NCBI GenBank assembly: GCA_000181795.3
Contig: CM012954.1
Location: forward strand, 13,047,618-13,111,617
Length of the DNA: 64,000 nucleotides
Direction: 5' to 3'
Source of the DNA: Trichinella spiralis
Taxonomy: Eukaryota; Nematoda; Enoplea; Trichinellida; Trichinellidae
Under the pieces are notes generated by a model that was not told where the DNA came from, did no database searches, and worked only from the letters and a program-made list of their open reading frames with translations. The position numbers and the translations under genes were made by a program. Below are positions 1 to 64,000 of this stretch, piece by piece. Every line of letters begins with the position of its first letter. Position 1 is the stretch's first letter.

Positions 1-257
1 GCCGCGTTGTGCATGAGAAAACAGACATACAGGTATATATATATATATATATATATATAAGTGCTCACAAACCGCTATCTTTCTCTATAATGAGCAAAAC
101 AATAAATAAACTGGAGGCGAGCAAAAATTGTTGTTGTTTTTCAAATACACATTTCGTTTGGACGCAATCAGTATATAGTAGTTTTATAGTAGTAGATTTT
201 CTGCTTTTCTCCAGTTTAAGTGCAAAGAAAAAGTAGAATTGCTTTTTTTTTTTGAAA
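1..257. other. Downstream flank of the MIG-15 kinase gene
   Basis: This stretch lies 3' of the minus-strand kinase gene. It holds a TA dinucleotide run at about 34-58 and otherwise ordinary AT-rich sequence. The plus-strand reading frame here (75 codons) starts in low-complexity sequence and shows no recognisable motif. I see no gene in it. Confidence 0.5.
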
Positions 258-6499
<6,242 letters not shown>

Positions 6500-8569
6500 C
6501 GTTGCAGAAGATTTATTAGAAAATAAAAAATGAAAACGGCTGTGTTCGGAAACCTCCGGTTTGGCAGCTTTTAAAGGCAAGTAGCATACCTAGAAACAAG
6601 CAGACGCCAATGCTTCTCTCGACCGACGTTGTCGTATTTTACAGGCGGCAATCGGTTAACAGTAAGATTGGCATATATTTACATTTTGTGAAAATTAAGT
6701 TCAATCACAATTTCTAAACTGATTTATCGATGCTTTGCGTTTGATTTGTCAATTTTGTTTCATTTTAAATTCAATTACTTATTTTAATAAATTTAAAATT
6801 ACTTTTATTTTTACATTTTGTTTCAATTTTTTCTATTAAGCGTGAAAAATTAATGAATCATCTTCAGATTAAATTTAAACATTGTTGTTTTTATGTTTTC
6901 TTTGAAATGCTTCATTTATGTAAATTTCAATGCCCATAATTGTAACAGGAAAATTGACCGTTTTTGATTATTACAATTTAAAGAAGCACGTGAACAGCTT
7001 GTGATTCGATGACAAATCACTTGTCATCTGTGATGTCTCTATTTTTCTTCAATTGTATTTTTTTTGTTTATTTTTGAAACTTGAACTGTTTTTTACTTTT
7101 AATACATACGCGTGGGTGTAAAATATGCAATTGATGTGCTTTATTTAGTTTTCTTTTAAATATTACAGATATTCATTGCAATTTTGTTTGTTTGAATGTT
7201 GTTTGCCATGTTCTATTAAAATGATCTATCGTCCATCTTTTGAATTCTGTTCCAATAAGTGACGGGTGAAAATTTGTCCACTAAAAGTCACATCATAATC
7301 TGTGGAAAAGAAGCAAATATATGATTAACTTGTCCATCTTGTTAAGATGATTGATGTTAAAGCTAACGTTGACACTTTTGCAATAGCATGCAGATTTTAG
7401 ATTATCTGTCATTTGAACCGAATAATCTTGAAATTTAGTGAATTGAAAGCGATAAATGTATACATTTTTTTACTTTTTTATAAAATTTTTTAACATTTGT
7501 AATTTTGAAAAAAATTGTTTTTTTTCATTTGCAAAATTTTTACTGAAAATAATCCGAACATATATTGTAAATGTATTTAATAATTTTTTTTTGACTTTGT
7601 GACTTTTAGTCATTTTGACTTTATTATTTTTTTCGTTCATACGGTAGAAATTGGAGAAAAAAAACATTCAATTGGACGAGCGCGGGAAGAAGTTGTTTAT
7701 GCAGTGGTGATTTTTTCATTGTTTTTCCGAACAGTACGCGATATTATAAATTTATATGTCAAGAGAAGATTATAATTTTTACGTCGGCGGTATGAAAATT
7801 TCAACGAAAAAAATAGTAAGTAAAAAAAAAATTTATTTATTGTCTAAAAATAGTTTGCAATTGAATTTGGCGTTTTGTTTCACAAGATTGTGATGCGTGA
7901 TTCAGTTTCATTATCGAAAAATTTTCCGTGCGTTGAAGTCAATTTTCGAGCACTAGTTGATGTAAATTTTTTTTCATCCTTTTCGTTCGGCCTTTTCATC
8001 TGCGTGGGTGGTTTGGTGTCGTTCATCTTATCATTTCTTCACAGGTCGTTTTGACCTGGTTAATTGTCAACCGATTTGTACAGTTCCATTTCATATTAAT
8101 AATGTTGTTGTTAATAATAATAATTATTATTATTATAATGGTCAAATTATCAATTGATTGACTGATTGATTGATCGATTAATTGATTTTCTCGCCTTTTC
8201 AACCGAGACAAAAATAATTCAAAAATCATCAAAAAAGAAGGAAAAAAATTTCGATCAAAATTATGAAGTTGAGGAAAGAGTTAGTTGTTGTTAATTGACG
8301 TGTCGAAAACCGGTTTTCGTTTGCAATTTCGAATACGAATACTGTCCGCCCTCGGCAGAGAGAAAATATCGATTTGAAATTTCGTGTCGATTTTCGCGAC
8401 GCACAAAAAAAAACACGACCGTCAAATGGAGACAATTTTATTTCAATTTCAAATTTCCGACAACGACAATAGTTTTTTTTTCAACGGAAAACGTTTTCCA
8501 TACTGTGGGTAAAAAAAATAAAGTTGCATATTCAAATATTTGAAAATGGTCGATTTTTTTTGATTTTCT
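6500..8569. other. Intergenic: mig-15 upstream region and alpha-glucosidase 3' flank
   Basis: About 2.1 kb without a supported gene. It should contain the mig-15 promoter and 5' UTR. The sequence is AT-rich with poly-A/T runs and an imperfect AT palindrome near 8103-8140 (AAT/ATT triplets). Open frames here (for example 8295-8543 plus) are short and without motifs. Confidence 0.5.
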
Positions 8570-11296
8570 TTATTCGTCAACCAATTCTATAAGATGCACG
8601 AATGAAGAGGCGGAAAAGGTGATGTTCAAATGGAGTAGACTTAGGATGGTTTTGTCGGGATCGATTTGAAAATGTTTCGAAGGCAGGCGTTGGCCGTCTA
8701 GGGTCGCCCCGGCCGGCAATCCGCCCTGGAGACCGAGCACGACCACTTTGTCCACAGTCAACTCGGTGTAATAGTGGACAGCGGTCAGTTGGAATTTTCT
8801 GGTTTCTTCGAATTTCAAATCGACCAACGTGTGCTTGTTCTCCACCACCGAATCGTAAGCTTCGCCGTCGTCCCAGAACAAATTTCCCACGGCTCTTTGC
8901 TCTTCGTCCAAACAAATCAGCAAGTTGATCGGATTCCGCCTCGACCAGTGGGTATTGTTCACCGGTATTTGCCATGGAATGATCGAACCGCCTTTGAAAA
9001 ACAACCCAATATTCTGCTTGCCGATGTATACGGTTCGATTTCGATATTCGCTTCCGATTTCGATTTTCACTTCTTCCAACGAGGTGAGATTGTACCAGCG
9101 TCCGGCCGGAAAATACGCTTCTCTCAGTGTACTGTACGGTTCCAGTATGGGTACGATCATCAGACTGGATCCCCAGAGAAATTGATCGTCAATTGTACGG
9201 GCAGTTTTGTCGGCCGGATATTCGAAAAACAACGGTCTGACAACGGTGGCGCCGACAAAGTGAGCCCAAAAGAACAACGTGTACAAATAGGGTAGTAGAC
9301 TGTAGCGGAGCAGGAGCACTTTGCGAATTGCTGCCGTCGTTTCCGGCGACCACGAAGCCGGATCTTGATCCACGTCGCTGTTGTCGGTGTTGTGATTGCG
9401 GCTGAACGGATAGAACGCTCCCAATTGGGACCATCTCAAGCAGAGCTCTTCGTCGGCGTTGCCGTTGAAACCGCATATATCCGATCCGGTCATCGGTATG
9501 CCGAACAGTTGAAATTCGAGCATGTTGATAATCGACCAACGCATGTGTGACCATTGGCTCCAATTGTCGCCCGACCAGTGATTGGCAAATTGACCCGATC
9601 CTGAGAAAGTGGAACGGCTCAAAATGAACGGCCTTTTGCCTGGGATGATGTTCGACAACGCCGTGTGCGTGACTATGGATTCGGACAAGCCGTAAATGTT
9701 GTGCAAATGGTAATGCTTGCCGAGGTACTGGTCGGCATCCATGCAAATTGTTTTCTCCAATATATTGCCCGCCGCCGGATTGTACGGCGGTTGGTTGAGT
9801 TTGTTCTGCGTGCATCCGCTTGTGGAACCGTCGACAAAATTTGCCGGCTCGTTCATGTCGATCCAAATTCCGTCGAACGACACTGTCTTGTGGAGGCGTT
9901 TCAAAAAATACGTCCAATAAGTGACCGTGTCGGGATTTGTAAAATCTGGCCAGTAGGTTTTGCCGGGCCACACGACACCTTCCAACGGTTGTCCGGTATT
10001 TGCATCTTTGATGAAAATGTCCATTTTCAGACCATGTTCGACAGGTTCGTACGGTTGTTCGGGTTGACTTGGAATGCCGGGGTCGATTATTGGTATTAAT
10101 TTCATTTGATATTGTTGGTGGAGTTGATCGACGAAATTGTTCAAATTTTTGAAATTATCATCATCGACGACAAAATCCATACGATTTTTCATATAATCAA
10201 TGTCCAAAAATTGACCATCTTGCGGAATGTTGGCGTTGCGATTGCGTTCGACAACTTCGGCAAGCATGGTTAAATTTTTATAACCGAAACGACTGAGGTG
10301 AAATCCCAACGACCAGTAGGGTGGAAAGTTGGGATTGCCGACCAGTGTCAAATATTGGCTGACCACTTGGGCAGGAGTTGGACCGAGCATGACGAATAAT
10401 TGCAACGGTCCGCCAATGGTGCGGAACGTCACGACCGACGGGTCCGGTTGCAAGGTGACGTCCATGGCGTGCGTGTTGAAAATGAACACACCGTGGGCGT
10501 TGCCTTCTTCGTCTTCCATGCACAAATAGAACGGATGCACACCGTACAAATTTGACGGACCGCCTTCGGGCGGATGGTCGCGCGCCATCATTGTCCACCG
10601 GCGCCATTGGAAATTGTGCTTCAACTGTTCGTGGACATTTTCACCCAAACCGTACAGATCTTCGGATGGAACTTTGAACGCCAATTGGGAATATTGTTCG
10701 GCTAACGTGAAGCCGGGCAAATTTCTCGAATCAACCAACACTCGGCCAGTTTTGTTTCGAACAACTGCAAAACCGAACGGATCTTGATCCAAATAGAGCC
10801 TGTACAATGGATCGACGGGAGCTTTGTTCGAGACCGCTTGTCGAAAATTGTTCAAAGCCGTATCCAAGTGAACATGATGAACATGGTGACCAGCAGCATC
10901 GACGCTGTGATTAGAAGTGAATGTGATGCTGATGATCGAATCGGACAACGATTCCACTTTCATCAGTGCTTGGTGAAAATCGTCACCGAAAAGCGTGGGC
11001 GTTGGTTTGCGTTTCAAATTGGCTACAAAATACGGCGCCACTGTTTCAGTGAAATGGTCGTTCGAGGTGATTTCGTAGCCGGCAAAGTGGGGATCTTGTG
11101 GATTGTCGAAAAATCGACACCAAGGTACGTTTGGCTCAGAGCTCGCCTGCCAGACGCATCCGCGACTTTGGCACTGTTCCATCGTGGCCATCGGATCCGG
11201 ATGGCAGTCGAGAATTATGCTGCCATTCAAAATCGGGATCGTTTGGCAAAGTAGCACAAGAAGAAAGCAGTCGGTGATCAGAGCAACTTTGCACAT
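8570..11296 (-). CDS. GH31 alpha-glucosidase (acid maltase / GAA-like), single exon
   Basis: Hydrolyses terminal alpha-1,4-glucose residues of maltose or glycogen, in the lysosome or secretory pathway. The frame opens at 11368, but the Met at 11296 is followed directly by a good signal peptide (MCKVALITDCFLLVLLC), so I start there (908 aa; 932 aa from the upstream Met). Next comes a trefoil P-type domain (about residues 27-62, cysteine pattern C..C..GC.W....W C), then the GH31 barrel with nucleophile motif WIDMNEPANF (Asp at about residue 480) and acid/base motif HWSGDNWSQW (Asp at about 577), then beta-sandwich domains. Length fits the GAA family. The gene has no intron, unlike most neighbours, and is richer in G+C than its surroundings. 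The AATAAA polyadenylation-type hexamer overlaps the stop codon (GAATAAAG). Which family member it is (lysosomal GAA versus a secreted maltase) cannot be settled here. Confidence 0.93.
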   Translation of the reverse strand: MCKVALITDCFLLVLLCQTIPILNGSIILDCHPDPMATMEQCQSRGCVWQASSEPNVPWCRFFDNPQDPHFAGYEITSNDHFTETVAPYFVANLKRKPTPTLFGDDFHQALMKVESLSDSIISITFTSNHSVDAAGHHVHHVHLDTALNNFRQAVSNKAPVDPLYRLYLDQDPFGFAVVRNKTGRVLVDSRNLPGFTLAEQYSQLAFKVPSEDLYGLGENVHEQLKHNFQWRRWTMMARDHPPEGGPSNLYGVHPFYLCMEDEEGNAHGVFIFNTHAMDVTLQPDPSVVTFRTIGGPLQLFVMLGPTPAQVVSQYLTLVGNPNFPPYWSLGFHLSRFGYKNLTMLAEVVERNRNANIPQDGQFLDIDYMKNRMDFVVDDDNFKNLNNFVDQLHQQYQMKLIPIIDPGIPSQPEQPYEPVEHGLKMDIFIKDANTGQPLEGVVWPGKTYWPDFTNPDTVTYWTYFLKRLHKTVSFDGIWIDMNEPANFVDGSTSGCTQNKLNQPPYNPAAGNILEKTICMDADQYLGKHYHLHNIYGLSESIVTHTALSNIIPGKRPFILSRSTFSGSGQFANHWSGDNWSQWSHMRWSIINMLEFQLFGIPMTGSDICGFNGNADEELCLRWSQLGAFYPFSRNHNTDNSDVDQDPASWSPETTAAIRKVLLLRYSLLPYLYTLFFWAHFVGATVVRPLFFEYPADKTARTIDDQFLWGSSLMIVPILEPYSTLREAYFPAGRWYNLTSLEEVKIEIGSEYRNRTVYIGKQNIGLFFKGGSIIPWQIPVNNTHWSRRNPINLLICLDEEQRAVGNLFWDDGEAYDSVVENKHTLVDLKFEETRKFQLTAVHYYTELTVDKVVVLGLQGGLPAGATLDGQRLPSKHFQIDPDKTILSLLHLNITFSASSFVHLIELVDE

Positions 11297-11368
11297 TTTT
11301 TCAAAGATGATGATGATGATGCACACTGGAATGAAGCTTGTCGAACACTGGCGACAAATTAACTGCAA

Positions 11369-13988
11369 CTATATACCAATAGTTCACTAGTTATCTGATA
11401 GGCTAATTTGACGACGTTCTTCTGTCCCCTATTGGAATTTTTCTACTGTTGTGGTGTTGTTTGCCAGCAAGGCAGGCAGGCAATGACAAACGATAAGCTT
11501 CTTGTTTTTTTTTCTTCACACACACACACACAATAAGTGGGAAGATGGTTTGTTAGCTATATATATATATAATGTGTTCTGTACTTTGTGGGAAAGTTGA
11601 TGTACAATTGTAGTATAAAGCCGGGCGATCAGTTATCGAAAATGATTTTTCAATACGATACAATTAGCCATATAATAATAATAAAGCGACCAGTTTGTTC
11701 GATCCTTTTCACCATGACGTCATCTCTCATCGTTGACATCTTCTTCTAGCTGTGACGTGGACAAAATTCTCTTCTTGCACAAATTTCTGGTAGCATTTAT
11801 GCAAAAAAAACAAAGAAGAGGAAAAAAAACTTTCTCTTTCTCTCTTCTCTAAAAAGAATAAGCAAAGTTTAATGTCTGTTTGTTTTTTGTTTTTAAGTTT
11901 CAGTTATGAATGATTTTTTAAAAAAAAGCGCAAACGTCGTCGTAACAGTAGTAGTTTTATGTAAATTTTTTTTCACCTGATAGATGGTGTTTATCGAAAC
12001 GAGCGACGAAAATCAAAAAATAAAAAAAAACAAGGCGTGTAACAAATTTTTGTTCCATTTTGTTTACAATGTTCGAAATGGATTATTTATAACCAAAAAT
12101 GCGTTGTATCAACATATTTTTTTTTGCTCCTGTGTGTTAATTTGTATTTTGTCAGTGGGAAAAAAACGTGCGATTTATAATTTATAAAAATTAATATTAT
12201 TAATAATAGAAATTGTTGATTTTATACGATTATTAATTATTACGCGTTGCGTGCTATTTCACTCAGTAGAGCGAAATAGTTTTGGTTTTTTTTTTGTCCA
12301 ACTGGTTCCCTGTTCGAGCAACGTGAAATTGTGAAGCAAAAGCTAAGGGAAAAAAATGAAATTTTCACCGATCAATAAATAAATAAATAAATAAATAAAT
12401 TTGAAAATTGACGCGAAAAATATTTTCCACTATCTGTGTAAGGTATGCGTTATCGCATGTTGCAGAATGAAGAATGCGAAATGTCAGGCATGTTATCTGT
12501 GCACTTGTGAACAATAATTTCCACAATAGTTGTTGATGAATTTAACGCAACCCACTTTGCTGATGATTATGCAGATTTTTAAAAATTTAAAAATATTTTT
12601 CATCTCATGTATAAACAATAATAATTTGAATTTCAATTTTCCTATCCGACGTGAAATACTACTTACTACTGGCCGGCTGGCTGGCTGGCATCGACATTGA
12701 CATGTCCGAAGTCCACCAATGGAAAATGTTCACAAAGTAAATAGCTGAGAATTGCCCGTAAGCTTTATGGTCAACAAATCCGTCAAACAAAAGTAAATGT
12801 TAATAAAACGGACGAAAAAAGCAACTAAAAGCGAAAGTGAACATTCACTGCACACGATTTTTTTTTCTGCATTATGTATATTATTATTATTATTATTATT
12901 ATTATCAAAACATGCAGAAATTAATAATACTCACTTGAAGTTGAAATCAACTGAAACAGGAACTATTTTATCGTTGCTGTTGTTGTTGTTGTTGTTGTTG
13001 TTAATCAAGTTCACAGAATGTAATCGATTTTATTTCCATTTAATTCGTTACTTATTATTATTACTGTAGCTTGAATTTAAATGAGACAAAAAAAATACAG
13101 GTCAACTGCCAGTGTTATATATACCTTTTTCTGATGAAATTGATTATGTGTTAAATCAATTTTACTTCGAAAAATACTACTGCTACCCAATTAATTGAAA
13201 ATGCCATTTGTTCAACTGATACTTTTATTCCACTCCAACTGGTACTACATTAATTTTGCCGGCCAAAGATGTGCAGATAAATATAACAACCAAGTTGTAC
13301 TTCTTCTCTTTACTTTTTCCTTTTTTTTCTCGGTCAAGGTAGTCATTTACCGTCCAATAAATAATATTGAAACTATTTTTCATTTATATTCACTGCACTG
13401 CTGCTGCTGCTGCACGTTGACTATTATATAAAAGAATTTTAAACTTGACAACGCGCATCTGATTGATACAAACTGAACTGATCATTTCTGATGATGATCG
13501 GTGCGAAATTTAAAATAATAAATTGATTGTCCAAACACATCAATAAATAGAATCTACTTGTAGAATTGCTTTTCTTTTAAATATTTTTTTTTCTTTTTTT
13601 TTCTTAAATTTATTTAGGCTTCTTATTTTTTTACATTTTTAAAAATTATAATAATGAAAAATTGAATAAAATTTTACAATTATACAAGACAAAGAAATTT
13701 CACACCCTTTACTAATGGTTTAGTAAAACTTTTGCATAAATTACTAATAAATTTATTAATTTCTTATTTTTAATCACTTTTTATTCATTCATTCGAACAT
13801 TTATAAATGCAACTTATTTTTTGTCAATTTTGTATTTCATAATTATTTGATCAATCTTGAAATTTAGAACTTTCCAAGGGGTACTGTAGAAAAGGGAAAT
13901 TTTGAAACGGTGTGCGCATTGATGGAATTTCGTTCAATTGACATTTGAGCAGCGTTTCAGTTCAACTGCGGATGTTGAATGATGAACG
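11369..13988. other. Intergenic between alpha-glucosidase and Nischarin-like gene
   Basis: This 2.6-kb stretch between divergent genes should hold both promoters. I see CA and TA microsatellites near 11517-11571, an AAAT tetranucleotide run near 12374-12400, an ATT run near 12880-12904, a GTT run near 12973-13002 and a GCT run near 13398-13410. Reading frames here (for example 12797-13069) translate mainly these repeats. No gene is supported. Confidence 0.55.
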
Positions 13989-16167
13989 ATGGCATTGTTC
14001 TCTTGTATGAATGTTGAACCTTTGCACAAATATTGCCAAATCACCAAATTTGCCAACAAAGAAGATTACATCGTAAGCAAATTTCCATTCTTATCACTTT
14101 TTAAATCTGTTCTTTGATCATTCAACAATAGCCAACAGCAGTTTTTTTATTTTAAATATTATTTAAACATCCAGATAGCCTTGCTGTTGCTTGCAGTCGA
14201 ATTGTACTATCCGATTTATTTGCATAGTTTGTATTGTTTTAATTTTTTTATAATAACAAATTTGTGCAGGTGTACACAGTTCGTGTTAATGTTGAAGATG
14301 TGTCTTGGACTTTGGACCGTCGCTACAGTGAATTCGATGCTTTCGATCGTGCACATGTGAAATTTCCAGGATTTCCGAGTCTTCCACCGAAAAAAGTGAT
14401 CGGCAATCAAGATGTCAATTTTCTCAATCAACGGAAAGTGCAACTTGAAAAGTACATCAATTCAGTGTTCATTTTCGACTGCATGGAACAAAAAGCCAAA
14501 GGACTGGCATCCCTGCCTCGTCTGATTGCATCCTTTTTGCACTTCAATCGATACGTAAGATCTTTTTCATCCAGATCCAGATCCAGATACAAGTGTAGTA
14601 GCATTTTCGAGCACCGTATTGGATTTTAGTTTTTTTTCACTTAAAGTATGACTTCTTTTTTCAGGAAATACATTCAATTATTGATGAAATTGCCATCGTT
14701 CACGTTGGGTCCGATAAAAGTAGTGATTCTTTTTTTGAATTTTCTACACTCGAATTGCATGCCGTGACCGAGCGTTTCAAAATGGCCGGCTCATCTTTTG
14801 GCTGTTCTCCTGATTTTCGTTTCGACTTTGGTCAAGTAGCGGAATTTATTGCTAATGTTAAAAAATTGAAAGTATATTTTTCTTTTTTAATTTAATACTA
14901 TTGAAATATAGTGAAATTCAAGTTCAAACAGTTCCATTTAGATTTCTGGAAACAAATGCACCGGAACCAGTGATATTCGACTAGACTCGCTTAGGTTCGA
15001 TTTGATGCACTTCAAATCGTTGGAACATTTATGGGTATGTGAAGTTGAAATGTTATTTTAATATTTTGTTTTCTTTTTCTCTCTGGACAAATTTCTTGAT
15101 TTATCCTTTTCAGATTTGTTATTGTGACGCGTCCAATATTTCGGGTATGGAATATATTGCGGCAAATCTTTCTTCATTGACTGTTCACAATACGTTGGAT
15201 AGAATTTCGGTCAGTTTTGAAAATTATTTCCATTTTTCATAATTGAAACTGACTGATGATCGTTCTGTTTCAGGAACTACTTTCCCAATGCGGAGTGGAC
15301 GAAGAACGTTGTGAAAATTTGATCCCATGGCCCAAAGTGAAATCTGTCGATTTCTCTTTCAACAATTTGTGCCATATCGATGCGTCCATAGTATTTTTGC
15401 TAGCTAGCTTTTTCTTCTTTTCGTTGGCCAATTGTACTTGTACACTTTTTAATCGAAGATTTTCAGACGGCGCTGCGTTATGTCCACTTTTTGGATTTGG
15501 CCTGCAATTGCCTTACGGATATATGCAATTTGCAGCATTTGCCTTATCTTCGAGAATTGAATCTTTCCAACAATAGAATTGAAAAGATCGACGATTGGCA
15601 CTTGAAACTGGGAAATGTGAAAAAAATATGGCTAGTAAATAATAGAATCAAACAACTGAAAGGTGTGATGTATTGGAAATTGAAGTTTCTCATGTTGTGA
15701 ATTTGACAATTTTTTCAGGACTCGCAAAATTGTATTCTTTGGAATTTTTGGATCTCAGGGACAATCAACTGTCCCAGATTGGTCACATTTGGCCACTCGG
15801 TCAGTTGCCGTGTCTTCACGAATTGTTGGTCAGCGGTAATACAGCCGAAAATATGGTCGACTACAGGACTCGAATTTTGGAAGCATTCGGCAGTCGAGCC
15901 AACGAACTGCGTTTGGATAACGAATATCCCACCCAACGTGAACTGGACACTGTGGCCGTTCGACTGGCCATTCGTGAAGCGAAAGAGGACCGTCGACGCC
16001 AGCTGCTCAAAGTTACCGAGCAGATCAGTCGTGAGCTGAATTTAGCCGAAGCCGAAGTGTTGAACATCAGCAAACAAGCCGGTTCATCTGCTTACTCGGA
16101 ACCGAAACGAACAGTAAAAGCAGACTTTGGCCAAAGTAGCACAATGAAAAATAATAACACTGACTGA
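13989..16167 (+). CDS. Nischarin-like PX + leucine-rich-repeat protein (short form)
   Basis: Eight exons: 13989-14072, 14270-14554, 14665-14871, 14942-15034, 15114-15209, 15274-15390, 15467-15662, 15719-16167, all phases consistent, about 508 aa. Residues about 10-120 form a PX (phosphoinositide-binding) domain with WTLDRRYSEF, FPGFPSLPPKK and NQRKVQLEKYIN. Residues about 180-400 hold leucine-rich repeats including LRELNLSNNRIEKI and LEFLDLRDNQLSQIG, ending in a cap-like segment (NTAENMVDYRTRILEAFG). Nischarin binds integrin alpha-5, PAK/LIMK kinases and endosomal PI3P, and restrains cell motility; that role is inferred by homology. Vertebrate Nischarin is about 1500 aa. Here the long C-terminal part is absent and the protein ends in a charged tail. 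The first Met at 13989 was chosen because the frame opens straight into the PX fold; an ATG at 13982 hits an early stop. An AATAAA lies about 85 bp after the stop. Confidence 0.85.
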
Positions 16168-17535
16168 CCGACTCTACCCATTCAATCCAGTGATATTTGG
16201 TTTGTTTTTTTTCAGTTTTTTGTTCAAAGTTTTTTTCTTTTGAAAATATTGTAATAAATGATTTTTTCAAAACTGCAACAACTGCAGCAGCATTTCTTTG
16301 AACAACAACAATTGGCCAATCAATTTTCGTTTTCGAGTTGTTATAGTAGCAATTGTCAACTAAATTTCTAAACTTTGACGAGGTAAATTTTCAAATATTT
16401 TGCTCACATGAAAAAACAAAATGCGTAAAATTTGCAACAGAAGCCAAATTGTGAATACAATTTCCAATTCAAAATAGACCACTTCATATTGATCTGTTGT
16501 GAAAATGGAAATTAATTCAAACAATCATCGTTGAGAATGTTTTATTGGAAAGTTTAAATTTAAAAATTTGATAATCGCTTTTTATTAAATTTCTAAATAA
16601 AGTAATACACTTCTAATGGATAAAATAAATTCAAATGTTTGAACTTGATTTTAAAAAATGTAGATTAATGACAATCAGGTACATTGAGGTCAACCTTTGA
16701 ATTGTTTGCATATCTTGTGTTTTGATCAGAAGAAAGGAATAATAATTTGGGTAGCTAATTTTTACTTCAATTATGTATTAAACTGCTTTATTTTAATACG
16801 GAAAGTAGTGCGCTGACCGTAATTATGTTTTTTTATCACTGTCCGTTTAACTGCCCATGGACATCTGATGTCACAGTGTTCATCTGATGCTTTTTGAATT
16901 GTCCAATTGACCTCATATCGTCTATCATATCTCGCCTTAGATCTTCAATGTTTGCGTCCTGTGACCGTCTTTTTTATTCTATACATTTTTAATATTTTGT
17001 GCAATATTTTTGAAAATACAAATCAATGCTTGTGTCCATTTAATACAAGATGTTCGAGTGGTTTTCTTTTGTGATGTTGATTTTCTATTCAAACATGAAC
17101 TTTCATGTTATTATACTTGTGTTACGCTTTCACACTTGACAGCTAATTTCATAAAATTGAATGCACACTTTTAATGAACTGTACAACTTTTTTCGATTTT
17201 GTGCAACATTTGATTTGCGCTGTGACAATCACATCATTCATGCTCATCGTTTCAAATTTTAGAAGAATAATTGTGGATAATTTGGCAACAGATTTATGAT
17301 TCGCCGTTCGACGAGGGTAATTAATAATGACATTCATTTGTGCTATTTACCTAGTAGTAATCGTATTGTAAATATTTCTTGAATATTGAAAACTTCTTAT
17401 CTGACATAAATATGACTTAATTTGCATAAATATTATTAAATGAATGAACCAATTATTGGTAACAAATTAAAATTTTATTCATCGCAAGTACTTGTATTTG
17501 AAATATTTTAAATTAAGAACATCTAGTTGAAGGAA
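16168..17535. other. Intergenic, no supported gene
   Basis: About 1.4 kb of AT-rich sequence between the Nischarin-like gene and the RS-rich gene. It begins with the 3' UTR of the former. I found no convincing exon, although an upstream first exon of the RS-rich gene could hide here. The minus-strand frame at 17149-17337 has no motif. Confidence 0.45.
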
Positions 17536-18259
17536 ATGAGAAGAAAAGAAGCTGAAGAGCGGCTTAAAATGGAAAAGATTAAGAAAGCTGCAGGGGACAA
17601 GAGTCCCAAAAGCAAAGCATCCTCAAAAAACACCTCGGAAAAGTCGGGTAGCGATAATTCAATTTGTTTTGTATTCATTGTTTCATATTCATTTTTTATT
17701 CATTCATTTAAAGAAAAGAACACTAAAAGAAAGAGCAAAAGTAGAAGCAGGTCGAGATCTCGTTCCAGATCCAGAGATAGGTCTCAGAATTCAAGTAAAA
17801 AAATGGATAAAAGCGACACCAAGTACAACAGTGGTATGATATCGCGAGAAATATCAGAGCATGAATCTAAATCTCCCCTCAAATCAGCTGCTGGTCAGCA
17901 GAGGGTTTTAGATGCACCTTTGCCTACGACGACTGTGCAACGGAGATCTCGTGAATGAATTTTTGCTTTCATGTGTAAAATTTGAAATTTACAATTAATA
18001 CAATTCAGGTGCTGTATATGGAAGAAAGCCTGATCTTGATGAAGCAGATTATCCGTTTGGAAGGATAGAACATACACCATCCAGTGCTGTTTCGTCCGAT
18101 CTTTTTCCAACTAATGAAAAGAAAAAATGTCCCAGAAATTATTGCATGTATGCATTATTCTTTATCATATGTTGTATTGTAGCGTTAGCTGTGGCGATTT
18201 ATACTTTTCCAAGTTGTCCTTTCTATAACCGTGTTTTATCTTATTTGTCTTTTGAATAA
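17536..18259 (+). CDS. Small RS-repeat protein with one C-terminal membrane segment
   Basis: I do not recognise this gene. Exons 17536-17647, 17714-17950 and 18009-18259 give about 199 aa. The first intron is 66 bp, a multiple of three and open, so it may be retained, adding 22 residues. The N-terminus is a charged helix rich in Lys/Glu (RRKEAEERLKMEK). Next come a Ser/Lys stretch, a run of Arg-Ser dipeptides (KSRSRSRSRSRSRSRDRS) and an acidic linker. A hydrophobic segment of about 23 residues (YALFFIICCIVALAVAIYTF) sits 16 residues from the end. This suggests a tail-anchored, cytosol- or nucleus-facing protein. RS repeats near a membrane segment recall nuclear-envelope proteins such as the lamin B receptor, but I see no Tudor or LEM domain. 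The second donor (GTGAAT) is weak, and the true start could lie in an unseen upstream exon because an acceptor-like ATCTAG immediately precedes the frame. Confidence 0.55.
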
Positions 18260-18312
18260 CATTCTGTTTTTGCACGGCATTATATTTATTCTTTTTAACT
18301 TTTATAACCACA

Positions 18313-18343
<31 letters not shown>

Positions 18344-19448
18344 ATCATATCTGAATTTATGATGCATACTTTTTACTTTAGTTTAGTTATTACAGTTATT
18401 ACTCTATGAGAATTGTTATTCTATAAGCATATTGTTGATGATTGTATTGTATGATCGATGATGTATCATTAAGTAAATTAATGACTATCTTAATTCACGA
18501 TGCATGAATAGAACATTGACAAAAAAAACTGAAATTTAAATTTCTACAAAAAGTTTTTTGTTCAACCGTTTAATAAAACTTTTCTTGTCACTCAGCACAA
18601 CACAGACAATGTTAACATTGAAGAAGTTAATTTTTCAATATTTGGGAAAATTTTTACGTTGCTTTTGGTGCACTTACAACACTGCTGTTCAGCTTGCCGC
18701 TACAATAAATGAAAATTTTCAGTATATAGCTTATGATTTTCAGGTTCATATTAATAATAAATGACAATGGTTGATTAGCACAACGCAAAACATGAGATAT
18801 TTTTAAAATTCTTACATACAACTTAAGGACAAATGTATTTTATAAATAAAACTTCCAATTTACACACCTTTAACATTTTCAAAGTGAACCATTGCTGTTA
18901 CTATTTTTTTCAATAGTTTTATTTTAAACATGTTTGAATATCAAATGTGATATAATGAAAACTGTAAATTACTTATTGTACTACGCATTTTTAACATAAT
19001 GTAAAATGACGCGTTTTTTAAAGTATCTTAAAAGAAAATCAGGTTTTATTAGAGCAATTTTTGAATTTTGTTTAAAAATGAGAACATTTTTCTGGTAACA
19101 AATGATAAATAAATTTAAGAAAATTCAAAAAAGAAAATTTTTAATGAAACCATTTAATTAAATTTAATAATTACCTATGCTTAAAAACACTATATTACTT
19201 TTTGCACCTGTGATACTGTAACTTTATCGCAAGTCTTTGTTTTTTTCACGTTAGGACTGCAATGTCCAATGTTTAAGTTGCTTTGAAAGAAAATGCATAA
19301 ATTCAAATTACTTTCAAAGTTTTGCTTGACTGATCGTTTGTTCAGGAATTTTGCGTTTTCAGTTTGTTTGTGCTCGTGTTCTACTTTGATTGTATTCAGG
19401 CACTTAATATTTTTTTTATTTTCTAGCACAGTTTGACCGTTTGAAATT
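18260..19448. other. Intergenic, no supported gene
   Basis: About 1.2 kb of AT-rich sequence with a TA microsatellite at about 18319-18342. It ends with a pyrimidine-rich acceptor-like site (TTTTCTAG at about 19420-19427) just upstream of the ORC1 start. Short frames on both strands have no motif. Confidence 0.45.
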
Positions 19449-22129
19449 ATGAAATTGCGCTCCAGCCGAAAAATATCAAAATATAGTACTTCATGTTCTT
19501 ATGCCGAAGAAAAGAACAGTGATTTGTGTTCTGTTGCTTCTGATGATTCACTTCCAGCGTTGAGTCGAAAAAGTAATTTCTGAATAAACAATTGAAATTT
19601 GAAAAAAAAACTATGAACTTCATATTTTTTTGAAGATCCTGAACGGAAGTGCACTGTTGAAAGTAGTAGTGATGAAGAAATTGGAAACAATGCATGTGAA
19701 CTATCGTCTTTGAATGTTAAAATGCGATCTGCTTCGTTTAGCAAAAGAAACTTGACAATCGGAAAGGACATTAGTTTTTCAGGTATTTTAATTATTAGTT
19801 CATATAAAAGATTAATTAATTGCAGTATTGATTGATCAACAGCCCGTTGCTACGAGTTCAAAAGTGAATCATCGTGGAGTGATTTTGAAAGTGACTCAGA
19901 TTTTGTAAAGAAGACAACTTTGAAGAAGGAAGTTGATGATAAATTTCCCTCGTGTAGACGCAGCACACGAATTCGAGCTGGTCATTCGGGTTTGGAAAAG
20001 TGCCCAACCTCACATCATGCAAACAGTTCTCAGGTTAATGGGAAGGTGAAAAATTGTAAAAAACTTCGAACCCGGAAACAAATTGGTGAGAAAAAGGAAT
20101 TTTCTGTTGTTTTTAATTTTCAGATTATAATTTGGCTTTTCAAATATTATTTTCCTTGTGACAGAAGAAGAAGAAGAAGATGATGATTATGTTGAAGATG
20201 AAGTCCATGATGATGATGATAGTGTTGATCGCGCAGATTCAGCTGCCGCCAGTTCTTGTAGAACATCTCCGTTGAAGATTAAAATGATGCAGTTGAGAAG
20301 AAAAAATGGTAGAAAAAATGCACCTAGAGCTTCACTGAACAGACGTTCAACTGCACAGTATTGCTCTATTAGTGATAGTGATTTGGAAAGTTTGGAAAGC
20401 GAATCTGATTTTGCGTGTAAAACGAAGCGAGTGCGAAAGCTTAATGAAAAAGATAACAAGTATAATAAAAAATCCCAAACGGAAGAAGGTATGAATATTT
20501 TTTTTATTGTTTTGAATTTATTTAGTAAAAGTTTGTTTTGGTTTTAATTTAGATTACACGCCTTCCAATTCTCGTTTGAAAAAAGGTTTTCAAGGTTGTT
20601 TTCATAGCGCGTTTGACGAGCTCAAAGCTCGCCTTCATACATCTGCTGTGCCTGCTAACCTTCCTTGCCGGGAAAAGCAGTGCTTGGAGATTGAAAATTT
20701 TGTCAAATGTTGTTTGAAGAGTGGCAATAATGGGTAGGGATTAATTTGATTGATGTTGATGAAAATTTACATTTTATTTCATTTCTTTATCTGTATCTTT
20801 GCCAGTTGTTTGTACATTAGCGGAGTGCCGGGAACTGGAAAGACGGTCGCGGTTCGTCAAGCGATACGCGCTTTGCAAAACGACAACAAACTGCCGGCAT
20901 TTGTTTATTGTGAAATCAACGGTATGCAGCTAGCGGATCCAAAAAATATTTATTTCAAGATGGCTGGTTCGGTGTTCGGTTCGTCTTGGAAATCGAAATC
21001 CGCTGATAAAACGCAGAAAATGTTGAATAATTTTTTCAACGATTCCAACCCTGACAAGCCGCATCTTATTGCTCTACTCGACGAGGTGGACTATATGATT
21101 GCTGGAAAGCAGCGCACGTTGTACCAAGTGTTCGACTGGAGCACGTTGGAAAATTCCAAGTTGGTCTTGTTGACTGTAGCTAATACGCTTGATTTTCCCG
21201 AACGAATTTTGTGCAAAAGAATCACAAGTCGTTTGGTAAGCAGTAGTATTGTAAATGTTATACTTTCGCGTCTGCATCTTTGAGTTTGCATTAATTTTAC
21301 TTTTATCTCTTGCCTACATGACGACAAATGAAAGATTGTAATTTACAGTACCCTAAAATAGTAGTCAAGTTTGAAATATCAAATTACTGAATGTAAATTG
21401 TTTATTTACAAATGAGATTTTTTGGTTTTTGATAAAGTCAATTGTAGGGTTTGACGAGACTTTGCTTTCCATCGTACAGTCATGCAGAAATTCAAAAAAT
21501 TATCGAAGTTCGTCTGTCCGGCTGCAGTGCAGTCAGTGCGGATGCAGTTCAGCTGGTGTCTCGTAAAGTAGCTTCGGTATCTGGCGACATTCGAAGAGCT
21601 TTGGAAATTTGTCGCTTAGCTGCTGATATCGCCTCTTCAGAATGTGAAAATGAAAAAGCTGAAGTGAAGCGTAACGTCAGCGGTCAGAAACGCAAACAAC
21701 AACAAGAACAAAAACAGCAGCTCACGTTGGAACACATCGGTCTGGCGTTGAAGGAGATGGCCAGCAATTTGAAATTCGCCTTCATCAAGTATTCAATTTT
21801 GTGTTCTTGTTGTTCATTTCAACATGTCTAGGATTTTTTTATATTTAAGAAATACATCTCTGCATCAACAGTTGGTGCTTCGGGCTTTGGTTTGCCTGTA
21901 CAATCAAACTGCTTGCGATGAGGTGTCTTTCAGAATGATCAACATACAGTATAAGAAAATATGCCACGACGAGGACAAAGAACCGCTCGGTGTCAGAGAG
22001 CTTGATCGAATTCTGCACATTTTCGTCTCAGTTGGCATTCTGGTTCTCGGTAAGCAACAGTTGGGTTATTTGGATTCTTATTTCCGTTTTGCAATGAACG
22101 CTGAGGACATCAGCGCATCTTTACAATAA
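19449..22129 (+). CDS. orc1: Origin recognition complex subunit 1 (AAA+ ATPase)
   Basis: ORC1 is the ATP-binding subunit that loads the replicative helicase at origins. Eight exons: 19449-19572, 19636-19782, 19843-20085, 20165-20488, 20553-20733, 20806-21235, 21448-21788, 21850-22129, all phases consistent, about 689 aa. Residues 1-280 are disordered, with acidic and Ser-rich tracts and basic patches. The AAA+ module follows with Walker A GVPGTGKT, Walker B LIALLDEVDYM, sensor-1 VANTLDFPER, arginine-rich CKRITSRL, then FPSYSHAEIQKII and SGDIRRALEICR, as in ORC1/CDC6. The C-terminal winged helix contains NTSLHQQLVLRALV, like the ORC1 family. I see no BAH domain, which vertebrate ORC1 has at the N-terminus; it may be absent or in unfound upstream exons. 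ORC1 rather than CDC6 is preferred because of the long N-terminus and the winged-helix sequence. Confidence 0.92.
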
Positions 22130-22422
22130 TATTTTACGGCTAATTTTACGACGTTTTCTGTTTCGTAAGTTACGTTGAAAATTATTTTCATATTTAATTC
22201 CATTATTGGAAATATGTTTTTTTCATCATCATCACGTGGAAAGCATATTTTCACTGCTTACGGTAGGTGGTGTACTCAGCAATATTGACGATGATATTTC
22301 TCTTTTCTATTTGACTGTCAATTGTAAACTGACAAATATATATATATATATGGTCATAGTTCATCACAATTTTTATTTTTGAAAAACACTGATTCGAAAA
22401 AACCTTGCGTATAAGAAGAGTT

Positions 22423-25400
22423 TTATGAAATACTAGTTGTAATGAAAGTTCCATCACAATATGGACAGACAGTATCACCGAATAGTTCGATCATTGCTGA
22501 AGAGAAGGGGAATGTAAAATTATCATATATGCTTCAAAGTGAACAATTAAAAAAAATACCTGGTGATTTTATAGCAGTAGATGCAATGGCACCGCAACGA
22601 ATACAATGAAGACAAGCACTTGTCGGAAGACATTGAAAAGTGATATTGCAGAAATCTGAAACAGTGACACATCCACTGAACATGGTATGTTTGGGATAGA
22701 TGAAACAAACCTACTTATCAAATGCCCATCCTCGCATACACGTCCTATACGAGGTATCCATGTTTTGTCTTAAAAAAACATATAAATTTATCCTTTATCC
22801 ATAATAGTTAATATTAATTTTTATCCGGCATTTTCAAACAATAAGTAGTAGTAGTAGTAGTAGTAGTAGTCGTGTTTTAAAGAAAAATATCTTACAATTT
22901 TTGTTGCAAATCTCGCAGAAACTGGTACTGAAAGCACTTTTGGCTAGTCGTCTCACTTTGCGTCGTCGTCTGGTGGGCAATTTCCTCTTTTTCGGCTTTT
23001 TTTCGTAAACTTTCAAAAACTCTTTTACCTGTACCGCCATGTCCATTATTTCGGGATTTTCGCTTGGCAACAGCAGCTTCAGCTTTCTGTACAATTGAAT
23101 AGCATAGCAGAGTGTCAAAATAAAATCGATCTTTTTAATCACATTTTCCTGAAGATGAAACGGCATATTTATGTAAATATTTAAATTTGATCGAAACAAT
23201 TATCATTTACCCAACATTTCACGTACTGCATCGATATTATCTTTCTTTGTGTCATCACAACGCAGCAGAAGCTGAAATATTTTTGAATCAAATAAAACAC
23301 AAAAAGCCAGCAATCATATAATATCCTTGACAACGAATCGATTGAAACAATAATGTTGTTTTCTTATGCAAATGAAATTTATCATTATTGTTCACATCAG
23401 TGAACTGTTCTCCGTACTGATAAGAGAAACGAGTTATTTATTATCACCCCGAGGCAGAGCAGCAGTGCAATCAAGCAGTTATCAAGCGGACTGGCCTCAG
23501 TTGAGCTACATGTCGTGGCTTCTGTTCAGCAGACAGCAACGTTCAATGTTGAAAGCGAACGAAGATTTGATCTCACCTAATCTCTCTCTACCTGCTATTT
23601 TGTCAACTGCATGCAACTCTTCAATAGATGTAGAACCGAGAAGATCAATTCCAACCAATATCAATAATTTATGTGTAAGTAAATTATAATTTCAATTACT
23701 TCTTCTACTCGTTAAAAAAAATTTTTTTTAATTAAGTTGAATAACAATAAAAAAAATTTCTGTCCATATACAAAAATAATCTTACCGTAGTATTTTCAAA
23801 GAATGGGACCATTGAATTTTCATTTCATTCATCCGTTTTATCATCCATTTCCAAACAGTGCCTGGTATTTTCTTGCACAAAAGTAACTGTCGCATTACAA
23901 TCAGTAAATCGGTACTATCGCGCAGGTTAGCTAAAAATTGAATCATTCTGCTAAGAAGCACTATAAACAACAACAACAAGTGAATTTCTTACGCGAATTC
24001 AATAATTTCTGCAAACAATCTCGTGGACTGATCTCTTTCAAAATTCCAATATACAATTTAGGCGACAAAAGAGACGATTTGTAAGCTATTCTTTTTCTCA
24101 AATTTTCATTTCACACAAATTGAATCAAAATTAATGATAATAATTATTATTTCTAAAAAATTCTCCCTTCTTACTTGGAGTTGTATGCCAAAAGAACTTC
24201 GTTTTTAGAAGCTGCCATTCCAAAATTGCGTTCCGTTAACTTCACCACTTCAGCAACTGAAAAATTCATTATCATTTCATTTCATCATTTCACTTTTCAA
24301 ATGTGCAACTTACCACTATTATCGGTTATTATTTTACCTTCAGAAAGCCTAATTTTCAACACTGAACAATGCGTATACGCATACAAAGATTCTCCTGCCA
24401 ATGTAATCTCTACAAAAAAGATAATCAAACAAAGTATAAAAATTGAGTTGAATAATAATTGAAAAAAAATTAAACGAATTAATAAACATCCTCAAGTTAT
24501 TGGTTACGCTTATGTGAAGTGATCATTGCCTTGGATTAAATCTGCATCGACGTGAAAAACCCGAGATGAATGGCACACTTCAAAATTTCGATTAGGATCC
24601 AAATGCAAACAGCTTACACTATCCGTATGGCTAACGTAAAGAGCAAACACTTCGAACTGAAATGAGATTATTTCAGAAAATGACAACAACTTCTTCATGA
24701 CAACTTGCTTTGGAAATAAAGCAGGCAACAATGTTCAAAACCAACGAAGTACCAAAGTCATGTTGAACTTGTCGAGGTCGTCTCATTTGAAAAGATTTAT
24801 ATGCTTTTACCATCGAGTACATCAACTGATCATCAGAATTTACAAAAAATAACATTCCTACAAAAAACACACCATGTTTAATAATTTATAATTTCTACAT
24901 TTTTTCAAATAATTAAAAAAACATTTTTTACCGCTGTTTTCGTCTCGATTTACCCAAAAACGTCCCAATATTGTTTTATCATCTGATAACACTTTTACTT
25001 TTAAAATGCGAAAGTCAACACTCCTATGAAACAAATAAATATCAGATTATAATAATTGCTTATTAGCATTTTATGGACAAATGTGAAAAAAATGTGAATA
25101 TATAAAGAATAAAGTGAGTTATTTTAATTACTTCTTACTATGAAACCGTTGTCTCCAAAATATAATATGGCCACTACGCTGAACAGAAAAAACAATTCGG
25201 AAATTCCGATATTTGAGAGTAGTCCAATGCCAAGCTAAAATAGAGGAATGAATAAATCAATGTAGCGTTTGCCAGCAAACTTACTGGAAACCGCTAGTAG
25301 TTTGGAAACGTTGTACATGTTCAATGATTCATTAACAAAAATATCAATTGTTGGAATTCTCTCTTGTTTCATACTGTCCAAATAAGTTTCATGAAACATA

Positions 25401-26241
25401 ATTTTATTTGTTAAATAATATTTCAGAAGCTTCGGTGTATGAAGAAAAATGCCATATTCAGTCAACCCCGTGTACGGGTCAAAAATCACGATCTGTCCAT
25501 CTAATGACAATACTGCTATCAATTTTCTGAAACAGAACAGAAAGGTATAATTTCAAATATTTAGATATTAAAAAAACAGATTTAAAATAAGGCAAAAACT
25601 TAATATTTTACTATGTTAAGAATGACAAAAATGAAAGTTATATACTGAAAATTAGGACCGCAGTTATCTGGAAATACGGCAGATATGATAAAAGAATTCC
25701 AACACGATGTTGCAGGATCATATAGAGATTCTTTTCTCATAACTAAAAACACTTTACATAGAATACTTTACAGGAAAGATTTAAAAGTTGAACAAACAAA
25801 ATTAAGTTACAAAAACGTGTTTCATCATCATCAGTTGACGTCATATACTCATGCCAGTCAGCTCCAATTAGTGAAATTTTATCAACGCGTGACCGTAGTG
25901 ATCTGTAAGGTAATTTTTCAAAGCTGAAATTCCTTTCAAAGTGCGGGCACTTCATATCTGAGCATTGTAGGCCATAAGGATCCAAAATCTGAATGCAGCA
26001 GGGTTACAGTTTAAAAAACGGATAAAATAGAAATAATATTTCAACAGTATACCATTAAAACCACATTCGATTTAAAGGAAATTAACAGCTCCTTATCGCT
26101 AAGCCACGAAGCACAATTCTGAATGTACTGATAATGGCCCAAGAACTCTGATTTGTCCAGAAGTTTGTAAGCAGATGATTCATTACTACAAATATATAAA
26201 TTATAATAATTAACAGCAAATCTGAGAAAAACATACCTCAT
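22423..26241 (-). CDS. TFIIIC subunit with C-terminal zinc finger (GTF3C4/TFIIIC90-like)
   Basis: Probable RNA polymerase III general factor subunit. I join 18 exons: 26241-26237, 26185-26053, 25988-25811, 25742-25646, 25526-25285, 25234-25132, 25023-24932, 24857-24691, 24656-24530, 24409-24314, 24256-24175, 24096-23993, 23960-23786, 23271-23211, 23148-22896, 22768-22715, 22655-22560, 22496-22423, about 712 aa. The first two thirds read as beta-propeller-like strands (KLIAVLSLDGQIVIFDPYTG, RIVFSVQRSGHIIFWRQR). After a basic stretch (KKPKKRKLPTRRRRKVRR) the C-terminus has a cysteine pattern FCEICNKN ... RVCEDGH ... FCNITFQCLPTSAC ... CIRCGAIA ... VCPYCDGTF, which fits the TFIIIC zinc-finger family. 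The family call rests mainly on this pattern. Exons 8, 12 and 14 are the least certain; the intron after exon 9 appears to be GC-AG. The gene converges on ORC1, with about 290 bp between stops. Confidence 0.68.
22843..22870. repeat. TAG/CTA trinucleotide repeat
   Basis: About nine TAG units lie in the intron just downstream of exon 15 of the minus-strand TFIIIC-like gene. In the minus-strand frame they read as a Leu run in the unspliced translation, which is an artefact. Confidence 0.85.
23366..23689 (+). other. Open frame nested antisense in a TFIIIC-gene intron
   Basis: A 107-codon plus-strand frame lies inside the 514-bp intron between exons 13 and 14 of the minus-strand TFIIIC-like gene, the largest intron of that gene. 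Codons about 15-105 are clearly richer in G+C than the surrounding intron. A strong donor-like GTAAGT follows the last Leu codon region, at about 23672. The peptide has a hydrophobic start and the segment SYQADWPQLSYMSWLLFSRQQ, but I recognise no family. It may be an exon of a nested gene, part of an unrecognised minus-strand exon, or chance. Confidence 0.25.
24410..24529 (-). other. Probable GC-AG intron (TFIIIC-like gene intron 9)
   Basis: The exon ends ...ATCCAAG followed by gcaatg. Using this GC donor leaves one base over, which joins exon 10 (starting AGATTACATTGGC) to read EITLAGESLYAY without a stop. The nearest GT (TTTCAC|gtcgat) would give a stop-containing frame in the next exon. 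The intron ends in tag. Confidence 0.55.
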
Positions 26242-29200
26242 GCTTAGAAATCAAGGAGTTTCCAGTTAAAAAAATCTTGCTTCGTTACTGCAATTTCCTT
26301 TGTTGCACTATCACACGAATTCAATGAAACAACGTTTACAAATATAGGTTATTGTGCCTATCAAATATATATATATATATATATATAAACAGTGTAATAT
26401 TTATTTAGTTATTTGATTGATTTTTATGAGAGAAATTTATCGAAAGTTTAACATTCTTTTTATTAAATTATTTTGTGTTCATACTGTAACATAATCACAG
26501 GCAGGTGTAATTATTACAGTAATATTATTTTAATTTTTAGTTTTATTTTATAAAATTGTAAAAGCATTATTATTATTATTGATGTTGTTACTGTTTTAAT
26601 TTAAAAATGAAATTCAATTATTTTAATTATATCATCTATTTTACTGTTTTATTATAGAAGTGCGCGTTTTGATTCATGCAAATATATTTCTGAAGTTATC
26701 AATAAATATATGGTCGTTTTGTTGTTTTGTTCACACTGAGAGTTTCTTGTTACTCTCAAAAATTTCAGTGTCACAAGTTGTCCACAAGAAAGCAAATTCA
26801 TCCATTTGTAAACTATTTTTTGTCCTTTGACTTATTAATTCATCATACATTTAATATTTTGTTTATTTCAGTATTGATATTTATCAATAGTATCAACTTC
26901 TATCAATAATAATGAAGTAATAAATGGTATGTAATCAACTTTTCTAAAATAGTTTATTGATTTATATTTTGCAGATTATTACAGTGATGCATGTACATAT
27001 GACAGCTAAATTCTAGGTATAATTGCGTTTGTAATTTCGATGTTCCTAACTTTAGGTTACTTTTTCCGAACATAAAATTGCAAATTTATATATTTTGTTG
27101 TAATTTATACTTAATTTTTTATTAAAACACGGTGAAATTAGGTATTAGAGGGTAAATCAAATAATGTCGAAATGGTCCCACTATATGTGGGCATTATGAT
27201 ATTTTTACTTGTTTCAATTCAGAAGGGGTTTCCAAATTATCTGAATTACATTTTATGCAAATTTGAATAGGTGTGTGATGCATTTTTTAAAATTAATCGC
27301 ATCATTTGAAGTTCATTTTAATTTGTGAAAATTTTACCTGTGTATGAATACTTTTTGTGTGAGTATTAAAATTTTTTTAATGAATATGTAATTAAATATA
27401 AGTTCTATTCAAAAAATTATGATTGCTCGTCAGCTATGAAAGTAAACCGGTGAAGCAAGGAGATCAGTAATTATGGAAATGACATTCAGAAATGTTTACA
27501 TTATTAAAAAAATTAGCGAGCAGTTTTTTGAATTCATTTTTGCCTTTTAAATATTTTGCTTCATTTACTACTGATTAGTAAACTAAACAAAATTATGTAA
27601 ATATATTTATGTCTGCTTATTTATTTAATTTGATTTTATTTGATTTGATTTGATATCTGTCGGAAAAATCTCATTAACATTTTAAATCACACAAATCAGG
27701 TGAAAATAATAACGCATACTGAATGTAAACAAAAATTGCATTCAATGTAGTTGCGATGTTTGTATTAGATCGAAGCAAGCAAATATTTGTAGATATTTCT
27801 AATTAGCTGAATTTTCAATTGCATTTCATATATTATTATTCTGCTGATAAATGCAATCTCAGGTGTTTTAGCAACACAATTCATTACAGCAGACAATAAT
27901 TTGCTTTAATAATGTAAGCCAGTTTGGCGTGAAAGGTTAAAATAAAAATCTATAAGCGCAGAAAATTACATGCTTTGCAAATAATTACCAACGGTGGAAA
28001 CTTATTTTTTAAATATTTGCACAGTGTTTTGTACGTATAATTCTTCTAAAATAAGCTGCTTTTATTAAATTTAATCGTATTGTGTGCATTATTATTTACT
28101 GTATAATCATGAATTATAATTTTAATAAAGTACATCCATACAGAATTTTGTTGTAATTGCGATTAAAGGGTGTTTTTATTGATCTGCTATAATTTTATAA
28201 AGTAATTTTACTGATGGATTATTAATTAATTTTTTTAATGGAAAATTTTGACGTTACATCAGTAATGCATATTTTTAAAGTTGGTGGCGGTTGCATTGCA
28301 TTATTGAATTTATTCGAATTTACATTACAAACAGTATTAAAAATTCTGAGCAGTAAATTCTAATAAGTGTCTCCATGTGGGCATATACGCATTGAACAGC
28401 TATTAAAAAATTAACAAATGAAATTGTTGAAATGGAAGCAGTAAGTGGAATAATTATTTCATTACATCAATAAGAATACTATCAATATTAGATAAACTGA
28501 TATTTTGTTCATGTCTAGAAAATTTGAAATTATTTATTAATGAACTGACTACTGTAAAGGCATATTAGAAAAGCTATGAAATAAAAAATATGCTCTATTT
28601 AATGTAAAGCTGCTTATTGCTAAATTAGTATCTATACGCTTTCATAGTTTGTATTAGGTAGGATACAATGGATATGTGATTTTGCGCATGACCTTAATTT
28701 AATTTAATATTAAATGAGTATTGGAATTTTTCTATAGCAGTTGCGCAATGCTAGTAGACTGAGATGAAAGCAAGAGATTTTTATTTGTTTATTTTTCTAA
28801 GACTAAAATTTCCAAGAGCGTCGATTTATAAAATGTTCGATTATTATTATAATATTTGACTGAGTTTCATTTCCTTTTTTCTGTTTCTAATTAAATGTCT
28901 TTAACGAAATGCAGTTGTAAAAGTTTACACCATTATAATTAATTGCTGGAGCAATAAGAAAAATAATAAGTACAGTAAACTTCTTGTTAATAGTAATTAA
29001 TTGCAATATAATAAATATTATGAATAATGATATATTTTTTTTCTGATTTTAATTTTGAAAAGGATGAAATAATTTTTTGTTGTAATTATGAAAATGGTGT
29101 ACTTATTGTGAAATCTGATAACAAAAATAGCAACAGCAATTTAGCAAAATGCTTGTCAGAAGAGTTCTGGTTGTTCATGCTAAAGCGCCATCTATGCGTA

Positions 29201-30179
29201 GTTCACAACTCATTTTACAAATATTGCTGTCTAGCAAAGCTAAATCCAGAAGGTGCATGGTGAGAAGATGAATGCTGAAGTAGAAGTAAGTTTTGCTTTC
29301 TAATTTATCGAATATTGCATTATTAGTAAGGAGGCCTAAACTGACCGATATAATTAGAACGTTAAATTGTCATGTAAATTGATAAATTGAAGCAGTATAC
29401 CATAAAAATTAAAAATTGGTTCATCGCATTATGACATCTTTCACGGATGCATTATCAATAACTAAAATTCAAAATATAGTTGAAAATCTTAAAAACACTG
29501 CCTCTCTTGAAGTACAGAATATGCTTTCAGCTTTTCATTTTTTAGAATGTTAGCAGTCGTACGCTAATGTTATAATTAGTAAACTGCTTTTAAATAAACA
29601 TTTAAAAATTCATTGTGCTTAGTAAAAAAGCAAAATAATGATGTAAGACTTTGCTCCTTTTACGTTTTGAATTATTTATTAGTTAAAAAACTTTTCAGTA
29701 ATTGAAAATTGATGAAATAAATTTCCCAGATGATGTCTTTACTCTTTATTGCTTTAATCATGTTAAACATAGATTACTAGTCAAAATAAAAATAAAGTAA
29801 TGATTTTAAGACAACCTTTATTAATAAAAAACAAATGTTATATGTGTTTAAATTTTTTATCAGAATTCTTACTTGATGGAAGTTGGTGGAAAGAAGTGTA
29901 TAAAAAACCAACAATTTTTTATTTTTACAGATAAATTAATCAAAGATAACACAGTAATTAATCACGATGAAGATATTCATCATCGATGAGGACAGCTCTA
30001 AAAGTTTGTTGTGCTAGTAATTGCTTTTGAATAAGTTGGGATATGAAATATACGAATTTTGATTTTGATTCTTGGAGTGTCTTGAAAATATATTTCCAAA
30101 TGTAATTGTTTATTAGATTTGCTTTTTGATAGCGAAGACTTGAAGTACAGTGCAAAGAGAAAGACATTGAAATGCAGCA
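26242..30179. other. Gene-poor AT-rich interval
   Basis: About 3.9 kb between the divergently placed TFIIIC-like gene and the receptor gene. It holds a TA microsatellite (about 26366-26388) and many A/T homopolymer runs. The plus-strand frame 29027-29263 (78 codons) ends near a donor-like GTGAGA after GGTGCATG and could be a stray exon, but its peptide shows no family. I support no gene here. Promoters for both flanking genes probably lie near the ends. Confidence 0.5.
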
Positions 30180-31217
30180 ATGATAGCGAATGATTTGGAA
30201 CAAGTGCAGAATAATTCCATCGCAGAGAATACTGTAAAGAGAAACGACACTCTGCAACTGATAAGCCTTTCTGTTGGAATTTATCACATAGTGGAAGATC
30301 TGAATTATGCATGCATTCCTTTGGGGATAGTCATATTTTTGATGCAAGGATTTGCTTCAGTTGCAATCATTTTTAACAGCAAACTGCGAAGGAAACGAAC
30401 TTTTTTGCTAATTTGCATGTTATGCATCAGTTGGACAATCGTAGCTGCAGGTGAAATTTGTTCAGCTGTGGGAACTCTTGTTCGATATTCTTTGTTCAAC
30501 AATTGCGTTATTACACAGTACAGCTGCTTTATTGAACAAACATCGCTTGCAGCAGGCCTTTTACTTGTAATTGATACAAATCTGTTGACAGCCGTGGATC
30601 GTTGTCTTGCCATAATTACTCCACACTGGTATAGAAAACAGTACAAATTATGGATGGTGTATATGGTCATTTTTTTCGCTATTTTGCACGTCTTTATTTC
30701 ACGTCTTCAACGTTTTTTCAATGTAAGTGACATATTATTGCCATTCTGCACACCTTTGATGGATAGCAGTGAAGGCATTGTTAAAGAGCAACAAATTGTA
30801 TGCAACACTCTCCTCATTATAACCATCCTTCTCTATTTTCTCACGATAATTTTGGTGAAGGTAAAATTAAAAAGTGTGAAACAGGATAGAATTCTCTGCT
30901 GCAGAGCTAAGGAACAGCTCAAATCAAAGCTTTTGAATACACTGGCATTGAATACAGCTTCATACGCAACCACTCTCCTGTTTGGTTACATTTTGACTAC
31001 AATTGCTGCTTCTGAGAAAAATATTTTTGAGAGCTTGAAAATTGCCCGATATGCATTAATTACTTTTTTGAACGGAATTGTTACTTTTTTAATTTTCTAT
31101 TTCAGAATCAGGGAATTTCGGTTCGCCATGATTCAGATGCTTCAAAAAATACCAGTGCTGAAAAATCTGAAACTTGTTCGCATAGTTCCGTCCGAATTCT
31201 CCACAGCAGTCAGTTGA
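30180..31217 (+). CDS. Rhodopsin-like seven-transmembrane receptor, single exon (nematode Srsx-like)
   Basis: Orphan G-protein-coupled receptor, 345 aa, intronless. Seven hydrophobic segments can be counted: about residues 42-64, 74-98, 118-140, 155-175, 205-230, 255-280 and 290-312. After helix 3 the motif AVDRCLAII corresponds to the DRY region. A Cys in the loop before helix 3 and another in the second extracellular region (PFCTPL) could form the usual disulphide. The N-terminus carries an Asn-X-Ser glycosylation site (NNS) and no signal peptide. The short C-tail is basic. The overall layout resembles nematode Srsx-type chemoreceptors, but no ligand or exact family can be given. The start is the first Met of the frame; it lies in AT-rich surroundings with no clear upstream exon. 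Confidence 0.78.
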   Translation: MIANDLEQVQNNSIAENTVKRNDTLQLISLSVGIYHIVEDLNYACIPLGIVIFLMQGFASVAIIFNSKLRRKRTFLLICMLCISWTIVAAGEICSAVGTLVRYSLFNNCVITQYSCFIEQTSLAAGLLLVIDTNLLTAVDRCLAIITPHWYRKQYKLWMVYMVIFFAILHVFISRLQRFFNVSDILLPFCTPLMDSSEGIVKEQQIVCNTLLIITILLYFLTIILVKVKLKSVKQDRILCCRAKEQLKSKLLNTLALNTASYATTLLFGYILTTIAASEKNIFESLKIARYALITFLNGIVTFLIFYFRIREFRFAMIQMLQKIPVLKNLKLVRIVPSEFSTAVS

Positions 31218-32440
31218 TTTTACTTCACTTGAACGAATTTATTAGTGTATCAACTCATCTCACAGATGAAGTTTTCATTTTTCTCATATTTATTAGTTGC
31301 AGTTTTTTACATGTGAACTTTACTGCATTTGATAATTTTTCTTATTTTACCTAAATTCTCAAATTAATAAAGACGAACCCCTTATATTATTGTTCAACAA
31401 CAGAAATTATCGATTGCATTTTTAGTGACTGAAGATTTTTAGTCAGTTTGTTATAAGTATACCGTTGAAATATTGTTAAATTTGAATAATTTTCATATTC
31501 CATTTTTAGCCGGTTTGATACACACGGGAGGGCAATCAATACTCATTAACAACAGGTAAGCTGTAGCTGGAGTCATCAATTGTTTGAAATATTTGCATGC
31601 AAATCAGTTAATTGAATCTCTCGAATCTGTTACTGCTTCATAGCAATAAATCATAAGCTGGCTTTTGTTAAATGATCAAATCACCTGTTTCCATTCGCTG
31701 AGTTTGAACTAAATCTGGTGCTTATTCATAATTGACCATATGGCTAGTAATGAAAGTCGCAGCAGTCAGTTAACAACTGAACACGCACTGATGAATTTCA
31801 ATGTCTATAATAATTACCTCACTGATGCTATATATTTATGCACGCTTTTACAAAAGCACAGGCATACACTATATGCATATATGACACTATATGTTCAATA
31901 TGCATAACTACAAGATGTAAATAAATGCCAAGTTATATAGAATTGGAACTTGTTGCAATAGTTGGCGAGCAGTTGACAATAGCAATAATAAAACTAAAAG
32001 TTTGCGCTAACAATGAAGAATTTATCTGTCTGGCATTAAAATTTGGAAAACATTTTCAAAGACAACAGCAGTTTGATTTTTTACTACAGAAAACTCATAA
32101 AAATTATCATATAATTATATTTTTGAAATATTAACTATTTTATGTTAATTTCTATTTGTTACATTACCATTTTATTACTTTAAGTTTGATTTTAATTACA
32201 AAAATAATCCCTGAAAATCACAAGTTACCTTACTGTATACTGGAGTAGAATGTTTTGTTTGCGCATTTTAAATTTCCAATAAAGCAAATTTTCTAGCATT
32301 TAATTCATTCAATTATAAAAAGTATGATTTAAATAAATGATTGATTTATTTGTATCGTTGTTCATCTCCTTGTTTTTATGAAATTGATTAGATATTTTCT
32401 TCATTGCTATAGATAGTTCTGGTTTGAGGTTTCAGAAATA
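31218..32440. other. Intergenic between receptor and IK gene
   Basis: About 1.2 kb, AT-rich. The plus-strand frame 31925-32134 (69 codons) has no motif and no upstream acceptor. Near the right end the sequence GGTTTCAG sits five bases before the IK start codon and looks like a splice or trans-splice acceptor. Confidence 0.5.
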
Positions 32441-35400
32441 ATGAACAATAAAGAAGCATCGTCAGGAAATGTGAAAGCAGAAATTGTCGATTCGTCCTCG
32501 TAAGATATATTCTTTCCATTTATTTTATAATATATTTAATTTTAATTTTGCAGAGCTGGACAACCACTTACTAATGATGACTTTCGAAAACTACTTATGA
32601 CACCTCGACCAGTGAGTCAGTCATCACTTCGTCAAACACAGCTTATGGGACGTGCCAAAGTTGCTTCTCGATCCCAGTATTTACTGGTCTTGTTTTTGTA
32701 TTTTGATTTGAAATATTTTTTATAATCATTTAGAAAAGATGAAAAGAAGAAAAAACTGATAAACATCATAAAAACTCAGGATGGTCCAATAAGAGGGAAT
32801 TCACATGAGAAGAATGAGTTGAATGAAATTTTGAAACACTATCGAGACAGAGTATGTTTTTTTTTAATTTTTATTTTTTTATTGTGAGAATTTATCTTTC
32901 ATTCGAGAATCTTTTCAGGCGAAGGAAAGGAGAGAATGCGAACTTAAGGAATATCAACAAGAAATTGATATGCTAGCCACCAGTGGATACAGAGCGGTTG
33001 CTCCTACTCTCAAAGCGTAACCGGTTAACGTTGAGTGGTTGAGCGATGTAGAGTTTGTTGAGTTGTTTTTCAGAGCTGTGGATATGACGGCTAGACGGAA
33101 GCAGATTATCGAAGAATCAAAATATCTTGGGGGCGACATGGAACACACTCATTTGGTTAAAGGTCTTGATTATGCTTTATTGCAAAAAGTTCGAAGTGAG
33201 ATAAGCACTCGAGAAAAACTTACTCCTTCTGTCGAAAAGACAACCACTGCATATACAGTAGAAGACAGTTTGACACCAGAAGTTGAATCATCCATAAAAT
33301 CTTCGACAGGTTTTATTTTTTTTCAGTATATTAATGGAAATTATTAAAATGTTTTTTTTATTATTTAGTTAAAAATATTTACCAGTTGTTATTTAAAAAA
33401 GAAGCAAAGAAAGTGAACGAAATGTTTATTCCATACAGAATGGCTTATATTGTGGAGTTGGACGAGGAAAACGCTGAATCTGACATTCCAACTACATTGA
33501 TTCGCTCGAAACATGAATGTGCTTCTCAAGAAGTAAGTTTGACAGTGTGTTATTATAAAAAGTGATCTATTGACATGTTATGTTGTTTTGACGTATAATC
33601 GTAAACGTTGGTTTTTAATCACGGGAAAGCGTTTGAATTTGCTTTATGTGTATAATCAAAACAGTCTGAACATATTCACATGTTCAGAAGCAGAATATCT
33701 GATCAAGATGAAAATGGAAATTTTAATTATTTGCGTGCAAGTTTTATATATTTGTTTATTTCAGGTAGTTTCAGCAGCCAGCATTGATGATATGATTATA
33801 CAAAAATTGGGCAAAGTTCTGTCTTATTTGCGTGCAGACAATAGGAAAAAGAAAAAAGAAAAAGGTTTGTTAAATTATGGTTAGAAATTGTTTTAGTATT
33901 GAAGGTTATTTGTTTAACTAAAATTTTAAAGTTGGTTTTTTCAAGTCACTTCTGAAACAACGCTATATTCAATATACTGTTGCATCAATTGTGCATAATT
34001 TTAGGAAAAGGCAAAGAGGATGAATCGGTTGCGAATCAAGAGTAAGTTCTGATGTTAATTTTTGTGAATGTCGTAATTTGAATTTGTAACTTATGCAGAT
34101 AGGTATATTTGCATTTTTAGAAGATGAGTAGATGTTGATTTTCAGTTAAATGGTATTTCATTCATTTATTAAATGTTTGACAATAGGTAATTTTCAGTGT
34201 ATTATTTTGCAGTTTGAAGAAGTTGCATTTTATTGTTTTTAATGTTGTAATATATTTCGACTTCGCGTTAGAAAAAACGTTCTTCGATTGTAGCATTGTC
34301 ATTTCTAGCATTTATGAAGATATCGGCGAATATGTACCAGCACTGTCTAGGCAACCAAAGGTGAAATCCGAAGCAGAGGAACAAGGGAAAAAGCTGCATG
34401 GAGATTATGATCGAGTAAATTAGAAATACAAGCATATTGTAATTTTTATTTACTATATTTGCTGTATATGATTTTTTTAGAATTCAAAATTGGAACACGA
34501 AGGAAGCCGACTAAAAGTGATACATAAGGTATTTGAAAATTGAAAATTGTTTGTTCTTTTTTGGATGTTAGGTTTATTTATTTGTTTAGGAAGAAAATAA
34601 CGACTCAACAAAGTTGTGGCATGTGTCCAATGATGAGCAGTTTCACAAGCATTCTTCTGGTCGCTATTTCTCAGATGTTTCAGATGCAAAGGATCAGGAG
34701 GTGAAAGCAATGAGCAGGTAATTTCGATTTCATTTTATTCAGTTAAATAAAATGAAATTAGATAATATACTCTTTATCAGTGTAATTGTGTTGTTGTTGA
34801 TTGTTAAGAAAATCTGACAGACGGAAGGGAACCGCTCAGACAACAGCAACAAATTTTGTTGAACCGAAATCCGTCAAGCCGGATGCACTTAAACTTGATA
34901 CTGGTTCATCAGTTGACAGTTATGCAGAATGTTATCCAAGGTATATTTATTGAAATAAAATTGATTCATTACTTGTCTCTTTTTTAATTATATTTTTATT
35001 ACAGCAGTATGGCGTTTTATGATGCAGCTGGCGATTCTGATGACGAAGCAGATTATTCAAAAATGGATTTGGTATGATTGTTGTGGAAATTGTAATGGTA
35101 GCACAATTATGATTGTTTGTTCAACATAGGGCAATAAAAAGGGTCTTGTCAGACGTTGGGATTTTGACACTGAACAAGAGTATGAAGAATACATGAGCAG
35201 AAGAGAAGCATTGCCTAGGCAAGTTGTCCAAAGAATGAATATCCGTTTTCGAGAAACAAAACGCAATGCTCTAACATCTTCTTCTGTTTCAGAGCTGCTT
35301 TTCAGTACGGCGTGAAAATGAACGATGGACGTCGGACAAGAAAGCTTCCCGGTACGAGGAGTGAAAAAGATGACAAAGCGAAAATAAACCGTCAATGGCA

Positions 35401-35545
35401 GCAAATTACCCAGATACTTTCCAAGAGAAAAGAATTTTCAGAGTATGTTGTTTTTTCTGTTGATAATTTATTATAGCACAGATACATTAATTTTTTGCTC
35501 ATATTTTTCAGAGGAGAAAATCGATCTAAAAGATTGAAATATTGA
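32441..35545 (+). CDS. smu-2: IK/RED spliceosomal protein (SMU-2 orthologue)
   Basis: IK (RED) joins the spliceosomal B complex with SMU1 and affects alternative splicing. Sixteen exons: 32441-32499, 32554-32676, 32734-32851, 32919-33016, 33074-33309, 33369-33532, 33765-33864, 34005-34041, 34309-34414, 34481-34528, 34590-34717, 34809-34940, 35005-35071, 35130-35218, 35293-35442, 35512-35545, giving 562 aa with consistent phases, close to the roughly 557 aa of human IK. The RED N-terminal domain contains TNDDFRKLL, GYRAVAPTLKA and KYLGGDMEHTHLVKGLDYAL. The C-terminal domain contains DSYAECYP, SDDEADYSKMDLGNKKG and RRWDFDTEQEYEEYMSRREA, all hallmark blocks. The Arg-Glu repeat region of vertebrate IK is reduced to a short charged linker after IYEDIGEYVPAL. 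Intron 14 is a clear GC-AG intron. Confidence 0.95.
35219..35292 (+). other. GC-AG intron (IK intron 14)
   Basis: The exon ends CCTAG and the intron begins gcaagt, the exact consensus for GC donors. It ends tttcag. Splicing reconstitutes the conserved block EALPRAAFQYG, so the junction is well supported although no GT is present. Confidence 0.85.
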
Positions 35546-36876
35546 TTTTTTGTTCAGTGCAGCTACTTTGCAGCTTTGTTGAGAAATGCACTTTTTGTAG
35601 CTCATGTTACAGTTTTTTTGTATAAAGGTACAAATGTTTTCCTGTTTGAATGATGTTTGTCAACTCATCAGGACATATCTGCTGAAAGGCTTTGTGAAAT
35701 GGGAAAAGTATAACATTGCAACAGTAAATTTTGATCAGCTTTTTTTGACTGTTAAAAATTTGCTACTGAATTTGCACAGTTCATGAAAGTTGTCTTTCAT
35801 TTTTTGCTTTAAGGACGTCCTGTTATGAATTATATTAATGCAAATTTCATTTGCTTATTAGCCAAACTGAGCAAGTGAACAGGCATCGACTATTTAAGTG
35901 GCAGTTGCTTTGCAGTGTAAGGCAATGAAAATCCTTAAGCCAACATAAAATAAGCAATTTCTAGTTCTGTTTTTTGAAATTGCATAGATTTTCAAAAAAA
36001 GAAAATCCTTTTTTGAAGCAAAAAGGAGTGGATATTATGTTGATATTTCATTTGATTTGTATATAAGCATTGGTAGACAAAAATTTGTGTTTGCAAAGTG
36101 ATAAAATAGATATTTTTGAACGGTATTCCTAAAAGCTGAAAATCATTTAAAAATTGAAAGTTCCATGTTTTTTGGAAAATAAGAAATTAGATGTTACATA
36201 TAATTGAATTTCGTTTTGAAAATATATTTTGGCAACTTTTAATATACATTTTCACTATTAAATTCTTTTAGTATTGCATCCGGAGTAATGAATAAGCGTT
36301 AAACCTGCATGAGCACTTTTATTTGCTTTAAGTAATTCGATATATTTTTAAAATTGAAGAAAAGTTACATGGAATCTGTAATTTATGCTTTCTTTGGCTT
36401 CTTTTTAATATTATTGTTTCTCTATAAATCTTTACAGTAGGAATTGCACTTGCATGTCAATTACGATATAACATAATTTCGTTTTTTTATGGGTCTCGAT
36501 GTTTTAAGTGTTTTGTAAAAGACTGCGTCAACATTACTCAAGATAATTCAACGCTTCTGAAGTTTGTTGAAGTTAAATGTCATCCAGTAACTCACCAGTT
36601 TTTCCGGTAATGTGCATTTTTAATTTTCACTTACAGATCTGCGAATTGCTTGTTGCTGTAATAGCTTGTAAAGTGCAATTGTACAATAAAATTGTTGAAA
36701 TGTAATTTCTCTATTCTTCATTTTGAAGAAATAAGTATGTGTATTTGTGCATTTCTTCTAATGGTTATTGGATTTCAAATGTCACATTCTTTCTTTTTAT
36801 CTGGTCATATTTTGTGTAGTCTGTCAAATCTGTAATTTTTTTTCCAGAAATCAGTTTTTAATAATTTTTATTTTAG
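35546..36876. other. Intergenic between IK and TAF5
   Basis: About 1.3 kb with no supported gene. The frame 35604-35786 lies in the probable IK 3' UTR and has no motif. Immediately before the TAF5 ATG the sequence TTTTATTTTAG abuts the start codon, an acceptor-like site (5' UTR intron or spliced-leader addition). Confidence 0.5.
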
Positions 36877-38676
36877 ATGAGGACTGCAAATGGGACAGTT
36901 GATCTTCAAAATATTGCTGATGTTGATGATCAAATGATAGTGAAATGTTTAAATTTTTTTCGCGTTGAAGGATTCTTTGATGCAGAACGTACATTTGTAC
37001 GAGAATTAAGAAATATTGGTCGTTCGGCTGCCGTAGATGCATATTTGCAACGTGTTGGGTGCACTGTAAATGATAATCAGCTTGCGACCGTGAAGTCATG
37101 GAATCATTGGATTGAAGAATATGATTATTTTTTTCAATACACGAAATCCAAAGTTGATGCACTGTGTGAATTGAGTCTGCTTAATTTTCCACTATTTACA
37201 CAACTGTACATTCAATTATTGAAAGCTGGGAAAATGAAATTGGCCAGCAGATTTTACGATGAGTTTCACAGTGTGCAGAAGGAGTCCATGCAAGAATACA
37301 CCAAGCAACTTGGCTGGATTCACTCGTCCGAACAGTTGGCTGACGACTGGTTGATACAGATTTTGGAAGAGCACAACTTTGTATTATGTTTGTGCTTGGC
37401 TTGTAAGTCGGCATTGAACGAGTTGATGGAGAAACTGCCAACAATTAAAGACATTATCGAGAGTAAGATTCAAATTGAATGCCATGGCGAGGTTTGTCGT
37501 AGTGAAGAACAAGTGGAGCAAATTAGCGGATATTTGCTTGGTGAAGCACCGAGACAGTTGAACCAGATTCCAATTCTAGCCAGTTGTTTTGATCATGGTG
37601 GTAATGATGTGCCATCTTGGGACAGAATTCCATTTCCAATTTCGCGTGACGAAGTGATACTCACAAATAGTGACGAAATCAAGAAGATCTGTTTGAATGA
37701 TGCAAGACCGTCAGTTTGCTTCTATACGGTACTGAATCCACGAGTTGCTGTTTCCTCGATGGTTGTCAGTTCGGATTCGACTTTACTGTGCGTTGGAAAT
37801 TTGGACTGCAGTGTAGAGGTGTTTTCATTGAGCAAAGATTTAATGGAAATGTTAAAACCTGCATCGCAGTTACCGCATACTGAAGACGATCTCGATCCAA
37901 GTTCAATATTTGATAGCAGTTCAGCTCAATCAAAATTCAGCTTGTTTGGTCATTCGAGTCCTGTTTACGGAGTTAGCTTCAATCGGAGCGGTGAATTTGT
38001 ATTGTCATGTTGTTTGAATGGAGAAATAATATTGTGGAATTTGTTAACAAGAACTCGAATTGCCGACTATCGTATGCAGATGTTGAAAGGATTGGACGTC
38101 AAGTTTGGTCCTTATGATGGCTATTTCGTGGTCTCTGATTATCACAGCGGTGGCGCGTTGATGTGGAGCATGGAATGCGAAACACCAGTTCGTGCATTTA
38201 TTGGTCACTTGTCCACCGTCAATTGCGTTGCTTTTCATCCAAATTCTAATTATATTGCCACTGGTTCAAACGACCGAACTGTTCGTCTGTGGGATTTGCT
38301 TGATGGCAAATGCGTCAGGCTGTTCACTGGTCACCAGGACGCAATACAGTCGTTGTATTTTTCCGACGATGGCCATGTTTTGGCATCCGGCGGTCTGAGT
38401 GGTCAAGTAATGTTGTGGGATGTGGCCATGGCAGCTCGATTGGAAGGTTTTAAGCATTCTGATCGCGGCGTCAGTGGATTAGCCATTTCCAGAGATGGGT
38501 CAACTGTCGCTTGGGGCGGAGCAGATCAAAAAGTGATGCTACGTTCGATCGGTGACAATCACAAATCTGAAATGCCATCTGTTCTCACATACCGAACCAA
38601 ATCTGCGCCGGTGCAGCATTTACATTTCACTCAGGAAAATGAATTGATCGGCTTTGGCGGATTTTGCCGTGACTAA
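36877..38676 (+). CDS. taf5: TFIID subunit TAF5 (NTD2 + WD40), single exon
   Basis: TAF5 is a scaffold subunit of TFIID (and of SAGA-type complexes in some species). One exon, 599 aa, shorter than the roughly 800 aa human protein. Residues about 15-50 form a LisH-like helix pair (VKCLNFFRVEGFFDAERTF). Residues about 80-215 form the TAF5 NTD2 helical domain (WIEEYDYFFQYTKSKV, FPLFTQLYIQLL, ASRFYDEFH). The rest is a WD40 propeller from about residue 285, with repeats such as LFGHSSPVYGVSF, FIGHLSTVNCVAFHPNSNY ending RTVRLWDLLDGKC, and FTGHQDAIQSLYFSDDGHV. The long Ser/Pro-rich N-terminal extension of human TAF5 is missing. The first Met is used because an acceptor-like AG directly precedes it. 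TAF6 lies 2.5 kb downstream on the same strand. Confidence 0.93.
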   Translation: MRTANGTVDLQNIADVDDQMIVKCLNFFRVEGFFDAERTFVRELRNIGRSAAVDAYLQRVGCTVNDNQLATVKSWNHWIEEYDYFFQYTKSKVDALCELSLLNFPLFTQLYIQLLKAGKMKLASRFYDEFHSVQKESMQEYTKQLGWIHSSEQLADDWLIQILEEHNFVLCLCLACKSALNELMEKLPTIKDIIESKIQIECHGEVCRSEEQVEQISGYLLGEAPRQLNQIPILASCFDHGGNDVPSWDRIPFPISRDEVILTNSDEIKKICLNDARPSVCFYTVLNPRVAVSSMVVSSDSTLLCVGNLDCSVEVFSLSKDLMEMLKPASQLPHTEDDLDPSSIFDSSSAQSKFSLFGHSSPVYGVSFNRSGEFVLSCCLNGEIILWNLLTRTRIADYRMQMLKGLDVKFGPYDGYFVVSDYHSGGALMWSMECETPVRAFIGHLSTVNCVAFHPNSNYIATGSNDRTVRLWDLLDGKCVRLFTGHQDAIQSLYFSDDGHVLASGGLSGQVMLWDVAMAARLEGFKHSDRGVSGLAISRDGSTVAWGGADQKVMLRSIGDNHKSEMPSVLTYRTKSAPVQHLHFTQENELIGFGGFCRD

Positions 38677-39850
38677 AATGCTCAGTTGACATTGTTATTG
38701 ATATTGCACTGTTGCTTTTATTTTTAAATAAAATGTTAATTTTTCAAATTGATTTCATACTGTAAACTGTTCAATAAATAAGTATAGTACAGCTGAAATT
38801 CAAATATTTACATAGCAGTAAATGTTGACAATAAATTCATTTTTTCAAAGTAACTGTACTGTATTGTCAAGACAATTTTTTGATTTAGAACATATCTGTT
38901 TAGTTTAGTTTAATTTTACTGGCAGTTGAAAAACATGCAGCTAAAGATAGTTTTAAATGTTTCAGTAAAATGAAATATTAATCTGAATGAAACGCAAGGA
39001 AATCCAAGAATGAAAACACGCCACTTTAAATGATTGTTGTTGCATTGATTGATGAGACAAACTCTTCAACTGTACCATAATTTGCAGTTTTATAAGCAAT
39101 GAAAATGCAATTGAAACTTCTTCAGATGAAAAAATGACTGCGACGTTGCTTTGTTGAATTTTAAGGTTTTTAACAAAAAAGTTTCTTTCACCTGAATGTC
39201 AAATATGTAAGAACAGATCAGTAATCCATAATTATCAAGGAAAATAAAACTGATACTTATTTCTAGACTTTTAATATTATAAATGAATTTGTATTGAACT
39301 TATTTGCTTGCATATTTATATAACTGTACAGTCAATTTTTAACCTAGCTTTATTTTCTTTATTGTACAGTAATGCAACGTTATATTGTTTAATTAAATGA
39401 CGTGTTCTTACATTTGAAAACTGTGCAGTATTTGCAGATTATCCTTTAGCATAAATGACATTTTATCATAATTTTACTTGATAAATTATACATATCTTAT
39501 ATTGTAAGTGCAATGACGAATAATATGGGTTTTTTTAATTTCAATGAGAATGTCGAGGCTAGTTAATGGTTTCGATGAATGTTAAGTGTCTCTGTAGTCA
39601 TTATGCTTTTCGAAATGTATCTCTAACCGAATCTTAAAATATCTTACGTTAAATGGTAATGTCTTGGACTGGTAAACCATTCCATTGTTCTATGATTTAA
39701 CGTTTTACCAGTTCTGACGAAGGAATTCAAATTCGACAGCTTACTATCCAATGCATTTCGTAGTTTATTAATAATAATATATAATAGGTGAAATAATTTG
39801 TTGAATTCTTCTAATTTATTATTTTTAGTTTTGAATTGTTGGCAGTAAGA
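38677..39850. other. Intergenic between TAF5 and SPCS2
   Basis: About 1.2 kb. AAATAAAATG soon after the TAF5 stop may serve for polyadenylation. The rest is AT-rich without frames of note. Acceptor-like TTTTTAG and TTGGCAG sites precede the SPCS2 start codon. Confidence 0.5.
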
Positions 39851-41004
39851 ATGTCGAAAAACAAGAAGGTGATTTTTCTACGTCTCTATAATTTTTGTAA
39901 TATTTTGTTGTGGTTTTAGGATGATATACCGAAAACTGAGAAATGGGATGGAAATGCTACTCGATATGCAATTGATGATGCAATTCGGAAGGTAATGGAC
40001 ATTATTTACAATTGATTTTCTGCATTGTATGCATGATTTTCTAGAATTATTTTTTAAAGCTAATATTGTATGTCAGTAATTTGTTTTTGGAAATAATTTG
40101 TTACATGCAGGTCACTATGAAAATTTGAAGTTAGATGTAAAGAATTTTTAAAAAATGATTTATTTTATTAAATGAAATTTTAGTATTTACATGATATCTG
40201 GTATTAAAGAACATGTTTGATTTATTTTAAAGTGAAAGCTAATGCATTTGATAACCAAGCTGAAATCGAACTAAGGTGTTTTATTTAGATAGTAATAGAA
40301 AAGTTTGGTTATTCAGAAGACCATCGTGTAGTGGATTGTCGATTACTTCTTGCAACACTGGCTGTTGTTTTAGCATTATTTGCTTGTGTATGGGATTGGT
40401 TTTATCCATTTCCTCTCTCCAGAGACGTGCTCATATATTGCAGCGTATCATATCCTTTCAATATTTCTTAATTGGTTGTTTTATTTTTATTTAATTTGTA
40501 GAGTAATTGGTTGTACAATTTAAAATTAATTTTGTTAAGTTAATAATTTAATGCATTTTTAATATTTTAATTATATTGATATATTTAATGAACGTATTGT
40601 TTGTATTTTCCTTAACTTCATATGTTTTTACGTACTTCGTGGTTAACGGCCTGTTGCAGTTGTATACATGGTTCGTTGAACGTGGCATTTTTCTCGTAGC
40701 AGTGGATAAATCATCCGATAATCCGAAAAAGAAAGTCTTGTGGATATTTAGTTCATCTATGAAAAGGTAATTTTATATTTTAGAATATTTTAATTTGTGG
40801 ATATTGCTTATTCGTTTTTTAAGATTTGATCACAAATACACGTTAGAGATCAAGTGCAAATCTGCTGGAGTTAGTAACCATGGTAAGCTGACCAAATCTG
40901 TCGCTAGTTGGATTTACGAGGATGGTCAGATTTCGTTGCCGCATTTGCTTGATGACGTGCTGAAATTGCACAATTCTTTGTTAGATGAACGAAAAGTGAA
41001 ATAG
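39851..41004 (+). CDS. spcs2: Signal peptidase complex subunit 2 (SPC25)
   Basis: Non-catalytic ER membrane subunit of the signal peptidase, which links the enzyme to the translocon. Five exons: 39851-39868, 39920-39991, 40289-40449, 40632-40766, 40824-41004, giving 188 aa, a little shorter than the roughly 226 aa human protein. Family blocks include KWDGNATRYAIDDAIRK, FACVWDWFYPFPLSRDVLIYC, YTWFVERGIFLVA, SSSMKRFDHKYTLEI and TKSVASWIYEDG. Two membrane helices at about residues 48-70 and 77-99 form the family's cytosol-facing hairpin. The intron between exons 3 and 4 has no GT-AG solution and fits a U12-type AT-AC intron; the resulting CSVSYFVVNGLLQLYTW matches the conserved second helix. TAF6 begins only 192 bp after the stop codon. 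Confidence 0.93.
40450..40631 (+). other. U12-type AT-AC intron in SPCS2
   Basis: The intron starts ATATCCTTT (40450-40458), the textbook U12-type AT-AC 5' splice site. It contains TTCCTTAAC (40608-40616), the textbook U12 branch point, about 16 nt before the terminal AC (40630-40631). Its length is 182 nt. Splicing joins ...GTATC to GTACTTC and restores an unbroken helix (CSVSYFVVNG) that aligns with the family. Without it the frame stops at an early TAA in the intron. No AG acceptor occurs between that stop and the conserved TYFVVNG codons. Confidence 0.9.
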
Positions 41005-41196
41005 ATTATTATTCTATACGTGATAAGTTGAAATTGATTTGTCTGAAATCGTCGATATTTATGATTAAAGTACTTTGTCGGGCGTTTGTTGTATTTTTGT
41101 TGTTGCATTTCATCTGTTCTTGGTCAGATTTGTACATTTATGTTTTTCTTAAAATGAAAAATTAAGTTTTTAAATATTTTTTATCTAAGTAAAATT
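41005..41196 (+). promoter_or_regulatory. Short SPCS2-TAF6 intercistronic gap, possible operon junction
   Basis: Only 192 bp separate the two genes. The gap ends TTTTTTATCTAAG seven bases before the TAF6 ATG, an acceptor-like site with no obvious donor exon in the gap. This fits nematode operons resolved by spliced-leader trans-splicing, but could equally be a cis-spliced 5' UTR. Confidence 0.35.
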
Positions 41197-43535
41197 ATGC
41201 AAGAGGAGCAGGATGTGGTGGAAATTGATTGCTCTACAGGTGATGAAGATCTTCCAAAATATATAAGTTTATCGGAAGAAGGGAGCCGTTTTTTGGAAGA
41301 GCGTGCACGATGTGATTTTAAACGAATGATGTTGGTAAATAAGTTTTCTTATTCTTTACCATACTTATGTGCATGCTATCATTTTATTTAAAAATACTGG
41401 GATTTTAAATGTATTTTAATGAATATATCTTAGATTGCAAAGAAATTAAAACGGCTCTGCCGAAAAGAGAAAATTCAATGGAAAGATTGCAGTGTTGCTG
41501 TTGAAGTGAGACTTAATGAAAATTAACGTATGAAATATGCGAGAATTGTATATTTTATTTTTTAGAAAATATTCTTATTGAAAATTACGAGGAGCGCGTG
41601 TACCACACAACCTGGTGATCATCGGACAATGAAGAAGAAATATGTTTTGGAATCTATTTTAAATGAGTCCATTGATAGGAAGATCCAAGAAGGCACATGT
41701 TTGAATGGTAATTGTATATTTTGATGCATGTGAAATTAATTTTTCACCAAAATTAATATGTAATGATATTTCATAATGCAAATCTAGTGAGAGATATGCA
41801 TATGTAAGTGGAAGATTTTTTCTTTTAGCTCACTGGTTAGGAATTGAAGGAAAACAGCCATTACTTCCCGAGAATCGATCGCAAGGTATATAAAATGTAA
41901 ATGTTTGTAATAATTTTATTGAAACAATTTTTTTACAGGTAGGAGCTATGTGGTCGCAGAAGAGGGAATGTCGAATATTGAAACAGAAGAATTGTTACAT
42001 CAAGATATGAATTTTGATCAGTTAACAGAGGTATGTTATTAAAACATTTATCTAAAATTTGCACTACATATATTATAAATGTATTGAATATGAGATATTG
42101 TTCATTTATATATTGTACGTTGCCTAGTTTTTTGTCATCAATTGCAGTTAAGTTAATAATCTAAAAATTTGGAAAATTTCAGGAAACTAGGGAGTTGGTT
42201 TTAGAACTGTTAGATGGTTGCGTTAGTAAAGACGAAACAAAAAGATTTGTATATTTCTTTTCTTCATATTTTTATTTTAATAACTGCAATAATGAATTTT
42301 GTCCATTTCAGGAAGCATTGCGGATGATTCAAACGCATGTTGGTCTACAACCTGCGTTGTCATTTTTTGTCATCTTCTATTTGGAAGGGGTTTGCTTTTT
42401 GGTTTTTTTAGAAATTGCAGATTATTGTTGATTTACGTCGTTTTTTAAAGATAAATTGCAATCTTCTGTGCAAGGATTTAAGGCACATTACCTGCATGTT
42501 GCAAATGCTGAACGCATTGTTGTTAAACCCTGCAATTCGTCTGTGGAAATATGTAAGTATTGAAAAAAGAACTGGCAAAAATTTGTCTATCTTCTGTTTG
42601 ATCATTGCAAATAATTGTAATTTCATTTGAAACTTAATTAATTAAATGGAAAGTAGTTTTGTTATTATTTTTAAATAGTGAAAATTTGTTAATGCGAATT
42701 AATTTTAGTTTCAGAATTCTCGAAGCAAATTTCTGTAGGTGAATTTTTGGATTAGTGATTTCTAAAATACAGTTAGTTTATTAATTCGTATTCGTATATT
42801 TGGATTGTTCATTGTTTACTTTTAATTTATTGTTTTCAATAGACTCCAAAATTATTGCCAAGTTTGCTTTCTTGTGCAGTTAATATGATTTTCGATGTGA
42901 AATGTGGCGATGATCGAGCCTGGCTTGTCAGAGAGCGTGCTGCAGACATTCTTGGCGATTTATTAAAGTGAGTAGAGGATTCTACCGAATTTTTTTTTTG
43001 CAGTAGCAAAATTTATTTTTTATTTTAGCTACTTCGAAAGGATGGCAGTTGACGATGGTGAAGACGAATTGAAAATAAAATTTATTCGTCATTTGACAAC
43101 AATATGGAACGATGAACAGACAACAATACCATCTGCTTACGGTGTCTTGTGCATATTGAGAAAATTGGGAAATTTGGTTCTGCTATAAATTGAGTTGTTT
43201 GATTGTCTTTAGTTATCATTAATTATTGTTTTGTTTAAGGTTATTACAAGTACTGTTATTCCGAATTTAAGAAAATTTGATTTGAAATTGAGCCATCTGT
43301 TACAACATGGTAACGAAGATGAACAGTATCAAGTGAACTTTGTCCGCAAATTTATAAAGGTATGTTTTAATTTTTCCCATAATTATACGTAATTTAAAGT
43401 TTTGTATATTTTTTTCACCGTTTTTAGGATATGCTGAAAAATTATGTGCAATCGGCCCTGCTGACAGATGACGATAAACGAAACTTGGAAAAGCATTTTA
43501 AGCACTATTTGGACAGTGCACAGTTGAAAGTATAA
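41197..43535 (+). CDS. taf6: TFIID subunit TAF6 (divergent histone fold + HEAT domain)
   Basis: TAF6 pairs with TAF9 through a histone fold and helps scaffold TFIID. Twelve exons: 41197-41334, 41434-41505, 41566-41707, 41829-41885, 41939-42030, 42183-42248, 42312-42389, 42421-42552, 42843-42967, 43029-43176, 43240-43359, 43428-43535, giving 425 aa versus about 677 in human. Residues 22-70 (LSEEGSRFLEERARCDFKRMM then KEKIQWKDCSVAVE) align with helices 2 and 3 of the TAF6 histone fold; the first helix is not recognisable. The block LNAHWLGIEGKQPLLPEN (about 116-133) is the conserved segment after the fold. Residues about 175-420 form the HEAT repeats, with ACCTIWNDEQTT-like family features seen as RHLTTIWNDEQTTIPSAYGV and VIPNLRKFDLKL. 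The low-complexity tail of vertebrate TAF6 is absent. Confidence 0.9.
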
Positions 43536-44392
43536 TATCCATGAATTCAGTTAGTCACTTTTTCTTACTGATGATCTCTAAGACAATATTAATTTAACAG
43601 CGTAATGAACGAACCTTTTTTTTAAATTGATTTTGCTTGGTAGATTTTTATGCAATTTTTCATTGTCGCTGGGCTTTTTTTCTTATTTAGTAAAATAAAA
43701 ATTGTAGTATGTTTATATTTTTTGAGTTATTTTATTTTATTACAACTTTAAGCTGAATGAATAATTAATAATTTTACTTGTATAATTTACGATTTACAGT
43801 AAGTACGTTTGTTGAATAATTGTTGTGTATTGCTCATTTATAAGGAAAAACGTGAATAGTTGATGCAAATTTGCCGAGTTGAGTGGAAAGATAAAATAAA
43901 GTAACAAAATTAGAGCATCGACGGCTATTTAATTGCCTGAATGAAATTTGTCCAGCTACAGTACCGAATTTTCGTTATTATCAAAACGTTAAGCATTATT
44001 TTAATTGCATATAACTTAGAATAAATTTTTAATATGAATATAATGTTATTTTTTGGTTAATTATAATTTAATATTAATTTAATGCGACGTGAGTAATTGA
44101 AAATTATAATTTTATGCATACAAGAACTTGATTATCATTTACGTATATTACCGTAACTTGTGTTTTGTGAACTCGAAGCCTTGTTGAATCATATTGTAGT
44201 TCGGAATATTTCTGATCAGAAATGAAATATTACCGCAGTGTTAACTGAAACAGAACGAAATTCCCTGGCATCGCACACTTGTTTTCACTGCTTTTATCAT
44301 GCATAATATGCTTCATTTATAATTTACGGCCGTTCTAGTTAGAGGAAAGATACAACTGATGGAAATTTTTATTGTTAAATAATTCTACTTCA
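43536..44392. other. Intergenic between TAF6 and RSBN1/DPY-21
   Basis: About 860 bp. An AATAAA-type signal lies at about 43692. The right end contains a small upstream frame, ATG at 44359 to TAA at 44382 (7 codons plus stop), 10 bp before the RSBN1 start codon; it could damp translation of the main frame. An acceptor-like GTTCTAG lies near 44333. Confidence 0.5.
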
Positions 44393-47061
44393 ATGGATTC
44401 AAAATTGAAAAAAATTGGCAATCCGAAAACTGATGAAGTGAAGCCAGAGAGCTCAGTGCCGTCTGCAAGCGCAACTGTACCGGTGTTTGATTTCACTGAT
44501 CGTTCCATGTATGGAGTTGATGCAGACGAAGAGAAATATTCCAGAAGTGTTCATTTTGGGAACGACTTCGACTCACGACTCATCCCCGGCGTCAGTGTTG
44601 CTGACTTTGTCGTCCATCCGTCGAATTCTGAAATATTCACCACTTCTGGCAATGGGAAACAGTTTCGGCCGGGAAATATGGCGTTGAATACAAAGCATTT
44701 GTCCTACGTTGCCAGGGATATTAAGCTGGCTTTGGCGGGTGTGAAGAGGCAGTTGAAACCTGAAGCCGTTGAAAATGACATGCTCTCTTCGGATTCGGAC
44801 GACGATGCTTTTGTGAAAAGCTGTAATGCAAAGTCGACCAAGCGGCACGGTGACAGTGAATTCGAAAATTACATTTCTGTACGGGAAGATCCGAACGGCG
44901 GTGCTTCGGTGCTTGTTTCGGATTATGATCAATTGCGAGCTTTTTCTGGAGAAGACATGGCACATTTTGCGAAATGGTTCTTGAAACGTGTCTATGAAGA
45001 GGTGGACGGAGTGGCCGTTCACGTCATGGGAATCATTCACAACGGTGCCAGTTTTCTGCCAGAAATACTGCAATATTTTGAAGAGACTTGGCCGGATATG
45101 CCCGTCAAAGTGGGATCTCTCACGAATCGCCAAAGCGTGGAGACGATGTCTGTGCGAGAATATGCCGAAAATGTGTATCAATCGTATTCTTGTGGAACTT
45201 TTCGCTTTGGGCCATTGATGTCGGTCACGTTGGTCGACACCAAAAGAGAAGAAGCTGGAGGCTATGCAGCAGAATTTCTCGATCTACTCGAAAGGTGATT
45301 ATACTGAAATTTAATTTTCTTTTTATTTAAAATATTGCTTTATATTAAAGAAAAGTACAATTGCATTATTAATTTTATTATTGGTGCCGGTGTTGTTGTT
45401 GCTGTTGTTTTTCATCCATAATTTTCTAGCTATAATTAGCTATTATCTATAATTAGTTGAAAATATATTAGATTCATCTGACGCAGTTTATATGGTTCAC
45501 TGAGTTCAATATAGTAATTATTCATTAATTAAGAAAAGAACACTGTAGAGTAGTAGTGACGTTGTTCCTGACATTGTTTTGTTAATTTAAATAATGTAAT
45601 ATGTTAGTTTAGTGTCAGGTGTAATTTTGTTTAATGCTTTTTTGCTGTTGCATAGGTCACCGTTTTTGAAGCCCGTTTTACCATGGGGAAGCATGTCGAT
45701 TTTGTCAGACATGCCGCGCCGGTGTAGTGAAGACGGCCCAATCATGTGGATCCGACCAGGCGAACAAATCGTTCCCACAAATGCAGCAGTGCGTGATCGC
45801 ATGTGGAAAAAGTTAGTGTTACAAAAGCTTTTATTCAATTAAAATAAAATGTAAATAAATAAGACGTATTGAATGCAGATCTGCCAGTGAGTTGAATAGG
45901 CTGGCATACAGTGTGCCGATGCGAAATGGGGATCGACGGGAAGTTCTTTTTGAAGATCGAACACCTTCTCATGCTGATCATGTAGATGGAGGTGGAGTGC
46001 AGAAGAAAACTACAGCAGCGGTGGCTGTACTTAAAGCTGTGAAAGACACAAAGCAAAAAAAGTAAATAAACAGCATAATAATAATAATAATAATAATAAT
46101 GATAAGTTTTAAATTTCTCTTAGGTGTGCATTTTTATTTCAAACATTCATTCAATTTTCAAATTTTCTTTTCATTGAACAGAAAGAAAGCTTCCGAATTG
46201 TTGACATCAGCGATAGCTCGTTAAAATTAATTTTTCATTTTGTTTATTTTATCATTTCACGTAGAAAGTCTAATTAATCTCAGTGTTAAAATGGAATTTA
46301 TTTGTGTAAATAATATTTTAAAGAGGTAAATTGTCGTGAGATTTTATTCTATCTTACTGTAGATATATACGGCGATAATATTTGCCGAAGTAGTAATGAT
46401 AATGATAATGATAATGATAATAGCATTTTATAAGTATAACTTTGACATGGTTTCAGTTTCAAATTTAAATAAATATTAAATTTGATATTAAGTGATATTT
46501 ATTAGTTAGTTTTGAGATTTGTTGTTAACTAATTGGAAATGGTGAAATTTTATTTCGAATGAAATATAAATGTAGCTAATGGCAATGGTACTAGGTATGA
46601 AATATTTTAAGTAGATACAATTTTTGCAAAGATTTTGCCAAATACACACATATAATTAAATAAATATATAATTATTTTTTTAATTTAATGTTATTGTTAA
46701 TTTAAATGTTTATATTGTTTATTTTTGAAATTGATTGCAGTTCATTCTATTATATATTTTTAGAAATGAAAAAAATGAATTAGTGAAAGAAGCAATTTGT
46801 TTTCATGCTGCTGATTTTGATCGCGTTGTGGATGTTTTGCGACTAGATCTGTTCGAACCTCCGACGACTCAGTGCAGTCAATGGGTCGATTGGGCAAAGT
46901 TGAATCAATTTAGACAATGTGGAATTCGATTTGCGACCATCAAATTATACGATAATGATATATACTTTTTGCCTAGAGATGTTATTCACCAATTTCGAAC
47001 AATAACTGCCACTGCTAGCATTGCATGGCATGTTCGTTTGAAAGCTTACTACGATGACTAA
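44393..47061 (+). CDS. dpy-21: RSBN1/DPY-21-family JmjC histone H4K20 demethylase
   Basis: Family members remove methyl groups from H4 Lys20; in C. elegans DPY-21 does this in dosage compensation. Four exons: 44393-45294, 45656-45811, 45879-46061, 46764-47061, giving 512 aa. Family blocks include [110 protein letters not shown] and [17 protein letters not shown]. The presumed iron ligands are H384 and D386 (HAD) and H489 (VIHQF). Vertebrate and C. elegans members have long extra N-terminal regions, which are absent here. The frame opens upstream at a TTG; the first ATG (44393) is used. Exon 3 can also splice to a short exon at 46182 that stops early (separate entry). Orthology to the family is firm; a dosage role is not implied. 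Confidence 0.92.
46182..46224 (+). other. Possible alternative terminal exon of RSBN1/DPY-21
   Basis: After a good acceptor (TTGAACAG) this stretch has the phase required by exon 3 and reads [13 protein letters not shown] then TAA. Using it would give a roughly 427-residue protein that lacks the final block with the third iron ligand (H489). The full-length alternative uses the exon at 46764. The short exon may be spurious. Confidence 0.35.
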
Positions 47062-48832
47062 CTTACCAGTTAGTTCATTGAACAGTTCTCAGTTTGCATT
47101 CTTGAACACATTTGCAATGTCATCATTCTGTTTTCATTGTCAAGCTCAACAACTTCACTGATTCCTCACTGTGTATATGATCTCGTTTCATATGCTACAA
47201 AGCTGCTGTTGAACAAAACGAATTGTCGTCTATCATTGCCAGTTTAGGAGGAAAAGTATATGCAAGATGTTTTATAAAATTATTTTATCCTCTTTATGGA
47301 AATTTTTCTTTTGGTAAGCAGTTGCTTTTTGAAAGAAGAAAACTAGAATTAAGTTGAATGAGAAAGATTTTATGTTTTAAGATTTTTGGTTTAAAAATGA
47401 ATTTCATGCAGTTTATTTACATTATTTTTATGTGGTTATTCATGAAATGGCAAAATGCTGCAGTGCATACAATAAAACCAATTTTTTAATGCATTCCACT
47501 TTTATGCATTTATATTTTGCAGCCTGTTAGAAGAAATTTGCAGTAAATAAAGAGTTTTATAACTGTGAATAATATTTGTTTTTTTTAAACATTTTAACGG
47601 AAATTTTCACGATTTTTTTGATAGTGAAATTTCGCAAAGAATGCCTGTTGCATAATGAAGGCAAAAGAGATTGAAAAGCAGAACGAAGAAAGTTTCTGGT
47701 AACAATTTTATTCATTTATTATTTTTTTTTCTTGTTCAAGTCAACGATATTAATGACGATGATCACATCTTACTTGGTAGATTTATAAAACTCCTTTGTT
47801 TATTAAATAATGCGCACACCGAATTTTCATGTACATAAATTTTGGCACTACACTACAGGACACTGCGACACTGCATTTTCTTTGAAAAAGATTCAAATTT
47901 TTTAAACAAGTATCAAATTTGATGAAAAAAGGTGTTATTTATACGATAATAGGATGTAAGCAACGTAAAAATTAAATAAATAATGCTGACAAATAAACTA
48001 CATAAATTATCAAGTGATCACTGAATAAATAAATAAATAAATGCATAAGTTTTTTTCTATACTAAATTATAAGCTGAAATTTAAAAATAAAAATTCACTT
48101 TCTAATAAAAATAAGGAGTAATTTAAATTATACCTGCATTTTAAATACAGTACACCATTTATGTACAGGCTTTATAGCTGGCTTTTAAAAGCAGTTTTTT
48201 GAACTGGCTCTCTGTTGATAATTGAGATTTTGGTAAGAGCATACTTCTCTTATAAATAAAAAAAATATATTATCAACATATATTTTCATTCTGAAGATTT
48301 CTAAATTGTATGAAATTTGTCTTTAATTTAAAATTAATGTTATTCATCATAAATGCACAAAACAATTTAATATATTTGTTCGATACTGCCAGTGTTTATG
48401 TATGCAGTATGTGGAATTTATCATTGCTAATCACAGAATTTGAAAGCATATTCTGAATGTATTCTTGGCTGTTGTTTTTTTTCACTTTACATTTGAAAAT
48501 TATAGAATAGTATTTATGAATTGTTATGAGCCTGTTTTTATTGAATAATAATTGTCAACTTGAGAAAGTTCATTTTTCTAGCGTATAGTTATCAGTGCTA
48601 AATATAAATAACTTTTCAGTCTGATTTGATAAGCAAGATGAGAACATATGAAAATACATTTTATTTTAAGACCTAAGTAAAATTTGCAGTATAATTGCTG
48701 TTTATAAGAAACACTATGCTAATTTGCAATAGAGTTTCAATATTTTTAAAAATGTTTCGTTGATCAGTAAATGAAATCATCATATGATGAAGAAGGGAAA
48801 AGTAGTGAGTGAATGTTAATTTTTAAGCAAAC
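47062..48832. other. Intergenic between RSBN1/DPY-21 and PRPF6
   Basis: About 1.8 kb without a supported gene, AT-rich. It includes an AAAT run near 48024-48040. The site TTTTTAAG lies five bases upstream of the PRPF6 ATG and resembles a splice or trans-splice acceptor. Confidence 0.5.
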
Positions 48833-54454
<5,622 letters not shown>

Positions 54455-56339
54455 TGCATATTTATGCTTGTTTATTGAAATTTGCAAAAATATTCGAAAT
54501 TTATGTTGTAAAATTACAGCAAAACAATATGATTAGTTTTCTATTTTACATATCTATGTAAATTCACTATTATATTATATATATATATATATAAAGTTAT
54601 ATATAATATAAATAATGTATCTGTGATTATGCAACATAAGAAGAGTAATGTTGTGTATTATTGGAGGTAATGTATTGAAATAAAGATTTAAATATAATTT
54701 TGCTTTTAAAATTGAAGGTATCAACTTTTAATTGCAAAATTCAGTTTATATATTGCTACGTTATAATATTATCATATTCTAAAAAATGCCTTATGCTTTC
54801 AATTGAGAAGGTTTCTTCAATTCTTTCTATTTTTCAAATATATTATATTATATTATATTATGTATAGTAAATATTGTAAAAACCAACAGAAATCATTCAG
54901 CATGAAAGCATTCTGTCACTTTAAAACTGAAAAATAACCTTATAGCCAATAGTGGTAACGTCATACCTGAAAATCTTTTCTGATACAGAATTCACTTTTG
55001 TTTGTTTACCTAAAGGAATGTGCACGAAGGGAACTGAAATTAAAAATATCAGATATCAACTAACATATTTATTACAAAGTAACAAAATTAGACAAATTAA
55101 AAAATCCAACAAATTTGTGGCTGTGTTGCAGTACAGCTTTATAGATCCATTCAGATGAAGGAAATTAAAATTTACACGACCGTGTAAATTTATTTTTTTT
55201 CAGTTAGCGCCTGTCATTTGTCGATACTTATTCGAAATCAGTAATACGAAGGTGAGTATAATTTGTATGAACTGTATGTATAATCTTAACAGAGAAAAAT
55301 ACTTTGCAGTTATAAAGATTATGCAATTCCTGAATACTATGCACCATTGGATTGCTGAAAAAAGCAAAGTAAATGAAGTTATATATGTATGTATGTATAT
55401 ATTAAAAAGTTCAAATTTCCAATGTGCTGTACTTGCAAAGAAAACAAACTTTTCAATCTCGCATAAAATTTTGCATAAAGTTTATCATTAACAGGTGCGA
55501 CCGCTGCTTTTCACTGTGTAGATCAAACATAACAGCATTTTTGCGAACTTTAATATACCATTATGGTGAATGTTTGCTGTTTGCGGTTTGAAGTTGAATG
55601 TTTAAGTGAAGTTACTTTCCATAGTTTTATATTCATATAACTTTAGAAAACTCAAAATTCGATGAATTTTTGAGATGAGCATGTCAGTATCTGATTGTAT
55701 AACTCTAACTTAAGTCTTCAAGCGCCATGCTAGCTCAGTGCCACGCCATTCGAAAATATGAGCATTTATACGTCAGCAAACTAAGTTTATAATAATTTGA
55801 TGTTACACTATGCCGACGGCAATCTGCTGAAAGCACTTTGAGCCATTCAAATTTAGGAACAGTTTCCTATGTACAAAGCTCTGTTTGAGTACGCTTATTA
55901 TGTTAATATTTGCTAATGAAAAATGCTCTCTCTACTGCACTATGTAATTTGCTCAATACTTATAATTCGCTTATATAAATGCGTTGTAAATGTTATGCGG
56001 CTAATACGTTATATCGCAAACTTCTGGAAAACTGTACCGCCATATGACTGCTTCATGCCAACGTGCCTGTTGTGAGGTATGAATTTTTACATTTTTGTTT
56101 TTTCGGTTTCTTTTTTTCTTAGCATTCACTCCATAAACCATTTTCCCTTTTCCACTCTCCGCTTTTTTATCTTCGAGACGTAGTGACGTTCAGCACAGAA
56201 ACGACAGTTTATTAAAGTAGAAGGTAACAAATTGTGATTACTTCAAGTGGTTGTCATTAGAACAGTGGTAACTTCAAAAACGCTTTCATTGTTGATGACC
56301 CATCTGATTTGTTCATTTTCAAACTATTAAACTTTTCTT
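54455..56339. other. AT-rich flank after PRPF6, no supported gene
   Basis: It contains TA-rich tracts (about 54576-54593 and an ATTAT run near 54839-54860). Frames at 54952-55158 and 55252-55491 are short and unlike known proteins. From about 56265 to 56345 the sequence resembles 57415-57500 (shared ATCTGAT..TTCATTTT..AA..ATTAAACTTTT), the first sign of the repeat-rich region. Confidence 0.45.
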
Positions 56340-57115
56340 ACAACAGAGCCCAGACGAAAGCTTTAACAGTATTTATTATATTATTACCTGCATTGCATTG
56401 CGTTCTTGAAATTTGGAATTTACATGCCTGAAAATCTTTATTTCGTGAAATTTTATGCTGAATTTTGAATTTTTCATTGAACAAGTTTTCTCCTTTATCT
56501 TCATTGACATTATCACACACTGTCTGTTGAAAGGCTATAAGAAGTACCGCATTCTTATGTAAACGTGAGGTTTCATATTTTCTTCTTTCATTATCATTAT
56601 GATCACAATACAAGTTATACTTTTTTGGTAATATCTCGAGAAATGCGCAATGAAGAAGAGCATAGATAAATTTGTATAAATTCTGAACATTTTCCTGACC
56701 CATTTAAACAGATATTAGTAATTTTCAGTTAAAAATATATTTCTCTAAAATTTCGAAATTTTTTGGGCTATGGACTAGGTTGGTTTGAGAAAAACGGCCG
56801 AAAATTTATTTTTAGAATTTGAACTTTCTATTGATTGGTAGGCATTAGAGGTGGAGAATGCAAGTGCTATGCAGGGTATCATCATAAACAGTTTACTAGA
56901 TGGGGAATAAGTGGCCTCTAAATTTGGTACAGTGCCTACAGTAATACATAGAAGAATTGAACATCTGCAAATCTCTTACTGCGGACCATAAGCTTCCAAT
57001 TAATGCACATAAAACACTTATCACCTCGATTGCATTCGTTTTTCATTAATGTATCTTCTGTTTGCAATATACTGAAGTGAATTTCTAAACATATTTATAT
57101 TTATATATATATATA
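56340..57115. repeat. Dispersed partial copy of the 1.26-kb repeat
   Basis: The segment from about 56555 to 57095 is closely similar to about 60225-60755, which lies inside the tandem array. Long stretches such as GAATAAGTGGCCTCTAAATT and GCGGACCATAAGCTTCC are shared exactly. This copy lacks the left part of the unit and ends near a TA microsatellite (57102-57119). A minus-strand frame (56338-56703) is not kept in the other copies, so the repeat is probably non-coding. Confidence 0.8.
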
Positions 57116-59579
57116 TATAAACAACATTTTTATATACTTGCTGTTTAGTTTTATTTTTTTTTCTTTTCTACCACTGTTTGTAAAACATTGCGCTTTTTGC
57201 TACCTTTCATAGTAATTTTTTCGATTTTTGTGAATTCTGAAAGTATTTTTATCTGTAATGACATTTAGCAAGCAATCGACTTTTTGCTAGTTCTTTTTTG
57301 CATTCATATAAATGGAAAGTAAGAAATTAATCCATGACGTAAAAGTAAAACCTGTAGCGCACTTTTCCACATATAATGGACGATTTTTCAATTTTGAACC
57401 GTTTCCAAATCAAAGTGCTAACTTTGAAAGTACTTTCACAGTAGATGAAACATCTGATATATTCATTTTGAAAATATTAAACTTTTTTTACAACAAACTC
57501 TAAATGAAAAAAGAATACAAATTGAAATTTTATATGTGAAATAATGTGTAATGAACGCTTGATGTCTAGGTTATTTATTTGAGTTCATGTTAACGGATGT
57601 ATATATGATTTCAGTCAAAACTAATCTGCATATTAATACTAACGGACATGTGTATAATTCATAATGTAAATAAAGACGTAACACTTTTGCCATTTAATAA
57701 TGTCGCTTGCTGCGCTTATGCTACTGCGCTTAATCACGGGCGGAAAATTAGGTTCTTCCACTGCAGGCAAAGGAGCAAATAAGGAAATAGCGAGCAATCT
57801 GAATTTCTCATCAACTGTTAAATAAATATTCAATTTTACACATTTGAATTCATAAATTATAGAATCTTAAATTACATTTTTGTAGATGGTTCAAGTCTAA
57901 TTTTTAAATGAAACGATTATTTGAGATGACGTAGAATTTATTTTTAGCATAAACTGCAGGCTCTTTTTGAAATGCATATGTAGAAAAGTGTATTGTGCAT
58001 TTTTCGCGATTCTGACTCTAGAAAGTTTAATCATGAACGGTATTCTAAAGTGAACAGATACAGCAATCAAAAGCTTATCCTCTATAGCACTCACAAATGC
58101 AATGCAAAAAACATTAAAAGAACACTTGAATTCATCCAAAATTGCTGCTGACGCAAGGACTGTCCGGAGGACGTTATTGACTTTATTGAGGAAACGTGTT
58201 GCGAGCTTTAGCAAACATTTCCAACTTTAATCATTCAAACTGTAGTGTTTCTAAATATCAGATGCTTCAATCTGTAAAATGAATTTTGAAAAGTTCCATA
58301 ATTTTGCTGTATTATGAAGAATGCTGCCACAACATTTTCGATCATTGAGAAAACCCGCAGAAATTGACAATATTGATAGGTTAAAGACCGCCTGATTAAT
58401 AAACGCAGAGAATGAGTGAAGGAAAAGAATTCAATTTCTAATCATCATCATATCCTCCATTCTGGTACTTCTCTTTCCTTCTGTTTCATCTTCTTTTATT
58501 TCCAATCATTCCTGATAGACGATGTAAATTACCATCTTTTTGAGGGCTCCAAGAAGAACAGCAACTGATCTCATCTGTTGAAAATTCTCATCCACGATTT
58601 TTGCTGAACTTAGAGCGCACAGAAACGGTGGTTTGGGAGCAATCTATACCATTCATAAATGGTATCGACTGGAAACACTTCCTCGTCGACGTCATCAATG
58701 TCACTAATTCTTAGCAGCTTTTGAGGCTTCATCCATTTTTTCTGAAATACCAAAGTAGCCAAACACTCTTTAATTAATTGTTTTGAAAAGCGCGTAGGCA
58801 GCTGCCGCTGTGTTCCAGCGTTCTTCAGAATTAATTATCTTATCTTCGAGTTGTAAGTCTGCTTATGCGGACAGTTCTTTATTTAACAAGCTTAGGAAAT
58901 ATCACAGTAGATCAACAGAACCCAAAGTTTCGCTACTATCCGTAAAAGATTTGAATTCTAATAGTCCTTTTGTAGACTTATTCTAGAACCGTTCGATGAT
59001 TGATCAATGTCCTTTCCAATTGGAAACTGCACGATAAACCGTAGAATGTCTTTCTGATTTCATTTGTTTCCTGATTTTTTATTATAATTCAACCCATCAC
59101 ACAATATCAACAAAAATAAATTTGTACTACATGAAAAAGAAGATATCTGATCCATTACGCTGCACATTTACTGATAAACATCAATGAATAAGAGTGCGGC
59201 AAAAAGGCCCAACGTAGGCATCCCTGTATCGGTGAAATAAATAGCTTCCAAAGGTCGAAGATTGTCTATATCAATTTACAAAACATTTTTTACATTTTTT
59301 AGTTTTAGACAATGCATTTTTCCTCATATTCTTAAATTCTCCTCTTTTTTCTATCTAACACAAACAAAAGTTGTTCCAAAACAAATTGCATTTTGAATAC
59401 TACACTGAAAGTGGCAGGTTTTTATTAATTTATGTTTATATATGTTCCAACTTCGAACTGTTTCGATTTTCCAAAGTTATTAGTGTCACATATTCATTAC
59501 TACCTGATTGTCACTACATATGCATTGCAAGTCTTTACGTTATTCAGAAAACAAACTTCCTAGAATAGAACCACGATTA
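57116..59579. other. Unassigned spacer between repeat copies, with decayed coding-like traces
   Basis: About 2.5 kb of mixed composition, in parts richer in G+C than the flanks. Short minus-strand frames (57639-57833; 57897-58214) and a stop-interrupted minus-strand stretch (58600-58985, separate entry) suggest an old mobile element or pseudogene. I could not assign a family. Confidence 0.4.
58600..58985 (-). pseudogene. Stop-interrupted coding relic, unknown family
   Basis: Read on the minus strand from about 58985, one frame runs KGLLEFKSFTDSSETLGSVD, a stop, YFLSLLNKELSA, a stop, ADLQLEDKIINSEERWNTAA and on to KTIN, a stop, then RVFGYFGISEKMDEASKAAK. An overlapping frame further on reads LLRISDIDDVDEEVFPVDTI then YEWYRLLPN. 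The amino-acid composition looks protein-like and the stops are few, which fits a decayed gene or transposon remnant. No family is recognised. Confidence 0.3.
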
Positions 59580-62500
59580 TAATCTTCATTATTCATTTAG
59601 CTTTTCATTGATGCTAAATATGTGGCTATTTCAATTGTTTTTCGCTATGTTAACAATGATCGAATACTGCATTGCAAAATGAGCACAAAGTGTAATAGGA
59701 GGCGATAAAATAAATTAGACATGCAATGAAATTGAACAAATTTACAATGCAGGACAAATTAATGGACTAATGCTTAATATTTATTCGAATTTGTCGAGGT
59801 ATGCAACTATAAGTTCAGGAAAAACAATTCCGTTGTTCTCGAAAAGCGCGACAAATTATTAAATGCTTTATCAATAATTGCAAACAATATTCTACAAGAT
59901 TTAAGTATGTAAATTTTCAATATTCCGCAATCGATGATTTTTTGAGAAATTTAACGAAAATACCGATTTGAAAATTTGACATTTATAGAAGAAAAAAACC
60001 GCTGCAACGAACGAAAATTGCATTTAAATGTAATAATTGTTATCTCTGAAGAATAATCAATCAATAATTTGCGTGATCAAAAATTATTAATTATTAAAGA
60101 TTCTGTATGGAATAAACGACAATCAAGAGCAATTACTATTAAGATTAGCCACTTTTTTTCGTTGTAATCCTTCGCGGGAACGATGTAATTGTTTACAGAC
60201 TGATATAATGTGCATTCCTATGCAACCGTGACGTTCCATATCTTTTTCTTTCATCACTATTATGATGACAATACAAGTTACACTTTTTGGCAATATCTAG
60301 AGACATACGCAATGAAGAAGAGCATGGATAAATTTGTATAAATTCTGAACATTTTCCGGACTCATGTAAACACATATTAGTAATTTTCAGTTAAAAATAT
60401 ATTTCTCGAAAATTTCGAAATTTCGTGGCCTACACACTTGGTTGGTTTGAGAAAAACGGCCGAAAATTTATTTTCAGAATTTGAACTTTCTCTTGATTTG
60501 TAGGCACTAGAGGTTGAGAGTGCAAGTGCTATGCAGGGTATCATCGTAAACAGTTTACTAGTTGGGGAATAAGTGGCCTCTAAATTTGGTACAGTGCCTA
60601 CAGTAATACATAGAAGAATTGAACATCTGCAAATCTCTTACTGCGGACCATAAGCTTCCAATTAATGCACATAAAACACATATCACCTCGATCGCATTCG
60701 TTTTTCATTAATGTATCTTCCCTTAGCAATATGTTGAAGTGAATTTCTAAACATATTACTCTTAAAAGTTTATTAATACCTGCTTTTCCCATCGCAGGCC
60801 TCTGATCACTTTATTCTTAAAAACAAGCAATTTATGAAAAATCACCCCATCATTCGTTTCATAATTCATTTAGCTTCTTATTCATACCAAATGTGTTGGG
60901 ATTTGATTTCATTTCGCTTTGTATCCACTGTTGTATACTACTCTGCATAATGAGCATGAAAAGGAATATCGGCGTTAAAAATTAAATGCCAATGGTATGA
61001 AATTATATAAATTCACAACTCAGGAGAAATTAATGGGCTAATGGTGGGTAATTATTCGAATTTGTCGACGTATTCAACTGTAAGTTTAGGAAAACCGATT
61101 CCGTGGTTCTCAGAAAGGACGAAAAATTATAAAATGCTTTGTTGATAATTGCAAATAATATTCTACCGGATTTAAGTATGTAAATTTTCAATATTCCGCA
61201 ATCGATGATTTTTTGAGAATTTTAACGAAAATATCAGTTTGAAAATTTGACATTTATAGAAGAGAAAAACCGCTGTAACGCACGAAAATTGCATTTAAAT
61301 GTAGTAATTTTTATCTCAGAAGCGTAATCTATCAAAAACTTGCGTGATCAAAAATTTTAATTATTAAAGAATCTGTACGGAATAAACGATAATCAAGAGC
61401 AATTTCCCTTAAGATTAGCCACTTTTTTTCGTTGTAATCCTTCGCGGGACCGATGTAATTCTTTACAGAGGGATACAATGTAGTAATTGTGACGTTTCAT
61501 ATCTTCTTCTTTCATTATGATTATGATCACAATACAAGTTATACTTTTTTGGCAATATCTCGAGAAATACGCAATGATGAAGAGCATAGATAAATTTGTA
61601 TAACATTTTTCTGACTCATGTAAACACATATTAGTAATTTTCAGTTAAAAATATATTTTTCTAAAATTTCGAAATTTTTTGGGCTATGGACTTGGTTCAT
61701 TTGAGAAAAACGGCGAACTGTTTTTTCAGAATTTCCACATTTTTCATAGATTGGCTTTTAGGTAAAGACATCTAGAGTTATGCACAGTTACAACGAAATA
61801 GTTTACTTGGTGGGGTATAAATAGCCTCTAAATTTGGTACAGCGCCTATTGTAATACATTGGAAAGTCGAACATCTTTAAATTTCTTTATACTGAATCAT
61901 TACATCGAAATTCTTCTTATATATTATTTCTTCCTTTGAATGCATTGATTTTCTTAATAAATTATTTTCGTATAGCTGTCAGTTGAATTGAATTTCCCGA
62001 CATATTGCTGTTAAAAATTCATTAATACTTGCTTTTCCTATCGTATCTCTCCGATCTCTTTGATTTCTTTAAAAACAAGCATTTCATGGAATATTTCTTC
62101 CATTATCGGTTTTATAATTCATTTAGCTTCTTAATGATACCAAAATGTGGGTATTTGATTCCATCTTCCCTTTGTATGCAATGTTGTATACGGCTCTGCA
62201 TATTGTGCACGAAAAGTAATAAGCCCCGTTAGAAATTAAATGCTAATGCTACAAAATCAAATAAATGCACAATTGAGGACAGATGAATGTGCTACTGCTG
62301 AGTATTTATTCGAATTTGTCGAGGTATCCAAATGTAAATTCAGGAAAACCATTTCCGTGGTTCTCGAAAAGCGCTATAAATTATAAAATGGTTTTGTTGA
62401 TACTTGCAAACAATATTGCACTAGTCATAAGTGTGGAAATTTTCAATATTCCACAAACGATAATTTTTTGAGAAATTTTACAGAATTGCTGGTTTCTGAA

Positions 62501-63480
62501 TGTGACATTAATAGGACAGAAAATCTGCCATTTTATATAAATATTGCATTTCAATCTGATTATTTTGAATAATTCAGGTTCTTTGGAGAGTTTCAACAGA
62601 AACTGCACGGTAGTTGCGGAATAAATGCCCTTTGAATTTGGTACAAAGATTGCGGATAAATTTCGAGTCATTTCTCAATCGATTCTGATCGTTTCAATGT
62701 AATGCATGTCTTTTTCGGAGAAAAAGGGATTCAAAGACCATTATTTCATTTTTGAGGATCTAATTTATCATAATTGTCAGTCCATTTTTATTACTGTGAT
62801 GAAAGTTGTTCCATAACAAAGTAAAATATAAATTAATTGTTCAATGCACGAAGTTTCGATAAATGTACCTATTTATAAATCTCAGTTCAAACCAGTTTTC
62901 TACGATGTTTCTCTTTAACATTTATTAATACATAATTGTAGTAAGGGATGCTTTATTTAACTTCGGTTAGTTAAAATAACTGTTATAGAATAGCCTGCGA
63001 TGCATCATCTTTATTATTGAATTAGCTTCTCAATTATACCAAGCTTCTACCTATTTAAGTTGATTTCATTTCGTTGTCTGACACTGCTTTCATGTTGCAT
63101 ATCAAAGATTTTAATTGTTTTAATTCCTGAAAGCAGTTTATTGTAAATGGAATAAAAATGAATAAATAAACAAACGCAGACTGACAACAATGACAATGAC
63201 AACAAACTAACAAACAGTTCATAATAAACTCATGTGCTTGTGCGTTTTATTTATAGGCATCTTTTCTGATGAAGAATTATAAGTTATTATAGTTCTATAA
63301 GATGCAACGAATTATTAAATACGTTCTTCATAACTGTAAAGAATATTGCGCAAGATAAAAGTACATAAATTTCTGGTAATATGCTCTCGCTGATTTCATG
63401 AGAAATATGACAAAACTTGTTCTTTGCACAGATGATATTTTATGAAGAAACAAAACGATTGTTGCAATATATTTTGTATA
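59580..63480. repeat. Tandem array of a ~1.26-kb repeat (three units plus a degenerate fourth)
   Basis: Landmark TTATTCGAATTTGTCGA occurs at about 59781, 61052 (slightly changed) and 62307, and the block CAATACAAGTTA.ACTTTTT at about 60269 and 61530, giving spacings of about 1255-1271 bp. Unit boundaries can be set near the shared TTCATTTAGCTTCT: about 59590-60865, 60866-62115 and 62116-63010. A weaker fourth copy runs from about 63010 (ATTAGCTTCTCAATTATACC) to 63480. Identity falls from left to right. No reading frame is conserved between units, so this looks like satellite-type DNA. Confidence 0.8.
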
Positions 63481-64000
63481 AAAAGTCACCTTTTTCAATG
63501 AATTGCACTTATTCTCCGTCACGAAACATGTTTTACAATATAGGTGTGCTGTAGAATGTTAAGAAAATTCAAGAACAATTCTTCATTCCATTCGCATTTT
63601 CAATTGCTGATAAAATTTGATTCTCGTTATAAAAATTGGGCAATATTGGTTACGCGTAATTTATGCATTCATAACTTTAAAGCTTAAAGTAAATTTTGCG
63701 TGTTGCAGTTCGATACACGCTGCACGCTTCATCAATTATTCTTTTTGAAATTCTACTTTAGATTATTCATTTAACGGTGTTCTTTTTGATGTTTTGCAGC
63801 TGGTATCTGCTCTTCCAGTTCTTCAATGTCAGATCAGTTTTGAAAATACAATATTCTTGTTCATGTAATCATTGCAAAGTATAAAAAGTAATGATAAAAA
63901 GTTTTCTTCCAATAATGTTGCCTTTCTGATAAAAATTTCCATTTTAGATTCAGTTGTTCTAACAAAATTTCTTGTTACCTTCTTGATTGGCATATTTTTT
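63481..64000. other. Terminal AT-rich sequence, no supported gene
   Basis: About 520 bp after the degenerate repeat copy. I see no convincing frame, repeat or RNA gene. Confidence 0.4.

Follow-up and report, generated by a model that had tools for sequence, protein, structure and literature searches.

An AT-AC intron of the U12 type in the SPCS2 gene of Trichinella spiralis, and minor-spliceosome snRNA genes in the genome of this nematode

The SPCS2 gene and its third intron

The window analysed here, the whole 64,000-nucleotide stretch of Trichinella spiralis DNA, carries on its forward strand the gene for the signal-peptidase subunit SPCS2 (SPC25) at 39851..41004. Its five joined exons translate without an internal stop into 188 amino acids, a product that scores 133 bits against the Pfam family SPC25 (PF06703; cut-off 24.3) and whose residues 3-188 align with human SPCS2 (7p2p_C, from the signal peptidase complex structure 7p2p) at an E-value of 2.5e-40; a protein search with the same product returned a single homologue, P0001. 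Introns 1, 2 and 4 are GT-AG and intron 3 is AT-AC. Upstream on the same strand, at 36877..38676, lies a single-exon open frame of 599 amino acids, which from its translation, read by eye, is a putative WD40-repeat protein, perhaps TAF5. The gene model and the elements of the third intron are as follows, with the basis for each in brackets.

39851..39868, + strand: exon 1, with the start ATG (joined-exon translation)
39869..39919, + strand: intron 1, GT-AG, 51 nt (joined-exon translation)
39920..39991, + strand: exon 2 (joined-exon translation)
39992..40288, + strand: intron 2, GT-AG, 297 nt (joined-exon translation)
40289..40449, + strand: exon 3, its last codon split after two bases, ...GTA TC (sequence, translation, alignment to human SPCS2)
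40450..40631, + strand: intron 3, U12-type AT-AC, 182 nt (motifs, translation, junction ranking, published EST ES570647.1)
40450..40459, + strand: U12-type 5' splice site ATATCCTTTC (sequence, published row, positions +4..+11 complementary to U6atac and to the 5' end of U11)
40608..40616, + strand: U12-type branch-site consensus TTCCTTAAC, exact (sequence, 8-nt complementarity of TTTCCTTA to U12 TAAGGAAA)
40630..40631, + strand: 3' splice site AC, 15 nt past the branch motif (sequence)
40445..40659, + strand: GT...AG pair that keeps the frame and overlaps intron 3, a possible cryptic U2-type alternative (junction scan)
40632..40766, + strand: exon 4, beginning G, TAC TTC GTG (translation, alignment to human SPCS2)
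40767..40823, + strand: intron 4, GT-AG, 57 nt (joined-exon translation)
40824..41004, + strand: exon 5, including the stop TAG (joined-exon translation)

The third of the four introns reads ATATCCTTTC...TATTTTCCTTAACTTCATATGTTTTTAC, terminates in TTTTTAC and lies between exon flanks that end in GTATC and begin with GTACTTC, and we regard it as almost certainly a U12-type AT-AC spliceosomal intron. Its first eight letters (40450..40457) match the U12-type 5' consensus ATATCCTT exactly, and the branch motif is likewise free of mismatches. The final A of that motif stands at 40615, with the last intron base 16 nt further, which is the spacing given in the preliminary description; that description had also placed the intron correctly to the base. 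On both strands of the window RTATCCTT occurs twice and TTCCTTAAC once, and the only pair they form is that at 40450 and 40608.

The coding frame agrees with these boundaries. In translation, a retained intron brings a stop codon within eight codons of its start, and its removal forms the codon TC/G and restores VS/YFVV, the human counterpart of which is ISYFVM. Across the junction the residues S-Y-F-V-V-N-G align without a gap with S-Y-F-V-M-M-G of 7p2p_C, bearing out the earlier statement that splicing here restores a conserved part of the protein; we take the S-Y-F-V stretch to be the second membrane helix of SPCS2. Candidate junctions were ranked by combining donors at 40300-40519 with acceptors up to 40759 (GT/GC-AG and AT-AC/AG), keeping those in frame and free of stops, and scoring the products against P0001; 40450..40631 came first of 119, with a score of 415.5. 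The AT-AC motifs might nevertheless be coincidental and an ordinary U2-type GT-AG intron at 40445..40659 be used instead, a junction that keeps the frame, introduces no stop and ranks highest among the GT/GC-AG pairs (366.5 against P0001). Its 177-residue product, however, lacks 11 residues of the conserved stretch and scores 97.4 bits against the Pfam SPC25 model, compared with 133 bits for the product of the AT-AC junction. The uniqueness of the motif pair in the window argues against coincidence and a published EST with the AT-AC junction (PMC2846911) argues against 40445..40659, and we consider its use very improbable.

The AT-AC intron is genuine but already known, having been in print since 2010, and the novelty that the preliminary description implied does not hold. 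Table 1 of Bartschat and Samuelsson (PMC2846911) gives an SPC25 intron from the T. spiralis EST ES570647.1 that lies in the same gene, has the same length of 182 nt, is flanked by ATC and GTA, and whose first 10 and last 38 letters as printed are those of SPCS2 intron 3; the two do not differ in any of the compared parts, the table printing the intron ends without the middle. Both scoring methods used there class the intron as U12, and splicing between 40449 and 40632 is reported to be supported by this EST as published. The same table holds three T. spiralis AT-AC introns in all, and each of the three is found in the assembly with equal flanks, printed ends and lengths (SPCS2 and the loci L022 and L071 described below), in line with the earlier remark that retention of the minor-spliceosome snRNPs had been reported for Trichinella.

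AT-AC introns elsewhere in the genome

A genome-wide pattern scan for ATATCCTTTC gave 85 sites, compared with 70 for the reversed control pattern, and the flanks of 65 of the 85 were examined; the resulting census is confined to introns of the AT-AC class that carry C at +10. An exact TTCCTTAAC follows within about 3.4 kb downstream at 10 of the 65 sites, and within about 300 nt at 8. At the shorter range the mean over all 1260 rearrangements of the motif's letters is 0.15 and the highest count for any other rearrangement is 4 (full enumeration, 65 sites); at the longer range one other rearrangement ties at 10, and the control is weak there. In a random-shuffle control at 200 nt one draw equalled the count of the true motif (7), presumably being the motif itself by chance. 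Allowing one mismatch in TTCCTTAAC within 400 nt gained 2 of the other 55 sites.

All ten introns with exact motifs end in AC, 10-22 nt past the branch motif, and in each the frame is open across the junction in the translated stretch. Nine of them lie outside SPCS2, and the host gene can be named for eight.

L022: RRM protein, the SR splicing factor of the table in PMC2846911; AT-AC intron of 2095 nt
L071: eIF2A; AT-AC intron of 94 nt (Pfam eIF2A, 96.5 bits)
L038: HSBP1; AT-AC intron of 157 nt (Pfam, 63.3 bits)
L013: ABHD18; AT-AC intron of 80 nt (Pfam, 41.3 bits)
L050: voltage-gated calcium channel, closest to N- and P/Q-type; AT-AC intron of 1658 nt (PDB match)
L039: voltage-gated calcium channel, closest to T-type; AT-AC intron of 256 nt (PDB match)
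L062 and L064: NAT10, two copies; AT-AC intron of 189 nt in each
L065, around 501-740: gene without a name; AT-AC intron of 180 nt, exact motifs, open frame

Seven of the ten lie outside the three AT-AC rows of PMC2846911, and later databases may list them. The calcium channel names come from PDB matches, Pfam Ion_trans being below its cut-off at both loci; voltage-gated channel genes are named among minor-intron hosts in PMC6865273. For the ABHD18 intron a length of 78 nt was rejected, as it breaks the reading frame and lowers the Pfam score from 41.3 to 27 bits. A Pfam search with the L065 gene gave no match and a further search for its identity nothing convincing. The two NAT10-like copies stand about 850 kb apart (at about 8.214 Mb and 9.064 Mb of C2) and are 98.4% identical over 3.7 kb, and the pair is either a recent duplication that carried the minor intron along or an artefact of the assembly.

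snRNAs and proteins of the minor spliceosome

At gathering scores the Rfam models gave no match in the 64-kb window. Run on the genome, where only the best candidates were scored and counts therefore refer to the matches listed, they gave one listed match over the cut-off each for U12 (C1:6116390-6116528, 64.7 bits, cut-off 53), U11 (C1:15173241-15173369, 56.5 bits, cut-off 39) and U6atac (C1:17319504-17319616, 59.5 bits, cut-off 33), the last with five weak matches listed below it. The one listed match for U4atac (C2:3956608-3956707, 46.9 bits, E 1.5e-5) falls below the cut-off of 53. Prokaryote controls, searched at a loose E <= 1, gave matches to U12 in 3 of 14, U6atac in 8 of 14, U4atac in 1 of 14 and U11 in 1 of 14, none of them over the cut-off.

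The letters by which U11, U12 and U6atac would recognise the intron are intact. Intron positions +4..+11 (TCCTTTCA) have an 8-nt complement in the U11 5' end TGAAAGGG, with one G-U pair, and another in the U6atac stretch TGAAAGGA, while the branch-site letters TTTCCTTA have one of 8 nt in U12 TAAGGAAA. In the U4atac candidate TCCTTGT, GGGGAG and TGCTAAC are exact complements of U6atac ACAAGGA, CTCCCC and GTTAGCA. The canonical pairing did not form in an unconstrained co-fold of the two RNAs, in which U4atac was mostly self-folded; a duplex fold of -43.1 kcal/mol paired the first two stretches but not the third, again without the canonical three-part pairing.

The preliminary description had expected from the intron that minor-spliceosome snRNPs are kept, and of the four snRNAs it named U11, U12 and U6atac came up over their cut-offs and U4atac as a sub-threshold candidate. 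It had also proposed a search for minor-spliceosome proteins. Family searches of the genome for PDCD7 (PF16021) and SCNM1 (PF15803) gave no match, the controls being silent as well and thus offering no positive control, and the single match to zf-U11-48K (PF05253), a family for which the controls rang once, in Sulfolobus, was rejected as U11-48K, the protein being the tRNA methyltransferase TRM13.

The U4atac score under the cut-off, and protein searches that gave no component specific to the minor spliceosome, are what one would see if the intron were a relic, persisting while the minor spliceosome of the Trichinella lineage decays. We judge such decay highly unlikely, in view of the over-cut-off matches listed for U11, U12 and U6atac with their recognition letters intact, the exact motifs and open frames of ten introns, and the three complements of U6atac, of six to seven letters, that U4atac retains. 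That the organism retains its minor spliceosome is supported by the three snRNAs over their Rfam cut-offs together with the sub-threshold U4atac.

In the minor pathway the U11/U12 di-snRNP binds both the 5' splice site and the branch site, U6atac then succeeds U11 at the 5' splice site, and excision releases the intron in lariat form. Because both the U12 motifs and the snRNA genes are present, SPCS2 intron 3 is probably removed by this machinery and not by the major spliceosome. U11/U12 would recognise its 5' site and branch site, U6atac, within the U4atac/U6atac/U5 tri-snRNP, would then displace U11 from the 5' site. The 182 nt would be excised as a lariat branched at an A of TTCCTTAAC, joining the codon parts TC and G into the conserved S-Y-F-V stretch of the signal-peptidase subunit.

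A few AT-AC introns of the U2 type are known in animals, and removal of the SPCS2 intron by the major spliceosome is conceivable on that precedent, the more so as Table 2 of PMC2846911 counts 5 "other AT-AC introns" for T. spiralis. Against it stand the two diagnostic U12 elements, which match their consensus without a mismatch, the agreement of both methods of PMC2846911 in calling the intron U12, and the U12-class snRNA genes of the genome, and we give it almost no credence.

The U11 gene itself (locus L011, 1501-1629, minus strand) departs from the Rfam consensus at its 5' end, reading TGAAAGGG where the consensus starts AAAAAGGG, and the differing letters fit a C at +10 and an A at +11 of the intron. 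C at +10 is found in all ten AT-AC introns, every one of which was picked by a pattern requiring it, and likewise in the three of PMC2846911, which are independent of the present selection. A at +11 is found in 7 of the 10 introns and in 17 of the 55 other sites, a slight difference at one of two positions examined (Fisher p 0.03). One possibility, which we think rather unlikely, is that AT-AC introns and the 5' end of U11 have adapted to each other over +4..+11 (TCCTTTCA) in the Trichinella lineage. If so, one set of eight letters would be read by both U11 and U6atac, and the minor introns that survive would be an unusually stereotyped AT-AC set.

Comparison with human and C. elegans

According to PMC3958305 and PMC11039992 the third intron of human SPCS2 is also U12-type. 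The two introns agree in gene, in ordinal position and in U12 class, the three features on which they were compared. That both third introns are U12-type suggests common descent, and ordinal position and class together suggest that the SPCS2 intron is ancient, dating from an ancestor shared with vertebrates. Both papers describe the use of cryptic major sites in human SPCS2 when RNPC3 is defective, and PMC3958305 describes cryptic U2-type sites activated there by mis-splicing of the U12 intron. The in-frame GT-AG pair at 40445..40659, which overlaps the minor intron of Trichinella, may be compared with those human sites.

In C. elegans the orthologous gene, Y37D8A.10, has lost the intron, and U12 splicing is absent (PMC2846911); the preliminary description had likewise stated that C. 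elegans lacks the minor spliceosome and U12 introns. The same paper records U12-class snRNAs for T. spiralis, citing a 2008 inventory. A pan-eukaryotic survey of 2023 (PMC10639083) draws on T. spiralis and T. nativa when analysing minor introns and elsewhere groups nematodes with lineages that have lost the minor system, terming the clade broadly minor-intron-poor. Since U12 introns and snRNA genes are present in Trichinella and absent from C. elegans, a loss falls inside Nematoda, as was argued in 2010 (PMC2846911). The present analysis supplies the coordinates of the snRNA genes and of ten AT-AC introns and leaves the established view unchanged; it confirms in a contiguous assembly that U12 introns and U12-class snRNA genes, which C. 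elegans lacks, are retained in a nematode lineage that branched off early.
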